Shown here one piece after another: positions 1-64,000 of a stretch of 64,000 bases of DNA. The stretch comes from an uncultured Myxococcales bacterium. GTDB lineage: Bacteria > Myxococcota_A > UBA9042. Location: NCBI GenBank assembly GCA_903924465.1, contig CAIYBN010000040.1, positions 1 to 64,000 of the forward strand. Reading direction: 5' to 3'. Position numbers and translations under genes: made by a program. Position 1 is the first letter of the stretch. Every line of letters begins with the position of its first letter. The notes beneath the pieces are model-generated. The model did no database searches. It was not told the origin of the DNA and saw only the letters and a program-made list of their open reading frames with translations.

Positions 1-88
1 CTGTCGCTCGCTGCGCTCGGGCGTCCTGCGGTAGAGTACGAAGGACTGTATAAGCATACTTGGATTCATCCGAATCCGACGCAAGGCC

Positions 89-553
89 CTATGCAGGCTG
101 GGTTTTTTCATGACGAATAGAGGCTATCCGGTAAGGCAGGAGCTTCTGCGCACGCAAGTGCAGTTCCTCGAGACGCTTGCGCTCCGTGATGTCTTCCTTG
201 ACCGCAACAAAGTGGCTGACTTCGCCGTTCTCCTCCCTGAGACCGGAAATCGCCGCATGTTCCCAGAACAACTCGCCATTTTTCTTGCGGTTGCACAGCT
301 CTCCGCGCCACTCACCGCCGTCGGCGATGGCCTTCCAGAGGTCGGCGTACGTCTGTGCGGACGTGATGCCAGACTTGAACATGCGCGGATTCTTGCCGAC
401 AACTTCATCGCTAGTATAGCCCGTTATCTCTTCAAACTTCGGATTTACATAGACAATCTTGCCAGTTCGGTCAGTGATGATGATCGACGCAGGACTCTGT
501 TCCACGGCACGGGACAGCGGGGCAAGCGTTGTGAAGTTCATCTTGTTTGACAT
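89..553 (-). CDS. Stand-alone PAS domain protein (154 aa), possibly truncated
   Basis: A single PAS/PAC module fills the protein. The N-terminal half reads EQSPASIIITDRTGKIVYVN and FEEITGYTSDEVVGKNP, and the PAC end reads VAVKEDITERKRLEE. Such domains sense redox, light or small ligands and normally feed a histidine kinase or cyclase. Here nothing follows except a short basic tail ending in KTQPA, so there is no output domain. The ATG at 553 was chosen because GGGGAGGG lies 3-10 bases before it; an ORF extends 12 codons further upstream without such a site. It may be a regulatory adaptor or the remnant of a larger sensor kinase. Confidence 0.75.
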   Translation of the reverse strand: MSNKMNFTTLAPLSRAVEQSPASIIITDRTGKIVYVNPKFEEITGYTSDEVVGKNPRMFKSGITSAQTYADLWKAIADGGEWRGELCNRKKNGELFWEHAAISGLREENGEVSHFVAVKEDITERKRLEELHLRAQKLLPYRIASIRHEKTQPA

Positions 554-919
554 AAACCCTCCCCGGTGACCCAGAGGTACACCAGCCAACGTCGGTCTGT
601 CGGTGAAGGGAGTCTCGGCGTGACCAGCTCGCGGGTCAAGAAGTTCTTCGTCAACTAGCCAGCAAGATTTAGCAACTCGCCGACAGCCCCACCGCGGAAC
701 CCTCGGGAGTCTTGATTAGCCATCGGAGAGTTGACACGGTTGCGGATGCTTCGTGTCACGTGTGAGGAATGACCCAAGAAATGGGCGCAGCCGTGGTGTC
801 AGGTTGGGAAGCGCAACCGCCACCGCCGGGTGCGACGCGAGAACCTGGCGTCGCTGCCCCGGCTTTGGGTGCGGTTCGTCAACGCGGCGCGCCGAATTCC
901 GACGCGCACGACCTGCACG
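554..919. other. 366-bp gap between PAS gene and pckG
   Basis: I see no convincing gene, RNA or repeat here. Open frames are short or are antisense extensions of pckG. A TTGACA at 731-736 on the plus strand has no matching -10 box and no downstream plus-strand gene. The promoter of the PAS gene must lie here on the minus strand, but I cannot place it. Confidence 0.4.
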
Positions 920-2719
920 CTACTTCGACAGCCGCTTTTCCAGGCCCTCAAGCTCCGTCCACAGCTCCTTCGGCATCTTCTTGCCGAACTTCGGATAGTG
1001 CTCAGCGCGAACGTCGGCGATTTCCTTGACCCAGCCCTCGTGGTCGACCTTCAGCAGCTCGGCCATGTCTTCCTTGGACACGCCGTCCGGGCGGTCAAAG
1101 CCGTCCACCGACGGCATGATGCCGATGTCGGTTTCGACGAACTTGCCGGTGCCTTCGCACTGTTCGAAGATCCACTTCAGCACGCGGCTGTTCTCGCCGT
1201 AGCCCGGCCACAGCCAGCGGCCTTCCTGGGTCTTGCGAAACCAGTTGACGAAGAAGATCTTCGGCAGCTTGGCGCCTTCCTTCTGGCCGATGTTGATCCA
1301 ATGCTGGAAGTAGTCGCCCATGTGATAGCCGCAGAACGGCAACATCGCGAAGGGGTCGCGGCGCACGGTGCCGGCCTTGAGATCCAACGCGGCGGCGGTC
1401 ACTTCCGAGCCGACGATGGAGCCGAGGAACACGCCGTGATTCCAACTGCGCGCCTGGTGGACCAACGGAATGGTGCTGGGGCGACGGCCGCCAAACAAGA
1501 TGGCGCTGATCGGCACGCCCGCGGGATCCTGCCATTCGTCGGCGATCGCCGGGCACTGACTGGCCGGCGTCGTGAAGCGGGAATTCGCGTGCGCGGCGAC
1601 TTCCTTCTTGTCCCAAATGCGGCCCTTCCAATCGATGACCTGCCCTTCCGGCGGGTCAAAGCCGATGCCTTCCCACCACACGTCGCCGTCGCTGGTCAGC
1701 GCGACATTCGTGAAGATGGTGTTGGTCTCGCAGGCCGCCATCGCATTGGGATTGCTGAGCTTCGACGTGCCCGGCGCGACGCCAAAGAAGCCGTATTCCG
1801 GATTGATCGCGTAGAGTTGGCCGTCCTTGCCGAACTTCATCCACGCGATGTCATCGCCGACTGTCTCGACCTTCCAGCCGGGAATCGTCGGCACCAACAT
1901 GGCCAGGTTCGTCTTGCCGCAAGCGCTCGGAAACGCGGCGCAGACAAATTTGACCACGCCCTTGGGGCTCGTCAGCTTCAGGATGAGCATGTGCTCGGCC
2001 AGCCAACCCTCGTCGCGCGCCTGCACGGACGCGATCCGCAGCGCGAGGCACTTTTTGCCCAGCAGCGCGTTGCCGCCGTAGCCCGAGCCGTACGACCAAA
2101 TCAGCCGCTCTTCCGGAAAGTGCGAGATGTACTTCTTGTCCAGCGGCGCGCACGGCCACACCCCGTTGTCGGCCTCGCCCGGCGCCAGCGGCTTGCCGAC
2201 CGAATGCAGGCACGGCACGAACTCACCGTGTTCGCCCAGCACTTCCAGCACGCGCGTGCCCACGCGGGTCATCAGGTGCATGTTCGCGACAACATAGGCG
2301 CTATCGGTGATTTCCACGCCGATCTTGGCGATCGGCGAACCGACCGGGCCCATCGAAAACGGGATGACGTAAAGCGTCCGGCCAGCCATGCAACTGTCGT
2401 ACAACGCACGCATTTCCAGTTTCAACGCATCCGGATCCATCCAATTGTTCGTCGGCCCGGCGTCGTCCTTGTCGACGCTGGCGATGTAGGTGCGGTTTTC
2501 CACACGCGCGACGTCCGACGGGTCGGAGCGGAACAAGTAGCTGTTCGGACGCTTCGCATGATTCAGCGGCGTTGCGAGACCCTCGGTGACCGTTTCCGCA
2601 ATCATCCTGTCATATTCGGCGCGCGAACCGTCGCACCACTCGACGTGGGCTGGCTTGACCATGCGGACGACTTCGTCGACCCAGTTGAGCAATTTTTGAT
2701 TGGAAGTTGGCGTTGTCAT
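920..2719 (-). CDS. pckG: Phosphoenolpyruvate carboxykinase (GTP)
   Basis: Interconverts oxaloacetate plus GTP and PEP plus CO2 plus GDP in the cytoplasm, the entry point to gluconeogenesis. The 599-residue length is typical of the GTP-dependent family and unlike the ATP-dependent one. The signature P-loop [12 protein letters not shown] is intact, and the conserved NWFRK segment lies in the C-terminal half. The ATG at 2719 has GAGGA just upstream. The open frame runs 95 codons further, but that stretch is arginine-rich shadow sequence. It is transcribed alone, divergently from the selenoprotein gene. The family assignment is certain; the direction of flux is not visible. Confidence 0.97.
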
Positions 2720-2929
2720 GTGTCCTCGTGAGAGTGGATAGCGGCGTCCGTCTGGCAGGCGCAACCTAGGTTGGCGTACAAGTCGGGCTAGAACTACGTC
2801 CCGCGGGTGTGCCCGACGCCGCCTGCGAGGGGCCGCGAGCTTACGGCACCCGTGCCCCGAATTCAAGATACGCAAAGGCTGCTGCTGCACGCCCGTGTGA
2901 CTTCCATATGACAATTGGCGGCGGTCCGA

Positions 2930-2959
2930 TTGTGTACCCCGGGCAATTCCGGGTAGAAT
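2930..2959 (+). promoter_or_regulatory. Candidate sigma70-type promoter for the selenoprotein operon
   Basis: TAGAAT at 2954-2959 matches the -10 box at five of six positions. TTGTGT at 2930-2935, 18 bases upstream, is a weak -35. Transcription would start near 2966, leaving a short leader before the AGGAGG at 2973-2978. This is a pattern match only. Confidence 0.35.
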
Positions 2960-2983
2960 GGGCCGCCTGAGCAGGAGGTGCAG

Positions 2984-3688
2984 ATGCACAGAAATTGGAG
3001 CCAAAACGCCACCGGGATGCCACTCGTCGCGCTGATGGTCGCTGCGGCAGTGGCTTGCGTCCCCGATGCCGCTGCACCGTCGGGTGCCGGAGCGCTCGCC
3101 AGCGCGGACACGTCGGGCGATGGCAGCGTGAACCAGTGTCTCGGCGTGACGCCGCCCTCCTCAGCATGGCAGGCGAAGGCCGGCCCGGAAGGCGTCGCCG
3201 GCCTGACGGCGCCCGTGCTCGGCGCCCAGGAACCAACGTTTGCGTTGACCGATTTTCAGCCGCAAAGCTGCGGGTTCGGCGCGACGTACGGCCTGCCGAC
3301 ATTTGCCGGCAAGGTGACCGTCGTCGCAATTCTGGCCGGGTGGTGAAGCTACTGCACATCCCAGGCTGGGATGCTCGAACAAATGCGACTGGAACTGCAA
3401 AAAGCCGGCTATGACGTGAACTTCCTGTCGGTGAACAAGGCCGACGCGGCGGCAAATCAGCAGGCGCTCATCGATCGCTGCGCGTTTCCGCTGTTTCAGG
3501 ACACGACGGAAGTGAACGCATGGGCGCTGATCGGCGCCAAGAAGGACGACATGCTCATCTACGGCGCGGACGGCAAATTGCTGGACTACCTGCCCAACGG
3601 CGGCGACCGCATCACCAACTTGTCCATGCATGAAGGCTACGACACCGTCAAAGCGGCCATCCTCGCCGTCGCCGCCAAGAAGCCGTGA
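2984..3688 (+). CDS. SelP N-terminal-like redoxin selenoprotein, UGA (3344-3346) read as Sec
   Basis: Read through an in-frame TGA at 3344-3346, this is a 234-residue exported protein. AGGAGG precedes the ATG, and a lipoprotein-type signal ends at Cys25. A thioredoxin-fold domain follows, with [12 protein letters not shown] before residue 121 and USYC as a UxxC motif (U121, C124). Downstream, [19 protein letters not shown] and [13 protein letters not shown] follow the order and spacing I recall for the N-terminal domain of animal selenoprotein P, where Sec sits at the same place (from memory, not aligned). A hairpin fitting the bacterial SECIS rules follows the UGA. The downstream half has no ribosome-binding site of its own, which argues against two genes. 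It overlaps the next gene. Likely an extracytoplasmic thiol/selenol oxidoreductase with unknown substrate. Confidence 0.85.
3357..3373 (+). promoter_or_regulatory. Candidate bacterial SECIS hairpin
   Basis: CATCCCA at 3357-3363 pairs perfectly with TGGGATG at 3367-3373 around a GGC loop. The loop begins 17 nucleotides after the UGA. Bacterial SECIS elements need a small apical loop with G among its first two bases, about 16-37 nucleotides after the UGA, and this one meets both rules. It would bind SelB to direct Sec-tRNA to codon 121. The hairpin is itself coding. Confidence 0.75.
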
Positions 3689-4713
3689 AGGGACTGGCTA
3701 TCGCGGTGCTGCTGGCGGCGTGTGGCAGCGCTTCACCCGAGGATCCGCAGATCGTCGCTGGGCGTGACGCTTATCTGCGTTACTGCGCGCTGTGTCACGG
3801 TGACGTCGGCCAAGGATACGTCGCAGATGCGGCGAATGCGCTGAGCAACTCGTATTTCCAAGCTGCAGCGAGCGACGATTTCTTGCGGGCGAGCATCATC
3901 CGCGGCCGTCCGGGCACGCCAATGTCACCGTGGGGCATGGCGCTGGGCGGGCCTCTGGGCGATGCGCAGGTCGAGCAAATCCTCGCATTCCTGCGCTCCT
4001 TTCAGACCAATCCGCCCTTCGCACTGGCGGACGTGCATCCCGGGACCGGCAAGGCGACGCGCGGGCAACCGGTGTACAACGTGGAATGCCTGAACTGTCA
4101 CGGTCAGGACGGCGGCGGCAAGCCGTTCATGGGCATCGCCAATCCGGAATTCCTGGCCGGTGCGAGCGACGCCTACCTGCGTGCGGCGATTCTTTTTGGC
4201 CGGCCCGGGACGCCGATGCCAGCTTATGCGAACACGCTGACGAACCAGGCAGTCGACGATTTGGTGGCGCTGATCCGCAGTTGGCAAAAGTCGACGGTGG
4301 AAGGGCCGAGCCAGCTGCCAGGGCAGGATTTGGGTCAGATTGTCCAGCATTTGGATGGACCAGCGCCAGCGTTCGCGACCCAAGCCGGCCGCTATGTGGC
4401 TGCCGCGGACCTCAAGGCAGCGCTGGACGCCGGCGCGAGGCTGGCGATCCTGGATGCGCGACCGCCTGCCGACTATCCCGGTTTTCACCTGCCCGGCGCT
4501 GTATCGACACCTTTTTATGGCGTGGAGAACTACCTGACCCAAATTCCCAAGGATGCGTGGATCGTCACGTACTGCGCCTGTCCTCACGCCGAGTCAGGGC
4601 AAGCCGCCGACGCCCTGCTGGCGCATGGCTACACGACGGTCAAAGTACTGGATGAAGGGATTCTGTTCTGGAAAGCCCAAGGCTATCCGGTGCACACGGG
4701 CGTGACGCCGTAG
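3685..4713 (+). CDS. Lipoprotein with two cytochrome c domains and a C-terminal rhodanese domain
   Basis: 342 residues. The lipobox LLAAC places Cys13 at the lipidated N-terminus. Two class I cytochrome c units follow, with haem motifs CALCH (34-38) and CLNCH (135-139) and Met-containing GTPM segments as possible axial ligands. The last hundred residues are rhodanese-like, with the DARPPADYPGFHLPGA segment and an active-site loop YCACPHAESG. The GTG start overlaps the stop of the selenoprotein gene (GTGA), so the two are translationally coupled. An envelope-anchored dihaem protein with a sulfur-transfer domain next to a selenol redoxin suggests electron exchange between thiol/sulfur chemistry and a respiratory chain. 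That role is inferred. Confidence 0.88.
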   Translation: MKGLAIAVLLAACGSASPEDPQIVAGRDAYLRYCALCHGDVGQGYVADAANALSNSYFQAAASDDFLRASIIRGRPGTPMSPWGMALGGPLGDAQVEQILAFLRSFQTNPPFALADVHPGTGKATRGQPVYNVECLNCHGQDGGGKPFMGIANPEFLAGASDAYLRAAILFGRPGTPMPAYANTLTNQAVDDLVALIRSWQKSTVEGPSQLPGQDLGQIVQHLDGPAPAFATQAGRYVAAADLKAALDAGARLAILDARPPADYPGFHLPGAVSTPFYGVENYLTQIPKDAWIVTYCACPHAESGQAADALLAHGYTTVKVLDEGILFWKAQGYPVHTGVTP

Positions 4714-4722
4714 CAGTGGACG

Positions 4723-6389
4723 CTATTTGCCGACGCGCGCGCAGCCCAGCATGATGTCGACTTGCGCCGCCGTGTCCGCCGTGACGGTCTTGCAGGTTTG
4801 CGCGCACAGCAGGATCTTGGTCGGCGCGACCGGATCGTCGTAGTGCCAGCCGCCCGTCGCCGGATCGCACTTCGCTTCGTCAGCCACGTAGGGAAGTGTC
4901 TGCGGCGCACCACCGCCAACCGCGGTTTGGACGTTGACCTTGGAAAAATCCACCGGCTGGCCATTGGTCGGCACCGGAATCGCATACTGACAGCCCAGCG
5001 CTTTGCCCTGAATCGCCTTGAGCGCCGCGCCAAATTGCGTCACGACATTGCCGTTGGTGTCGACCACGAAGGCCTGACCCGTGCCGCCGCCCGCGGCAAT
5101 CGCGTTGAGCGATCCCAGCGAACTGCCCACGCCGATGACAAATGTCAGCACCTTCGGCGAGCCGTTCGCGCCATTCTTGGCGATGTTGGCGATCGACGGA
5201 ATGTCCTGCGGATCGCACAAGGTCGGCTCGCCATCGGTGGCAAACGCGACGACAACCGTGTGCGTCGGGTTCTGCTTGGCCCAGTTTTGCGCATAGATGA
5301 TCGCGCCGCTGAGCGCAGCCGCCGTGGGCGTGTTGCCGTCCGGGCCATGGTTGGCGATCGACTGCGCGATGGCTGGCCCCACGCCCGGCAGTGCGGCGAT
5401 ACCCACTTCCGCCTTGGAATAGTCTGAAATCGTGCAGGAATACGAGTCGCCGGTGAAGAAATTGCCCTTGATGACCTTGGGAAAATATTGGATGCCCACG
5501 CCGATGCCCGCCGATGCCGGATCGCCGACGAAGGTGCTCAACGCCTGCTTGATCGATTCCCACTTGCTGATGCCCGTACCGCTTGCGCCGGTCGGATCGC
5601 CCATCGAGCCGGACTGATCCATCATGATGAAATGTCCAATGGAATCAGCGTCGCGGTCTGCGTGCTCGACGCGCACTCGCACGCGTTGTTCACGCACTTC
5701 GCGCCGTCGCAGCTCAGGCCGCAGCTGCCACAGTGCAACGGGTCGTTGCTGATGTTGATTTCGCAGCCGTCGTCGGGGGATTGGTTGCAGTCCGCGAAGC
5801 CCGGTGTGCACTTGAGCGTGCAGGCCGCGTTGATGCACCGCGGCGCAGCGTTCGGACCGCCGGGGCATTCCTTATTGCAATCGCCGCAATGCGTCTCGTC
5901 GCCGTCGGTGTTGGTGTCACAGTTGAGCGGGTCGCTCTTGCAGACCTGCCAGCCCGGATCGCACGACGCGCCGCAGACGGAATTCACGCACGTCGGCGTG
6001 CCATTGGCCACGGCGCCGCACACTTTGTCGCAGCTACCGCAGTGCGACGGATGCTCTGTGCTATTGATTTCGCAACCATTTTTGAGGTTGCCGTCGCAGT
6101 CCAGAAAGCCGGTATGACACGCGATGCCGCACTGCCCCGCATTGCACGTTGCATCCGCGTTGGCCGCCGCGACGCAGGTGCCGCCGCAGGTCTTGTCGTC
6201 GCCGCTGCCCGTGCCGGTGCTGGTCCCGTCCAGGTAGCTCTTGCCCCCGTCCGGCAATTTGTACGCGCTGCCACCGCCGCCCGCACCGCTCGTGTTGCTG
6301 CACCCGACGGCCATCGCCAAAACGGCTGCGAGGACAACTGCTGGAATCCAACGCGTCATGCCGGTATTTTCAGTCACGGGTGCACTCAT
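4723..6389 (-). pseudogene. Cys-rich lipoprotein with C-terminal VWA domain, split by a frameshift near 5630
   Basis: Two overlapping frames make one protein. The 5-prime frame (5622-6389) carries a lipoprotein signal (LAMAVGC) and about four Cys-rich repeats of the type CEINISNDPLHCGSCGLSC. It then reads TQTATLIPLDI and stops. The 3-prime frame (4723 to about 5640) continues as FIMMDQSGSMGDP, a von Willebrand A domain with the MIDAS motif DQSGS and ATDGEPT. Homologous architectures read straight from PLDI into FIMMDQSGSM, which needs one more A in the AAA run at 5630-5632 (plus strand). Either a sequencing deletion or a real frameshift explains this. Start may be ATG 6389 or 6359; the latter gives a 20-residue signal. 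Likely a surface adhesion or binding protein. Confidence 0.8.
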
Positions 6390-6469
6390 GGGTTCGAGGT
6401 CGGCTGGGCAAAATGCCTCATCGCTATCCTACGCATCCATGGCTAACCCGGCAAGCGTTGTGTGAGATC

Positions 6470-6488
6470 AGGCTGTTGGGGGCAGCCT
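6470..6488. terminator. Hairpin between the PBP and VWA genes
   Basis: AGGCTG and CAGCCT form a six-pair stem around a G-rich seven-base loop. On the plus strand it is followed by TTTTCC, but no plus-strand gene ends here. It lies 30-48 bases after the stop of the minus-strand PBP gene, without a U-tract in that direction. A weak terminator call. Confidence 0.25.
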
Positions 6489-6517
6489 TTTCCTTCATAC
6501 ATCTTCACAAATAAGCA

Positions 6518-8932
6518 TCACGGCTCAACGCGATGCTCCAGCTTGGGCAGCTCTGGCGGCGGCGGCGGATGCGGATCCTCCAGGGCGTCATCGGTCGGCG
6601 CGTTGTTGGGTTCTGGATCCGCGGCCGGCAAGGAGGGGACCGTCGGCAGCGCGGCGTCGAACAGATGCGGCAGGCGCGGCAACGGTCGCACCGGCACGCG
6701 TTCCAGGGCAATCCGCATGAATTCCGTCCACATCGGCACCGCGAGCGTACCACCTGTGGCCTTGGGCATCGGCTTGCGATCGTCGTACCCGATCCACACG
6801 ACCGCGCACAGATCCGCCGAGAAGCCGGCAAACCACACGTCGCGCCCGCCGTTGGAGGTCCCGGTCTTGCCGACCACCGGTCGTCCGGCCTTCTGCGCTT
6901 CTTTGCCTGACCCGCGGCGCACGACGTCGCCCAACATATCGGTCAGTTGCCGCGTCGTCTCCTCACGAAGCAGCTGTTGGCCGGGCTCGCGACGGGCCAA
7001 GTAGAGGTCCTTGCCCGTGCGATCTGCGATGCGCGTTACCAGAATCGGCTCGGCCACTTTGCCGCCATTGGCGATCGTCGCATAGGCATTCACCAGCTCC
7101 AGCGGCGCCACGGATGACGCGCCGAGGGCCAGCGGCAGCCGCGCGTCGAGATCGCTCTGAATGCCGGCGCGGTGGGCAAAATCCGCGACACGCTCCGGCC
7201 CGACCTTGTCCGCCACCGCCACAGCAATCGAGTTGATCGACTGCGCCAGCGCGTCCCGCATGGCGTGGGTCTGGCCATCGTAGCGACCGCTGAAATTGCG
7301 CGGCGTCCACGTCTTGCGCCCGGCTGGAAAGCTGTGCGCCTCGTCCACCATCTCGGTTTCCGGTGTGATCAGGCCGGCTTCCAGCGCTGCGCCGTAGACA
7401 AACGTCTTGAATGTAGAGCCGGGCTGCCGCCGCGCCTGAGTGGCACGATCAAACGGGTGCAAACCGAAATCGTCGCCGCCGACGATCGCCCGCACCAGCC
7501 GCGTCTCCTGCTCGATCGCGACGAGCGCCGCTTGCGGACCCATTTCCGGCGACAGCACGATCTGCTGCTCCGTCTTTTCCAGCACCGACACCCGCAGGAG
7601 ATCACCGCGTTCGAACAGCTTGCCCAGCGTCTCCATCGCCACCGGCGCCACGCCCGGCCGGTCGGCATCCTGCGTCCGGCCATAGCGGGTGAGTGCTGCC
7701 CAAGGCAGCATGCCCTCCCGCGTGCCCAGCGCCAGCGTGTACGTCTTGCTTTGCGCGTCACTCGCCAGCACCACACCCAGCAACGTGCGACCGGGGACCA
7801 CCGCCTTGTCCTGCAGCGCCGCGAGTTTCTTGCGGCCCTCGTCGAGCGCGGCATCGTCGTCGTAATGCTTGGTCGGCTGCAGCGATTTGTAGCCGCGGTC
7901 GATCTTGCTCAAGCCGTTGCGCACCGCCAGTTCGGCCGCCCGCTGCGTGGCCACGTCCATCGCGACTTCGATGCGCAGCCCGGCCGACGCCAGCGCCGCA
8001 CGGTCGACTTTTTGCAAGACAAACCGACGCACCGCTTCGGCGTACCACGGCCCGACGTCGAGCGGACTATCCTGACCCATCTGCGGCATCGGCGCGGCGT
8101 TGGCGCGATCAAACGCGGGCTGATCGATGTAACCGTGCTTGAGCATTTGCCCGAGCACATACGCCCGGCGTTCCTTGGCCGCCTCGGGATGCTTCAACGG
8201 CGAGAACCGTGCCGGGCTGTTCACCACACCGGCCAGCAGCGCCGCCTCCGCCACGCCAACTTGGCTCACGGACTTGCCGAAATAGAAGCGCGCCGCCTCT
8301 TCCGCGCCGTAGCGGCCGTGACCAAAATAGACCTCGTTCAAGTAGAGCGACAGGATCTCGTCCTTGCCCAGCTTTTGCTCCAGCTTGCGCGCCAACACGA
8401 GTTCCTTGAGCTTGCGTGTCACGGTCTTGGTCCGGTCCAGAAACCGCGTTTTCGCCAGCTGTTGCGTGATCGTCGACGCGCCTTGGGCATACCGTCCGCG
8501 CACCAGATCGGTCCAAATCGCCCGCGCCACGCCGACCAGATCGAGGCCTGGATGCGAATAGAAAGCCGCGTCCTCGGCGCACACCATGGCGCTCCGCATG
8601 ACCGGCGGAATGCGCTCGGGCGGCACAACCGTGCGAATTTCGTCGCCAAAGACCGCGACGACTTCACCGCTGGCGGCGACGACGCGCGAAGACTCCTTGG
8701 CGATCTGCCGGTAAGCATCAAACGTGAACACGTCCGGCAACGTGGCGTCGAGCCAATACCAAGTGACGGTCCCGGCGCCGGCGACGAGCAGACCGCCGAC
8801 CAGCAGCAGCGCCAGCATGCGCGCAAGGCAACCGCGTTTGCCGGGCTGCGCAGGCGTACCCACGCGGCTGTTGCGCGGCGGCGCGGACTTGGCTGGAACG
8901 GGTTTGGTCTTGGGTTCGGGACGCTGCGCCAT
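6518..8932 (-). CDS. Class A penicillin-binding protein (PBP1A family)
   Basis: Bifunctional peptidoglycan polymerase and transpeptidase of the inner membrane, 804 residues. After a basic Pro-rich cytoplasmic tail and one membrane anchor (LALLLVGGLLVAGAGTVTWY), a GT51 glycosyltransferase domain shows EDAAFYSHPG, GASTITQQLAKTRFL and LNEVYFGHG. The transpeptidase domain follows with SxxK as GSTFK, SxN as SIN and KTGTSNGG. ATG 8932 begins MAQRPEPKTKP. The frame stays open 45 codons upstream, but that part overlaps the divergent FHA gene region. All catalytic motifs are present, so it should be active. Confidence 0.95.
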   Translation of the reverse strand: MAQRPEPKTKPVPAKSAPPRNSRVGTPAQPGKRGCLARMLALLLVGGLLVAGAGTVTWYWLDATLPDVFTFDAYRQIAKESSRVVAASGEVVAVFGDEIRTVVPPERIPPVMRSAMVCAEDAAFYSHPGLDLVGVARAIWTDLVRGRYAQGASTITQQLAKTRFLDRTKTVTRKLKELVLARKLEQKLGKDEILSLYLNEVYFGHGRYGAEEAARFYFGKSVSQVGVAEAALLAGVVNSPARFSPLKHPEAAKERRAYVLGQMLKHGYIDQPAFDRANAAPMPQMGQDSPLDVGPWYAEAVRRFVLQKVDRAALASAGLRIEVAMDVATQRAAELAVRNGLSKIDRGYKSLQPTKHYDDDAALDEGRKKLAALQDKAVVPGRTLLGVVLASDAQSKTYTLALGTREGMLPWAALTRYGRTQDADRPGVAPVAMETLGKLFERGDLLRVSVLEKTEQQIVLSPEMGPQAALVAIEQETRLVRAIVGGDDFGLHPFDRATQARRQPGSTFKTFVYGAALEAGLITPETEMVDEAHSFPAGRKTWTPRNFSGRYDGQTHAMRDALAQSINSIAVAVADKVGPERVADFAHRAGIQSDLDARLPLALGASSVAPLELVNAYATIANGGKVAEPILVTRIADRTGKDLYLARREPGQQLLREETTRQLTDMLGDVVRRGSGKEAQKAGRPVVGKTGTSNGGRDVWFAGFSADLCAVVWIGYDDRKPMPKATGGTLAVPMWTEFMRIALERVPVRPLPRLPHLFDAALPTVPSLPAADPEPNNAPTDDALEDPHPPPPPELPKLEHRVEP

Positions 8933-9065
8933 GACCGGCGAGTGTAGCCGTTTGGCAGCAGCGCGCGAGAAAGTACGCTCCGGCGCGGGAACAGTTGCGC
9001 GACGCGCCCCATTCTGGAATCCTGCGCACGGCGGCAATGCACGCCAGCAACGCGAGTTGAGTTTC

Positions 9066-9920
9066 ATGGCGCAAGCTACCTGTTCCAGTTGCGGTACGTC
9101 CTGGCCCGCCGGCTATCAGTTCTGCGGCCGGTGCGGTTCGTCGATGCAAGTCTCCGAACCGTTGCCGTTCATTCCGCCGCCGCCGATGACCCCGCCGCCG
9201 GTCTCCGGTGGGCTGTTGTTCGACGATGCGCCCGGCGCGCAGATTTCCTATCCAGATGCCTCGGTCGTGCGATTCGTGGTGCTGCGTGGTCCGGTGCTGG
9301 AAGGCACGGCTTTCGATTTGCCGGAAGGCCGCGTACACATCGGTCGCACTGGTGAACTGGCCATGTCCGCCGATTCCCTGATGGCGCCACGCCACGCCGC
9401 CATCGAGCGCTTTGGCGAACAGGTCAAGATCGACGATATCGCGGGGCCAGGCGGCTGTTTTCTGCGTATTCGCGAACCGACGACGGTGCTGTCTGGCGAA
9501 GTCATTTTCGCTGGCGAGCAGTATCTGCTGGTGCGATCTGGCCAGGACATTCCCACCGATCCCGCGAGCGCCTACGCGCCACCGGAGACATTCGGCACGC
9601 CGCTGCCCGCGCCGCGCTTGCACGTGACCCAGCTGCTGGCTGGCGGGCTGCCCGGGCGCGTCGTGTCGACCGACCGCGATCAGCTGACCATCGGTCGCGA
9701 GGGCTGTGACCTGTCTTTTCCGCAGGATCGCTTTCTGTCCGGCCGACACCTGCGGATTGACCTGCTGACCGACGGCGGACTGAAGCTGACCGACGTCGGC
9801 AGCCTGAACGGCACGTTCGTCCGGATCACCCAGGCTCCGCTCGCGCTGAACCGCGGCGACGAGATTCTGGTCGGCTCGACGCTGCTGCGTCTGGAAATCA
9901 GACCCGCCGCCGAGGCGTAA
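9066..9920 (+). CDS. Zinc-ribbon protein with two FHA domains
   Basis: 284 residues. The N-terminus has a short zinc ribbon (CSSC at 6-9, CGRC at 20-23). A Pro-rich linker precedes two FHA folds. The first (about 75-155) is degenerate but keeps IGR and an H in the phosphate-binding loop. The second (about 190-280) is canonical, with IGREGCDL, SGRHLRI and GSLNGTFV. FHA domains bind phosphothreonine, so this is a partner of Ser/Thr kinase signalling, which is abundant in Myxococcota. No kinase is encoded in this window. It is divergent from the PBP gene with 133 bases between, and sits upstream of a DUF4442 gene. Confidence 0.9.
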   Translation: MAQATCSSCGTSWPAGYQFCGRCGSSMQVSEPLPFIPPPPMTPPPVSGGLLFDDAPGAQISYPDASVVRFVVLRGPVLEGTAFDLPEGRVHIGRTGELAMSADSLMAPRHAAIERFGEQVKIDDIAGPGGCFLRIREPTTVLSGEVIFAGEQYLLVRSGQDIPTDPASAYAPPETFGTPLPAPRLHVTQLLAGGLPGRVVSTDRDQLTIGREGCDLSFPQDRFLSGRHLRIDLLTDGGLKLTDVGSLNGTFVRITQAPLALNRGDEILVGSTLLRLEIRPAAEA

Positions 9921-9987
9921 TCCTTCGGAACCAGAGTGAGTTTTCCGCTTTTCCGCCCTACTTCTTCCCCTTTTTAGCGAGCCCCAC

Positions 9988-10479
9988 ATGAGCCAGCCCA
10001 ACAAGATCGCCAGGATCGTTCATCGCCTCAACACCCTGCCCCTTGGCAAGCGCTTGCTGACCCTCGCCATGGGTCGGATGATTCCGTACGTCGGCTGGTC
10101 GGGCTTGGAAATCCTCGAAATGACGGAGGATGTGGTGTCGATTCGGGTCAAGAATCGGCCAACGACGCGCAATCACATTGGCCAGGTGCACGCCGCGGCG
10201 ATGATTCTGGTCGCGGAGTCGGCCTCGGGGCTTGTCGTCGGCATGAACGTGTCGGACACCAGCTTGCCGCTCATCAAGACGCTCAATACCAAGTTCATCA
10301 AGCGTTCCAAAGGCGCGATCACCGCAACGGCGACGCTGACTCCCGAGCAAAAAGCCCTGTTTGCGCAAGAGAAAGGGGATCTGCCGGTCCAAGTGACTGT
10401 CACGGACGAGTCGGGCGGCGCGCCGATCCTCGTCGAAGCGATTTGGGCGTGGGTGCCGAACAAGAAGAAGCCCACGTAG
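9988..10479 (+). CDS. DUF4442 domain protein, hotdog-fold thioesterase-like
   Basis: 163 residues with no signal peptide or membrane segment. The sequence fits the DUF4442 family, which adopts the hotdog fold of acyl-CoA thioesterases. Typical features are an N-terminal helix (LPLGKRLLTLAMGRMIPY), a central RNHIGQVHAAAM segment at the putative acyl-binding helix, and a C-terminal sheet. No substrate can be assigned. It follows the FHA gene by 67 bases on the same strand and converges on the next operon. Confidence 0.8.
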   Translation: MSQPNKIARIVHRLNTLPLGKRLLTLAMGRMIPYVGWSGLEILEMTEDVVSIRVKNRPTTRNHIGQVHAAAMILVAESASGLVVGMNVSDTSLPLIKTLNTKFIKRSKGAITATATLTPEQKALFAQEKGDLPVQVTVTDESGGAPILVEAIWAWVPNKKKPT

Positions 10480-10486
10480 CTCGCGA

Positions 10487-11506
10487 TCAAGGCAGCGCGG
10501 CCGGCAAAGCCAAATACGCCAGGCGCGGCCAGGTCACGTCCGACGGCAGCGGGTCGAATGAGGCGCGTGCAAAGGTGAGCGCGACGGTTGCCGCATCGGG
10601 ATCCAATTCCGGATGCTGGACTGCGCCGACACAGAAGCTTCCAGTAGCCGCCTGGCACTGTGCGAGCGCGTGCGGCGCAGAGAAGGGTCCGGTCGGCCCC
10701 AATGCGGAGCGGACTCGCAGCACGGTATCCAGCGGCAGGATGTACGTCGCCAGCAGCCGCCCGGACGGATGCCGCCGGATCGACAGGTCACCCACGCCCG
10801 TGAGGATCGGCTGGGCGTCGTCGGGATTGGCGGTAAATTGGTTCACTGCGGTCGCGTATTGCCACGCGTTGACGTTCGCAACCTGCAGCGTGGGTGCCCG
10901 AGCGACATAACACGCCCGTGTCCACCCGTCCTGCGCCGGCTCGCAGCCGTAGGCATAGACCCACGCGCCGTCCACGAGCGCGCTCTGACCGTACGCTGGC
11001 CGATCCGCGGTCCATAGCAAGTCGGCTCCGCGCGCGAATTGCCCCGTTTGGCTGTCCCACTTGGCCACGCCGCGGCCAACCACTTTGACGCCGAATGGCG
11101 CGCCGGCAGCAAAACGCCACGTTTCGTAGAACTGCCACACGTCATCGCCAGTGCGCACGAGGTCCAGCGGCGTCGCGAAATCGCTATCGGTCGCGGTCGC
11201 CGGCAGGGCAGCGACAGCGTCCAGCAGCGTACCAGGGCAACCGCCGGTCGCGAGCTGCAGTCGACCGGCCACGCCATCGGCGCGGCCACCTGCGACCAGT
11301 GGCGCATCGAAGGTCCAGAGCGTGGCACCGTCGGGCAGTGCGACCGAGTGGCCGACGCCCAGTGTCGGCGCCACACCGGCGAACAGTGCGCAACCTGCCA
11401 CGGCGTCCGGACTAACCGCCGCGTCGTTCGTTGCGTCGTTGACGCCCAGGGGCACCGCACATCCGGCGAGGCAAAGACACGCCGCGAAGCGGCTAGTTCG
11501 GTCCAT
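10487..11506 (-). CDS. Putative lipoprotein, DUF4185-like propeller fragment
   Basis: 339 residues. The signal peptide has a lipobox (CLAGC, Cys16). The rest is rich in short beta segments with Trp and Asp turns, for example LPDGATLWTFDAPLVAGG and GDLSIRRHPSGRLLATY. The layout resembles the DUF4185 protein two genes upstream but is weaker, so common ancestry is plausible, not shown. The ATG overlaps the previous gene by 14 bases. It is the last gene of a four-gene minus-strand cluster. Function is unknown; an extracytoplasmic sugar- or polymer-binding role is a guess. Confidence 0.7.
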   Translation of the reverse strand: MDRTSRFAACLCLAGCAVPLGVNDATNDAAVSPDAVAGCALFAGVAPTLGVGHSVALPDGATLWTFDAPLVAGGRADGVAGRLQLATGGCPGTLLDAVAALPATATDSDFATPLDLVRTGDDVWQFYETWRFAAGAPFGVKVVGRGVAKWDSQTGQFARGADLLWTADRPAYGQSALVDGAWVYAYGCEPAQDGWTRACYVARAPTLQVANVNAWQYATAVNQFTANPDDAQPILTGVGDLSIRRHPSGRLLATYILPLDTVLRVRSALGPTGPFSAPHALAQCQAATGSFCVGAVQHPELDPDAATVALTFARASFDPLPSDVTWPRLAYLALPAALP

Positions 11507-12365
11507 ATCGCACCCCCAGCGCCAGGCGAAATTCGTCGCGATTCACCAGCAAGCCCGGACCCGCGCCGACGTCGATGGCCACGAACGGCAGCAGCTCCCC
11601 GTGCTGGCCGGGCAGCGCAACGCCCAGGTGTGAACGGACGTAACCACGGGTAGTGACGTAGCTATCCAGCGGCACCAACAGTTCCCCGTGCACCGCCCAA
11701 ACGGGCTGCCATCGCGGCGAAATCGGCCAGCGCATGGTCAGATCCAGGTTCGGCTGGTGACTCAGGTTATCGCTGAGCGTATCGCCCAACACGTCAGCCC
11801 ACGACCGCTGACCGACGAGCAGCGCAAGGCCTGGCAGATGCACGCGATCGTTGAGACGAACCGTCGCGAGGAACGGTCCAACGCGACGCAGTGCCGCCAG
11901 ATCCAGATCCACGATGTAGCCGCCGCCGCCAAAAGCAATCGCGTCGGAGTGGAACGCATCGGGCAGGCGAAAATCGCCGAGGGTCCGCGCTTGCTGGCGG
12001 TACAGGCCGACGGCGAACTCCAACGCATGGTCCGGGTCGCTCGATTGCGGGAATTGCACGACCACGGCACTGCCAAACCACCAGCGGGCCAATTCGGTCG
12101 GCGCGGAAAGCCGGGACTGCGCGTTGTCGGTAGCCATCATCGCGCCAACCAGCCAGCGGACTTGCCAACGCTCCGGCTGCCAGCGCCACAACGCCATTTC
12201 GCCACCCAGGACCGCGTGAGGGCGCGCGTCCCAGGACACTTCCACCACCGGCGCTTCGCGGGATGCTGTATCGGTCCGCGTGATCGCGCGCGGCAGATCC
12301 GGCAGGAATTCGCCACGGGCGGGCGCCGCCAACAGCAGCAACAGCGCGGCAAGGCAAATGCGCAT
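11493..12365 (-). CDS. Secreted, probable outer-membrane beta-barrel protein
   Basis: 290 residues with a clear signal peptide (LAALLLLLAAPARGEF). The mature part alternates hydrophobic and polar residues with regular aromatic positions, as in WQVRWLVGAMMATDN, ALEFAVGLYRQQ and the final strand RLALGVRYGPN. That pattern suggests an outer-membrane barrel. I do not recognise the family. It overlaps the DUF4185 gene upstream by one base (TGATG) and the lipoprotein gene downstream by 14 bases, so all three are translationally linked. Confidence 0.7.
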   Translation of the reverse strand: MRICLAALLLLLAAPARGEFLPDLPRAITRTDTASREAPVVEVSWDARPHAVLGGEMALWRWQPERWQVRWLVGAMMATDNAQSRLSAPTELARWWFGSAVVVQFPQSSDPDHALEFAVGLYRQQARTLGDFRLPDAFHSDAIAFGGGGYIVDLDLAALRRVGPFLATVRLNDRVHLPGLALLVGQRSWADVLGDTLSDNLSHQPNLDLTMRWPISPRWQPVWAVHGELLVPLDSYVTTRGYVRSHLGVALPGQHGELLPFVAIDVGAGPGLLVNRDEFRLALGVRYGPN

Positions 12366-13438
12366 CAGAAGCTCACGCGGACGAAGTGGGGAAAATAGTA
12401 GTCCGCGGGCGTTGGTCGCGGATCGTCGTCAAAGCGGCTGGGCACGTAGCTGACCGCGAGACCGCCACCGGCGATTGCGGGATGCGCCTTACCGGCGTAG
12501 ACAAACGCGCCTTCTTCGAATGACTCGGGCGGGCGGTAAAAGGACACGGGTTCGCTCCACGGGCCTTCTGGTTCCGGCGCGGTGCGGATGGCCAACGTCG
12601 TCGCGCCGAAGCCTTCGGTCTGGATCATCATGAACTGCTGGCGCTTGGCGTCAAAGTGCACGGAGGACTCAGGCGCGCCGAGGCTGAAAATCGCTTGCGG
12701 CGGCCCGACAAATTCGTCTGGGGCGTGCCAGGCTCCAGCCGTGAAGAATGCGGCGTGCGACAGATCGCCCAGACGTGCGTCAGCGAGGCGAAAGCGCGCC
12801 AGGAGATAGTCGTGGGTGGCGCCGGTCGTGCCGTACGCGAACAGGAAATCGCCCGCGATGACGCCCGCGGCGCCAAAAATGGCGGCGCTGCCGTAGGCAG
12901 TCAGATGGGCGTCCTGCGGCTGCCACGTCAACGGGTCGGCGTCGGCATCGGCGATGAACAGGCCCGCGGAACCGACGGCGGCAAAGCCCCATTGCCCCGG
13001 ACTTTCCTGGTGGAGCCATTGGCCAAGGAGGACCAGACCTTTGCCCGTGCGTGCGCATGCGCCCGGCCAAAACCAGCGATCGCCTTGTTCTGCGATGAAC
13101 GAGCCCGGATGGCCGTCCTTTTCGCCCCAGTAAAACGCCATGAACGCCTGGGCGGGATCGTAGCCGGTCTGGATCGCTGCAGAATTGCGGATGAACGTCG
13201 CGGTGTCGCGGTTGCGCGTCGCGTCTTTGGCGATCAAACTGTCGCCAAAAAGCCAAAGCACGCGGTTGTTGCCCAAGTCGCAGGAGTAGGCGCCATCGCC
13301 GCCGACCCAGCGCGCGTCGTCGCGAAACAACGCGTTGAGCTCCGGCCAAGGCTGAACGTCGCGGACCGGTTTGGCGTCCGTGCACGCGCACAGGCACCCG
13401 AGCACGAGGACGGCGGCACGCCAGACGCCGAGGTTCAA
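12365..13438 (-). CDS. DUF4185 domain lipoprotein
   Basis: 357 residues. The DUF4185 hallmark RWVGGDGAYSCDLGNNRVLW followed by LFGDSLI opens a five-bladed-propeller-type domain seen in secreted proteins acting on carbohydrate polymers. The best start is TTG at 13438. The stop of the preceding gene (TGA) runs straight into GAGG just before it, giving a signal ending in LVLGC. The open frame continues upstream into basic shadow sequence of the preceding gene. Catalytic function cannot be assigned. The neighbours suggest a cell-surface assembly. Confidence 0.78.
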   Translation of the reverse strand: MNLGVWRAAVLVLGCLCACTDAKPVRDVQPWPELNALFRDDARWVGGDGAYSCDLGNNRVLWLFGDSLIAKDATRNRDTATFIRNSAAIQTGYDPAQAFMAFYWGEKDGHPGSFIAEQGDRWFWPGACARTGKGLVLLGQWLHQESPGQWGFAAVGSAGLFIADADADPLTWQPQDAHLTAYGSAAIFGAAGVIAGDFLFAYGTTGATHDYLLARFRLADARLGDLSHAAFFTAGAWHAPDEFVGPPQAIFSLGAPESSVHFDAKRQQFMMIQTEGFGATTLAIRTAPEPEGPWSEPVSFYRPPESFEEGAFVYAGKAHPAIAGGGLAVSYVPSRFDDDPRPTPADYYFPHFVRVSF

Positions 13439-13442
13439 GACC

Positions 13443-15050
13443 TCAATGCCCCTTCTTGTGCTTGCCCTTGCCCTTGGGCTCGGCGCTCGCAGCCGGCGCC
13501 GCCGGGGCTGCAACCTTACCGTCGCCGCCTTTGGCCTTGTCTTCCTTGGCTTTGTCCTTGGCCACTTTCTCCGCCGCACGCGATTCCGCGTAGGCAATGA
13601 GCTTCTTGCCCTGACGTTCAAAGCTGTAGGTCGCATAGAACGTGCGCGCCTTCGCCGTCGCCTGGTCAATCGTGCCTTCCGCCGCCTGCTTGTCCACGGA
13701 ACGGACGAATTCGATGACATCCGCCGCCGCCTGCGCCAGATCAAACACGGTCACCTTCTCGGCATCCTGCGGCACGACGATCGCGTCCACAATCAGGTTC
13801 TCCTTCTTGTCCACGCCGCGCAGCGCGGCCAGCGACGCATCGTCGCCCAGACCCGCCAGGCAACGGATCGCGATGATCTTCTCGATGAGGCGGCTGCTCT
13901 TCAGCGACTGCAACAGAACCGGCCGGGCCACGCCCACGCCCAAGCCCTTGATTTCATTCTTGCAGAGGTCGGTCATCTGCATCTTTACGTCATTGTTGGC
14001 AAATTCCTGCTGGCCGTAGTTCTTGTCATCCGGCAGCTGCGTGAGCACTTGCTTCAGGCCATCGGCGCCGTTGTATTGCAACAGCAATTGCGACGCCCAC
14101 CAGCGATCATCGCAGTTCGCGCCGGTCAGCAGCTTGTCCACGACCGGCTTGACCTGCGCAGCCCAAGCCGCCTTGATCTTCGCCTTGTTCTGCTCTTTTT
14201 CCGACCACTGGATCGCCACCACGATGGCCTGCGACGCCGCGGCCTTGTCGTCCGGGTGCGCGCTCGTGTTCAGCTTCTGGTAGAGCTCGATCCAGTACAG
14301 AAAGCCCTCGATGCAATCCGACTTCTGCACCGCCGCCAGATCGCCCTCGCTGACTTTGACGTTCTTGATCGAATGGTAGCGCCGCAGCCCGTTGATCAGC
14401 GCCGCATGCGCCTCCGGGGTATTCAGCGCCAGCAGGTACGCCATGATGCCGTCGCGGCTGATGCCCTTCGACAACATGATTTCCGCACCGCGCACGCCAG
14501 CCGCGCCCAGTCCTTCGATTTCCTCCGCGCGAATGCGCTGCTCCAGCTTCTCCTTGATGCGCGCCGGCGGATCATCCGGCTTCAGATCGCCAAACGCCCA
14601 CTTGGCGAGAATTTCCTGCGTCGCTGCCTTTTTGTCTGCCGGCAGCACATTCATCATGTCGAACAACACGCGCTTGCCGTAGCCCTGCTTCTTCGTGTTC
14701 GGATTCTCGAGCATCTTCTGCAGCGCTGGCTGCAGCGCCATCATCACTTCGACCTTGTCGGGCGCCTTCTGGGCAATCCGCACCGCTTCAGCCGGATGTC
14801 CGCCCTCATCAGTCAGGATCTCCAGCGCGCGCGCACGGGCTTTGACGTCGTTGTTCTTGTCGGCAACGAAGGTCTGCATCTCTTCCCAGCCCGCCTCGTT
14901 GTTGCTCCACAGGCGAAAGTTCTCGTCGGGATCGCCTTTGCCGCAAGCGGACAGCTGCAGCGCGCCACCCAAGCAGATGGCGGCCAAGCTGGTGCGGGCG
15001 ATCCAGGATCGCAGGGCGGGTGAAGTCGGACGGCTGGAACGGGATGCCAT
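13443..15050 (-). CDS. Large helical lipoprotein, HEAT-like repeats, Lys-rich tail
   Basis: 535 residues. ATG 15050 is preceded by GGAGG at a seven-base spacing. The signal ends at a lipobox (LSAC). The body is almost entirely helical, with repeat-like units such as ARALEILTDEGGHPAEAVRI, MMALQPALQKMLENP and LLQSLKSSRLIEKIIAIRCL, which look like HEAT/ARM repeats. The C-terminus is a charged Lys/Ala/Gly tail ending KGKHKKGH. It probably scaffolds protein contacts in the periplasm or at the surface. It is the first gene of the cluster down to 10487. No specific function recognised. Confidence 0.8.
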   Translation of the reverse strand: MASRSSRPTSPALRSWIARTSLAAICLGGALQLSACGKGDPDENFRLWSNNEAGWEEMQTFVADKNNDVKARARALEILTDEGGHPAEAVRIAQKAPDKVEVMMALQPALQKMLENPNTKKQGYGKRVLFDMMNVLPADKKAATQEILAKWAFGDLKPDDPPARIKEKLEQRIRAEEIEGLGAAGVRGAEIMLSKGISRDGIMAYLLALNTPEAHAALINGLRRYHSIKNVKVSEGDLAAVQKSDCIEGFLYWIELYQKLNTSAHPDDKAAASQAIVVAIQWSEKEQNKAKIKAAWAAQVKPVVDKLLTGANCDDRWWASQLLLQYNGADGLKQVLTQLPDDKNYGQQEFANNDVKMQMTDLCKNEIKGLGVGVARPVLLQSLKSSRLIEKIIAIRCLAGLGDDASLAALRGVDKKENLIVDAIVVPQDAEKVTVFDLAQAAADVIEFVRSVDKQAAEGTIDQATAKARTFYATYSFERQGKKLIAYAESRAAEKVAKDKAKEDKAKGGDGKVAAPAAPAASAEPKGKGKHKKGH

Positions 15051-15173
15051 GGTGAAACCTCCAAAACCGCTGCTCGTCGGCAGCAGATTTCGCTGCCAAA
15101 CATTGCGCCGCGGTGGCGCGGATGGTAGTACAATCAGAGAGGATGGCAACATCCGCAGCCGCGGGGGATCGCG

Positions 15174-15542
15174 ATGGCGACAGGAAACAGCAAAGCGCCG
15201 CTCAAGTCCGACCGCGCCGCCCAGCAGATGGCGTCGATTGAAAGCCGGATCGAACATCTCCGGCGCAAATTTCAAATGTATTTCAATGGATTCGACCGCG
15301 TTCCGCCGTCGACCGAATACGAAGCGCTCAAACGCGAAGTGCGCGAATTGCAGCAAACAGGGTTCGCCACGTCGCAGGCGCGCTTCAAGGCGCAGAACCT
15401 CGTCGCACGGTTTCAGGTCCAGCGTTCGCTGTGGGATCGCGAATTGATGCGCCGGGAAGAAGGCATCACGCGGCCAGGATTTGCGCCGATCAAGGGCCAC
15501 GCGCCGCCGGACAAGTCCGTCGAGCCGATCGATGACCTCTAG
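15174..15542 (+). CDS. Conserved-looking small coiled-coil protein (122 aa)
   Basis: A soluble, highly charged protein with no signal peptide. From residue 15 to about 100 it is predicted helical, with heptad-like stretches such as SIESRIEHLRRKFQMYF and LKREVRELQQ. The C-terminal 25 residues are Pro-rich and acidic. The start lies in the divergent 123-base region shared with the lipoprotein gene. I do not recognise the family. Codon use matches the neighbours, which supports a real gene. Confidence 0.65.
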   Translation: MATGNSKAPLKSDRAAQQMASIESRIEHLRRKFQMYFNGFDRVPPSTEYEALKREVRELQQTGFATSQARFKAQNLVARFQVQRSLWDRELMRREEGITRPGFAPIKGHAPPDKSVEPIDDL

Positions 15543-15703
15543 CAGCGACGCCGCACCCGATCGGCGTGCTGCTGCGCCCGCGACGCTCGCAGCGCGCTGA
15601 AAAGCCGACGAATCGTCAGCAGTTTGGAAGGAGCAAGTCATCAATTCGCACTGCGCCGCGTCTAACCTCCGAGTCGTCGCGCAACCTTGCGCTGGATCCT
15701 CGC

Positions 15704-16312
15704 ATGGCCAACGCTAGCGTCCACATGCTGCCCACTCTGGTAGTTGACGAAGAACAGCTTGTCGAAGGGCTGCGTACCGGCTCGCCCGAAGCGTTCCGCT
15801 CGCTTTACCGCCTCTATTTACCCAAGGTCGCGGGCCTTTGCCGCGTGCTGCTGCGCAACGTGGGCGTCGAGGATGCGATTCAGGACACTTTCCTGCGCGT
15901 CTTTCGCAATATCCAGCAATTTCGAGGTGATAGCCGCTTGACGACGTGGGTACACCGGATTGCGACCAATGTCTGCCTGACGGAGTTGCGTCAGCGCGGT
16001 GTCTGGCGCGCCCGCCATGACGATCTGGTCGACGAAGTCAGCGATGGTCGCGATGTGGAAGCGGATCTGGCGCTCAAGCAGTCGAGCCAATTGCTGCAGG
16101 CGCTGCTCGATGAACTCGATCCGCTCAAACGCACCACGTTCTTCCTGCATCACGTCGAGGGGCTGACCGCCGCGGAGATCGGCATTGTGCTGGGCGAACA
16201 GCGCGGCACGGTGTTGAAGCGGCTCCAGCGCACCCGCGAAGACTTGCTCGCGCGCTGGCCAAATGCACTGCCGGACAGCCGTGAATCCCGCGACACGGGA
16301 GGGCGGCCATGA
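15704..16312 (+). CDS. ECF-type RNA polymerase sigma factor
   Basis: About 202 residues. Region 2 is clear: AFRSLYRLYLPKVAGL, then VEDAIQDTFLRVFRNIQQFR and TTWVHRIATNVC. Region 4 has LKRTTFFLHHVEGLTAAEIG and GTVLKRLQRTREDL, the helix-turn-helix for the -35 element. ATG 15704 was chosen; 15725 is also possible, and the frame stays open to 15566 without a good ribosome site. The stop overlaps the start of the FecR-like gene (ATGA), the usual layout of a sigma factor with its own membrane anti-sigma factor. Confidence 0.93.
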   Translation: MANASVHMLPTLVVDEEQLVEGLRTGSPEAFRSLYRLYLPKVAGLCRVLLRNVGVEDAIQDTFLRVFRNIQQFRGDSRLTTWVHRIATNVCLTELRQRGVWRARHDDLVDEVSDGRDVEADLALKQSSQLLQALLDELDPLKRTTFFLHHVEGLTAAEIGIVLGEQRGTVLKRLQRTREDLLARWPNALPDSRESRDTGGRP

Positions 16313-17796
16313 CGTGCCCAGGCGCAGAATTGCTCGCGCTTGCGGACGGTCGGATGGCCGTGGCGCGCGCCCAGGAAGTGCGGGCCCACGTGCGCGGATG
16401 TGCGGCGTGTCAGCAGCAACTCGCCGCGGCGGACGCGATGATGGCGCAGACCGCGTCCCTGCGCGCGCCAGTGGATGCGGACGTGGAGGCACGCCTCTGG
16501 CAGATGCTCGCGCCAGAAGCCGAGCGGGCGAGCACCCGCGCCCGCAAGCGGGCTGCGTGGCGGGAACTGCTGGGGCGGCGTGTGGTCGAAGTGCTGGAAC
16601 TGGCCTGGCCACAAGACAACGAAAGCGGCTGGCGCGTCTGGTTGCCGCGAGCGGCTTGGACCGCAGTTCTGGCGGCCATTTTGCTGGCGGTGCTGGGACC
16701 CGACGCCGTGCCGGATGAACCTGCTGTCGCGTCGCCGGCGCCCATCGTTGCGCCTGATTTGGCGGCAACCGTCGCCTCTGAGCGTCCCGAAAACGCGGTG
16801 CCGAGCGCCGTTTCGCCGCCGCGTTCCGCGTTTTCGACGACCGCACTCGCGCCGAACGAACCGGCGGCTCCGCCAGCCGCGACATTGGGTGACGCTGCGC
16901 TCGTGCCGTCTGTCGCGCCGCGGCATGTCCGCGGTTGGCATCATCTCGTGTCCACGACCGACAGTCCTGCGGCGACGCCTGGCCACGCGCTTTTGGCTTG
17001 TGGTGCCCTCGTGGATCTGACAGAAGCCAACGCAACGCTGATGCACAACTTGCCGACGGACGCGGAGATGGATCTGGCGGACGGGCGCGTCGTGGTGCGT
17101 GTTCCCAAGTTGCCACCCGGCGGCAAACTGGTCGTCAGGACGGCCGACGCAACAGTTCAGGTCAAAGGCACTGCGTTTGCCGTCGACAAGCGCAACAAGG
17201 ACTGGACGACCGTGGAAGTCTTTGAAGGCGTCGTGCAAGTCGACGCGGTCGGCCGTGGTCGGGAAACGGTGTGGGTTTACGCCGGCGAAACCCGCAGAAT
17301 CGACAGTCTGGACGCTTACTTGCGCAGGCAAATCGCTGAGTTGGACGATGCGGTCGCCACGGGACGTTTGGACGTGGCTTATGAAAAAGCGCAACGCTAT
17401 CTGACCGTCGCAGGGCCTGACGGCCCGGATGTGGAAGATGTACAGTTGCGCTTGGGCGGCATCTTGAGTAGGACAGGGCGCGTGGCGGAGGCAGCACGCC
17501 TCTATCGCACGGTGGCGGATGGCGACGGTCCAGTTTATGCGCGGCAGAATGCACTGGCGGTCCTGGCTGTTTTGCACCGGGATGCGGAGCGCTTTGACGC
17601 AGAACGAGCGACGTGGGACGAGTACTTGGTGCGTTTTCCCGACGGCGTCTTCGTTCGCGAAGCGCTCGTCCGGGAAGTGGAAATCGGCTGCGGACGGTCG
17701 GATGGCCCCGTCGAGCAGGCGCGACGGACCTTGGCGGCGCGATTTGGTCAAGAACCGGGCACCGTGGAAGTCCTGGAACGCTGCCGGACCCGCTGA
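16309..17796 (+). CDS. Membrane anti-sigma/FecR-like protein with zinc-finger N-terminus and TPR-like C-terminus
   Basis: 495 residues. The N-terminus carries an anti-sigma zinc motif (His27, Cys31, Cys34 in HVRGCAAC). A single membrane segment lies near residue 125 (AAWTAVLAAILLAVL), followed by a Pro/Ala-rich linker. A FecR domain spans about 230-330 (ADATVQVKGTAFAVD, VEVFEGVVQV). The remaining 160 residues are helical and repeat-like, resembling TPRs (ARLYRTVADGDGPVYARQNA). It should hold the upstream sigma factor at the membrane until an envelope signal releases it. No TonB receptor is adjacent, so the classic ferric-siderophore circuit does not fit well. Confidence 0.88.
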   Translation: MTCPGAELLALADGRMAVARAQEVRAHVRGCAACQQQLAAADAMMAQTASLRAPVDADVEARLWQMLAPEAERASTRARKRAAWRELLGRRVVEVLELAWPQDNESGWRVWLPRAAWTAVLAAILLAVLGPDAVPDEPAVASPAPIVAPDLAATVASERPENAVPSAVSPPRSAFSTTALAPNEPAAPPAATLGDAALVPSVAPRHVRGWHHLVSTTDSPAATPGHALLACGALVDLTEANATLMHNLPTDAEMDLADGRVVVRVPKLPPGGKLVVRTADATVQVKGTAFAVDKRNKDWTTVEVFEGVVQVDAVGRGRETVWVYAGETRRIDSLDAYLRRQIAELDDAVATGRLDVAYEKAQRYLTVAGPDGPDVEDVQLRLGGILSRTGRVAEAARLYRTVADGDGPVYARQNALAVLAVLHRDAERFDAERATWDEYLVRFPDGVFVREALVREVEIGCGRSDGPVEQARRTLAARFGQEPGTVEVLERCRTR

Positions 17797-18733
17797 CGCA
17801 CCGCTTTTCGCTCTTCATTCCGTTGTTCTGCTGACTCTCCTGCTGGTCACTGCGTGGCCGACGCGGGCGGCAGCCGACGAGTCCGCGGAGACGACCGTTT
17901 GCGCCGAATCGGTCGTGGGTGAAGAGGGGCAAGCGGATCCAGAACTCGACCGGGCGCTTCGCACCGCCGTACCGCTGATTCTCTCACCGTCCCGCAACTG
18001 GCACTTTGGCCCGGCGAGCGCCGACTGCGACAATGCCGCCCACGTGATGTTTCGCGGCCACCGGCACCCCGACGTGCACTATCTGGTCGAAGTGCAGCTG
18101 CCAGGTCAGCCCACAGCGTCACTTTCCGTCGACGCGCGCTCCGGCATGGGCACGTTTGCCGTCGCCGAAGCGCTGTGTGTCAACGCGCTGTTGTTGCTTG
18201 GCCAGCCGACACGACCGTCGGTGAAGTCGCCGCCCAGTCACGATGTGCGCCTCTGGCTGGGCCCATCCGTGACGGCGGGCACGCAGATCGCCGTGTTCGG
18301 CTCGGAGTTGGGCGTGCTCTGGCTGCCCCATTCGCGGCTGTGGCTCGCGGGCTCTGTCGGGTTTGAGACGTTTGGCAACGGTTCGAACGCGCTAGGCAAG
18401 TACCAGTACAGCGCCATCCAGACGGCCGTCCTGGCGGGTTGGCGCTGGCAATTCGGCCGCCTCGATTTGGCAGCGGGCGCTGGGTTGCGGCACCGCACGT
18501 GGCTTTCTCACCTGCAGACCCTGGCGTTGCACGAACACTTTGACGTGGGCGTGGCGCTGGTCGGCGAACTGCGGGCGTCCGTCCGCTTGTCCCGAGCCCT
18601 GCGCTTGGGTCTGGCCGCGCGGCCATCGCTGGGCGTGGAAGACGTCGTCGTCGCAGCGCCGGGTGAGCCGGAGCTCTTTCGCGTTCCACGGTTCCTGACG
18701 CAATTCGCCTTTGAAGTCGCAATCGACCTGTGA
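17744..18733 (+). CDS. Probable secreted beta-barrel protein, start uncertain
   Basis: The mature part begins after a signal-like stretch (VVLLTLLLVTAW, then TRAAADES near 17880). It ends with barrel-like strands such as LWLAGSVGFETF, TAVLAGWRWQFG and FAFEVAIDL. A possible disulfide-rich N-terminal domain (CAESV, DCDNAAHV, EALCVN) precedes the barrel. No ATG or GTG lies between the upstream frame and the signal. TTG 17744 is the nearest candidate and would overlap the FecR-like gene by 53 bases; a CTG start near 17827 is another. It ends the sigma/anti-sigma operon and could be the regulated envelope product. Confidence 0.65.
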   Translation: MVKNRAPWKSWNAAGPADAPLFALHSVVLLTLLLVTAWPTRAAADESAETTVCAESVVGEEGQADPELDRALRTAVPLILSPSRNWHFGPASADCDNAAHVMFRGHRHPDVHYLVEVQLPGQPTASLSVDARSGMGTFAVAEALCVNALLLLGQPTRPSVKSPPSHDVRLWLGPSVTAGTQIAVFGSELGVLWLPHSRLWLAGSVGFETFGNGSNALGKYQYSAIQTAVLAGWRWQFGRLDLAAGAGLRHRTWLSHLQTLALHEHFDVGVALVGELRASVRLSRALRLGLAARPSLGVEDVVVAAPGEPELFRVPRFLTQFAFEVAIDL

Positions 18734-18805
18734 ATCGCTCGCCCATGTCATCAAGTTGGCTTTGGCACCGTCCAATGCATGCGGACCTTTTCCGGAGGGA
18801 CCTTC

Positions 18806-19054
18806 ATGCAATCGAACCGAATGAAAGCCATTGATACGCTGTGGCAGGAAGCCCGCGCGCTGCGTGCGTGGGCAGATGCCAACTTGCCTGAACGCGAGCG
18901 CCTTGAGCCCTACATGCTGGCAGCGCGCCTGGAAAGGACGGCGCGGGAACTGGCCGAGGAACCGATGTGGCTTCGTGTCGGCGGCAGCGTGACCCATTCG
19001 ACGCGAACGATGCTGAATCAGGCCCAACGCGAATTGAAACGACGCGCTGGCTAG
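18806..19054 (+). CDS. Small helical protein of unknown function (82 aa)
   Basis: ATG 18806 has GGAGGGA a few bases upstream, a strong ribosome site. The protein is soluble and mostly helical, with charged segments DTLWQEARALRAWADANLPE and LAARLERTARELAEE, and lacks cysteines. It ends in a basic KRRAG. Its stop overlaps by four bases the stop of the convergent MscS gene. No family recognised. Confidence 0.65.
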   Translation: MQSNRMKAIDTLWQEARALRAWADANLPERERLEPYMLAARLERTARELAEEPMWLRVGGSVTHSTRTMLNQAQRELKRRAG

Positions 19055-20544
19055 CCGCGCAAACCAAAGAATTCCCGAATTTTACCGAGAATCACCGTGG
19101 TCTGCGACGTCACGTTGGCGGAAAGCGCCGCGCCGGTTTGCGTCGTTGCCAGTTGCGCCTGCCGCGTCGCGAGGATGCCGCTGATCTTCTCCGCCAACTC
19201 GGGCGCCTTGAAGAGCGTTGCCTGAAACTCGCTCTTGCCAACCACCAGCACGGCGCATTCGCTCGTCGCCCGGACGCTCGCGGTGCGCCGCGCTCCGGTC
19301 ATCAAGGACATTTCGCCGAAGAACTTGCCCTTGCCCAAGCGCGCGAGCTCCACAGGCGCACCCTGGGGCGGCTCCAGCACCACAGCGACTTCACCGTGCT
19401 CGACAACAAAGAGCTGATCGCCTTCATCGCCCTGTTTCAGGATACGTTCGCCCGCTGCATACCGCCGCGTGTTCACCTTCTCTGCCAGTTCCTGCAGCAT
19501 GTCGTCGCTCAACACATCGAAGATATCGACGCGGCGCAGATCCTGCAGCCGCCGCGCTACATGCGTCGCCCGCACGGTTTCTCTGCCGTCGACCTCGCGC
19601 GGATACAGGTGAACATCGCGTTGGGCATAAGGAATGTCGATACCCGCGCGACGAAATGCGTACCAAATGCGCTCGCGGACAACGCTGTCCTTGGTGTGGA
19701 TATGCTCGTCCATGTCAGCGAAGTAGCGCAGCCGGTAGCAGGCGCCATCCGGGTCAAATTCCTCAATAATGACTGACGGCTGCATGTCCGTTCGGACGCC
19801 CGGCGCCTCGACAATCGCTTTGAGCAGCGTCTCGCGCACGTGCGCCGGCGAGAATTCGTAAGCGGCGTGAACGCGAATGCTGCGCCGCACCCACGGATGC
19901 GGCTTGGACAAGTTGCGAATCGACGTCTTCGCCAGGACACCGTTGGGAACCACCACGTCGATGCCGTCATTCGTCAGCAATTTCGTGGCACGCCAGTTGA
20001 TCTCGATCACCTTGCCGAGCGGCTCACTGGAGTCCGCCAACTGGACAAAATCGCCGACCTCAAAAGGGCGCTGCGCCTGGATCGACAGGCCAGCGAAGAC
20101 GTTGCCGAGTGTGTCCTGAAGCGAGAGACCGATGACGGCGGTGATGAGCGCAGATCCCGCGAGCAGCGAACTCAGTTCGACGCCTGCGGTGCGCGCGGTC
20201 ACAAAAAGCACCAAAAAATACAGGGCAACTTGCAAAATATCGCGAAAGATCCGCGGGATCGGCAGTTTGAGCTTGCGGGCAAGCAGGCCATCGAGAAAGG
20301 CCAGCGCCGTCGCGTGAGCCGCCGCAGCCCACAGGAAGAAGATCGACGCCGTGCGGATGGGCCCGGTGGGCATCAGCGTGCCGAGCGAGGCGTTCAGCCC
20401 GGCGAAGGCAAAGTAGGCCGCCAGCAGCAGGATGGGCACACGGAGGCGCGAACGTTCGGTGGGCGCCAGCAGGGCCAACGCCGCAACGATGGCGGTCAGA
20501 GTCAGCACGACGCCAGCGATCGCGGCTTGATGGGTGAACAGCAT
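19051..20544 (-). CDS. MscS-type mechanosensitive channel with C-terminal cyclic-nucleotide-binding domain
   Basis: 497 residues. Several N-terminal membrane helices precede the MscS pore and beta domain (SALITAVIGLSLQDTLGNVF, FEVGDFVQL, GIDVVVPNGVL). After the vestibule region comes a cNMP-binding domain from about residue 350 (GERILKQGDEGDQLFVVEHG, GKFFGEMSLMTGARRTASVR). The FGEMSL...RRTASV stretch is the phosphate-binding cassette. It probably releases osmolytes under membrane tension with gating tuned by cAMP or cGMP. ATG 20544 (MLFTHQAA) was chosen; the frame runs 30 codons further upstream without a better ribosome site. Confidence 0.92.
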   Translation of the reverse strand: MLFTHQAAIAGVVLTLTAIVAALALLAPTERSRLRVPILLLAAYFAFAGLNASLGTLMPTGPIRTASIFFLWAAAAHATALAFLDGLLARKLKLPIPRIFRDILQVALYFLVLFVTARTAGVELSSLLAGSALITAVIGLSLQDTLGNVFAGLSIQAQRPFEVGDFVQLADSSEPLGKVIEINWRATKLLTNDGIDVVVPNGVLAKTSIRNLSKPHPWVRRSIRVHAAYEFSPAHVRETLLKAIVEAPGVRTDMQPSVIIEEFDPDGACYRLRYFADMDEHIHTKDSVVRERIWYAFRRAGIDIPYAQRDVHLYPREVDGRETVRATHVARRLQDLRRVDIFDVLSDDMLQELAEKVNTRRYAAGERILKQGDEGDQLFVVEHGEVAVVLEPPQGAPVELARLGKGKFFGEMSLMTGARRTASVRATSECAVLVVGKSEFQATLFKAPELAEKISGILATRQAQLATTQTGAALSANVTSQTTVILGKIREFFGLRG

Positions 20545-20793
20545 CTTGTCCAAGCGATCCTCGTTCGTTTGGACCGCGCGAGGGCAGTCGACGTGATGCG
20601 CAACGCTAGCCGCAGCGTGGGCGTGTGTAAACACCCGATTCGCCGGTTCGGGAATTGTCTGTTATGTTGGCGGGTTGGCCAAGCGCGATGATCGATCGCA
20701 CGAAGGGACTTGCGCGCGGCGCAATTTATGCTTACTTCTCGCGTCGCGCCTGCGGGTTCACACGCGCCATTTTGACGTTTCAGGAGGCTGCTC

Positions 20794-22200
20794 ATGAAGA
20801 AGGAACAAGTCATCATCACGCTGATGGCCGCCTTCATTGCCGGTTACGTGTGGGGTCGTCAGGCCATCAAGTCCAGCCCGGCGGGCGCCGCGCTCGTCGC
20901 CGCGCAAGCTGCCCCAGCGGGCTCAGAGACGCCCCCGCCGACGGCTGAACCTGCTGCAGCTGCAGCGCCAGCCTCAGTTCCGTCGCCGTCGCCGGCCCCA
21001 GTTTCCCAAGCAGCGCCGCCCGCTCAGCCGGCCCAGAACAATGCGCCCGCGGATCCAAACCAGATCTGGCGCGTGACGATCGACCCGGCCGATGGCCGCA
21101 AAGGGCCCGATAGCGCGCTCGTCAAGGTCGTTGTCTTTGGCGCGTTCGGCAATCAGGAGACCGTGGATTTCGCGCCAGCGCTGAACGACGTGATCAAGAC
21201 TTTTGGCGACAAGGTGCAAATTCGCTTCAAGCACAAGGTGATTCCCGCGCCGCACCCGGATTCGCAGATGGCGGCCGAGGCGTCGCTGGCGTGCCAGGCG
21301 CAGGGCAAGTTCTGGCCGTTCTTCCAGGCGGCGATCAAGTCGACGGCGATCAGCCGTTCGGCGGTGGAAGATGCGGCAAAGGCTGCGGGCTGCGATGTGG
21401 CCAAGATGAACGCCGATCTGGCGAGCGGCAAATGGCGCGGTCAAGCGCTCAAGGACAGCCTGCTGGCCAACGAGGTCGCGGCACACAGCTATCCGAACAT
21501 CATGGTGAACGGCGTGCGCCTGGCCCCGCCGAAGACCTGGGACCATCTGAAGCCGCTCATCGAGGAGCAGTTGAAGAAGGCGGAAGAGAAGGTGAAAGGC
21601 GGTACGCCGGCGGCGAAGATCTACGAGGAAGCGATCAAAGGCGGCAAATTCTTTGAGCAGACTGCCGGACCTGCGGTCAAAGTCGCGACCGACGGCAGCC
21701 CGATTCTCGGCAAGGCGTCGGCCAAGATCGAAGTCGAGGTTTTCGAGGACTTTCAGTGCCCGTTCTGCTCCAAAATCGCTCCAAGTATCAAAGAGTTCCA
21801 GAAGCGCTTCCCGGACGACGTGAAGATTGTCTACAAGCACATGCCGCTGACCGACATTCACGATCACGCGCAGCAGGCCGCAGAAGCGTCGATGGCCGCG
21901 CAGGCGCAGGGCAAATTTTGGGAATATCACGATATTTTGTTCGCCAACCAGAGCGCATTGGACGCCAGCAATCTGGAGACCTACGCGCAGCAAGCAGGCC
22001 TCGACGTCGCGAAATTCAAAGCCGATCTGGCCAAGGGCGTGGGTCGCGACATCATTTCGCGCGACGCCAATGAAGGCCACCAAGCGGGTGTTTCGGGCAC
22101 GCCGAGCGTGTTCATCAATGGTCTGAAGTACCAAGGGCCCAAGGGCTATCCGCCGGAAGGTCTGGAAGCCGTGGCGCGGGCCTACCTCGGTCTCAAGTAG
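20794..22200 (+). CDS. Tandem DsbA-like thioredoxin-fold protein, first domain lacks the CxxC
   Basis: 468 residues, preceded by AGGAGG. An N-terminal membrane anchor (VIITLMAAFIAGYVWG) and a long Ala/Pro linker lead to two thioredoxin-fold domains. The second (about 300-468) keeps FEDFQCPFCSKI and the cis-Pro segment SGTPSVFING, so it is a DsbA-type disulfide oxidoreductase. In the first (about 105-265) the active-site position reads VVVFGAFGNQETVDF with no cysteine, though the rest of the fold and an ASLACQAQGKFW segment match the second copy (ASMAAQAQGKFW). The first copy may act as a substrate-holding or dimerisation domain. It faces the periplasm. Confidence 0.9.
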   Translation: MKKEQVIITLMAAFIAGYVWGRQAIKSSPAGAALVAAQAAPAGSETPPPTAEPAAAAAPASVPSPSPAPVSQAAPPAQPAQNNAPADPNQIWRVTIDPADGRKGPDSALVKVVVFGAFGNQETVDFAPALNDVIKTFGDKVQIRFKHKVIPAPHPDSQMAAEASLACQAQGKFWPFFQAAIKSTAISRSAVEDAAKAAGCDVAKMNADLASGKWRGQALKDSLLANEVAAHSYPNIMVNGVRLAPPKTWDHLKPLIEEQLKKAEEKVKGGTPAAKIYEEAIKGGKFFEQTAGPAVKVATDGSPILGKASAKIEVEVFEDFQCPFCSKIAPSIKEFQKRFPDDVKIVYKHMPLTDIHDHAQQAAEASMAAQAQGKFWEYHDILFANQSALDASNLETYAQQAGLDVAKFKADLAKGVGRDIISRDANEGHQAGVSGTPSVFINGLKYQGPKGYPPEGLEAVARAYLGLK

Positions 22201-22203
22201 CCA

Positions 22204-22863
22204 TCACGTCGGCTTGTACAGCCCGTCCGCGTTCGCGCCCAACAACCCAGCGTCGTAGAGCTTTTTGTCCACGGGCGACAGCCGCGCGATCATCGCCGGC
22301 GTCAGGATCTGCGCGTGCTTGACCGCGTCCAGGTGTTCGGCGATGCGTTCCAGCCCAGCGTCCTCCGACATCCAACCCAGTTGGTCGAATTTGCGCAGGT
22401 CGACAGCGCCAGAGAATTCGCGCAAAGCCTTGTCGCCATTCAAGTTGTAGTAAAAATCGAAGTAGCTCATCACCAGTTCGCGCAGTGACCGGTACACCGG
22501 CTCGCGATAGCGCAGCACCGTCGTGTTGGACTTGGCGATGGCGCCCCAGTGGCGGTCAATTTGGAAGATCGCGATCACGTGGTCGTCGTCGTTGTGCGCG
22601 CGCATGTCCAGGATGAGCGGCGGCTGGCCCAAACGGCGGAGTGCGGCGGCGGCAAACAGCGCGCCGTCAAAACAGTGGGCACGGCGATCGCGGAGCGAGG
22701 ACAGCGGCGAACGGTAGATCGCTTCTGTCGAGTACGGGATCGCGTCCAGAAACATCTGGATTTGCCAAGGATTGTTGAGTCCGGCCAGCGTTTCCAGCGC
22801 CACGTCAGGCCATTCGGCCGTCAACATGGAGAAATCCAGTTCAGTAGCAGGTTTGCGGGGCAT
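22204..22863 (-). CDS. Transglutaminase-like cysteine protein
   Basis: 219 residues, cytoplasmic by lack of a signal. A transglutaminase-like core is suggested by the Cys in RRAHCFDGALFAAAALRRLG, the His in DDDHVIAIFQ and the following KSNTTVLRYREPVYRSLREL. AAGGAGA precedes the ATG. Such domains act as peptidases, amidases or crosslinking enzymes; the substrate is unknown. The gene converges on the DsbA-like gene with three bases between, and is divergent from the HlyIII gene. Confidence 0.75.
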   Translation of the reverse strand: MPRKPATELDFSMLTAEWPDVALETLAGLNNPWQIQMFLDAIPYSTEAIYRSPLSSLRDRRAHCFDGALFAAAALRRLGQPPLILDMRAHNDDDHVIAIFQIDRHWGAIAKSNTTVLRYREPVYRSLRELVMSYFDFYYNLNGDKALREFSGAVDLRKFDQLGWMSEDAGLERIAEHLDAVKHAQILTPAMIARLSPVDKKLYDAGLLGANADGLYKPT

Positions 22864-22989
22864 GAGCGTCTCCTTGCAGGGGAGGCGGGGAGATAGCGGT
22901 CCCGCAGCGGGCTGTCAACCTGTCCGGCCATGCTGGACGGCAGCGTTGCGACAGGGCAAGGTAACCCACGTCTTGTTCGGGAGTTGCCG

Positions 22990-23661
22990 ATGCCCGTCTC
23001 CGTTCCGTCCACGCTTGGGATCGCCGCCAAGGTCAAGCCATTGTTGCGCGGCGTGTCGCATCAGGTCGCGTTCTATCTGGCCCTCGTCGTCGGCGCGGCA
23101 CTGACCGCGCTCGCCGCGCCCGGCGCGCCAACGTGGTGCGCGTTGGTCTACAGCATCTGTCTTGCCGCGCTATTCGGCATCAGCAGCGCCTACCACCGAC
23201 CGACCTGGACGCCCGTCGCCCGCCAGCGCATGCGCCGCCTCGACCACGCCGGCATCTTCCTCATGATCGCCGGCAATTTCACGCCGATTTGCGTCCTCGC
23301 CGTCGGTGGCGACAAGGGCCTTCACCTCCTGCTGGCCATCTGGATTGGCACGGCGTTGGGCATTTTCCAGTCGATCATGTGGGTCAACGCGCCCAAGTGG
23401 TTGTTTGCCCTGCTCTGCGTGGTGTTCAGCTGGGCCGTCATGGGCGCGTGGCCAGCGGTCCACGCCGGAATCGGCGACCGCGGCGCGTGGCTCTTCCTCG
23501 GCGGCGGCGTGATGTACACGCTCGGCGCGGTCGTCTATGCCATCAAACGCCCGGATCCGTTCCCTGCAACGTTTGGCTACCACGAAATCTTTCACGCGCT
23601 GGTCATCGCCGCCGCCTTCTGTCATTTCTTCATCGTGCGCAAGCTCGTACTGCCGTCCTGA
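22990..23661 (+). CDS. Hemolysin III / PAQR-family seven-helix membrane protein
   Basis: 223 residues with about seven membrane segments. Family motifs are present: the histidine in ISSAYHRPTW, LDHAGIFLMIAGNFTPICV, and the C-terminal HEIFHALVIAAAFCHFF. These histidines bind zinc in the adiponectin-receptor/HlyIII fold, whose members may hydrolyse lipids such as ceramides. Function in bacteria is unsettled. ATG 22990 is the most likely start; the frame stays open 20 codons further. Confidence 0.92.
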   Translation: MPVSVPSTLGIAAKVKPLLRGVSHQVAFYLALVVGAALTALAAPGAPTWCALVYSICLAALFGISSAYHRPTWTPVARQRMRRLDHAGIFLMIAGNFTPICVLAVGGDKGLHLLLAIWIGTALGIFQSIMWVNAPKWLFALLCVVFSWAVMGAWPAVHAGIGDRGAWLFLGGGVMYTLGAVVYAIKRPDPFPATFGYHEIFHALVIAAAFCHFFIVRKLVLPS

Positions 23662-23692
23662 CCTTGCCCATCCTGCTGGCGTGAGCTACGAA

Positions 23693-24760
23693 ATGCCCGA
23701 TTTGACTGACCAAGGCGGCCCTGTACGGCCGGGCGAAGCGCTCGATGCGGCGGCTGTGACCGCTTGGCTGGCGACGCACCTGCCGGATCTACAGGGCCTG
23801 CCGGAAGTGACGCAGTTTGCAGGCGGCGCTTCCAACTGGACGTACCGCCTGCGCTATCCGCATCACGACCTGATCCTGCGCCGGCCACCCGCGGGGACGC
23901 GTGCAAAGTCGGCGCACGACATGGCGCGGGAATTTCACGTTCAACAGGCGCTCAAGCCGGTGTTTCCGTGGGTGCCCACGATGGTCGCGCTCTGCACCGA
24001 TGAGGCGATTCTGGGCGTGCAGTTCTACGTCATGCAGCGCATTCCCGGGCTGATTCTGCGCGGCCGGCTGCCCGCGACGCTTCGCCTCGATCCGCATCAG
24101 GCGCGGCAGCTGTGCCTGAATTGGGTGGACAAGCTGGCGGAATTGCACGCAGTCGACGTCCGGACGCCCGGGCTGGCGGAGCTGGGCAAGGGTACAGGCT
24201 ACTGTCAGCGGCAGATTGCCGGCTGGTCGGATCGCTACGAAAAGGCGCGCACATGGAACGTGCCGTCGTATGCGGGTGTGCGCGCGTGGCTGCACGAACA
24301 CACGCCCGCGGACGTGGCGACCTGCGTGATTCACGGTGACTGGCGACTGGACAACACCGTGCTGGATCCGGCTGATCCCACGCGCATTCTCGGCGTGCTG
24401 GATTGGGAAATGGCGACGCTGGGCGATCCGCTGATGGATCTGGGCAACGCCCTGGCGTACTGGGTCCAAGCCGACGACGGCTTCCTGATGCGCACCACGC
24501 GGCGCCAGCCGTCGCATCTCCCGGGCATGCTGACGCGGCAGGAGGTCGTTGCACGCTACTTGCAACGCACCGGCCGCACGGTCGACAACTGGGCATTTTA
24601 CGAGGTTTATGGGCTCTTTCGCCTCGCGGTCATCGCCCAGCAGATCTATTACCGCTACCACCACAAGCAGACGCGCAATCCGGCGTTTCGAACCTTCTGG
24701 ATTCTCATCCACTACTTGCACTGGCGCTGCCGTTCCGTCATCGCCCGCGGCCACAGCTAG
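23693..24760 (+). CDS. Phosphotransferase (APH/ACAD10-type kinase fold)
   Basis: 355 residues. A nucleotide-binding N-lobe (TQFAGGASNWTYRLRY, DLILRRPP) precedes the catalytic loop HGDWRLDNTVLD and the metal-binding LDWEMATLGDPLMDL. This is the aminoglycoside-phosphotransferase fold and resembles bacterial homologues of the ACAD10/11 N-terminus, linked to hydroxyacyl-CoA or lipid metabolism. ATG 23693 begins MPDLTDQG; GTG 23681 is an alternative. Fourteen bases separate it from the SDR gene, so the two are likely cotranscribed. Confidence 0.9.
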   Translation: MPDLTDQGGPVRPGEALDAAAVTAWLATHLPDLQGLPEVTQFAGGASNWTYRLRYPHHDLILRRPPAGTRAKSAHDMAREFHVQQALKPVFPWVPTMVALCTDEAILGVQFYVMQRIPGLILRGRLPATLRLDPHQARQLCLNWVDKLAELHAVDVRTPGLAELGKGTGYCQRQIAGWSDRYEKARTWNVPSYAGVRAWLHEHTPADVATCVIHGDWRLDNTVLDPADPTRILGVLDWEMATLGDPLMDLGNALAYWVQADDGFLMRTTRRQPSHLPGMLTRQEVVARYLQRTGRTVDNWAFYEVYGLFRLAVIAQQIYYRYHHKQTRNPAFRTFWILIHYLHWRCRSVIARGHS

Positions 24761-24774
24761 CCTTGGAGCCACTC

Positions 24775-25521
24775 ATGCGCAAGACCATTCTCATCACCGG
24801 CGCGAGCTCTGGCTTGGGCGAAGGCCTGGCGCGGGAATGTGCGGCGCACGGTCGCAATCTGGCGCTGTGTGCGCGGCGTACGGACCGCCTGGAACAGCTG
24901 CGAACCGAGCTGCTCGGGCAATTTCCGGGCGTGACGATTTCCGTGCGGGCGTTGGACGTCAACGACCACGCCCAAGTGTTCGCAGTGTTTGACGCCTTCG
25001 CCGCGGAGTTCGGCACCATCGACCGGATCATCGTCAACGCCGGTGTGGGCGATGGACGACGCATCGGCACCGGCAAATTCGCGATCAACCTGCTGACGGC
25101 GCAGACCAATTTTGTTGCCGCATTGGCGCAATGCGAAGCAGCTGTCGGCATCTTTCGGCGCCAGAAGCACGGGCACTTGGTGACGATTTCGTCCGTGAGC
25201 GCGATGCGCGGCTTGCCCAAGCACCTGACGACGTACGCGGCGACGAAAGCGGGACTTGCGACGCTCACGGAGGGCATTCGCGCGGAGCTGCTGCACACGC
25301 CGATTCGGGTCACAACGATCTACCCGGGCTACATCTACACGGAGCTGAACGCTGGCGCCAAGAACCTGCCGTTCGTGGTGGACGCGGCGACGGGCTGTCG
25401 GCAGCTGTTTGCGGCGATCGAGCGCGAGCCTGCGAAGGCGTGTGTGCCCGCGTGGCCCTGGACCGTGGTCGGCTTGGCGATGCGCTGGCTGCCGCTGAAA
25501 TGGGTGGCGCGGCTGACCTGA
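24775..25521 (+). CDS. Short-chain dehydrogenase/reductase
   Basis: 248 residues. The Rossmann motif TGASSGLG is near the N-terminus, NAG marks strand beta-4, and the catalytic set is Ser in TISSVSAMRG with YAATK. The TGASSGLG variant and a basic RRTDR after beta-2 favour NADP(H). The C-terminal end (PLKWVARLT) is hydrophobic and could touch the membrane. GGAG precedes the ATG. With the kinase-fold neighbour it may act on a lipid or acyl alcohol; the substrate is unknown. Confidence 0.92.
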   Translation: MRKTILITGASSGLGEGLARECAAHGRNLALCARRTDRLEQLRTELLGQFPGVTISVRALDVNDHAQVFAVFDAFAAEFGTIDRIIVNAGVGDGRRIGTGKFAINLLTAQTNFVAALAQCEAAVGIFRRQKHGHLVTISSVSAMRGLPKHLTTYAATKAGLATLTEGIRAELLHTPIRVTTIYPGYIYTELNAGAKNLPFVVDAATGCRQLFAAIEREPAKACVPAWPWTVVGLAMRWLPLKWVARLT

Positions 25522-25641
25522 GCATTGGATCGCGCCAACGCACTGGGTCGTAAATAGCCAGTGGTTTGGCAGATTTGAGAATTTGTGTCACTGGCTTCAC
25601 ATTCCCTTGACACGCCTGCCGGGCATTCGGAAGGTGAAGGT

Positions 25642-25686
25642 GCAGGCTGGTTGCTGAGCCAACTGCGGGAATCAAGTCCAGCCTGC
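25642..25686 (+). other. Inverted repeat in the leader of the Cys-rich lipoprotein gene
   Basis: GCAGGCTGG at 25642-25650 is an exact inverted match to CCAGCCTGC at 25678-25686. The stem would end 20 bases before the AGGAG ribosome site of the next gene. It could be a regulatory leader hairpin or an operator. No U-tract follows, so it is not an obvious terminator. Confidence 0.35.
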
Positions 25687-25715
25687 CCGCCTGTGTCCCC
25701 TTTCCAGGAGTGTTC

Positions 25716-27377
25716 ATGCGCAACCATGTGCCATGGCTTGCTGTCGTATTTTTTTCGGCTTGCACGCAAGTCACCGCGGCGGATGCCGGCGGCGCCGCTG
25801 CCGACGCGGACGCAACAGCCAGCGACGTCACCGCCGATGCGGGCGCGAACACGGGCAGCGATGCGGCAACAGGCGTCGACTCAGCGATGGCGGACGCGGC
25901 AACTGACGCCGCTGGCAAGGACAGCGACGCGACGGCGGATGAACAAGGCGTGGATGCGGATGCCAGCGATGCCGCGTCGCCCGACGCAACGGCACCCGAC
26001 GCTCAGCACGCAAGCCCGCCGGATGTGGCGGGAACCGATGCCGCTGCGCCGGATTCCGCACCGGTGGATGTCGCGCAACCGGACGCGAATCAGCCTGACG
26101 TTGCCCAACCTGACGTTGCGGAGCCGGACACAGCATCGACGGACGCGGCCCAGCCGGATGTCGCCGACGTGACCGGTGCAGATGCCGACGCGACAGATGC
26201 CGACGCGACGGGAACGGACGTTGCCGCGGCAGGGCCAGACGCCGATGCGGCCGGTACGGACGCGGCCGACACAGCTGTGGAAGACGCAGCGGATGCCGCC
26301 GGCACGGATGCCGCGGATGCCATAGACGTCGCGACGACGGACACTGGCCCGACATGCCCGGATGGCACGGCATGTGACGACGGCAACGCTTGCACGGTGG
26401 GCGATCTCTGCGGCGGCGGCGTCTGCCTGCCCGGCACAGCCACGTTGTCGTGCGACGACGGCGAAGTGTGCACGGCTGACAGCTGCGCACCGGCGACCGG
26501 CTGCGTGCATGCCGCGTTGACGGGCGGGTCGTGCTCGGACGGCAACGCCTGCACGGCGCCCGACCTCTGTGGCAGCGGCACGTGCCAAGGCGGCGCAGCG
26601 TTGAACTGCAGCGACGGCAACCCGTGCACCGTGGATAGCTGCGACACGACCGCGGGTTGCTCGCACACGGCGTTCATCGGCCCGTGCCCCGACGACGGCA
26701 ACGCTTGCACCAACGACGTCTGCGACGGCACGCAATGCAGCCATCCCAGCGCGGACGGACTCGTGTGTGTGGACGACGGCAACCCTTGCACCTCGGACAG
26801 TTGCGCGGCATCCGTGTGCACACACCCAGCCGCAGACGGCATCCCGTGCGCCAGTGACGGCAACGTGTGCACCGCGGACCTGTGCAGCGCCAGCACCTGC
26901 AGCCACCCGCCCAGCAACGCCGGTGGCATCTGCAACGACGGCAACGCGTGCACCAGCGGCGAAACCTGCAGCGGCGGATCGTGCGTCGCCGGCACGACGG
27001 TGAGCTGCGACGACGGCCAGAACTGCACCGCCGACGCGTGCAATCCAGCCAACGGCGCTTGCTCGCACACGTTCAACGCCAGCTGCACGAATCCAAACTA
27101 CGCGGATATCCACGCCAAAATCATCCAGCCGCTCTGTGTCTCCTGCCACGGCTCGCAGCTGGACTACGCGGCGATCTACAACGTGTCGAGCGGCGACACG
27201 ACTTACCCGAAGTTTGTCGATCCCGGCAGTCCCAATACGAGCGCGATCGTCATGGCGATCGACCCGTCGCTGCCGCTGGCCTGGGGTCAGCGGATGCCGA
27301 AGGGCAACACTGCGGCCATGACGACGACGCTGATTCAGCTCATGCGCAATTGGATTCTGGGCGGAGCGCTGCAATAG
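25716..27377 (+). CDS. Lipoprotein with Asp/Ala-rich region, Cys-rich CDDG repeats and C-terminal haem-c motif
   Basis: 553 residues. AGGAG precedes ATG 25716; the signal ends at a lipobox-like FFSAC. Residues of about 25-210 are an extreme Asp/Ala/Pro low-complexity tract that is probably an extended surface stalk. About 210-455 holds tandem Cys-rich repeats with CDDGNACT, CSDGNPCT and CDDGQNCTADAC, presumably disulfide-bonded and possibly calcium-binding. The last hundred residues carry one haem motif (CVSCH) in a cytochrome-like domain (ADIHAKIIQPLCVSCHGSQ, then GQRMPKG with a possible Met ligand). It is likely displayed outside the cell. Its stop is three bases from the convergent Mla operon. 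Confidence 0.82.
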   Translation: MRNHVPWLAVVFFSACTQVTAADAGGAAADADATASDVTADAGANTGSDAATGVDSAMADAATDAAGKDSDATADEQGVDADASDAASPDATAPDAQHASPPDVAGTDAAAPDSAPVDVAQPDANQPDVAQPDVAEPDTASTDAAQPDVADVTGADADATDADATGTDVAAAGPDADAAGTDAADTAVEDAADAAGTDAADAIDVATTDTGPTCPDGTACDDGNACTVGDLCGGGVCLPGTATLSCDDGEVCTADSCAPATGCVHAALTGGSCSDGNACTAPDLCGSGTCQGGAALNCSDGNPCTVDSCDTTAGCSHTAFIGPCPDDGNACTNDVCDGTQCSHPSADGLVCVDDGNPCTSDSCAASVCTHPAADGIPCASDGNVCTADLCSASTCSHPPSNAGGICNDGNACTSGETCSGGSCVAGTTVSCDDGQNCTADACNPANGACSHTFNASCTNPNYADIHAKIIQPLCVSCHGSQLDYAAIYNVSSGDTTYPKFVDPGSPNTSAIVMAIDPSLPLAWGQRMPKGNTAAMTTTLIQLMRNWILGGALQ

Positions 27378-27380
27378 CCG

Positions 27381-29630
27381 TCACAGCGGCGCGTAGAAGA
27401 ACCGCAGCTGCAGGCCCTGCTCCATGAAATACGGCGAAATCGGATTGACGTTGGGCTGGCGCGCGACGTTGAGCGTGTAGGTGACGGACGCAAAACTGCT
27501 CAGCCGCAGACTGATCGTGTTGCGCCAGGTCAACTGGGTGGAATTGAGGCCTTCGAACGGCAGCAGCATGTCAAACTCCGACGAGGCTTGCAGGAACCGC
27601 GAGACCCGCGCTTGGCCGAGGGCGGACACTTCCACGCCGGTCAGCACCGTGCCGCGCACTTGGCGCACTTCAAAAGCTGGCGTCGACGGATCGTCGACGG
27701 CGACCAACTGACCGTTCGTGATGTACTGGCGCGAACCGAGACCGCTGCGCAAGTCCAGGTCCGCAAAGATGTTGTGGAGCACGCGCAGGTTGGCGCCCGC
27801 ACCTTGGGTCAGCTGAATCGGCGCAAAGGAGCCAGCGAGCTGGACTTGCGTCTCGCCGGTTCCATCCGCACCGTTTCGCGTCGCCAGCGTGTTGCCGTCT
27901 GCATCCTGGACCACGACGTTCGTGGGATTGGCGAAATAGCTGTAGTGGTTGAAAAGACTGGTCTCGCCGCCGATGCGCACATACGGGCCAATCCACGGCA
28001 AGTATTGGTAAATATAGACGGAGTTGAGATAGATGCGGTCCTTGCCAGCCAAAAGGCGGCCGTCCAGCAACGATCCGGGCTTGTTGTCCGCGCCGATGAT
28101 GGGCGTCAACGTCTGGCCTTCCTCGATCTCCAGGCGGGTGGTCCACACGTGGGGATCGGACTTGAATTGCACGCGGTTGTCGGAAAACAGGTCGATGCCC
28201 AGGCTGCTGCCAGCGGGCGCGCTCGAGAAGCCGGCATCGCGGCTGGTCAACAGGACACTGCCACCGAGCGACGCGTGGACACTCCAATGGCTGGCGATGT
28301 TGGCACCGGTCTCCGGCTCGGCCACGCCAGCGCCGAGAAAATCGCGGGTCACTTCATCCTGAACAAGGGTAAACGGCACGGCCATGCCGGGGAGGAGTCG
28401 TACCGTTGAAAAATTCGTCCGGGCCCGGTACGTTGACCCCGACTGAATCACTTTGTGCAGACCCGGTTGTAGAATCCACACTTGCGTCTCCTGACCCAGC
28501 TCTTCATTCACGCCGTAGCCAACGCCCATGTACTCGCGATCCTCCATGCGGATGATTTCGTAAGTCCCCAGAAACGGAATGAAATTGACGTTGACGACGG
28601 ACACGTCGAGCGCGGCCCAATCCGGCGTCACAATCGTCGTTTCGCCTTCGACGACCGTCACTTCGCGGATCAGATGCTGCGACACCGGCCCGGAGCCGAA
28701 CTCCACCTGGTAGTTGCCCGGCGCGACGGCAATCCGCCGTCCCATCGTTCCCGACGCGACCCGTTTGCCATCGGCCAGCACCGTCACGGGCGGCTCGCGG
28801 TCCGGCTTGAGGCTCAGCGATGGCAGAAAGATCGCCCCTTGCCCTGCCAGCACCGTGTTCGCGTCCGATTGGTACTGCGACGTGTGGCGCCAGTTCACGT
28901 GGATGCCGTTGGTGCCATCAAATTCCTGAACTGCCGCCTCGCTCGGCGGATGGAGGCCCGAGTCCGCAGTCGGGGTCACATCCTGCGGCGTCGTGGACCG
29001 CACCGGGATGGGCTTGCCGGCGACCACTGCGTCCACTTCCGGCATCGCCAGCAGCAATTGCTCCTGGAGGATTTCCGACATCGCCCGAACCACCAGCCCG
29101 ACGTTCTGCTCGGCCAGCGGCCGCCGCTCATCAAAGCTGAACTGCCAAACGGTGCGGTTGTCCTCAAAGCGCGTGAGCCGGAATGTCATCGCCAAGTGCG
29201 CAAACCATTGACTGCCGCCTTCCAGCTCTTCAATCGCCTGCACGCTCGTGTCCAGCACGTAGTTCGGCGGCTTCTCGCCCATCCGCTCGACGACGCTGCG
29301 AAAAATCCCCGAGTGCGTGAACGCCTGCGCCAGCAGCTGCCCCAACATGCGCGACGGTCGGTCCGCCCAGTTGTTCTGGCGAAAGAACTGCAATTCCTGA
29401 GGTGAAATGCGGTAGACAATCTGCGGCCGGTTGTAGACCGGCGAGACGTCCACCTCGTGCAGCAGCAATTCCGTGCCCTTGCGCGACGGTGGCGGCTGCG
29501 GCGCATTGGCCAGGTTCATCGTGTAGTACCGCTGCTCCGCGGTCGTCGCGCCAAAGCAGCCGGCCAGCAGCGCGGTACTCAGACACAGGCCCAGGCTTTT
29601 TGCGTGTTGCATGGTCACCATCGTCCTCAT
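27381..29630 (-). CDS. PqiC-type ABC transport auxiliary lipoprotein fused to a putative outer-membrane beta-barrel
   Basis: 749 residues. The signal ends at LLAGC. Residues of about 30-215 match the ABC-type transport auxiliary lipoprotein (PqiC/DUF330) fold: YYTMNLANAP, LLLHEVDVSPVYNRPQIVYR, FFRQNNWADRPSRML, DTSVQAIEE. Usual members are about 190 residues. Here some 500 more follow: a PEGA-like segment (APGNYQVEFGSG) and then an aromatic, alternating-strand region ending LQLRFFYAPL, typical of an outer-membrane barrel. The ATG overlaps the stop of the mlaD-like gene (ATGA). The fusion could tether lipid export to the outer membrane directly. Confidence 0.8.
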   Translation of the reverse strand: MRTMVTMQHAKSLGLCLSTALLAGCFGATTAEQRYYTMNLANAPQPPPSRKGTELLLHEVDVSPVYNRPQIVYRISPQELQFFRQNNWADRPSRMLGQLLAQAFTHSGIFRSVVERMGEKPPNYVLDTSVQAIEELEGGSQWFAHLAMTFRLTRFEDNRTVWQFSFDERRPLAEQNVGLVVRAMSEILQEQLLLAMPEVDAVVAGKPIPVRSTTPQDVTPTADSGLHPPSEAAVQEFDGTNGIHVNWRHTSQYQSDANTVLAGQGAIFLPSLSLKPDREPPVTVLADGKRVASGTMGRRIAVAPGNYQVEFGSGPVSQHLIREVTVVEGETTIVTPDWAALDVSVVNVNFIPFLGTYEIIRMEDREYMGVGYGVNEELGQETQVWILQPGLHKVIQSGSTYRARTNFSTVRLLPGMAVPFTLVQDEVTRDFLGAGVAEPETGANIASHWSVHASLGGSVLLTSRDAGFSSAPAGSSLGIDLFSDNRVQFKSDPHVWTTRLEIEEGQTLTPIIGADNKPGSLLDGRLLAGKDRIYLNSVYIYQYLPWIGPYVRIGGETSLFNHYSYFANPTNVVVQDADGNTLATRNGADGTGETQVQLAGSFAPIQLTQGAGANLRVLHNIFADLDLRSGLGSRQYITNGQLVAVDDPSTPAFEVRQVRGTVLTGVEVSALGQARVSRFLQASSEFDMLLPFEGLNSTQLTWRNTISLRLSSFASVTYTLNVARQPNVNPISPYFMEQGLQLRFFYAPL

Positions 29631-30562
29631 TTGCCAATCCGCCGATCGCTTTGTTTGTCCGCGCTGAACATCAACAGCGTCGGATTTTCCTTCACCGCTT
29701 GACTGAAGTCGCTCAGATCCGCCGAAGCGTCCCGTAAGTGCCGCAGCGTCACGTCGATGTCGCTCTGGCTCCGGGTAATCAGCAGGTTCAGGCTGTCCGT
29801 CAAGCGCTCGACCTTGGCGAGTGTTGCCGCCACATCGCCGTGCGGCCCGACCGACTTGTGCACATCCTCGGCGCTCGCCTTCAGTTCCAGCACCACCTCG
29901 TCCGCGTGCGCCATCACCGCGGCGCCCGAATGCGCCAACTCCGCCAAATCCGCCGCGGTCTTGCGGGCATCGGCGATGATCCCGGCAATATTCGCGCGGT
30001 TGTCGGTCAGGATCCCCGCGGCCTGCTCCAGAATCTGCTGCACGCTCGCCTGCGCCTTGGTACCCGTCATCGCCTGCAGGTGCACCAAAAGGTCGTCCAG
30101 CTTCTCGCCGATCGACGCCGCTCGTTCGGTCAGCGAGTCCAGGAAGGAATCGCCCGGTGGAATGAAGTCGCCCGGCTTGCGCAGCGCCACGTGCGTGGAA
30201 CCGCGTGAAATATCTACGTATTTCATGCCAGTGATGCCCTGCGAACCCAGGCTCGCCTTGGAATCTTTGGCGATGGGCGTGCCGTGCGTGACGCTGATGG
30301 TGACGGCGATGGTCGAGACGTCCTTGGGCGCGACGCCAAGTTCCTCGACCCGGCCAATCTTGATGCCGCTGTACGTGACGTCAGAGCCAACGGAAAGTCC
30401 AGAGAATGAAGCAGCTTTGCTGGAAAAGCGGATGTAGTACGTGTCGCGCTTCTCGGTCAGCGCGCGGCCAGCCAGAAGCAGCGTCGCGCCGACGAGCAAG
30501 GTCAGGCCGGCGCCGACGAAGACGCCCAGACGGACTTTTTGGCCCTTGGTCAAATTGGCCAT
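29627..30562 (-). CDS. MlaD-type MCE domain protein
   Basis: 311 residues. One N-terminal membrane helix (VFVGAGLTLLVGATLLLAG) anchors an MCE domain at about 40-115 (FSGLSVGSDVTYSGIKIGRV, GITGMKYVDI). A long helical region follows, whose hexameric bundle would form a hydrophobic tunnel for phospholipids. It belongs to the Mla/Yrb type of lipid ABC transporter. The start overlaps the ATPase stop (TGATG), and its stop overlaps the next gene. Direction of lipid flow cannot be told from sequence. Confidence 0.93.
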   Translation of the reverse strand: MANLTKGQKVRLGVFVGAGLTLLVGATLLLAGRALTEKRDTYYIRFSSKAASFSGLSVGSDVTYSGIKIGRVEELGVAPKDVSTIAVTISVTHGTPIAKDSKASLGSQGITGMKYVDISRGSTHVALRKPGDFIPPGDSFLDSLTERAASIGEKLDDLLVHLQAMTGTKAQASVQQILEQAAGILTDNRANIAGIIADARKTAADLAELAHSGAAVMAHADEVVLELKASAEDVHKSVGPHGDVAATLAKVERLTDSLNLLITRSQSDIDVTLRHLRDASADLSDFSQAVKENPTLLMFSADKQSDRRIGK

Positions 30563-31374
30563 CACGCACCTCGCTCTGCGGGCTTCAAACCGAACAATTC
30601 CGCGACACTCGTGTCCTGTCGTTCCATGGATTTCGTCTTGCGGGCAAAGAACTCGTCCACCGCGACAATGCCACGGCTGCGCACTTCCTGCATCGGCCCC
30701 TCCGCGATGACCTTGCCGCCGCCGACCATCAGCAGCGAATCGGCAATCGCTTCGATGCTCGCCAGCTCGTGCGTCACGATCACCACCGTCATTTTCAAGT
30801 GGTCCCGCAGGGACAGGATCAGGCTGTCCAGCTCGGCGGACGTCAGCGGATCGAGCCCCGCCGACGGCTCATCGCAAAACAGCACTTCCGGATCCAGCGC
30901 CAGCGCCCGCGCCAGACCCGCGCGCTTGCGCATGCCGCCCGAGAGCTCCGACGGATACAGATTCTCGGCGTGGCTCAAGTCCACCTGAGCCAGTTTCATG
31001 CGCACCAATTCGGCAATCGCGCCTTCAGGCAGCCGCCGGTGTTCACGCATCGGCAGGGCGACGTTTTCGCCCACGGTCAGCGAGCCGAACAGCGCGCCGT
31101 TTTGGAACAGCACGCCGATGCGCTGCATGAGCGCGCCGAGCGGCTTCTCGCCCAGGCCGCGCATCTTTTGGCCAAGCAGCGTCACCTCGCCGCCCGCCAC
31201 GTCGGTCAGGCCCAAAATACCTTTGAGCAACGTGGATTTGCCTGATCCGCTCCCGCCCAAAATGACGCGAATTTCGCCCTGATTCACGGTCATGTCGACG
31301 CCGTTGAGGATCGTCTTCGCGCCATACCGCACAATCATCTTGCGCACTTGGAGGACAGGTTGCGGCGCGCTCAT
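30562..31374 (-). CDS. MlaF-type lipid transport ABC ATPase
   Basis: 270 residues. Walker A is GGSGSGKSTLLK, the signature is SELSGGMRKRAGLARAL and Walker B is VLFCDEPSAGLDP, followed by the switch His in IVTHEL. The SGGMRKR form is typical of the MlaF/TGD3 branch. A C-terminal extension (about 30 residues, ending LKPAERGA) may wrap around the partner subunit as in MlaF. The ATG overlaps the permease stop (ATGA). Confidence 0.94.
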   Translation of the reverse strand: MSAPQPVLQVRKMIVRYGAKTILNGVDMTVNQGEIRVILGGSGSGKSTLLKGILGLTDVAGGEVTLLGQKMRGLGEKPLGALMQRIGVLFQNGALFGSLTVGENVALPMREHRRLPEGAIAELVRMKLAQVDLSHAENLYPSELSGGMRKRAGLARALALDPEVLFCDEPSAGLDPLTSAELDSLILSLRDHLKMTVVIVTHELASIEAIADSLLMVGGGKVIAEGPMQEVRSRGIVAVDEFFARKTKSMERQDTSVAELFGLKPAERGA

Positions 31375-32480
31375 GCCATCACCACGTAGAAGATGATGGA
31401 AAAGACGCTGTCCGCGACGATGATGAAGAAGATCGCGCTGACGACCGATGCGGTGGTGGCCTTGCCGACTTCCTGCGCACCGCCGCGGACGCCGATGCCG
31501 TGGTAGAGGCCGATGAGCGCAATGCCCCAGGCAAAAACGACGCTTTTGAACAGGCCCGTGACGAGATCCTTGGTGACCAGCGCGTCGATGGTTTTCTGCA
31601 GATACGGCTTGGGCGCGATGTCCAGATACACCATGCCGACGATCCAGCCGCCGAGAATGCCCAGCAAATCCGCGAGCATGGTCAGGAGCGGCACCATCGT
31701 GACCATGGCCAGCACCTTGGGCACCGCGACGAAGTCGACAAACGGGATGCCCATGACCTGCATGGCGTCGATTTCCTCGCCGACTTTCATCGTCGCGACT
31801 TCCGACGTGATGGAACTCCCCGAGCGACCGGCGACCAGGATCGCGGTGATGAGTGGACCCATTTCGCGAACCATCGAGATCGCCGTGAGCGACGCGACGT
31901 AGATGGCGGCGCCGAATTGCCGAAGCTGGTACGCAGATTGGAACGCCAGCGTCAGGCCGATGAGGAACGTGATCAGGCCGACGATGCCAAACGCCTGCGA
32001 CCCCATCAGGCTGGCTTCGCGAAAGTACGTTGCCCAGCGCATGCGGCGGGGAATGAACAGGGACTGGATGCCGCCGATGGTGACGTCGGCCGCCAGCACC
32101 GTGAATTGGCCAAGCGCGGTGACAGCCTGCCAAGCCGAGGCGCCGAGCGACTCAAAGAAGCCGGGGATCGCGGCGGGTGGCGGCAGTTCAACCGTCACGC
32201 GGAATTGTTCGAGCTCCGCCTGCACCGCTGGCTGGATGCCCACGAGTTCCGTTGCGAATCCGCGGCTTTTGCCGATCCGCCAGACGTCGACCAGCGTCGC
32301 GGTGCCGGCACTGTCAATCGCGGTCAAACCGGTCAGGTCGAGAATGAGGTGGCCGCGATGGGTCGGCAGGCGTTTGCGCACGCCTGCTGCAAAGGCCGCC
32401 GCCCCTGCGGCCGTCAACTCGCCCGACAGCACGACCGTACGCTTGCGCGCCGTGGAATGCGGCGCGTCAGCGAAGGTCAA
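31371..32480 (-). CDS. MlaE-type permease with N-terminal STAS domain
   Basis: 369 residues. Residues of about 10-95 form a STAS domain (TVVLSGELTAAGAAAFAAGV, LILDLTGLTAIDSAGTATLV), equivalent to MlaB. The remainder is the five-helix MlaE permease (TFLIGLTLAFQSAYQLRQFG, REMGPLITAILVAGRSGSSI, ATMKVGEEIDAMQVMGI). Fusing MlaB to MlaE explains why no separate mlaB is present. The TTG at 32480 is the only start I found that fits; it lacks a ribosome site, and the true start may lie a little upstream, where CGGAGG occurs near 32520. Confidence 0.9.
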   Translation of the reverse strand: MTFADAPHSTARKRTVVLSGELTAAGAAAFAAGVRKRLPTHRGHLILDLTGLTAIDSAGTATLVDVWRIGKSRGFATELVGIQPAVQAELEQFRVTVELPPPAAIPGFFESLGASAWQAVTALGQFTVLAADVTIGGIQSLFIPRRMRWATYFREASLMGSQAFGIVGLITFLIGLTLAFQSAYQLRQFGAAIYVASLTAISMVREMGPLITAILVAGRSGSSITSEVATMKVGEEIDAMQVMGIPFVDFVAVPKVLAMVTMVPLLTMLADLLGILGGWIVGMVYLDIAPKPYLQKTIDALVTKDLVTGLFKSVVFAWGIALIGLYHGIGVRGGAQEVGKATTASVVSAIFFIIVADSVFSIIFYVVMA

Positions 32481-32682
32481 GCGCGGCTGGGCATTTTTGG
32501 CTGCGGTCGTAACAACCTCCGAGCGGAGAGACCGCCCTAGAGGATAGGATGAAATGCGTGGAAGACAAGGAAGTGCGCCGCGGCGTACCGCAAGCTTGAC
32601 GACACCCGGTCAGGCCTGTAGCGTCCGTGGCGGTGATGACCACGCCGCGCTGGGCATTTGGCGTGGCGCTTGAGAGGCTTAG
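32481..32682. other. Intergenic stretch upstream of the Mla operon
   Basis: No gene recognised. It must carry the Mla promoter on the minus strand. A GGAGG on the minus strand near 32520 suits a short leader frame (TTG at about 32518, stop near 32481) better than the permease itself. That could be a leader peptide or chance. Confidence 0.3.
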
Positions 32683-32819
32683 ACATGCTGACCTTAGTCC
32701 AACACCAACGTTCGTCGGTCAGACCTGTTGCATTTCGGGCTTGGACCGCGAGCGTGCACCTGCGGTGGCGCGCCGCGGATCGAGAGCGGATGAGCTCGAA
32801 CTTAGGTCAGAGTGTATAG
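32683..32819. repeat. Dispersed intergenic element, copy A
   Basis: 137 bases that align with 61179-61314 at roughly 85 percent identity by eye, far above background for non-coding DNA. The outer ends are imperfect inverted repeats (CTGACCTTAG near the left end, CTTAGGTCAG near the right). A central stem GCGTGCACC/GGTGGCGCGC is kept in the other copy with a T-G to T-A pair change. It ends three bases before the ATG of the DUF6311 gene and lies between divergent genes. Candidates are a MITE-like element, a structured RNA or a shared control region. Confidence 0.7.
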
Positions 32820-32822
32820 TTG

Positions 32823-34544
32823 ATGCTGCGTGTCCTCACCAAGCCGACCCAGCCGCGCAACCTGTTCGCCTTGAGCCTTGCCGTCGGTCTGGCATTGACG
32901 CTGACGGTCTTTGACCTCGATTTCCTCACCGGTCGCAGTCCGTTCTGGCTCTTCCCGCAAGGCGTCATCCCCGGTTCCGACGACGACATGGCCGAAGCGT
33001 TTGCCGGCTATCTCTATTTTCTCCGCAGCCCGTGGCACATTCCGCTGTTCTTCGTGCCAAGCCTGGGCTTTCCCACCGGCGCCTCCATCCTCTACACCGA
33101 CAGCCTCCCGATCGTCGCGCTCGCGGGCAAGTGCATCCACGCCCTGACCGGCGCGTTGCCCAACCTGTTTGGCCTCTACATCGCCGCGTGTTTCTGCCTG
33201 TCCGGCGTGGCCATGACCGCGGTTCTCATCCTCGCCAATGTCACGTCCATCGCCGCGATGCTGGTTGCCACCGTGTTGGCCGATTGCATGCCTGCGTTGC
33301 TCTGGCGCTGGGGTCACGTCGGTCCGCAAGCGCATTTCCTCCTGATCGGTTCCATCGCGCTGTACGTCTGGAGCGCCCGTCACGCGCCGTCGCGGCACCT
33401 GCGCACCGTCTGGACAATCTGGCTGGTCGCGTGCATGTGGACAAGCCAGTACTTCTTTGTCCTGTCCGGCCTGCTCTGGGCCGCCAGCCTGCTGCAACGG
33501 CCCAGCCGCGAAGGCATGACACGCGACATCCTGCAGCCGTTTGTCACCATCTTCGGCGTAGCGGCACTATCCGGTCAGTTTGGCCCCGGCGCGGGGCTGC
33601 CGTTCTCGCCTTCGTACGGCGCGTATTCGATGAACCTCCTGTCGCCGTTCGTGCCCCAGTTCAGCGGTCTTCTGCCGGGGCTTGGCGGCGCCATCGATGC
33701 CACGCACGGCCAGTATGAGGGGTTCAACTATCTGGGCGCAGGCGTGCTGCTGGTCACCGTCGCGGCCGCGCCGTCCGAAATCAGCTGGCTTCGCACCCAC
33801 GCCAAGGCCCATCGCTGGCTGCTCGCGATCCTCCTGCTGTGCACGCTTTTCGCCGTGTCGCACCGGGTCTTCGTCGGCCCACACCTGCTGCTGGACCTGC
33901 ACCTCCCTGGGCCGCTCGTCTCCCTGCTCGGCATTTTCCGCGCGAGCGGGCGGTTCTTTTGGCTGGTGGCGTACGTTCACTTGGCGTTGGCGCTCATCCT
34001 GCTGCTGCGGCGGCCGAAGCCGTGGCAGTTGGCGCTCGCAGCCTGCGCTGTCCTCTTGCAACTCGTCGACACCCAGCCGCTGCGCGACCGAATCACGGCG
34101 TCGCTTGGCCCCGGCACGACGCGCGAGGTTCTGGACGCGACGGCGGTGGCGCGGGCAACGGACAAGGCCAGCGCGATCCTGATTTGGCCGAGTGTGGCCT
34201 GCACGGAGCACCACGACGCCCATCGCGCCAACGTGGAACTGCACCTCCTCGGTGCGCGCCAGAACGTGCCGGTGAGTTCCGTCTTTCTGTCGCGTCACGT
34301 CCAGCGCGTGCCGGTCGCCCAACTGTTGCGCGATCCAACCCACGCCAGCGCACTCATTCACGATGCGGATGCGCGTTTCTGTCAGGACGAGGGCCGCCAG
34401 CTGATGGCCGCGCTGCAACCGGGGATGGTCGTGTTTCTGCTGAGCAACGGGCCCGACGCTGAGCACCTGCGCGCCACCCGCAGCGACCTCGATTGCGCGC
34501 GGCAGAAGCTGGGCTGGTCGTGTCAGGTGAACGCCGCGCGCTGA
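32823..34544 (+). CDS. DUF6311-type multi-spanning membrane protein
   Basis: 573 residues with about ten membrane helices and a soluble C-terminal domain of 150 residues. The N-terminal loop (PGSDDDMAEAFAGYLYFLRS, PWHIPLFFVPSLGFP, SILYTDSLPIVAL) fits my recollection of DUF6311 proteins, which resemble GT-C glycosyltransferases that use lipid-linked sugars. An acidic pair in the first loop (DDD) would be the catalytic site in such a fold. The enzyme activity is inferred, not shown. ATG 32823 follows an alternative TTG directly and lacks a clear ribosome site. Confidence 0.75.
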   Translation: MLRVLTKPTQPRNLFALSLAVGLALTLTVFDLDFLTGRSPFWLFPQGVIPGSDDDMAEAFAGYLYFLRSPWHIPLFFVPSLGFPTGASILYTDSLPIVALAGKCIHALTGALPNLFGLYIAACFCLSGVAMTAVLILANVTSIAAMLVATVLADCMPALLWRWGHVGPQAHFLLIGSIALYVWSARHAPSRHLRTVWTIWLVACMWTSQYFFVLSGLLWAASLLQRPSREGMTRDILQPFVTIFGVAALSGQFGPGAGLPFSPSYGAYSMNLLSPFVPQFSGLLPGLGGAIDATHGQYEGFNYLGAGVLLVTVAAAPSEISWLRTHAKAHRWLLAILLLCTLFAVSHRVFVGPHLLLDLHLPGPLVSLLGIFRASGRFFWLVAYVHLALALILLLRRPKPWQLALAACAVLLQLVDTQPLRDRITASLGPGTTREVLDATAVARATDKASAILIWPSVACTEHHDAHRANVELHLLGARQNVPVSSVFLSRHVQRVPVAQLLRDPTHASALIHDADARFCQDEGRQLMAALQPGMVVFLLSNGPDAEHLRATRSDLDCARQKLGWSCQVNAAR

Positions 34545-34552
34545 CCGCCCCG

Positions 34553-35323
34553 CTATAGGCCCGCAAAGACCCGGCACGCAATGCCGAGCGCCTCAACCTG
34601 CGCAGCGATTTCTCGCGCCACCGCCTGCGGCACCATCTCCAGCGCGCGGTCAATCGGCTTGCGGTCCAGCGTGTACAAATCCACGCGCTTGGGACGAATC
34701 TGCTGGATGCGCGCCAGCCACGCCGCCACTTCCACCGGCGTCGTGTTGTCCACGCGCCCACGGACGAGGATCGTCTGCACGGCCACCTCTGGCAGCAGCG
34801 CCGCGCCCGCGGTCAACGTGTCCAGCTGCAAGGGCTGCCACGGCATGTCGAGCTGGGCGAAGACCGCCTGGGTGCCTGCGTCCAACTTGACCGCCACTTC
34901 GTCCACATGCCGCAGCGCCTCGCGCACTTCAGGTCGATGCAGTTCGGTCCCGGCGGTCAGCAGCACGATCGCCCGCCCGGGCAGGTGGGCGTCCCGTAGG
35001 CGTGCAAGCGTCGCCAGCGCCTCTGCCAACTGCGGATGCAGCGTCGGCTCGCCATTGCCCGACACCACCAGCGCGTCGATCGCCGGCTTGCCCGCCAACG
35101 CAACCGTCACTTCGCGTTCCAGAATCGCCACGTCCGGGAATTCGTGCGGCACGTGATGGTGCCTTTCCGGGCCCAGCTGACAATAGGTGCAGCGAAACGT
35201 GCAGAATTTCTCCGCCAGCGGCAGCAGGTTGATGCCCAGCGTCACGCCGTAGCGTCGCGACGGCACCGGGCCGTAGACCGTGTGCGGGGCCAAATCACTG
35301 TGCGCGCTGTGCTGGGGTTCCAT
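34553..35323 (-). CDS. Radical SAM protein (COG0731-like)
   Basis: 256 residues. The N-terminal YGPVPSRRYGVTLGINLLP leads into the cluster motif CTFRCTYCQLG (CxxxCxxC), which binds the [4Fe-4S] cluster that cleaves S-adenosylmethionine. GNGEPTLHP is the SAM-binding GGE-like motif. The overall pattern matches the wyosine-type/COG0731 branch found widely in anaerobes, whose substrate is unknown. GGAG precedes ATG 35323. The next gene upstream is 21 bases away on the same strand. Confidence 0.9.
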   Translation of the reverse strand: MEPQHSAHSDLAPHTVYGPVPSRRYGVTLGINLLPLAEKFCTFRCTYCQLGPERHHHVPHEFPDVAILEREVTVALAGKPAIDALVVSGNGEPTLHPQLAEALATLARLRDAHLPGRAIVLLTAGTELHRPEVREALRHVDEVAVKLDAGTQAVFAQLDMPWQPLQLDTLTAGAALLPEVAVQTILVRGRVDNTTPVEVAAWLARIQQIRPKRVDLYTLDRKPIDRALEMVPQAVAREIAAQVEALGIACRVFAGL

Positions 35324-35344
35324 CGCCTTCTCCACCGGACAAAT

Positions 35345-36016
35345 CTAGCGTGCGGCGCCCGGCAGCGCCACATAAACTGTATGCCGACGCCCGCCCTTGC
35401 CCGGATGGTGAACGTCAACGCCAAACCCGGCCGCGGTCAAGCGCTTGACGAATGGCGGGTCGAAATCCTCCGCCCACACGGTGAACACGCCGCCCGGGCG
35501 CAGCGCCGCCTTGGTTCGCTGCAGCGCGGCCTGGCTCCAAAACGGGTCGTCCGGGCGCTGCGACGCCTCGTGCGGCCCTTCGTACAGGTCCAGCACAATC
35601 GCGTCCCACTCGGCGCGGCCACCGGCAATCAGCTTGGCCACGTCGCCGATGTGCAACCGCGTCCGCCAGTCGTGCAGCGCATTGTCCGTCAATCCGGCAA
35701 GCGGCCCTTCGCACCACTGCACCACGCGCGGGTTGAGCTCCGCCACCGTCACCTCGGCATCCGCCGGCAGCGCGTCCAGCGCCGCGCGGAGCGTGTAGCC
35801 CATGCCGAGACCGCCAATCAGCACGCGCGGACGCACGCGCCCTGCGAGCGGCTTGCACGCCAGATCAGCAACGGCCAGCTCCGAGCGAAACGCCGTCGAA
35901 CTCATCAGCACGCGACCGCCCACCAGAATCAGAAAATCCTTCGGACCGCGCTGCCGCAGTTCCAAATCACCTTCAGGCGTCGGCCATTTGTCCACCACGG
36001 TCCACGGCTGTGCCAT
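35345..36016 (-). CDS. Spermidine synthase-like methyltransferase-fold protein
   Basis: 223 residues with no signal. The nucleotide-binding loop LIGGLGMGYTLRAAL, the acidic end of the next strand (VTVAELNPRVVQW) and IVLDLYEGPHE follow the spermidine synthase/class I methyltransferase fold. It lacks the N-terminal beta domain of true polyamine synthases. Such short homologues are annotated as spermidine synthase-like but their substrate is unknown. It lies 12 bases after the topB stop on the same strand. Confidence 0.85.
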   Translation of the reverse strand: MAQPWTVVDKWPTPEGDLELRQRGPKDFLILVGGRVLMSSTAFRSELAVADLACKPLAGRVRPRVLIGGLGMGYTLRAALDALPADAEVTVAELNPRVVQWCEGPLAGLTDNALHDWRTRLHIGDVAKLIAGGRAEWDAIVLDLYEGPHEASQRPDDPFWSQAALQRTKAALRPGGVFTVWAEDFDPPFVKRLTAAGFGVDVHHPGKGGRRHTVYVALPGAAR

Positions 36017-36028
36017 GCAATCCTCCGA

Positions 36029-38482
36029 CTATTTGGCCATCTTCCACGTTTGGCATGGTTGGCACCACAGATACCACGCCCGTTTCTTGCCGCTCCACAA
36101 CGGCGCCATCGGCTGCCGACAGTTCAAGCACGGCTGGGCCGCTGGCTGAGTCGGCAACTGCGCCAGTTCGTGCAGGGCCGGCCATGTGTCACAGCGCTGG
36201 CAGCGCAGAAAATACTGGCGCTTCTTCTCGCTCCAAATCAGGTGGGCAATCTGCTTGCACGACTCGCATTTCACCAGCGCCGGCTTGGGTGGCCGATCCG
36301 CGGTCGCGGCGTCGTCCTGCTCCGCGCCGCAGCATTGGCACAGCTCTTTGCCGGCGCGCGTCCTCGACACCGCGCCTGTGCAAAACCGGCAGCGCGTCAA
36401 CGCTTTGCCGGTCGCGTCGACATCCCAGCTCACCCGGCATTGCGGGTCCGCGATCGCGCTGCATTGCACGTAGTGCCGGCCTTCCCAGCTCTTGCGCAGC
36501 AGGTTCGAACCGCAGCGCGGGCACAGCGCCAGCACCGGATCGCCCACTGCGCGCGTCACCGTCGGCTTGCTGCGGCGGATGCTCTCGACCAGTTCCGTCA
36601 CGTACTTGCGGATATCCGCCATGAACACATCGCGTTGCGCGTGGCCCCGGCGAATCTGCTCCATCGCCGCCTCCCACTGGCCCGTCAGCAGCGGCGACTT
36701 CAGCGCGTCCACGGCGATGCTGTCGATGAGCGAAACACCCTTCTCCGTCGGCACCAGGTTGGTCGCCTTGCGCTCCTGCTTGCGCTCGACATAGCCGCGC
36801 TTGATCAGCGTTTCGATGATCGCCGCCCGCGTCGCTGGCGTGCCCAACCCCGAGTCCTTCATCGCGCCGCGCAGGTTTTCGTCGTCCAGTTCGCGGCCCG
36901 CCGTCTGCATCGCCGTCAGCAAGTCGCCTTCCGTCATCGCTTTGGGCGGCGTCGTCTGGCCTTTCTTGGTCTGCAGGTCTTGCAGCGTCACCGATTCGCC
37001 CTTGCGCAGCTTCGGCAACTTGCCGCTGTCATCGCCATCGGCCTTTTGCCGCGTCGGCGGCGGATCCACGCGCGACCAGCCCGGATCCTTCAGCACATTG
37101 CCGTAGCTCTTGAACGTCTCGCCGTCCTGGCCACGCACCTTGCCCACCGTCGTCACGACTTCCGTCTTCGCCTCGATGCGATCCGGAAACCACGCGGCCA
37201 ACAGGCGACGCGCGATCAAGTCATAGATCTTCGCCTGCTCCTCCGGCAGCGACGGCGGCGGCGCCTTCTCGGTCACGGTCAGCCCGCTGTGGTCCTCCAC
37301 TTCCTTGTCGTCCACGAACCGCTTGCCCAGCGGCGGCGGCTTGCCGTGGCCCATCTGCTCGATTTCCTGAACAAACTGGCCGTACGGCGTCCGCCGCAAC
37401 GCGTCCAGCCACTGCGGCGCTTTCGCGGCATCGGCTTGGGTCAAGTGGCGGGAATTGGTACGCGGATAGGAAATCAGTTTCGCTTCATACAGTTGCTGGG
37501 CGATCTCCAGCGTGTGTTCAGCGGTCATGCCAAAGCGCTTGTTTGCTTCTTTCTGCAACGCCGTGAGATCGTACAACAGCTCCGGCTTCTTCTTGTCGTC
37601 GCGGGCGGTCACCGAGGTCACCACGCACGGCTGGTCGCGGAGCTTTTCGACCAGCGCGAGCGCGTCTGCCTCGCGATCCAACCGATCGTCGTCGCGCGTG
37701 CCTTCCTTGCCACCGTCCAACACCACCGGCACCTTGCGGAACCACGTGCCTTTGTACAGCGGCCGTGGCTCACCCGCCTCCGGCTCGGGCAGGAATTGCG
37801 CCACGACGGTCCAAAAGTCCTTGGGCACAAAGTGGTTGCGATCCTTTTCCCGCATCACCAGGATCGCCAGCGTCGGCGTCTGCACGCGGCCCACGCTGTA
37901 CACGCCGTCGCCGCCCAGGCTCTTGGCCACCAGCGTCTGGGCGCGGGTGCAGTTCAGGCCGACGAGCCAGTCCGCCTCCTGCCGGCACCGCGCGGCATCG
38001 GTCAGACCGCGATACGCCTCGTCCGGCTTCATCTTCGCCCAGGCGTCGCGAATCGCGTCGTCGGTCAAGGACGACGTCCACAGCCGCTGCACCGGCTTCT
38101 CACAGCCCGCCAAGCCGTAGGCCAGGTGGAAAATGAGTTGGCCTTCGCGCCCGGCGTCCGTCGCGTTGACGACGGCAGTGAGCTCCGGGTGCTCCAGCAG
38201 TTCGCGCACCGCATGCCATTGGTCGATGGTACCGGGCGACGCTTCATACTTGAACTGCGCGGGCAGCAGCGGCAGTGTCGCCATGGTCCAACGTTTCAAC
38301 GCCGGATCGTAGCCCTCCGGATCGACGGCTTGCACCAAATGGCCTACGCACCAGGTGACGACAAGCGCTTCGCCGGTCTTGGCATCGCGGCCGTGGATCG
38401 CATGGCGTCCCGAGCCGGAAATGCCCAGCGCGGTGGCGATGGCGCGGCCCATGCTGGGTTTTTCGGAGAGAATCAGGCGCAC
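36029..38482 (-). CDS. topB: DNA topoisomerase III with extended zinc-finger tail
   Basis: 817 residues. Type IA topoisomerase: the Toprim domain opens with LILSEKPSMGRAIATALG and includes DAGREGQ. The nucleophile is the Tyr in LISYPRTNSRHL. It relaxes and decatenates single-strand-containing DNA. E. coli TopB has about 650 residues; here about 200 extra residues hold four Cys-rich modules (CPRCGS, CRFC with CQCC, CESC with CQRC, CLNC with CQPC) that probably bind zinc and DNA. GTG 38482 is preceded by AAGGA and starts the protein at RLILSEKPSM, as in homologues. Confidence 0.95.
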   Translation of the reverse strand: MRLILSEKPSMGRAIATALGISGSGRHAIHGRDAKTGEALVVTWCVGHLVQAVDPEGYDPALKRWTMATLPLLPAQFKYEASPGTIDQWHAVRELLEHPELTAVVNATDAGREGQLIFHLAYGLAGCEKPVQRLWTSSLTDDAIRDAWAKMKPDEAYRGLTDAARCRQEADWLVGLNCTRAQTLVAKSLGGDGVYSVGRVQTPTLAILVMREKDRNHFVPKDFWTVVAQFLPEPEAGEPRPLYKGTWFRKVPVVLDGGKEGTRDDDRLDREADALALVEKLRDQPCVVTSVTARDDKKKPELLYDLTALQKEANKRFGMTAEHTLEIAQQLYEAKLISYPRTNSRHLTQADAAKAPQWLDALRRTPYGQFVQEIEQMGHGKPPPLGKRFVDDKEVEDHSGLTVTEKAPPPSLPEEQAKIYDLIARRLLAAWFPDRIEAKTEVVTTVGKVRGQDGETFKSYGNVLKDPGWSRVDPPPTRQKADGDDSGKLPKLRKGESVTLQDLQTKKGQTTPPKAMTEGDLLTAMQTAGRELDDENLRGAMKDSGLGTPATRAAIIETLIKRGYVERKQERKATNLVPTEKGVSLIDSIAVDALKSPLLTGQWEAAMEQIRRGHAQRDVFMADIRKYVTELVESIRRSKPTVTRAVGDPVLALCPRCGSNLLRKSWEGRHYVQCSAIADPQCRVSWDVDATGKALTRCRFCTGAVSRTRAGKELCQCCGAEQDDAATADRPPKPALVKCESCKQIAHLIWSEKKRQYFLRCQRCDTWPALHELAQLPTQPAAQPCLNCRQPMAPLWSGKKRAWYLWCQPCQTWKMAK

Positions 38483-38556
38483 GATGCGAATTCCTTGGCG
38501 CGACGGCCGGGCGCGGAGGGTAGGCCGCGGCGGCTTGAGGCGCAAGGAGGTCCCCG

Positions 38557-39174
38557 TCAGTCAGTCCATTCCGCCAGCACGGCGCGCAGCACGTCGTCGC
38601 TCCACCGCTGCTTGCCGACGCCCGCAGGCAGCTTGGCGAGGATCCCGGCGATGCGCGCGCCGTCGGCAACGGCCTTGGCCAACGCCGCAGACGGCGTGCC
38701 CGGTTCCCCGCGCGCGTCGAGGGCCTGCCGCACGCGCTCGGGCAGTTGGACCAACCGCGCCTCGATGCCGCCTTGTCCAAGCGCCGTGAGCATCGCGTTG
38801 TCCTGGCCGCCAAACGGTGCGCGGGCGTCGGCCTTGTACAAGACAACGGGCTTGCCAACGGCAAAAGCGAGGCTCGCCTCCACGACCATGCCCTCGTCCG
38901 GCACGCGACCGTTCAGGTTGCACACCACCGCGTCGCAGCGTTCCAGCAGTTCGTAGACGTCCAGGGCAAAAATGGCGTAGTCGACACCACCGCGCACACC
39001 GGGAAGCAGCCCCGGCAGCGCGCTGTTGCCAAAACGCAGCACGTACGGCTCCAGCCCATCCCGGTGCGGCAGGAAAGTGTCAAAGCCCGCCTGCTCCAGG
39101 ACTTGGGCGATCGCCGTCATGGCGCCCACTTCCTCGGCGCAAAACAGCGGACCGGAACAATAGACGCGCGCCAT
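38557..39174 (-). CDS. Nucleoside 2-deoxyribosyltransferase family protein
   Basis: 205 residues. The fold is recognised by RVYCSGPLFCAEE at the start, CDAVVCNLNGRVPDEGMVVE and ASLAFAVGKPVVLYK. The Glu in VVEAS is the likely nucleophile. These enzymes exchange or hydrolyse the N-glycosidic bond of deoxyribonucleosides in salvage or in clearing damaged nucleotides. It follows the ferredoxin gene by nine bases, so it may be read from the complex I operon, although no metabolic link is obvious. Confidence 0.87.
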   Translation of the reverse strand: MARVYCSGPLFCAEEVGAMTAIAQVLEQAGFDTFLPHRDGLEPYVLRFGNSALPGLLPGVRGGVDYAIFALDVYELLERCDAVVCNLNGRVPDEGMVVEASLAFAVGKPVVLYKADARAPFGGQDNAMLTALGQGGIEARLVQLPERVRQALDARGEPGTPSAALAKAVADGARIAGILAKLPAGVGKQRWSDDVLRAVLAEWTD

Positions 39175-39183
39175 GCCGGGCTG

Positions 39184-39378
39184 TTACGCCGAGAGCTGAA
39201 CGCACGCGTCGACCGGGCACACGTCCGCGCACTGCGGCTTCGGATTGAAGCCAACGCACTCCGTGCACTTGACCGGGTCGATGACGTAGTAGTCCGCGCC
39301 TTCGGAAATCGCGTGATTCGGGCATTCCGGTTCGCACGCGCCACAGCTGTTGCAGTCGTCAGTAATCTTGTAAGCCAT
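39184..39378 (-). CDS. 2[4Fe-4S] ferredoxin, Alvin type
   Basis: 64 residues. Cluster I ligands are [12 protein letters not shown]. Cluster II ligands are [18 protein letters not shown], with eight residues between the second and third cysteine. That insertion marks the Allochromatium-type ferredoxins, which reach very low potentials. GGAGG precedes the ATG. It lies 30 bases after nuoN and is the natural candidate for the electron carrier between KorAB or NifJ and the complex I that lacks an NADH module. Confidence 0.96.
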
Positions 39379-39408
39379 CACATCCTCCAGAAAAAGTTGT
39401 CCCCGCGG

Positions 39409-40839
39409 TCACTGCCCCAGGGTTTGCAGCCATACGGCGGCGCCCGTGCGCACCGCTTCGTAGACCGTTGGCACCACGCCCAGAAGCATGGATGCCGCCG
39501 TCGTCGCCAGCAGTGCCGCGCTGAGCATGGCACCCGGCTTCAAAGGCACCGCGCCGTCTGCCGGCGCCTCGATGTACATCTGGCGGACAATCCGCAGGTA
39601 GTAGTACAGCGATATCGTTGAGTTGACCGCCGCAACGCCGACCAACCAGTGGTAGCCAGCCTGAGCCGTCACGGAAAAGAGCAGGAACTTGCCGACGAAT
39701 CCAGACAGCGGCGGAATGCCCGCCAGGCCGAACAAGCCCAGCATCATCGCCAGCGCGAGCAGCGGGTTCAGGCGCGAAAGCCCGCGGTAGTCGGTGATTT
39801 GCGTGCTGCCAGTCTGCTGGTTGTGCAAGATGATGACGGCAAAGACCGACAGGTTCGTCACGGCGTAGACCAGCAGGTAGAACACCATCGCCGCGGCGCC
39901 GACACTGCCTCCGCCCAGAAAGCCGAGCAGCAGGTAGCCGGCCTGGGAAATCGCCGAGAACGCCATGAAGCGCAGAATGTTGCGCTGGACGATCGCGACC
40001 AGATTGCCCAAGGTCATGGTCGCGGTTGCCAGAAGCGCGATGGCGAAACCTGCATCGTGCAGAAACGGCCGGAACACGTGGAACAGCACCAGCATCAAGA
40101 CAGCCAGTCCCGCGGACTTGGACGCGACCGACAACCAGGCGGTGACCGGCGGCGGTGCGCCCTGATAAATTTCCGGTGCCCACATGTGGAACGGCACCAG
40201 CGTCAGCTTGAAACCCACGCCAGCGACGACCAGCGCGCCAGCGAACAACGTCACGCGATCCGCATGGAGCAGCGCGGGCATGGCGTCCAACTGCATCGTG
40301 CCGGTCAGGCCGTAGAGCACGCCAAAGCCGTAAAGCAGCAGCGCCGACGCCAGCGCGCCGATGACCATGTATTTCAGGCCCGCTTCACCGCCCAGCGCAT
40401 CGCGCCGCCACGCCGCCAGCAGGAACAGCGGAATCGTCGCCAGTTCGAGCGCGACGTAGAGCGTGATCAGGTCACGCGTCGACGCCAGCAGCAGCATGCC
40501 GCAGAGGTTGAACAGCAGGATCGTCAGGAATTCTCCGGGGCTGTGCAGTTTGCGCACTTCCGGAGCGGCGTTTTCCAGCAGGCCTGCCGTCAGCGCGACC
40601 GTCAGAAACGCCGCGACCAGGAACGTCAGCTTGAACCACCACGCGAGCGGATCCATGGCGAAACGACCGCCCAACAGCACGCCGTGGTCGGGCGTCGCCA
40701 CCAGAGCGGCCAGCGCGCCCGCGATTCCTGCCAGCGCCAGCGGCACCAACAGGTCGCGCTGCTTGTCGGTCAGGAACAGGTCGAGCACGAGCAAGAGGAA
40801 GCCCGTGGCGACGACGATGAGTTCTGGCAGCATCAGCAT
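39409..40839 (-). CDS. nuoN: NADH-quinone oxidoreductase-type subunit N
   Basis: 476 residues, about 14 membrane helices. It is one of the three antiporter-like proton-pumping subunits of complex I. Family motifs include FHMWAPEIYQGAPPPVTAWL with the loop before TM8 and the broken-helix Lys region. It lies 12 bases after nuoM and closes the nuo series. Confidence 0.95.
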   Translation of the reverse strand: MLMLPELIVVATGFLLLVLDLFLTDKQRDLLVPLALAGIAGALAALVATPDHGVLLGGRFAMDPLAWWFKLTFLVAAFLTVALTAGLLENAAPEVRKLHSPGEFLTILLFNLCGMLLLASTRDLITLYVALELATIPLFLLAAWRRDALGGEAGLKYMVIGALASALLLYGFGVLYGLTGTMQLDAMPALLHADRVTLFAGALVVAGVGFKLTLVPFHMWAPEIYQGAPPPVTAWLSVASKSAGLAVLMLVLFHVFRPFLHDAGFAIALLATATMTLGNLVAIVQRNILRFMAFSAISQAGYLLLGFLGGGSVGAAAMVFYLLVYAVTNLSVFAVIILHNQQTGSTQITDYRGLSRLNPLLALAMMLGLFGLAGIPPLSGFVGKFLLFSVTAQAGYHWLVGVAAVNSTISLYYYLRIVRQMYIEAPADGAVPLKPGAMLSAALLATTAASMLLGVVPTVYEAVRTGAAVWLQTLGQ

Positions 40840-40851
40840 GGCGCGCGGTCC

Positions 40852-42399
40852 TTAAACATGACCAGCGACGGCAAGGCCCGTCGCATGCAAGCGATTGACG
40901 AACGGCAGGAGCGCGCTCTCGATGAGGTCGATGAGCAGCCCCGGCGCCAAACCGACGACGGCGAGCGTGAGCACGAGAATGCCCGTGGAGAGACGCTCGG
41001 TCAGCGTGGCATCGGTCAGTTCGTCAAAATGGTGGTCGGTGATGGGCCCCTGGAAAACCTTGGCCAAGCCGCGCAACACATAAACGGCGGTCACGACGAT
41101 GGACAGCGTCGCGAGCACGGTGAGCGTGCGCGTCAGGAGCGGATCGGACCATTCGTTGCCGAAGAAACCGCCGAGGAATACGTGCGATTCGGCGACGAAG
41201 CCGGCAAAGCCCGGCAGGCCCAGCGACGCCATGCCGGCGATGTAGAAGCAAACGGCGAGCCACGGCATCACTTTGGCCAAGCCGCCCATGTCCGGGATGA
41301 TGCGCGTGTGGGTCCGGCCGTAGACCATGCCGATGAGCGCGAAGAACAAGCCGGTCATCACGCCGTGCGAAAACATCTGCAGGACCGCGCCTTTCAAGCC
41401 CATCAGGTTCAGGCTCGCGACGCCAAATAGCACGAAGCCGCAGTGGCTGACCGAGGAATACGCCGTGAAGTACTTGAGATCGGTCTGCTTGATCGCGCCA
41501 AACGCGCCGTACAGGATATTGACAGTCGTCAATGCCATGAAGAAAAGACCCCAATATTGCGCGCCTTCTGGCAGCAGATACACGCCGATCCGCAGCGCGC
41601 CGTAGCCGCCCAGCTTCATCAGCACGCCGGCGTGCAGCATGGAGACGGCCGTGGGCGCGGACGCGTGGCCGTCAGGCGACCAGGTGTGAAACGGATACAG
41701 CGCGCCAAGCACGCCAAAGCCAATGAAAATCAGGGGGAATACCCAGCGCTGCATCTCGACCGGGTAGTGGTATTGCGCAAGCTGGGTCAAATCGAACGTC
41801 GTGCCGCCAGCGTAGTGGTAGAGCGCGAGCATGCCGACCAGGATGAACGCCGAGCCGACCATCAGCATCAGGGTCAGCTTCATCGCCGAGTACTCTTTGG
41901 GCCCGGTGCCCCACACGCCGATGAGCAGGTACATCGGCAGCACGGCGACTTCGTAGAACATGAAGAACAGGAACAAATCGAAGCTCAGGAACACGCCGAA
42001 CACGCCGGTGACCAGCAGCAGCAGCAGCGCGAAGAATTCCTTGGTGCGGTTGACGACGTTCCAGCTCGCCAGCACGCCGGTGAAGATGATGATGGAGGTG
42101 AGGATGACCATCGACATCGTGATGCCGTCGATGCCGACCAGATAGTCCACACCGAGGCTCTTGAACCAGGGGATGCGTTCGACAAAGTACAGCTTGGTCA
42201 GCGTCGCCGTCTTGGCTGCGAGGATGTCCGGGGAGGCGAGCTGCCAGAACTGGTACGTGGTGCACGCGGTGAGGATCAGGTGCGCGCCGGTGCCGACGAG
42301 CGCCACCCAGCGGATCAGGTCGGAACGCCGCGCGGGGACCGCAATCACGGCCAGCGTGGTCAGAAACGGCAACAGAATGAGCCAACTTGCCAGACCCAT
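40852..42399 (-). CDS. nuoM: NADH-quinone oxidoreductase-type subunit M
   Basis: 515 residues of the antiporter-like family. Motifs are FHTWSPDGHASAPTAVSMLH and LMKLGGYGALR, and the conserved Glu in TM5 lies in the FYEVAVLPMYLLIG region. Pumps protons across the inner membrane. Three bases separate it from nuoL. Length and motifs are normal. Confidence 0.96.
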   Translation of the reverse strand: MGLASWLILLPFLTTLAVIAVPARRSDLIRWVALVGTGAHLILTACTTYQFWQLASPDILAAKTATLTKLYFVERIPWFKSLGVDYLVGIDGITMSMVILTSIIIFTGVLASWNVVNRTKEFFALLLLLVTGVFGVFLSFDLFLFFMFYEVAVLPMYLLIGVWGTGPKEYSAMKLTLMLMVGSAFILVGMLALYHYAGGTTFDLTQLAQYHYPVEMQRWVFPLIFIGFGVLGALYPFHTWSPDGHASAPTAVSMLHAGVLMKLGGYGALRIGVYLLPEGAQYWGLFFMALTTVNILYGAFGAIKQTDLKYFTAYSSVSHCGFVLFGVASLNLMGLKGAVLQMFSHGVMTGLFFALIGMVYGRTHTRIIPDMGGLAKVMPWLAVCFYIAGMASLGLPGFAGFVAESHVFLGGFFGNEWSDPLLTRTLTVLATLSIVVTAVYVLRGLAKVFQGPITDHHFDELTDATLTERLSTGILVLTLAVVGLAPGLLIDLIESALLPFVNRLHATGLAVAGHV

Positions 42400-42402
42400 G
42401 AG

Positions 42403-44388
42403 CTAATTGCCTCCCGATTTCAGCACGCCCCAGAGCACCACGACCACGGCAATCGCGCCGGAGACCAGCCATGACGCGTAGGTCTGCACCTGGCCGGTTT
42501 GCAGCTTGCCCAGCAAGAGTCCCGCTGTGCGCGTGAACCAGCCGCTCAGGTTGACCGCGCCGTCGACGATGTTGCGGTCGAACCAGGCGATGGGCTGGGC
42601 GACGAAGCGAAAGATGACGCTGTGGGTGACGAACAGGTAAAGCTCGTCGAAGTAGAACTTGTTCCTGGCCGCGGTGTAGAAGCCGCCGAGCTTGAGGACC
42701 AGCGCGTCGACCCGCTCGCGTGAGCCGCCGTAGAGCAGCCAAGCGAGGCCGATGCCGCAGAGCGCGAGGATGGTGCTGGGAATGGCGACGGCCAGGTCGA
42801 TGCCCTCGTGTTCCACCGGCGCGCCTGGCAGTTGCACCCACTCGGGAATGGGAATGAAGCCGGCGACCGCGCTGAGCACGCCGAGGAACGCCATGGGCGC
42901 GAGCATGATCCACGGCGACTCGTGGGCGTGATGTGCGTGTTCGCTCTTGGGCTCGCCCCAGAAGGTCACGAAGTAGATGCGGAACATGTAGAAAGCCGTC
43001 ATTCCAGCGACCAGCAGGCCCACGCCGAAGACGACCGTGTGACCGGAATGCAGCGCGGCGGCGAGAATCTCGTCCTTGGAGAAGAAGCCGGCCAGCGGAT
43101 AGATGCCGGCGATGGCGAGCGTGGCGATCAGAAACAGCCCGTGCGTGAACGGCATGTGTTTGCGCAGGCCGCCCATGTGCCAAATGTCGTTGGAATGCAC
43201 CGCATGGATGACCGAGCCCGCGCCCAGGAACAGCAGCGCCTTGAAAAACGCATGCGTGAACAGGTGGAACATCGACGCGGAATAGCCGAGCGGGTGGGCA
43301 AATGACGCCACGCCCAGCGCAAACATCATGTAGCCGAGCTGCGAGAGCGTGGAGAACGCCAGCACGCGCTTGATGTCGTCCTGCGTGCAGCCGATGACGG
43401 CGGCGAAGAGGCTGGTAAAGGCGCCGATGCACATGACGACGGTGAGCGCTTCGCCCGACGTGGCGAAAATGGGGAAGCAGCGGGCGACAAGGTAGACGCC
43501 GGCGACGACCATCGTGGCGGCGTGAATCAGCGCGGACACCGGCGTTGGGCCTTCCATCGCGTCCGGCAGCCAGATGTGCAGCGGGAACATGGCGCTCTTG
43601 CCGGCGCCGCCGGTGTAGATGAGCACCGCGGAAAGCGTCAGCACGCCCACGCCGAGGAAATGCACGTCCAAGCCCGCGAGGCTCGCCAGCACGTCAGGAC
43701 GCGTGAGAAAGGCAAAATCCAGCGGCTGTTGGCCGTTCAGCAATTCCGGCTTCATGCCGCCGTAGATTTGGAAAGCGTAAAAGCCGATGACGAGAATGCC
43801 AAGCAGGAAGCCCAAGTCAGCGAAGCGCGTGACGATGAAGGCTTTTTTGGACGCCGAGACCGCCGATGGCTTCTCGAAGTAGAAGCCGATGAGGAAGAAT
43901 GAGCTCGCGCCGACCAGTTCCCAGCACACGTACATTTGCACCAGATTGGGCGCAAGGACGAGGCCCAACATGCTGAATGTGAACAGGTTCAGGAAGGCGA
44001 AGTAGCGGGCGTAGCCGGGCTCACCGTGCATGTAGCCGGTCGAGTAGATGTGGACCAAGGTGGAAACCGTCGTCACGACGACCAGCAGCATCACGGAAAT
44101 CGGGTCGAGCAGCGTGCCGATGTGGATCGCGAAGTTGTCCTGAAAATGCAGCCATTCCAACGACCACGGCACCAAGGACGGCAGCGGCTGACCATGCGGG
44201 ACCAGATGCAGGAAATCCCAGGCCAGCAGCCAGGAAAGCCCGGCGGACGTCGCGACTGCGAGCGTGCCAAACGCCCCCGCCAGCCGCTGCGACACGTTGC
44301 GCAGGACCAGGCCAACCAGCAAAAAGGACAGCAGCGGAATAGCCGGAATCAGCCAAGCGTGCGTCAGGATGAAGGAAAGCGGCGCCAT
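42403..44388 (-). CDS. nuoL: NADH-quinone oxidoreductase-type subunit L
   Basis: 661 residues, the largest antiporter-like subunit. It shows DAMEGPTPVSALIHAATMVV, the RCFPIF segment and the long C-terminal lateral helix region, ending in a membrane anchor (SGAIAVVVVLWGVL). It couples quinone reduction to pumping at the far end of the membrane arm. The start is four bases after nuoK. Confidence 0.96.
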   Translation of the reverse strand: MAPLSFILTHAWLIPAIPLLSFLLVGLVLRNVSQRLAGAFGTLAVATSAGLSWLLAWDFLHLVPHGQPLPSLVPWSLEWLHFQDNFAIHIGTLLDPISVMLLVVVTTVSTLVHIYSTGYMHGEPGYARYFAFLNLFTFSMLGLVLAPNLVQMYVCWELVGASSFFLIGFYFEKPSAVSASKKAFIVTRFADLGFLLGILVIGFYAFQIYGGMKPELLNGQQPLDFAFLTRPDVLASLAGLDVHFLGVGVLTLSAVLIYTGGAGKSAMFPLHIWLPDAMEGPTPVSALIHAATMVVAGVYLVARCFPIFATSGEALTVVMCIGAFTSLFAAVIGCTQDDIKRVLAFSTLSQLGYMMFALGVASFAHPLGYSASMFHLFTHAFFKALLFLGAGSVIHAVHSNDIWHMGGLRKHMPFTHGLFLIATLAIAGIYPLAGFFSKDEILAAALHSGHTVVFGVGLLVAGMTAFYMFRIYFVTFWGEPKSEHAHHAHESPWIMLAPMAFLGVLSAVAGFIPIPEWVQLPGAPVEHEGIDLAVAIPSTILALCGIGLAWLLYGGSRERVDALVLKLGGFYTAARNKFYFDELYLFVTHSVIFRFVAQPIAWFDRNIVDGAVNLSGWFTRTAGLLLGKLQTGQVQTYASWLVSGAIAVVVVLWGVLKSGGN

Positions 44389-44392
44389 GGTG

Positions 44393-44743
44393 TCAGTCCT
44401 TCAGTGCGTCCAGGCGAGTCACATCGACGGTGCGGCGCTCGGCGTACATCGCCACGAAAATCGCCATGCCGACGACCACTTCCGCGGCAGCAACGGCAAT
44501 CACGAAGATCGTCATCACGGCGCCATCCAAGCGTTCGGCGCCGCCCTGCGCGGTAGGCGCAAGATAGCGGTTGAACAGGACGAAATTGACCGCCGCGGCG
44601 TTCAGGCACAATTCCAGCGACATGAGCACGCCCACGGCGTTGCGCCGGGTCAGCATGCCGTACAGGCCGATGGAGAAGAGCGCGGAGGTCAGAATCAGCC
44701 AGTGCGTCAGCGTGGGCGTACAACCGGCGAGGAATTCAGCCAT
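44393..44743 (-). CDS. nuoK: NADH-quinone oxidoreductase-type subunit K
   Basis: 116 residues, three membrane helices. The two buried glutamates needed for proton transfer are in LMSLELCLNAAAVNF and AAAEVVVGMAIFV. It starts inside the end of nuoJ (eight-base overlap), so it is translationally coupled. Confidence 0.96.
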   Translation of the reverse strand: MAEFLAGCTPTLTHWLILTSALFSIGLYGMLTRRNAVGVLMSLELCLNAAAVNFVLFNRYLAPTAQGGAERLDGAVMTIFVIAVAAAEVVVGMAIFVAMYAERRTVDVTRLDALKD

Positions 44744-45284
44744 GAGGCACCTCTGATTTCGCCAATGCTGTCGGCTTGCGGGCGATCACGATGCCGCCAA
44801 TCATCGCGGCCAGAAGCAGCAGCGACACGACTTCAAACGGCAGCGCATAGCCATGCTCACCGGTGTCCAGCAGCGCCCGGCCAATGGCCGCGACATCGTT
44901 CTTGGGCAGCGCACTCAAGGTGCGGCTGGCGAAGACGTCCGAGGTCATCATGAAGTAGGAGAGCAGAAAAAAGCCCGTCGCGACGGCACTGCCGACGATT
45001 TGCCGCAGCCGTGTCGGATGGTCCTCGAGCAGCTCTGTGGTCCGCGTCAGCATCACCGCAAACACCAGCAGCACCACGATGCCGCCGACGTACACGAGCA
45101 CTTGCACGCCGGCCAGGAACGGCGAATCGAGCAGCAGATACAGCCCCGCGCTTGCGCCCAGCACGCCCATCAGCGACACGGCCGCGCGCAGGATCCGCCG
45201 TCCGGTCACGACCGACCACGCCAGCGTCAGCGAAATCGCCGCCAGCAGGTAGAAAATCAGGGTCGGAATCGCGCTAGCCAACAT
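44736..45284 (-). CDS. nuoJ: NADH-quinone oxidoreductase-type subunit J
   Basis: 182 residues, five membrane helices. The conserved TM3 stretch GVQVLVYVGGIVVLLVFAVM contains the pi-bulge region that links quinone chemistry to the membrane arm. ATG 45284 overlaps the end of nuoI by 11 bases. The frame stays open upstream only as a shadow of the nuoI tail. Confidence 0.95.
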   Translation of the reverse strand: MLASAIPTLIFYLLAAISLTLAWSVVTGRRILRAAVSLMGVLGASAGLYLLLDSPFLAGVQVLVYVGGIVVLLVFAVMLTRTTELLEDHPTRLRQIVGSAVATGFFLLSYFMMTSDVFASRTLSALPKNDVAAIGRALLDTGEHGYALPFEVVSLLLLAAMIGGIVIARKPTALAKSEVPHG

Positions 45285-46065
45285 CTTTGGCCTCCGGTGG
45301 CGTGGCAGGTGCTGCAGCCGCTGCTGCTTTCGCTGCGATCCGCGCTGCTCTCGCGGCTTCACGCGCGGCGCGCTGCGAGACTTTCGTGGCCTTCTGCTTT
45401 TCGATGAGCGCCGCAATGACTGCGGCGCCCGAGTACGGATCGCGAGGATCCATGGCAGCCTTGCGCGCTTCCGGATCCTCCATTTTCTCCAGCACCGACG
45501 CCACAGGCCCGGCGTACCGGTTCAAGGTGTAGGACAACAAGCGGCGGTCGTAGACGGACGACTCAAACGTGCCGTCAAAGCGCAGGACGCCAAACGGACA
45601 GACGATGACGCAGGTGTTGCAGAACGTGCAGCTGTCCAGACGCCAGACAAAGGAATCGAGCTCCTTCTTGCTGACCGCCGGCTTTTCGCGACCGGTGATG
45701 ATGATCGAAACATTGGGACAGGCTTCTTCGCAAATGCGGCACATCGTGCACTTGTGGTAGCCCTTGTCGTCGTGGTTGAACGCCAACTGCGCGCGGAAGC
45801 GATCCGGGAGCTTCAGCGTTTCGCGATTCTCCGGATATTCCTGCGTCACGACCGTGGATGGCCGCATCAAATAGCCGACCGTCACGCCCATGCCGCTGAA
45901 CAACGAGCGGATGCCGCGAAAGACGCCGCCAACCACGCCGGCCTTGTCGATCCACGGCACCGCGCCGGTCATCGCGCCGCCCACACCGACGTGCTTCTCG
46001 GGCGGCGCTACGACCGTGGGCGTTTCGATGGACTCGCCTGGCATGGGAACAGAGTCGGCTGGCAT
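45274..46065 (-). CDS. nuoI: NADH-quinone oxidoreductase-type subunit I, with basic Ala/Arg tail
   Basis: 263 residues against about 160-180 in most homologues. Two [4Fe-4S] clusters (N6a, N6b) are bound by CTMCRICEEACP and CTFCNTCVIVCP. In this complex it would be the most distal cluster pair and so the likely docking point for ferredoxin. The extra length is an N-terminal linker and a C-terminal Ala/Arg/Lys helix (AAREAARAARIAAKAAAAAA). ATG 46065 was chosen; GTG 46071 is an alternative. Confidence 0.94.
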   Translation of the reverse strand: MPADSVPMPGESIETPTVVAPPEKHVGVGGAMTGAVPWIDKAGVVGGVFRGIRSLFSGMGVTVGYLMRPSTVVTQEYPENRETLKLPDRFRAQLAFNHDDKGYHKCTMCRICEEACPNVSIIITGREKPAVSKKELDSFVWRLDSCTFCNTCVIVCPFGVLRFDGTFESSVYDRRLLSYTLNRYAGPVASVLEKMEDPEARKAAMDPRDPYSGAAVIAALIEKQKATKVSQRAAREAARAARIAAKAAAAAAPATPPEAKDVG

Positions 46066-46072
46066 GACCACC

Positions 46073-47152
46073 CTATTGCGCGAAAAAGTAGAAGCCCGTC
46101 ACGACGCACGCGGCCGAGACGAAGAGATTGACGAAGCCGATCGGCAGCAGAATTTTCCACTCCAGCCGCATCAGCTGGTCGACGCGCAACCGCGGGAACG
46201 TCCAGCGGAACCACATGATGAGGAAGATCATCGCCGTCGTCTTGAGCGTGAACCAGAGGCCGGGAGGCAGCAGGTCCATGATGCCGTTGAACCCAGCGAA
46301 GTGGCCGATGTGCAAGGGCATCCAGCCGCCGAAAAACAGCGTCGACGCCATGGCAGCGAGCACGAACATGTTCAGGAACTCGGACAGGAAGAAGAACGAA
46401 AAGCGCAGGCCGGAGTATTCCGTGTGAAATCCCGCAGTCAGCTCGCTCTCGCCCTCGGCCAAGTCGAACGGCGTGCGGTTGATTTCCGCGGTGCCGGCAA
46501 TCAGGAAAATCGCGAAGGCGACGATGCCGCATCCATGCGCGCGCCAAATCCACCAGCCGGTCTCTTGCGACTGCACGATGCCGGAAAGCTGCAACGTGCC
46601 GGCAAACAGCACGACGACGAGCAGCGCCAAAGTCGCTGAGACTTCGTAGGAAATGATCTGCGCACCGGCTCGCATGGCGCCCAGCAGCGACCACTTGTTG
46701 TTGGAACTCCAGCCGCCGAGCAGGATGCCCAGGACGCCCAAACCGCTCACCGCGGTCACGTACAGCACGCCGATGTTCATGTCCGAAACCTGCACGGTCG
46801 GGCTCATCGGCAGGGCAATCATCACCAGCAGCATGCCGGCAAAGCTCAACACGGGCGCGAGGATATGCAGCAGCGCATCCGCGTCGCGCGGCACAATGTC
46901 CTCTTTCATCAGCAGCTTGATGGCATCGGCGATCGACTGCAGGACGCCATGCCAACCGACGCGCATGGGTCCCACGCGGCACTGAAAGTGCGCGGCGATT
47001 TTGCGTTCCGCGTAGATCAGCACAAGGCCTGCGACAGTCACGAACGCGGTCACCGCGAGAATCGTCAGCAGCACGTAAAGCACGGCCGTCCACGGGCTTC
47101 CGGGCAGCAGGTCGCCGGTGCGCTCAGCAATGGATTTGACTTGCCAGGACAT
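46073..47152 (-). CDS. nuoH: NADH-quinone oxidoreductase-type subunit H
   Basis: 359 residues, eight membrane helices. It forms most of the quinone cavity with NuoB and NuoD. Motifs are RVGPMRVGWHGVLQSIADAI, LGGWSSNNKWSLLGAMRAGA and RTPFDLAEGESEL. It follows nuoD by nine bases with no room for nuoE, nuoF or nuoG, which normally sit between them. Confidence 0.97.
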   Translation of the reverse strand: MSWQVKSIAERTGDLLPGSPWTAVLYVLLTILAVTAFVTVAGLVLIYAERKIAAHFQCRVGPMRVGWHGVLQSIADAIKLLMKEDIVPRDADALLHILAPVLSFAGMLLVMIALPMSPTVQVSDMNIGVLYVTAVSGLGVLGILLGGWSSNNKWSLLGAMRAGAQIISYEVSATLALLVVVLFAGTLQLSGIVQSQETGWWIWRAHGCGIVAFAIFLIAGTAEINRTPFDLAEGESELTAGFHTEYSGLRFSFFFLSEFLNMFVLAAMASTLFFGGWMPLHIGHFAGFNGIMDLLPPGLWFTLKTTAMIFLIMWFRWTFPRLRVDQLMRLEWKILLPIGFVNLFVSAACVVTGFYFFAQ

Positions 47153-47161
47153 CCGGTTTCC

Positions 47162-48322
47162 TCAGCGGTCGATATCGGGCACGACGATGTCAATCGACGA
47201 CAGCATCGCGACGAGGTCGCCCATGCGTCCGCCCGTCGCCATTTCGCCAATGCACCACAAATTGTTGAAATTCGGCGTGCGGCAGTGGATGCGGTACGGC
47301 GCTTCCTTGCCATCGGACACCAGCAGCACCCCCAAAATGCCCCGCGCGGTTTCCAAGTGGCTGTAATGCACGCCCGCCGGCACCTTGATTTTCGCCGCCG
47401 GCTTGACCATGAAAGTCTTGCCTTCCGGAATGTTGTCGATCAACTGCTCGATCATCCGCACCGACTGACGCATCTCTTCCATGCGCACCCAGTAGCGATC
47501 CCAGCAGTCGCCGTCCTTGCCCACCGGCACGTCGAAATCCAGCTGCGAATAGACGCCATACGGCTCGGACTTGCGCAGATCATGCGCGACGCCGCTCGCC
47601 CGCAGCACCGGCCCGGTCGCACCCAAGGCAATCGCCCGTTCCGCGCTCAGCTTGCCGATGCCGCGGATGCGCTCCTGGATGATGACATTGTCCGTCACCA
47701 GCGCGTCGTACTCGACCAGCTTTGGCTTCAGGTACGAGATGAACGCTTTGACATCCTTGACGAACTCCGGATGGATGTCGAACATCACGCCGCCGGGCTG
47801 GATGTAGTTCATCGTCAGCCGCGCGCCAATCGTTTTCTCAAAGATGTCGCAGATTTGTTCGCGTTCACGCAAGCCATAGAAAAACGGCGTAAATCCACCG
47901 AGATCCATGCCGAATACGCCCCACCACAGCAGGTGGCTTTGGATGCGTTGCAGCTCGCACACCAGCGTGCGGATCGCCTGGATGCGCTCGGTCGTCTCCA
48001 TCTTGGCGGCTTTTTCCACCACCATCGTCACGGCCCAGTTGTTGGCCAGCGCCGACAAATAGTCCATGCGATCAACAAGATGCACGAACTGCCGGTAGTT
48101 GCCGTGTTCGCCCATCTTCTCGATGCCGCGGTGGATGTAGCCCAGTACCGGCACGACTTCCCGCACCGTTTCGCCGTCCAGCCGCAGCACCAGACGCAGC
48201 ACGCCGTGGGTCGACGGGTGCTGCGGGCCCATGTTGACGAAATATTCTTCCGTCGACAGCGGACTGCTCGCCGTGCTTTCGCCCGAGATGCGCGCCTGCA
48301 ATGTGGATACGTGCACGCTCAT
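47162..48322 (-). CDS. nuoD: NADH-quinone oxidoreductase-type subunit D
   Basis: 386 residues, related to the large subunit of NiFe hydrogenases but without metal ligands. It carries the quinone-site His in MGPQHPSTHGVLR and the loop VLGYIHRGIEKMGE. The start overlaps the nuoC stop (ATGA). NuoC and NuoD are separate here, unlike the fused NuoCD of enterobacteria. Confidence 0.97.
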   Translation of the reverse strand: MSVHVSTLQARISGESTASSPLSTEEYFVNMGPQHPSTHGVLRLVLRLDGETVREVVPVLGYIHRGIEKMGEHGNYRQFVHLVDRMDYLSALANNWAVTMVVEKAAKMETTERIQAIRTLVCELQRIQSHLLWWGVFGMDLGGFTPFFYGLREREQICDIFEKTIGARLTMNYIQPGGVMFDIHPEFVKDVKAFISYLKPKLVEYDALVTDNVIIQERIRGIGKLSAERAIALGATGPVLRASGVAHDLRKSEPYGVYSQLDFDVPVGKDGDCWDRYWVRMEEMRQSVRMIEQLIDNIPEGKTFMVKPAAKIKVPAGVHYSHLETARGILGVLLVSDGKEAPYRIHCRTPNFNNLWCIGEMATGGRMGDLVAMLSSIDIVVPDIDR

Positions 48323-48783
48323 TCGGGCCGCTCCAGCATGAAATCGTCCTCGTAATCTTTGCGCAGCGGAAAACCGACCCAGTCGTCTTCCAGGAACAGG
48401 CGGCGCAAATCCGGGTGATTGTCGTAGAGAATACCAAACATGTCGTAGACTTCCCGCTCAAGCCACTGGGCAATCGGGTAGACTTCGCACAGCGTTGGCA
48501 CGACCGGTTCGTCGCGGTCGATCGACACGGACAGCGTCAAGTGATGACCGAGAGGCACCGACGCCAGCAGGTAGAGCAGTTCGAAGCGGTCCTCGTCGAG
48601 CCAGTCCACCGCGGTGTGCGTCTCCAACAGGTCAAAACGCAGCGTCGGGTCATCGCGCAGCTGGCGAGCGAGTGCCACAAGCGCGTGCGCGGGGACGATC
48701 AGCGTCGGCTGGTCGGTCTGCTCGCGGACCTTTGCGTCCGGCTGCAGCGCCTGGACGGCTGCGATGAGGTTCAGCGCGTCCAT
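48319..48783 (-). CDS. nuoC: NADH-quinone oxidoreductase-type subunit C
   Basis: 154 residues. The family motif ends in REVYDMFGILYDNHPDLRRL and KDYEDDF. It is a peripheral scaffold subunit that contacts NuoD and NuoI. ATG 48783 lies one base after the nuoB stop (TGAGATG). Confidence 0.95.
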   Translation of the reverse strand: MDALNLIAAVQALQPDAKVREQTDQPTLIVPAHALVALARQLRDDPTLRFDLLETHTAVDWLDEDRFELLYLLASVPLGHHLTLSVSIDRDEPVVPTLCEVYPIAQWLEREVYDMFGILYDNHPDLRRLFLEDDWVGFPLRKDYEDDFMLERPE

Positions 48784-48784
48784 C

Positions 48785-49459
48785 TCAAAAATCCTTGAGT
48801 TCTGAGGAGTAGCGTGCGCCTTCCGCGACAGCCGCTGCCATGTTGACGTTGGCATCGTGCGACAACAGGTCCTGCATTTCCTTGCGGATGTCGTCGAGCG
48901 TCATGCCTTCCGGCAGCGCCGCCAGGACCGGACGCCGCCGTTCGCCTGGGTGACGAATGCTTTCGCCTTCCTTGATCATCTTTTGCAGGGTCAGCAGCCC
49001 ATAGAAAAACGCTTCCGGCCGGGGCGGGCAGCCGGGCACGTACACGTCCACCGGAATGATTTCGTCGGCACCGCGCACCGTCGTGTAGGAGTGGTACATG
49101 AACGGGCCACCGCAAATCGCGCATGAACCGGTCGCCATCACGTAGCGCGGCTCAGCCATTTGCTCGTAAAGCGTGCGCAACCGCGGCGCCATGCGCTTGA
49201 CGATGGTGCCGGCGATGACCAAAAGGTCGGCCTGGCGCGGCGACGGCCGGGCCACTTCTGCACCAAATCGCGCCAGATCATGCCGCGCCGCGCCAGTCGC
49301 CATCATGACTTCGATCGCGCAGCAGCTCGTGCCAAACGTCAAAGGCCATAGGCTGTTGGAGCGGCTCCAGTTGATGAGCTGGTCAACAGCGGTCAGAAGT
49401 ACGGAGCCACCGGGAACCGGTTCCAGCACACCAGGCAGCTTGTCGGTGATCACACCCAT
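48785..49459 (-). CDS. nuoB: NADH-quinone oxidoreductase-type subunit B
   Basis: 224 residues. Binds the terminal [4Fe-4S] cluster N2 through the tandem Cys in [13 protein letters not shown], the Cys in [10 protein letters not shown] and that in [11 protein letters not shown]. It delivers electrons to quinone. ATG 49459 sits inside the end of nuoA (10-base overlap). A C-terminal extension of about 60 residues follows the core. Confidence 0.97.
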
Positions 49460-49800
49460 TCGAGCGCTCCTTTGCGCCACGCGTACAGGAGCCCGACCAT
49501 CAACATCGCGCCGAAAACGCCCGCTTCGATGAGCCCCGTAGTGCCAAACTCGCGCAGCACGACGGCCCACGGGTACAGGAACGCAGCTTCGACGTCAAAT
49601 ACCAAAAACATCAAACCGAAGAGGTAGAAGCCGACGTTGAACTGAATCCACGACGTGCCAATCGTGCGTTCGCCGCACTCGTAGGAGTCGTTCTTGGCGC
49701 CGCCGGGATGATGCGGTGCAACAAGCCGCGAAACGCCAAGCCCACCTAGGACCATCACGGCCGAAAAGCCGAGAAAAATCAGCACGTAGAAGAAGTCCAT
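49450..49800 (-). CDS. nuoA: NADH-quinone oxidoreductase-type subunit A
   Basis: 116 residues, three membrane helices. The conserved loop between TM1 and TM2 includes YECGER, and [14 protein letters not shown] contains the acidic residues of the quinone-site region. ATG 49800 follows the korB stop by eight bases, with AAGG upstream, which places kor and nuo in one transcription unit. Confidence 0.96.
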
Positions 49801-49808
49801 GGCCGCCT

Positions 49809-50864
49809 TTACGCCGCAGTCGCCGGAGCCGCCTGCGCCCCGAGCAGGCTGATCTGGCCCTGCGCATCCTCGACCCACGCTTCTGGACCGCGGAAAACCC
49901 GCGCCAAATCGCCGCCTTTGGGCGCATAGTGATCGTCGTAGACCGTCTGGGCCACGCGGCGGAACACGCCCACCGGCACCGGCAGGTCCGGATGTTCCAT
50001 GTTGGACAACAGGAAAGCCAGCGAGGAATCCTCGACCGCGACGTCGTGAATCAGCGCGTTGGCCGGAATCGGCGCACCGGGCGTGTACGCCTCCACTTGC
50101 GGCCGGAAGCCGTCAATCGTGACGATGCGGTCCTTGGCGTTGCCGAAAATCAGCGGCTCCTTGTCGCGCAGCTGGACCGTGGTGTCCTGCTTGACCGCTT
50201 TGTCCGTCAGGTGGTTGAACGTGCCGTCGTTGAAGATCACGCAGTTCAGCAGCACTTCCACAAACGCCGCGCCGCGATGGTCAGCCGCTTGCTGCAGCAC
50301 ATCCGCCATCAATTGGCCGTCGGTGTCGGCCACGCGTGCGGCGAACGTTGCGCCCGCGGCAATCGCCATGGACAGCGGCCGCAACGGCGGATCAATCGAG
50401 CCGTACGGCGTCGACTTGGTCTTCTTGCCCTTGGCCGTCGTCGGCGACGCCTGACCCTTGGTCAAGCCATAGATCTGGTTGTTGAACAACACGACCTTGA
50501 TGTTCGGATTGCGGCGGATCATGTGGATGAAGTGGTTGCCGCCAATCGACATCGCGTCGCCGTCGCCGGTCATCACCCACACGCTCAGGTCCGGGCGGGA
50601 GAGTTTCAGACCCGTCGCGACGGTCATCGCGCGGCCGTGCACCGTGTGAAAGCCGTACGTGTCGACGTAGTACGGCGTCCGTGAGGAACAGCCGATGCCG
50701 GAGATGACCGCGAACTTCTCGCGCGGCAAGCCCATCGTCGGGAACGTGCCGGTGAGCCAGCGGAGCACGCTGTAGCAGCCGCAGCCGGCGCACCACTTGG
50801 GGTCGATGTTGCTGAGGAAATCCTGGCGCTTCAGGCCAAGGTTGGCGGTGGGGACGACAGTCAT
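49809..50864 (-). CDS. korB: 2-oxoacid:ferredoxin oxidoreductase, beta subunit
   Basis: 351 residues. The thiamine-diphosphate motif is GDGDAMSIGGNHFIH through FNNQIYGLTKGQ, and a CAGCG pair near the N-terminus helps bind a [4Fe-4S] cluster. With the alpha subunit it decarboxylates a 2-oxoacid, most likely 2-oxoglutarate, to the acyl-CoA and reduces ferredoxin. The ATG overlaps the korA stop (ATGA). Confidence 0.94.
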   Translation of the reverse strand: MTVVPTANLGLKRQDFLSNIDPKWCAGCGCYSVLRWLTGTFPTMGLPREKFAVISGIGCSSRTPYYVDTYGFHTVHGRAMTVATGLKLSRPDLSVWVMTGDGDAMSIGGNHFIHMIRRNPNIKVVLFNNQIYGLTKGQASPTTAKGKKTKSTPYGSIDPPLRPLSMAIAAGATFAARVADTDGQLMADVLQQAADHRGAAFVEVLLNCVIFNDGTFNHLTDKAVKQDTTVQLRDKEPLIFGNAKDRIVTIDGFRPQVEAYTPGAPIPANALIHDVAVEDSSLAFLLSNMEHPDLPVPVGVFRRVAQTVYDDHYAPKGGDLARVFRGPEAWVEDAQGQISLLGAQAAPATAA

Positions 50865-52753
50865 GACAGCGCTCCGTAGTTGGCAGCCGCGACGGGCTTG
50901 GAGAGGGTCTCGGGCATCGACACAATCTTGGCCTCGATTTCGTCCGCGCGGAACGGCTGGCCCTGCATCTTGTTGAATTGCTCGACGTTGATCAGGTACT
51001 TGGCGCGCAGATGGTACGCGAGCTGGCCGCAGTTGATTTCCGGCACGAGCACGCGCTTGTACTTGCGCATCAGCGCCTCGAGGTCCGACGGCAGCGGATT
51101 GATGTGCCGCAAGTGCGCCGCCGCAACCGGCACGCCACGCGCGTTCAAGTGGCCCACCGCCTGCTCGATCACGCCACGCGTGCTGCCCCAGCCGAGGACA
51201 AGCACGTTGGCATCCGGATCGCCAATCACTTCCGTCTTCGGAATATCCTGGGCAATCCGCTGAATTTTCGCGGCCCGCAGGTCGGTCATCTTCTGGTGAT
51301 TGGCCGCGCTGTGGCTGATGGCGCCGGAACCATCCTCTTTCTCCAGGCCGCCAATGCGGTGCTCCAGACCCGGCGTGCCGACCGCAGCCCACGGCCGCGC
51401 CAGCGTCTTCGAATCGCGCGAGTACGGCTTGAACCCTTCCGGATTCGTCACCAAATGCGTTTTCAGCACCGGCAGTTCGTCCAGCTCCGGCACGCGCCAG
51501 ACTTCGGAACCGTTGCCCAGATAGCCGTCGGTCAACAGCACCACCGGCGTCATATACTCGAGCGCAATGCGCGCGGCTTCAATCGTCGCGTCGAAGCAGT
51601 CGCGCGGCGAGGAAGCGGCGATGACCGCGATCGGCGACTCGCCGTGCCGGCCAAACATCGCCTGCATCAGGTCCGACTGCTCAGTCTTGGTCGGCAAGCC
51701 GGTCGAGGGACCGGCACGCTGGACGTCGATGATGACCAGCGGCAGTTCCGTCATCACCGCAAGGTTCATGAACTCAATCTTCAGCGAGAAGCCCGGACCG
51801 GACGTCGACGTCGCCGCCAGCGCACCGCCAAAAGCCGCGCCAATGGCCGAGCCGATGCCGGCAATCTCGTCTTCCGCCTGCAGCACGTTGCAGAAATCGC
51901 GATTCTGCTGCAGCACCTGCATGATGTCGGTCGCTGGCGTGATCGGGTAACTGCCCAGAAACAGTGGCAGATTCGCGCGTTTCGCCGCAGCCAGCAGGCC
52001 GTACGCCGTCGCCGTATTGCCCGAGACTTGCCGGTACACGCCCGCACCGCGTGGCGTCACCTTGGCGCGCGTCGCATACGTGCGGTCGACCAGCTTGCCG
52101 TCCTTGCCGTACTGCAAGCCCGCTTCAAACGCACGCTGGTTGGCATCGAGCACGTCCGGCTTGTTGCCGAACTTCTTGATGATCCAGCGCTGCGTCTGCT
52201 TGATGTCGCGGTTGAACAGCCAGTAGCTGAGACCCAGGGCGAAGAAGTTCTTGCAGCGGTCGACCTGCTTGGCCGACAAGCCACCGGCGCCGAGCGCTTC
52301 CTGGGTCGCCTGAACCATCGGCACGCGCAGGACGCGATAACCGACCAGTTCGCCCGTTTCCAGCGGGTTGGCCGTGTAGCCAGCCTTCTCGATGTTGCGG
52401 GAAATGAACGAATCTTCGTTGAGAATCAGCGTCGCGCCGGGCTTGAGGTACGGCATGTTGGCGCGCAACGCAGCGGGATTCATCGCGACGAGAAAGTCCA
52501 AGCTATCGCCGGGCGTGAAGACGTCGCTGGTGCCAAAACACACCTGGAATCCGGAAACGCCGCCGATGGTGCCGGCGGGCGCGCGAATCTCCGAAGGATA
52601 GTCCGGCAAGGTCGCGACATCGTCGCCCATGAGCGCGGAAGTGCTGGTGAATTGGTCGCCCACCAATTGCATGCCGTCGCCCGAGTCACCCGCAAACCGG
52701 ATGACGACGGTGTCGACTTCTTCCACAGTGCGCGCGGTCTGAATCGCTGTCAT
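50861..52753 (-). CDS. korA: 2-oxoacid:ferredoxin oxidoreductase, fused gamma-alpha subunit
   Basis: 630 residues. The first 190 are the gamma domain (RFAGDSGDGMQLVGDQF, SEIRAPAGTIGGVSGFQV). The rest is the alpha domain, with GSYPITPATDIMQ, AEDEIAGIGSAIGAAFGG and TSTSGPGFSLK. This gamma-alpha fusion with a separate beta subunit is typical of 2-oxoglutarate (and some broad 2-oxoacid) enzymes. GGAGGAAAG precedes the ATG. No delta ferredoxin subunit is encoded next to it; the ferredoxin at the end of the operon may replace it. Confidence 0.94.
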   Translation of the reverse strand: MTAIQTARTVEEVDTVVIRFAGDSGDGMQLVGDQFTSTSALMGDDVATLPDYPSEIRAPAGTIGGVSGFQVCFGTSDVFTPGDSLDFLVAMNPAALRANMPYLKPGATLILNEDSFISRNIEKAGYTANPLETGELVGYRVLRVPMVQATQEALGAGGLSAKQVDRCKNFFALGLSYWLFNRDIKQTQRWIIKKFGNKPDVLDANQRAFEAGLQYGKDGKLVDRTYATRAKVTPRGAGVYRQVSGNTATAYGLLAAAKRANLPLFLGSYPITPATDIMQVLQQNRDFCNVLQAEDEIAGIGSAIGAAFGGALAATSTSGPGFSLKIEFMNLAVMTELPLVIIDVQRAGPSTGLPTKTEQSDLMQAMFGRHGESPIAVIAASSPRDCFDATIEAARIALEYMTPVVLLTDGYLGNGSEVWRVPELDELPVLKTHLVTNPEGFKPYSRDSKTLARPWAAVGTPGLEHRIGGLEKEDGSGAISHSAANHQKMTDLRAAKIQRIAQDIPKTEVIGDPDANVLVLGWGSTRGVIEQAVGHLNARGVPVAAAHLRHINPLPSDLEALMRKYKRVLVPEINCGQLAYHLRAKYLINVEQFNKMQGQPFRADEIEAKIVSMPETLSKPVAAANYGALS

Positions 52754-52840
52754 GTACTTTCCTCCGTCCTGCCGTTCGCCATTTCGTGGCGGTCATTCAC
52801 GCGGCGAATCAAGCTCCCGATCGCGTCCAAGGTCAATGGT

Positions 52841-52894
52841 GTCTGTCACAGACGTGTCCCCGGACGGCTCTGATTTGTCACGACTTTGTCAGAC
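52841..52894. promoter_or_regulatory. TGTCACA-type motif cluster upstream of korA
   Basis: GTCTGTCACAGAC at 52841-52853 is a perfect palindrome around one base. Two related half-sites, TTTGTCAC (52874-52881) and TTTGTCAGAC (52885-52894), follow. The cluster lies about 90-140 bases before the korA start. The same core recurs upstream of nifJ. Candidate operator; the regulator is unknown. Confidence 0.45.
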
Positions 52895-53041
52895 CTCGAT
52901 GACGACAACACTACTCATAACGTAGTGCACAACCTACCCCATGCCCACAGGCTTGCAGAATGGCGCAACAAAACGCCGCCGCCTCAAGCGCTGCGACCGA
53001 CGCCCCTCCACATCCACCTTCGGGGCGCTCACCCGCCGCTC

Positions 53042-53566
53042 CTAGAGATTCGGGGTGTCGACTTCATCGCCCGCACGATCTGGCGCCTCATCGTCCGGCG
53101 CGCGCGCCAGCAACTCCGCAACCAGTTCCTGGTGTTCCCGCTCTTCGGTGCGCAGCTCGACAAAAAGCGCAAGCACATCAGGGTCCTGCACGTGACCAAG
53201 CGCTTCGTCAAAGAACGTGTAGGCCTTGCGTTCCGCCGCCAGCGCGATCTCGAGGGCCTGCCGCGTGCTCATGTAATTGCGCGGTTGATCCATGGACGGC
53301 GCTTCGACGTCCACGACCGCATCCGGATTGACCCGGGACGGCGCGTCGCCAAAGAGCGACTTGCGACGCGAGGTCAGATGCTCGCGATGCTTTTCCTCGT
53401 TGATGACCATCGCGTCGAAAAACGTCGCGGCGTCGCCTTCGTAGCGCTTGCCGACCAGCTCCGAGAAGCTGGCGTAGCGCTGCCGCGCCTCTTCCTCAAT
53501 CAAAATGGCATAATCCAGCGCGTCCTGGAGGTTGAGGCGGGCAAAATCGATGGTCTGGAACGACAT
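53042..53566 (-). CDS. Rubrerythrin-like ferritin-superfamily protein
   Basis: 174 residues. Four-helix-bundle diiron protein: ligands are expected from the Glu residues in ILIEEEARQRY, from EEKHREH, from AAERKAYTFFDEA and from TEEREHQEL (two ExxH motifs). There is no C-terminal rubredoxin domain, so it is an erythrin-type peroxidase or iron-handling protein. AGGAG precedes ATG 53566. It is divergent from nifJ, which fits protection of an oxygen-sensitive ferredoxin pathway. Confidence 0.87.
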   Translation of the reverse strand: MSFQTIDFARLNLQDALDYAILIEEEARQRYASFSELVGKRYEGDAATFFDAMVINEEKHREHLTSRRKSLFGDAPSRVNPDAVVDVEAPSMDQPRNYMSTRQALEIALAAERKAYTFFDEALGHVQDPDVLALFVELRTEEREHQELVAELLARAPDDEAPDRAGDEVDTPNL

Positions 53567-53651
53567 GGTGAACTCCTGCCGGCACGATGGTGGACTGGGG
53601 GACCGCGCCAAGCACGGCGAGACTAACAGGGGCAACGGTCGCGGATCCATG

Positions 53652-53716
53652 GATTGTCGCGGGCGATTGTCACAGAGTTGTCGCAGAGCGCAGCGATTCA
53701 CGTCTCTGTCACAATC
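53652..53716. promoter_or_regulatory. TGTCACA-type motif cluster between rubrerythrin gene and nifJ
   Basis: GATTGTCACAGAG at 53665-53677 and CTCTGTCACAATC at 53704-53716 form a 13-base inverted repeat with one mismatch at the centre. TTGTCGCAGAG (53678-53688) and GATTGTCGC (53652-53660) are further partial copies. The cluster sits between the divergent starts (53566 and 53784) and could control both genes. Confidence 0.5.
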
Positions 53717-53783
53717 CTGCCATCGATGGTGTGTACGCGTGCTGCGTTGCGATGCACACTGCGGGTCCGAAACCGGAGGCACC

Positions 53784-56700
53784 ATGCAGAAGCCCACATT
53801 CATCACCGTCGATGGCAACGAGGCCGCCGCGCTGGTGGCGCATAAACTCAATGAAGTCATTGTGATTTATCCGATCACGCCGTCGTCAGGCATGGGTGAA
53901 TTGTGCGATGAATGGAGCGCCAACGGCCGCCAGAACCTGTGGGGCACGGTACCGGAAGTGACGGAAATGCAGTCCGAAGCGGGCGCCGCGGGCGCTGTGC
54001 ATGGCGCGCTGCAAGTCGGTGCGTTGGCCACAACGTTCACCGCGTCGCAGGGTCTTCTGCTCATGATTCCCAATATGTACAAGATCGCGGGCGAGTTGAC
54101 GCCTTTTTGCATGCACGTAGCCGCGCGGACGCTCGCAACCCACGCATTGTCGATTTTCGGCGATCACTCCGACGTCATGGCGTGCCGGCAGACCGGATTT
54201 GCCCTGCTGGCCTCCGGCTCCGTACAGGAAGCGCACGATTTTGCCGCGATCGGCCAGGCGGCGACGCTGCGTTCCCGCGTGCCGTTTCTGCACTTCTTTG
54301 ATGGTTTTCGCACGTCGCACGAAGTGGCCAAGATTGCGCCTCTCGGCGACGACGACCTTCGTGCGCTGATCGATTCCGCGGCCATCGCCGCCCACCGTGC
54401 GCGCGCGCTGACGCCCGATCACCCCAGCGTCCGCGGAACGGCGCAGAATCCCGACGCGTTCTTTCAGGCCCGCGAAGCCGGCAATCGTTTCACGCACGCT
54501 TGCCCGGACATCGTGCGCGACGTGATGGCGCAGTTCGCGGTGCGGACCGGCCGTGTGTACCGACCGTTTGACTATTTTGGCCATCCGGACGCAGAAAACA
54601 TTGTGGTGATCATGGGTTCTGGCGCAGAAACGGTGCGCGAAACCGTGGCTTGGCTGGTCGCGCACGGCCAGAAAGTGGGTGTCGTGCAAGTTCGGCTGTA
54701 CCGGCCGTTCTCCGTGACGGATTTTGCCAAAGTGCTGCCGGCGAGTACACGGCGAATCGCCGTACTGGATCGGACCAAAGAGCCAGGAGCGCCGGGAGAA
54801 CCGCTGTATTTGGACGTGGTTGCAGCGTTGGCCGCCATGCGACGCGATGGCGAAGGACTGCTGCGCGAGCCGCTCGTCGTTGGCGGGCGCTATGGCCTGT
54901 CGTCCAAGGAATTCACGCCGGCGATGGTCGCGGCGATCTTCGGCGAGTTGCAAAAGCCCAAGCCGCGTCATGGCTTTACTGTTGGCATCATCGACGACGT
55001 CACATTCCTGTCGCTGGACGTGGATCCGGCATTTTCGATTGAAGCCCCGGATCTGGTCGGCGCCGTGTTTTTTGGCCTGGGCGCGGACGGCACCGTGGGC
55101 GCGAACAAAAACTCCATCAAGATCATCGGCGAGGAGACCAGCCACTACGCCCAGGGATATTTCGTCTACGATTCCAAGAAGTCCGGCGCGATGACGATTT
55201 CTCACCTTCGCTTCGGCCCGCGGCCGATTCGCGCGCCGTATCTCGTCAAGCAGGCGCATTTCGTCGCGTGCCACCACATGACGTTCCTCGACAAGTACGA
55301 CGTGCTTGGCTACGCGGCGCCGGGCGGCGTCTTTTTGCTCAATTCCGCCTATTCCGCCGGAGAAATTTGGCACTACCTGTCGGCGGAAGTGCAGCAGGAA
55401 CTCATCGACAAGCACCTGACCTTCTATGTGATTGACGCGCACAAAGTGGCGCAGGAAACCGGGATGGGCGGGCGCATCAACACGATCATGCAGACCTGCT
55501 TTTTCGCCATTTCCGGCGTGCTGCCGCGCGATGAGGCGATTGGCCATATCAAGCACGCGATTGAAAAGAGCTACAAAAAGAAGGGCGCGGACGTGGTGAA
55601 GAAGAACTTCGCTGCCGTCGACCACACGCTCAAGCATCTGGAAACCGTGCAGATTCCCGGCTTGGCGACGTCGCCGCGGCACATGCCGCCCATGGTCGAC
55701 AGCCACGCGCCGGACTTTGTGCAACGCGTGACCGCGGTGATGATGGCGGACAAGGGCGATGCCCTGCCGGTCAGCGCATTTCCCATCGACGGCGTGTGGC
55801 CCATGGGCACGACGCAGTGGGAAAAACGCAACATCGCGCTGGAAATTCCCGTTTGGCATACCGACGTCTGCATCCAGTGCAACAAGTGCGCGTTGGTGTG
55901 CCCGCACGCGGCGATTCGCGCCAAGGTATTCGCGCCGAGCTGGCTCGAAAGCGCACCGCCCACGTTCCAGGCGATGGACTACCGCGGCCTGGAGTTTCCG
56001 GGCGACAAGTACACCATTCAGGTCGCGCCGGAAGATTGCACGGGCTGCCGGCTCTGCGTGGAAATGTGCCCGGCGGTGAGCAAGCAGGACGGTCACAAGG
56101 CACTGACGATGGCGCCGCAACCGGAACTGCGCGCAGCCGAACACGAGAACTTCTCGCACTTTTTGGCGATTCCCGAGCCGGACCGCCAGAAGGTCAAGAT
56201 CGACGTGAAAGGCTCGCAGTTCCTGCAGCCGCTGTTTGAATTCTCCGGCGCGTGCTCCGGCTGCGGCGAAACGCCGTACGTCAAGCTGCTGACTCAGCTG
56301 TTTGGCGATCGCCTGTTGATTGCCAACGCCACGGGCTGTTCGTCGATCTTTGGCGGAAATCTGCCGACGACGCCGTACACGACCAACGCGGCGGGACTTG
56401 GCCCGGCTTGGGCGAATTCGCTGTTTGAGGACAATGCCGAGTTCGGTCTCGGTTTCCGCCTGGCGGTGGACCAACACGCGCTGCACGCCCGCGCGCTGAC
56501 GCAAGAACTGCTGGGCGCGGCGGATGAACCCTTGGCGACCGCGCTGCTCACCGCCGATCAGTCGACGGAAACAGGCTTGGCGGAGCAGCGCGCCCGGGTG
56601 GCCGTGCTCAAGGCGCGACTCGTTGACAGCAGGTCCGATACCGCCCGCAGATTGTGGCAAGTGGCGGATTTCCTGGTGAAGAAGACGGTTTGGATCGTCG

Positions 56701-57335
56701 GCGGTGACGGTTGGGCCTACGACATCGGCTACGGCGGCCTGGACCATGTGCTGGCAAGCGGTCGCGACGTCAACGTGCTGGTGCTCGACACGGAGGTGTA
56801 CTCCAACACCGGTGGACAGGCGTCCAAGGCGACGCCGATGGGTGCGGCGGCGCGGTTTGCCACAGCCGGCAAGACGATGGCAAAGAAAGATCTCGGGCTG
56901 ATGGCCATGAGCTATGGCCACGTCTATGTCGCCCGGGTCGCGCTGGGTGCCAAGGATGCCCACACGGTGCGCGTGATGCAGGAAGCGGAGGCCTATCACG
57001 GGCCGTCGCTGGTGATCGCCTACAGCCATTGCATTGCCCACGGCTACGACCTGAGCGAGGCGCTGGAGCATCAGGAAACCGCCGTACAATCGGCCTATTG
57101 GCCCCTGTACCGCTTCGATCCACGGCGTCAGGCGGTGGGAGAGAACCCGCTGAAGTTGGATTCACCGCCGCCCAAGAAGACGCTGGCGGAGTTTGTCAGT
57201 CAGGAAAACCGCTTCAAGCAAACGGAAACGCGCGATCCCGTGCATTTTGCTGAGATGATGGCAGAGGCCCAGCACGCGCTGAACCGGCGCTATGCGCTCT
57301 ACGAGCACTTGGCGAAAATGGTCGTCTCGGAGTAG
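53784..57335 (+). CDS. nifJ: Pyruvate:ferredoxin (flavodoxin) oxidoreductase
   Basis: 1183 residues, the full single-chain enzyme. Domains in order: the alpha part with IYPITPSSGMGE; the gamma part near residues 410-560 (GAVFFGLGADGTVGANKNSI, KIIGE); a two-cluster ferredoxin domain (CIQCNKCALVCP, CTGCRLCVEMCP); and the TPP-binding beta part with ACSGCGETPY, GDGWAYDIGYGGLDH and EVYSNTGGQASKATP. It converts pyruvate plus CoA to acetyl-CoA and CO2 and reduces ferredoxin. GGAGG precedes ATG 53784. The enzyme is normally oxygen-labile, pointing to anaerobic or microaerobic growth phases. Confidence 0.97.
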   Translation: MQKPTFITVDGNEAAALVAHKLNEVIVIYPITPSSGMGELCDEWSANGRQNLWGTVPEVTEMQSEAGAAGAVHGALQVGALATTFTASQGLLLMIPNMYKIAGELTPFCMHVAARTLATHALSIFGDHSDVMACRQTGFALLASGSVQEAHDFAAIGQAATLRSRVPFLHFFDGFRTSHEVAKIAPLGDDDLRALIDSAAIAAHRARALTPDHPSVRGTAQNPDAFFQAREAGNRFTHACPDIVRDVMAQFAVRTGRVYRPFDYFGHPDAENIVVIMGSGAETVRETVAWLVAHGQKVGVVQVRLYRPFSVTDFAKVLPASTRRIAVLDRTKEPGAPGEPLYLDVVAALAAMRRDGEGLLREPLVVGGRYGLSSKEFTPAMVAAIFGELQKPKPRHGFTVGIIDDVTFLSLDVDPAFSIEAPDLVGAVFFGLGADGTVGANKNSIKIIGEETSHYAQGYFVYDSKKSGAMTISHLRFGPRPIRAPYLVKQAHFVACHHMTFLDKYDVLGYAAPGGVFLLNSAYSAGEIWHYLSAEVQQELIDKHLTFYVIDAHKVAQETGMGGRINTIMQTCFFAISGVLPRDEAIGHIKHAIEKSYKKKGADVVKKNFAAVDHTLKHLETVQIPGLATSPRHMPPMVDSHAPDFVQRVTAVMMADKGDALPVSAFPIDGVWPMGTTQWEKRNIALEIPVWHTDVCIQCNKCALVCPHAAIRAKVFAPSWLESAPPTFQAMDYRGLEFPGDKYTIQVAPEDCTGCRLCVEMCPAVSKQDGHKALTMAPQPELRAAEHENFSHFLAIPEPDRQKVKIDVKGSQFLQPLFEFSGACSGCGETPYVKLLTQLFGDRLLIANATGCSSIFGGNLPTTPYTTNAAGLGPAWANSLFEDNAEFGLGFRLAVDQHALHARALTQELLGAADEPLATALLTADQSTETGLAEQRARVAVLKARLVDSRSDTARRLWQVADFLVKKTVWIVGGDGWAYDIGYGGLDHVLASGRDVNVLVLDTEVYSNTGGQASKATPMGAAARFATAGKTMAKKDLGLMAMSYGHVYVARVALGAKDAHTVRVMQEAEAYHGPSLVIAYSHCIAHGYDLSEALEHQETAVQSAYWPLYRFDPRRQAVGENPLKLDSPPPKKTLAEFVSQENRFKQTETRDPVHFAEMMAEAQHALNRRYALYEHLAKMVVSE

Positions 57336-57338
57336 CCG

Positions 57339-58667
57339 TTACGCGTCGGGACGCAGCTTCTCGACGCGACAATCCAGAGCGCCGTCGCCCAATAGCACTT
57401 CCAGCGCTTGCCCCAGCGCGACGCCGCGAATCGACTGCAACGCTTCGCGCGTGCCGCTCCGTCGCACAATGCCGTAACCGCGTTTCAGCGCGGATTTGGG
57501 ACTCAGCGCCACCAGCACGGCGGTCTTGCGCTCCAGCGGATCGCGTTTGGACCGCACCAGCGCCTCCCGCACCGCCAGCAGCCGGGCTTGCAGGCCATCC
57601 AGCCGCCGCTGTTGCGTCGCGAGTTTGCGCAGCGGATGCGCCTGGGTCAGTCGTTGGTGGCGATTGGCAAGCAGCCGGTGGCGATCCGCGACCTGACGCT
57701 GGGCCGCTGCGTCCAGCCGCCGCGTCAATTCATCCAGCCGCAAAAAGCGCGGTCCGGTCAACTGGTCACCCTGACCGAGTCGCAGGATGCGTTGCCGCAG
57801 CATCGCCCGCTCGTTGCCGATGGACTTCTTCACCACCCGCGCCATACGGCCGCGCGCGTCCTGGATTTGCCACTGCAAGTCCACCAGCCGCGGCACGACG
57901 GTCTCCGCCGCAACCGACGGTGTCGGCGCCCGCACGTCCGCCGCCAGATCGCTCAGCAGCGTGTCGACCTCGTGGCCCACGGCGCTGACAATCGGTGTCT
58001 TGCACAGCGCAACCGCGCGGACGACGCGTTCTTCATTGAACGCCCACAAGTCTTCCAGCGAACCGCCACCGCGGCCGACGATGAGGACGTCACACAGCCG
58101 CGACTGGTCCAGCAGTTCGATCGCCAAAGCGATGCTCTCGGCCGCTCCTTCGCCCTGCACTTTGCACGGCGCGACGATCACCCGCACGGGAAATCGGTCG
58201 TTGAGCACGCGGACCATGTCGCGCAGTGCCGCGCCGGTTGGCGAGGTAGCCATGCCGACGACCCGGGGCAAGAACGGCAGCGGAATCTTGCGGTTCGCGT
58301 CAAACAGCCCTTCCGCGGTCAACTTTTCCTTCAAGGCCTGCAGCGCGGCAAACCGCTGACCCAGACCTGCCGGTTCCACGTCAGTGGCGTTGAGCGCGTA
58401 GCTGCCGCCCTGCACCCAGACGTCGATTTTGCCGGTGACCACCACCTGCTGGCCGTCACGCACGTCCGTGCTCAAGCGCGCCACGCTGGATCGCCAAACG
58501 GTGACGCGCACCTTGGCACCGGCGTCCTTCAAGTCGAAGTACAGATGTCCGCTGGAGAAACGCGCGCCGGAGACTTCGCCTTCCACGCGCAATTCGCGCA
58601 TCGGCGCCAGCGCCGTGCGTATCCGTTCATTGAGCGCGGTAACGGTGATGGCGGGAATCGGCTGCAC
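57339..58667 (-). CDS. xseA: Exodeoxyribonuclease VII large subunit
   Basis: 442 residues. An N-terminal OB fold (RELRVEGEVSGARFSSGHLY, FDLKD) binds single-stranded DNA. The catalytic domain has VGMATSPTGAALRDM and the hallmark GRGGGSLEDLWAFNEE. A long helical region and a short C-terminal domain (RGYGIVRRSG) complete it. It degrades single-stranded DNA in repair together with XseB, which is not in the window. GTG 58667 starts the protein at QPIPAITVTALN as in homologues; TTG 58703, just after the preceding stop, is an alternative. It converges on nifJ. Confidence 0.95.
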   Translation of the reverse strand: MQPIPAITVTALNERIRTALAPMRELRVEGEVSGARFSSGHLYFDLKDAGAKVRVTVWRSSVARLSTDVRDGQQVVVTGKIDVWVQGGSYALNATDVEPAGLGQRFAALQALKEKLTAEGLFDANRKIPLPFLPRVVGMATSPTGAALRDMVRVLNDRFPVRVIVAPCKVQGEGAAESIALAIELLDQSRLCDVLIVGRGGGSLEDLWAFNEERVVRAVALCKTPIVSAVGHEVDTLLSDLAADVRAPTPSVAAETVVPRLVDLQWQIQDARGRMARVVKKSIGNERAMLRQRILRLGQGDQLTGPRFLRLDELTRRLDAAAQRQVADRHRLLANRHQRLTQAHPLRKLATQQRRLDGLQARLLAVREALVRSKRDPLERKTAVLVALSPKSALKRGYGIVRRSGTREALQSIRGVALGQALEVLLGDGALDCRVEKLRPDA

Positions 58668-58704
58668 GCAGGCGAGCGTATGCCAGCAGCGGTCTGCGAT
58701 CAAC

Positions 58705-59559
58705 CTACAGGAGCGCGCCCACAGCCTGCGACGGCATCTCCAAACTCGCACGCAAGCGCTCGACCTCGGCGCGGTGCAAGCGGAAATGCCCGACCAGCGC
58801 GTACGGTGTCAGCGCCTGTTCGCGCGCCACGCGGTCAACCGGATCCAGGGTGATCACCATCGGCATGCCGTCGTTGTCCACGACATCACTCACGACCGCC
58901 GGCAACAGCCGCCGCACCCCCCGCTTGCGTTCCAGCAGAACGATATCGCCGGCTTCGAGATTCTCGCGCGTGCCATCCAGGGTTTGAGCAAAAGTGGTCA
59001 AGAAGACTTGCAGGTTCTCCGCGGTGAGCGCCCGCCGCTGTTCATCTCCGGTGATGGCCGGTTTGTCGCGCAGGCCGTAAAGCTGCGGCGCGCGAGCGCG
59101 GTGACGCGGCAGCGCTTGGCGCAGGCTCAGGATGCGCTCCAGACCGCGGTCGATGAGATCGATGCCCGAACCCTTGTTGGCGCGACTGTCCTCAACCGGC
59201 AACGACGAGGCGGCGACTTTGCGTGCCAGGTGGTCGCGACCCGCCGCCAGCAAGGCTTGCGCCACGGGATCCATGGCCGGAGCCGCGATGTTCCGCACCG
59301 GTACCGCCGACGCAGCGGGGCCACCGGGCAAAATGACCGAAGCGCTTGGTCGCGCAACCGCTTGTTCGGCCTGCACCTTTGCCTCGTCCGTGTGTTTGGC
59401 GTGGATGTGGCGGCCATCGACAAGGTCGCGGGCGACTACGCGAAGCGACAGCCAAGCGGCGCCACTTGCAACGCCCACCAGCACCAACGCCAGCAGCAAA
59501 CGCCGCACATTGCGACGCTTTTTGCTGCCCAGCCTGGGTCCCATGGCAACGTAGCGCAT
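58705..59559 (-). CDS. Membrane-anchored DUF1287-like protein without the expected catalytic Cys
   Basis: About 284 residues. A basic N-terminus and one membrane helix (LLLALVLVGVASGAAWLSL) anchor an extracytoplasmic domain. The C-terminal half resembles DUF1287 of the NlpC/P60-like fold: LTAENLQVFL, EAGDIVLLERKRG, VVSDVVDNDGMPMVITLD and YALVGHFRL occur in the family order. Where DUF1287 has a Cys-Thr-Asp motif this protein reads GSGIDLIDRG, and no Cys is present. It may be a non-catalytic relative. The start is uncertain; ATG 59559 and 59544 both fit. Confidence 0.6.
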   Translation of the reverse strand: MRYVAMGPRLGSKKRRNVRRLLLALVLVGVASGAAWLSLRVVARDLVDGRHIHAKHTDEAKVQAEQAVARPSASVILPGGPAASAVPVRNIAAPAMDPVAQALLAAGRDHLARKVAASSLPVEDSRANKGSGIDLIDRGLERILSLRQALPRHRARAPQLYGLRDKPAITGDEQRRALTAENLQVFLTTFAQTLDGTRENLEAGDIVLLERKRGVRRLLPAVVSDVVDNDGMPMVITLDPVDRVAREQALTPYALVGHFRLHRAEVERLRASLEMPSQAVGALL

Positions 59560-59760
59560 GATCGAACGGATCGCCTTGCCTGCATCGATCACCGCCCCGA
59601 TGGCGGCACTCCGCAAACGCGCTGTGTCCGTACCGGCCGGCCGGATCGCAGTCAACGCCAACAGGGCAACGACCTGAAATGATGAGCTTTACCTAAATCC
59701 AATCACAGCCACCACAAGAATCCCGATCGACAAGTGATCGGAACGCAAGGCGCGCAAGGG

Positions 59761-59782
59761 TTATCCACAGGACTTATCCACA
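59761..59782 (+). promoter_or_regulatory. Two perfect DnaA boxes
   Basis: TTATCCACA occurs at 59761-59769 and again at 59774-59782, same orientation, four bases apart, in the gap between trmFO and the DUF1287-like gene. Both match the DnaA consensus exactly. They may be part of an origin-like or DnaA-titrating region, or regulate a neighbour. Confidence 0.6.
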
Positions 59783-59797
59783 CTCCAGTTCGCGCGC

Positions 59798-61153
59798 TTA
59801 CGCCGATCGCGGCGGAAACCACGCGGCAAGCCAAGCGTCCCGCGCGGCACGCGCCCGTTCCAAGTGCGCGGCTTTTCGCTCGCCCTTGTTGCGTTTTTTC
59901 GCACCGTCGATGATGTCCAGCGGCGGCATCATGCCCCAGTGCACGTTCGACGGTTGGAATTCGGGCACCGAGTCGTCGATCACGTGATGCAGCAGCGCGC
60001 CAAGCGCAGTCGTCTCCGGGGGCAGCGGCAGATCGCGTCCGGCCAACTCGACCGCCAGCCGCAGACCCACCCAGAGCCCCGAAGCCGTGGATTCGACATA
60101 GCCTTCCACGCCGGTCATCTGTCCGGCAAAGCGCACTTGCGGACAGCTTCTGAGACGCATGGCCTCGTCCAGCAGCCGCGGACTGTCGAGAAACGTGTTG
60201 CGGTGCACGGAGCCAAAGCGCAGGAATTCGGCGTTCGCCAGCCCGGGGATCATGCCGAGCACGCGCCGCTGATCCGCCTGCCGCATCTTGGTCTGAAAAC
60301 CCACGAGATTCCAAGCCGTTTTGTGACGATTCTCGGCCCGCAGTTGCACGATCGCGTACGCCCAGCGACCGGTCTTCGGATCGTCCAGCCCGGTCGGCTT
60401 CATCGGCCCAAAGCGCAGGGACTTCGGTCCCGACGCCGCGATCACCTCGACCGGTTGGCAGCCCTGGAAGTACTGAACGCCCTTCTCGAAATCCTGCAGC
60501 GGCAGGTACTCCGCGGTCAGCAACGCGTCGACAAACGCCAGATACTGCGGCTTGTCCATCGGGCAATTCAGGTAGTCGTCCGTCTCGCCCTTGCCCCACC
60601 GCGAGGCAGCAAAGACCTGATCGTGGTCAATGCTATCGTCCGCGACGATCGGCGCGATCGCGTCAAAAAACGCCAGCCGCTCCTGACCGGTCAAGGCGAC
60701 CAACTGCGCCGCGAGCGCGTCCGAGGTCAGCGGGCCGGTGGCGATCACGATCGGCAGCCCGCGTTCCAGCGGCAGCTGCGTCACTTCGCCAGAAATCACG
60801 GTGATGTGGTCATGCTGCCGAATCGCGGACTCGACCGCTTGGGAAAAGTGGTCGCGATCAACCGCCAATGCGTCACCCGCTGGCACCCGATGCGCGTCCG
60901 CCAGGCGCAGGATCAGCGAACCCGCCAAGCGGAGATCCTCGTGCAACAGCCCGATGGTATTCAATGGGTTGTCGCTGCGCAGCGAGTTCGAACACACCAG
61001 CTCAGCCAAGCTGTCACTGGTCTGCGCCGCGGTCCGCTGCTGCGGTTTCTGCTCGTGCAGTTCCACGCGAAGACCGCGCTCCGCGAGTTGCCAGGCACAC
61101 TCGCAGCCAGCCAGGCCGCCACCCATCACGATCACGTCTGCTGTCTCTGGCAA
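59798..61153 (-). CDS. trmFO: Methylenetetrahydrofolate-tRNA-(uracil-5-)-methyltransferase
   Basis: 451 residues. Flavoenzyme that makes m5U54 in tRNA using methylene-THF. Motifs are VIVMGGGLAGCECAWQLA (FAD-binding), CSNSLRSDNPLNTIGLLHED, YLNCPMDKPQYLAF, FQGCQPVEVIA and RFAGQMTGVEGYVES. TTG 61153 was chosen because GGAGG lies six bases upstream and it starts just before the FAD motif, as in homologues. A GTG at 61201 would overlap the repeat element and lacks a ribosome site. Confidence 0.95.
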   Translation of the reverse strand: MPETADVIVMGGGLAGCECAWQLAERGLRVELHEQKPQQRTAAQTSDSLAELVCSNSLRSDNPLNTIGLLHEDLRLAGSLILRLADAHRVPAGDALAVDRDHFSQAVESAIRQHDHITVISGEVTQLPLERGLPIVIATGPLTSDALAAQLVALTGQERLAFFDAIAPIVADDSIDHDQVFAASRWGKGETDDYLNCPMDKPQYLAFVDALLTAEYLPLQDFEKGVQYFQGCQPVEVIAASGPKSLRFGPMKPTGLDDPKTGRWAYAIVQLRAENRHKTAWNLVGFQTKMRQADQRRVLGMIPGLANAEFLRFGSVHRNTFLDSPRLLDEAMRLRSCPQVRFAGQMTGVEGYVESTASGLWVGLRLAVELAGRDLPLPPETTALGALLHHVIDDSVPEFQPSNVHWGMMPPLDIIDGAKKRNKGERKAAHLERARAARDAWLAAWFPPRSA

Positions 61154-61178
61154 GTGGACCTCCGGGCGCCGCTTCTCA

Positions 61179-61314
61179 ACATGCTGACCTACGTCGGACA
61201 CCCAACTTTTTGGTCAAACCTGTTGCATTTCGGACTGGGACTGTGAGCGTGCACCTTCGGTGGCACGCCGCGGATCGGAAACGGATGATCTCGAACTTCG
61301 GTCGGAGTGTACAG
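61179..61314. repeat. Dispersed intergenic element, copy B
   Basis: 136 bases, the counterpart of 32683-32819. Both copies begin ACATGCTGACCT, share ACCTGTTGCATTTCGG and GCCGCGGATCG, and end near GAGTGTA. The inner stem GCGTGCACC/GGTGGCACGC is fully paired here apart from one bulged G. The inverted ends are weaker than in copy A. It lies between trmFO and the VKOR fusion gene, which are divergent. Confidence 0.7.
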
Positions 61315-61386
61315 CGCATCCGGCCCAGAACTGCGACAAACGCGTGGGAATAGCCGCGCGGCTCCAAGAATTGCAGGGCGGATGTC

Positions 61387-61414
61387 TTGCGAAACAGCGA
61401 GGTCGTCCTATATT
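61387..61414 (+). promoter_or_regulatory. Candidate sigma70-type promoter for the VKOR fusion gene
   Basis: TTGCGA at 61387-61392 and TATATT at 61409-61414, 16 bases apart, match the -35 and -10 boxes at four and five of six positions. Transcription would begin near 61421, about 45 bases before the start codon, whose AGGAG is at 61454-61458. Confidence 0.5.
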
Positions 61415-61465
61415 TCGCCCCCTGCGCCTTTTTTGCGCACCACATTTGCCTTCAGGAGAACCGCC

Positions 61466-63955
61466 ATGGCCGACGCCGCTCACAATCAGGCCCGCCGCGA
61501 CGCAACTCAGGATGCGGGACTGCCCGCGCTGCCCAATTTCCTCTATGCCATCATGGCGTTGTGTGCCGCGGGCATTGGCGTGTCGATCTTCTTGGCCCGC
61601 CACAAGCTGAACATCCTGTACACCAAAGGCTACATTTCCAGCTGCAACCTCGGCGGCTCGATCAATTGCGACGCGGTCAACATGTCCGGCTGGTCGGAAT
61701 TCAAAGGTGTGCCGATCAGCGTACTGGGCATCCCGACCTACGCCGTGATGATCTGGCTGACCTGGAAAGCGTTCGCAGCGCGGAAGACCAACGACAAAAC
61801 GATCCGCGACGCCGGCGCCATGGCGCTGAACGGCGTCGTCGGCATCGCCGCCTTGTGCAGCCTGTTTTCGTGCGCGCTGATTTGGTACTCGTCCACGCAA
61901 GTCGGCGCGTACTGCCTCTACTGCGTCTCGCTCTACCTCATCAACTTCGCCGTCACCGGCCTCGCCATCGCGGCCGGTCCAAAATCGCTTGGCGCGGGCA
62001 TTTCCAATGCGATCAAGGGTTTGACGACCCTGGCCGAACCGCTGCCAATCTCCCTTGGCGTGTTCATCATCGCCGCCGGCGTGGCATGGTATGGCTACGA
62101 CTCGACCAAGGCGCGCATGGAAGTGGGCCGCTTGGCCCAGGAGAAAGCGGAGCTGGATCAGGCCTTTGCCGGTGATACCAAGCCTGCGGAACCGACCATT
62201 GCGGCCAACAATGCCGGTACGGCGCAAGCGCCAAGTGTGCAACCCGCGGCAGCCCCGGCAGCGACGCCACCCGCGGGCGTGGGCGTGCCGAGCGGCAAAA
62301 AGACCGAGGACGGCTACACATTTTACCTGACGCCGCTCGACGCTGAGGACTACATCTACGGCAATCCGGACGCCAAGGTCACGGTCGTGAAGTACTCGGA
62401 TTTTGAATGCCCTTACTGCAAGTACCTGGCGCTGACGATGGAGCCGGTCAAGGCGAAGTACAAGGACAAAGTCCGCTTCATCATGAAGCATTTCCCGATG
62501 AACCCGAGCTGCAATCGCTACATGGCGGGCTACGACAAGCACCCGAATGCGTGCAATGCCTCGATCACCGGCATTTGCGCGGGTCGGCAAGGCAAGTTCT
62601 GGGAAATGCACGACAAGTTGTACGCGGCGCAGCCCAAGCTCGATCCGGAGTCCAACCGCGGTTATGCGCAGGAGCTGGGCCTCGATCTGGCCAAGTACGA
62701 CGCCTGCGTGAAAGATCCGACCGTGCTGCAGCGCATCAACAAAGACATCGATCTGGCGGTCAAAGCGGGCATCAACGGCGCGCCGCGGACGTACATCAAT
62801 GGCCGGTTGGTCACCGGATCGGCGTCGACGGCGATTCTGGAGTACTACATCGAGAAGTCGCTGGAACATCCGGAAGCTCAGGGCGCAACGGCGCAACCCG
62901 CGGTCGTGATGGCGCCGAAACCCGATGGCACGCATATGATTGCCGCGAAGACGGCGACGACGTCGTTCTTCATCGATCCGTATGAAGCGACGCTGACGCA
63001 GGACGGCAAAGCCGTGAGCGTGCCCGATGTGGAACCGGCGCTGGCGAGTTGGACGGAATCCGATGCCGCGTGCAAGAAGGCCGGTAAGCGCCTGTGCACC
63101 GAAGAGGAATGGACCGCAGCGTGCACCGGCACACCGCCGGTTGACGAGAACAAGAACAACCAGTTTGCCGACGACAACGTCGAGGGCAACATGTACCCGT
63201 ATGGCTCGTTCTACGAGGTCGGCGTCTGCCGCGACCAGGAGGACAAGTACAAAGGCAAAGCCGGAAAAACCGGCACCATGGAAAAATGCCGGACGCCGAG
63301 CGGCATTTTCGACCTCGCGGGCAACATCGGCGAGTGGACCGGCACGACCAAGGAAACCGCTGGCTTGATGGGCGGTCACAACAGCTCGGGCGAGCGCGCG
63401 GCGTGCAACCAGCGCTCCGCCAGCTTTGGCATCGGCAACCGCAACATGACGACCGGGTTCCGCTGCTGCGCCGATTCGGACGTCAAACAGGGCAAGATCG
63501 CCGAGAGCCAGATCGCCAAAGCGGATGGCGAGATGGTGGGCAAACCCGTTCCGGCGTTCGACGTCAAGGACACATCCGGCACCGCCATCAACACGAAGGA
63601 CTGGAAGGGCAAGGTCACGCTCATCAATTTCTTCGCATCGTGGTGCGGCCCGTGCAAGAAGGAATTCCCGGAATTGGTCAACCTCTACAAGGAGAACAAG
63701 GCCAAGGGCTTCCAGATTGTCTCGGTGGGCGTGGATCGCGAGAGCGGCAAGTCGCTGGAATTCGCCAAGGGCTTTGAAGCCACGTGGAGCGTGATTTCCG
63801 ACGCGGAAAGCGAGCTGATGGGCCAATTCAATGTGTACTCCATGCCGGCGACGTTCATCATCGACCGGCAGGGCGTCGTCCGATTCATGGACACGGGCTT
63901 CAAACCGGAAGAACAGTTGGAAAAACTGCGCTCCGCGGTCAAAGGTCTGCTTTGA
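61466..63955 (+). CDS. Four-domain fusion: VKOR, DsbA-like, SUMF1/FGE-like, TlpA-like thioredoxin
   Basis: 829 residues, AGGAG before the ATG. Residues 20-210 are a VKOR membrane domain with loop cysteines C60 and C68 and the quinone-side CxxC at 150-153 (YCLYC). After an Ala/Pro linker, 285-470 is a DsbA-like domain with CPYC at 315-318 and the cis-Pro region NGAPRTYING. Residues 500-670 resemble the formylglycine-generating-enzyme/SUMF1 fold (FFIDPYEATLT, RLCTEEEWTAACTG, GIFDLAGNIGEWTG, TGFRCCAD). Residues 690-829 are a TlpA-like thioredoxin with WCGPC (727-730) and SMPATFIID. VKOR passes electrons from thiols to quinone, so this could be a self-contained oxidative-folding machine with a reductive or client domain attached. 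Confidence 0.9.
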   Translation: MADAAHNQARRDATQDAGLPALPNFLYAIMALCAAGIGVSIFLARHKLNILYTKGYISSCNLGGSINCDAVNMSGWSEFKGVPISVLGIPTYAVMIWLTWKAFAARKTNDKTIRDAGAMALNGVVGIAALCSLFSCALIWYSSTQVGAYCLYCVSLYLINFAVTGLAIAAGPKSLGAGISNAIKGLTTLAEPLPISLGVFIIAAGVAWYGYDSTKARMEVGRLAQEKAELDQAFAGDTKPAEPTIAANNAGTAQAPSVQPAAAPAATPPAGVGVPSGKKTEDGYTFYLTPLDAEDYIYGNPDAKVTVVKYSDFECPYCKYLALTMEPVKAKYKDKVRFIMKHFPMNPSCNRYMAGYDKHPNACNASITGICAGRQGKFWEMHDKLYAAQPKLDPESNRGYAQELGLDLAKYDACVKDPTVLQRINKDIDLAVKAGINGAPRTYINGRLVTGSASTAILEYYIEKSLEHPEAQGATAQPAVVMAPKPDGTHMIAAKTATTSFFIDPYEATLTQDGKAVSVPDVEPALASWTESDAACKKAGKRLCTEEEWTAACTGTPPVDENKNNQFADDNVEGNMYPYGSFYEVGVCRDQEDKYKGKAGKTGTMEKCRTPSGIFDLAGNIGEWTGTTKETAGLMGGHNSSGERAACNQRSASFGIGNRNMTTGFRCCADSDVKQGKIAESQIAKADGEMVGKPVPAFDVKDTSGTAINTKDWKGKVTLINFFASWCGPCKKEFPELVNLYKENKAKGFQIVSVGVDRESGKSLEFAKGFEATWSVISDAESELMGQFNVYSMPATFIIDRQGVVRFMDTGFKPEEQLEKLRSAVKGLL

Positions 63956-64000
63956 GACCGGCGGCAAACGTCGTAGAGTGACGACGTGATGCCGCTCAAG

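Follow-up and report, generated by a model that had tools for sequence, protein, structure and literature searches.

In a 64,000-nucleotide stretch of DNA from an uncultured Myxococcales bacterium (contig CAIYBN010000040.1), hereafter the window, two open reading frames lie in the same register on the forward strand. An initial annotation had taken these frames for the halves of one probable selenoprotein gene, and joint translation confirmed that the TGA at 3344-3346 alone parts them. Read as U, in the context GW-U-SYC, this codon yields a 234-residue product with U121 and Cys124 and with one selenocysteine (Sec) in all. The joined frame begins at an ATG served by a good ribosome-binding site, and its stop codon overlaps the GTG start of the next gene, which encodes a diheme cytochrome c-rhodanese fusion protein (Table 1). 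A simple scan of the sequence revealed neither a promoter nor a terminator. Divergent from the joined gene lies a gene for a GTP-dependent PEP carboxykinase (920-2713, minus strand), which adjoins the corresponding gene in a second genome (G002) too. Also on the minus strand, 4723-6389 encodes a secreted protein that has Cys-rich repeats as well as an MDQSGSM (VWA-like) motif. A frameshift near 5625, either an assembly error or a real mutation, breaks it here, and in four congeners it is a single open frame.

Table 1. Features of the locus, in window coordinates
Feature	Position	Strand	Remarks
Ribosome-binding site AGGAGGTG	2973-2980	+	3 nt 5' of the ATG at 2984; read from sequence
Predicted selenoprotein gene: SelP_N-like redoxin, 234 aa	2984-3688	+	Ends in TGA at 3686-3688; N-terminus a probable lipoprotein signal (Cys25)
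Thioredoxin-like domain, PF04592 SelP_N match	3305-3583	+	Residues 108-200; AlphaFold mean pLDDT 95.9 (residues 71-234)
UGA codon, near-certain selenocysteine (U121), first residue of UxxC	3344-3346	+	TGA or TGC/TGT in homologues; Sec machinery in genome
Cys124 codon, putative resolving Cys of UxxC	3353-3355	+	Invariant in alignment A2
Bacterial SECIS hairpin	3356-3374	+	Stem closes on A-GGC-U; 3356-3363 pairs with 3367-3374
Putative partner gene: diheme cytochrome c-rhodanese fusion	3685-4713	+	Start codon GTG; GTGA shared with the end of the preceding gene

A standard gene caller would treat the internal TGA as an ordinary nonsense mutation or as the stop between two genes, leaving the downstream frame as a relic or an independent ORF, and the GC-rich window does hold 151 comparable TGA codons with at least 60 open codons on each side. 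Since six of these 151 have a Cys at -3 or +3 (UxxC or CxxU), the UxxC around a read-through TGA is weak evidence alone, and we rejected the motif by itself as proof of Sec. What lifts the present case above chance is that a SelP_N domain match spans the UGA, that its column is kept as UGA or Cys among homologues, that the frame downstream is conserved and that a SECIS hairpin follows.

Of the 36 related genomes searched, 31 encode a homologue of the protein. Most of the close homologues have a single in-frame TGA, and on read-through their U falls in the same column of the alignment, ahead of [SG][YF]C. The initial annotation had proposed looking for Cys at position 121 in homologues; across 35 aligned homologues from the same phylum, the column holds either Sec or Cys, with UGA in 27 (the window's own included) and Cys in 8. 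The Cys rows are those of G003 and G004, which belong to the same genus as the window (TGC/TGT), G026 (TGC/TGT), Plesiocystis pacifica and four further genomes. On a tree of the 35 rows, parsimony counted about six exchanges between Sec and Cys, at least two of which are forced by supported branches. Behind the UGA, comparison with four congeners gave dN values of 0.17-0.24 and dS values of 0.53-1.07; dN is lower than dS, and the downstream frame is therefore under purifying selection. One contig scan was back-translated with Cys codons only and could thus find only Cys homologues. Two homologues, L047 (in G027) and one at G026:C11, contain two in-frame TGA codons each, and the second TGA of L047, five codons before the next stop, may be a true stop. 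There is also a longer Cys paralogue, L002 (G000:C138:53462-53902), which is 28% identical and has CGAC, with KSD for KDD; open frames of about 400 aa resembling it match in G001, G003 and G005. The sole yield of a plasmid search was a set of weak TlpA matches in Gordonia.

In addition to the features listed in the initial annotation, most Sec homologues carry a UCCCAGGCUGGGA-type hairpin 12-30 nt behind the UGA. Across 24 sequences, 92.7% of cells were paired in this hairpin, and both sides had changed at five of its eight pairs (25 double-changed cells). The resulting covariation score was 0.423, compared to 0.108 +/- 0.025 in shuffled alignments, none of which reached it in 500 attempts, and the signal was lost in slid-register controls (0.135 at most). 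The hairpin also falls within every published limit for bacterial SECIS elements, namely an apical loop of 3-9 nt with G in the first two places, a stem of 4-16 bp, a distance of 16-37 nt from the UGA and an MFE of at most -7.5 (PMC13188914): it has a GGC loop closed by A-U (N1-GGN-N2) on a stem of 7-8 bp, lies 17 nt from the UGA and has an MFE of -10.9. Because its single-sequence fold is just mildly unusual (z -1.6), the argument for a SECIS element is carried by covariation and not by energy. A scan with Rfam at the gathering threshold returned no RNA family in the window, after which we built our own covariance model of the SECIS element, R1. The best match of R1 in the genome was this hairpin (54.6 bits) and the next best reached 18.1 bits, so that the model found no second strong SECIS site there. 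It recovered the held-out Sec homologues L065 (42.7 bits) and L077 (39.5 bits) and gave no match on three Cys homologues of the same groups (L027, L028 and L038). In two Sec sequences, L036 and L078, the hairpin has diverged.

The initial annotation had also called for a search of the genome for selA, selB, selC and selD, and all four turned out to be present above curated cut-offs. The genome that contains the window (5.8 Mb, 94.6% complete) encodes a tRNA-Sec (selC; anticodon TCA, 71 bits), selB (281.6 bits against a cut-off of 242.25), selA (470 bits against 267.9) and two selD genes (373 and 365 bits against 125). The two selD copies lie at G000:C62:30756-31697 and G000:C91:3857-4774. With the UGA/Cys column, the four sel genes, the purifying selection and the covarying SECIS element all in agreement, the original proposal of Sec at residue 121 through an in-frame UGA holds, and we regard it as near certain, from the sequence evidence, that selenocysteine is inserted at the UGA at 3344. 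That the codon is a nonsense mutation, or a stop that separates two genes, is very improbable, given that UGA is retained at the same column across many species of several families, that homologues without UGA have Cys there, that the codons behind it are under purifying selection, that the hairpin covaries and that the Sec machinery is complete.

The product had initially been described as SelP-like, after the N-terminal domain of animal selenoprotein P (SELENOP), with alignment to PF04592 suggested as a check. The match to this profile (SelP_N) scored 45.8 bits, above the cut-off of 23.2; it spans the UGA and covers only positions 24-122 of the 234 in the profile. All 25 aligned relatives matched SelP_N as well (E <= 0.001), and within the phylum the model found matches in 38 out of 284 genomes, against none in 14 control genomes. 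The UGYC/UGAC redoxins L051 and L053 of the same class were not matched by SelP_N, which is therefore not a general thioredoxin signal. By profile, then, the predicted product is a member of the SelP_N group of thioredoxin-fold proteins. It shares with the N-terminal domain of animal SELENOP a UxxC (U121-S-Y-C124) at the place of the thioredoxin CxxC, the place of the motif in SelP being taken from Lobanov et al. 2008 (PMC2397514), as well as the elements QA..LE..R, W and KDD..IY..G. When profiles were compared with the N-terminal domain of human SelP, a result that serves as a lead only, identity was 34% over 113 columns (E 3.7e-19), and the alignment ran through KDD..IY..G. Unlike animal SELENOP, the bacterial protein has a single Sec and no His-rich or Sec-rich C-terminal part, its SECIS element is of the bacterial kind and lies within the coding sequence, and it is probably a lipoprotein. 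A C-terminal Sec/Cys-rich selenium transport region is absent, the protein ending at residue 234. The likeness to SelP thus stands for the fold and the active site; it does not extend to selenium transport, as the Sec-rich tail is missing and only the N-terminal thioredoxin-like part is represented.

Two further Pfam families passed their cut-offs at lower scores than SelP_N, AhpC-TSA (PF00578; 37.9 bits against 26) and Redoxin (PF08534; 30.7 bits against 26.6). Together with the existence of Prx-like UxxC selenoproteins as a known bacterial kind (PMC13188914), these scores would fit an AhpC/TSA-type (Prx-like) peroxidase in which Sec121 is the peroxidatic residue and which is functionally unconnected to the cytochrome-rhodanese protein. 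We consider such a peroxidase improbable, given the higher score of SelP_N, the thioredoxin-type nature of the UxxC motif, in place of which true peroxiredoxins have TxxU, and the strong gene linkage with the cytochrome-rhodanese gene in one part of the family, described below. Of the NCBI models, the nearest was NF053656 redoxin_TUGYCR, a thioredoxin fold (seleno)protein model named for its UGYC motif, which scored 68.9-70.4 bits (68.9 bits over residues 84-203) against a curated cut-off of 100; we found no paper on TUGYCR. The redoxins L051 (263-718) and L053 (1501-1992), which form a separate UGYC/UGAC selenoprotein group, matched this model about as well as the SelP_N-like protein did and likewise fell below its cut-off.

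A catalogue published in 2026 comprises 119 prokaryotic selenoprotein families or subfamilies, UxxC Prx-like and Redoxin proteins included, and has no SelP_N entry among them (PMC13188914). Its PF00578 and PF08534 UxxC selenoproteins likewise combine a thioredoxin fold, a UxxC and a bacterial SECIS element; the window protein differs from them in scoring higher for SelP_N. Our literature search returned nothing relevant on selenoproteins of Myxococcota, nor on Plesiocystis pacifica together with selenocysteine. The proteins described here would therefore add a selenoprotein group that the catalogue does not name to a broader UxxC redoxin kind that is already known.

AlphaFold modelling predicted, with high confidence, a thioredoxin fold of the ResA/TlpA/CcmG kind, so that the modelled protein has its overall fold in common with these periplasmic thioredoxins. 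The best fold matches in the PDB were ResA, DsbE/CcmG and PDI-like proteins (TM up to 0.83 by target), and none of 42 PDB sequence matches was a SelP structure. The KDD conserved in the SelP_N-like family sits about where TlpA-like proteins have PT(S/T), a placement made by reading alone. Lobanov et al. 2008 described the N-terminal domain of SelP as a distant relative of bacterial TlpA and ResA (PMC2397514). That published relationship, the fold neighbours and the position of a gene for a thioredoxin-like, probable lipoprotein beside a cytochrome c gene all suggest the main rival to the function that we propose below, in which the protein would be a Sec-containing ResA/CcmG/TlpA variant that acts in cytochrome c maturation as the reductant of the haem-binding CxxCH cysteines in the neighbouring diheme cytochrome. 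This role nevertheless appears unlikely: scores for the respective families were far under their cut-offs (TlpA 24.8 against 230, ResA 14.7 against 170, dsbE 13.8 against 123), profile comparison with a TlpA-like domain from the same class aligned 71 columns only (E 6e-9), and beside many of the Sec homologues a cytochrome gene is missing.

We next consider where the protein may act. Read by eye, its N-terminus has AVAC at residues 22-25, which is weaker than the canonical lipobox [LVI][ASTVI][GAS]C, and close homologues have the canonical lipoboxes LAAC, LLAC and LTAC. It is thus plausible that the SelP_N-like protein is, as the initial annotation proposed, exported and lipid-anchored.

The product of the overlapping gene joins a pair of cytochrome c domains to a rhodanese domain in which YCACPH replaces the usual active loop. 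The model nearest to its rhodanese part was NF041203 rhodanese_LYCAU (rhodanese form 3; 54.5 bits), with YCAC present. In the catalogue, the motif of rhodanese form 3 is CxU (PMC13188914), and both this motif and the family name put Sec at the second Cys place. The cytochrome-rhodanese protein differs from the NF041203 family in scoring below its cut-off of 115, in having Cys for Sec and in the fusion to two cytochrome c domains. In a search of 36 genomes, the nine best cytochrome-rhodanese matches (E <= 1e-86), from families f1, f6 and f7, all adjoined the SelP_N-like redoxin gene, and by the rhodanese motif the same adjacency was seen in G246, which has the Sec form, and in G235, which has the Cys form. 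In Plesiocystis pacifica (Cys form) the redoxin and cytochrome-rhodanese genes are divergent. Many Sec homologues have no cytochrome-rhodanese neighbour, however, and the gene link is therefore limited to one part of the family and is not universal. Another set of diheme cytochrome c-rhodanese proteins (L104, L105 and L106; YCACPHHAS) is about 40% identical to the putative partner. No SelP_N-like gene was found near paralogues at this level of identity in the stretches read from G020, G010 and G015, so that the link concerns one orthologous group. The conserved gene pair, a SelP_N redoxin and a diheme cytochrome c-rhodanese protein, would have a redox role at the cell envelope.

We therefore propose the following model for the function of the pair. 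On the sequence evidence above, SelB and tRNA-Sec act on the hairpin behind the codon and decode UGA 3344 as Sec. The protein would then be exported, and an N-terminal lipid would anchor it at the cell envelope. There it may serve as a thiol-disulfide (selenol) oxidoreductase, in which the selenolate of Sec121 would attack its substrate, whether disulfide, persulfide or peroxide, after which Cys124 would resolve the intermediate as a selenenylsulfide. The most likely dedicated partner would be the cytochrome-rhodanese product of the overlapping gene. The pair may connect the thiols of the periplasm with the cytochrome c pool by passing electrons and perhaps also sulfane sulfur, the latter on the CxC cysteines of the rhodanese domain. 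The part of this scheme that involves the cytochrome-rhodanese protein we regard as evenly balanced. The account as a whole, comprising Sec decoding, SelP_N membership and an envelope oxidoreductase with a cytochrome-rhodanese partner, is in our judgement probable.

Finally, these results bear on how such genes are annotated and on the history of SelP. Gene callers that have no model for Sec would split SelP_N-like Sec genes. The small, single-Sec bacterial proteins may also serve as systems for studying the chemistry of the SelP domain. Bacterial Sec at the same site, together with the SelP_N match, makes the origin of the animal domain testable by phylogeny. We tentatively raise the possibility that the N-terminal domain of animal SelP descends from such myxobacterial proteins, or that both go back to a common Sec-containing ancestor. 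If this is true, animal SelP would owe its Sec to a redox protein of the bacterial envelope, which in part of its family works with a cytochrome-rhodanese partner, and the residue would not have arisen anew in animals.
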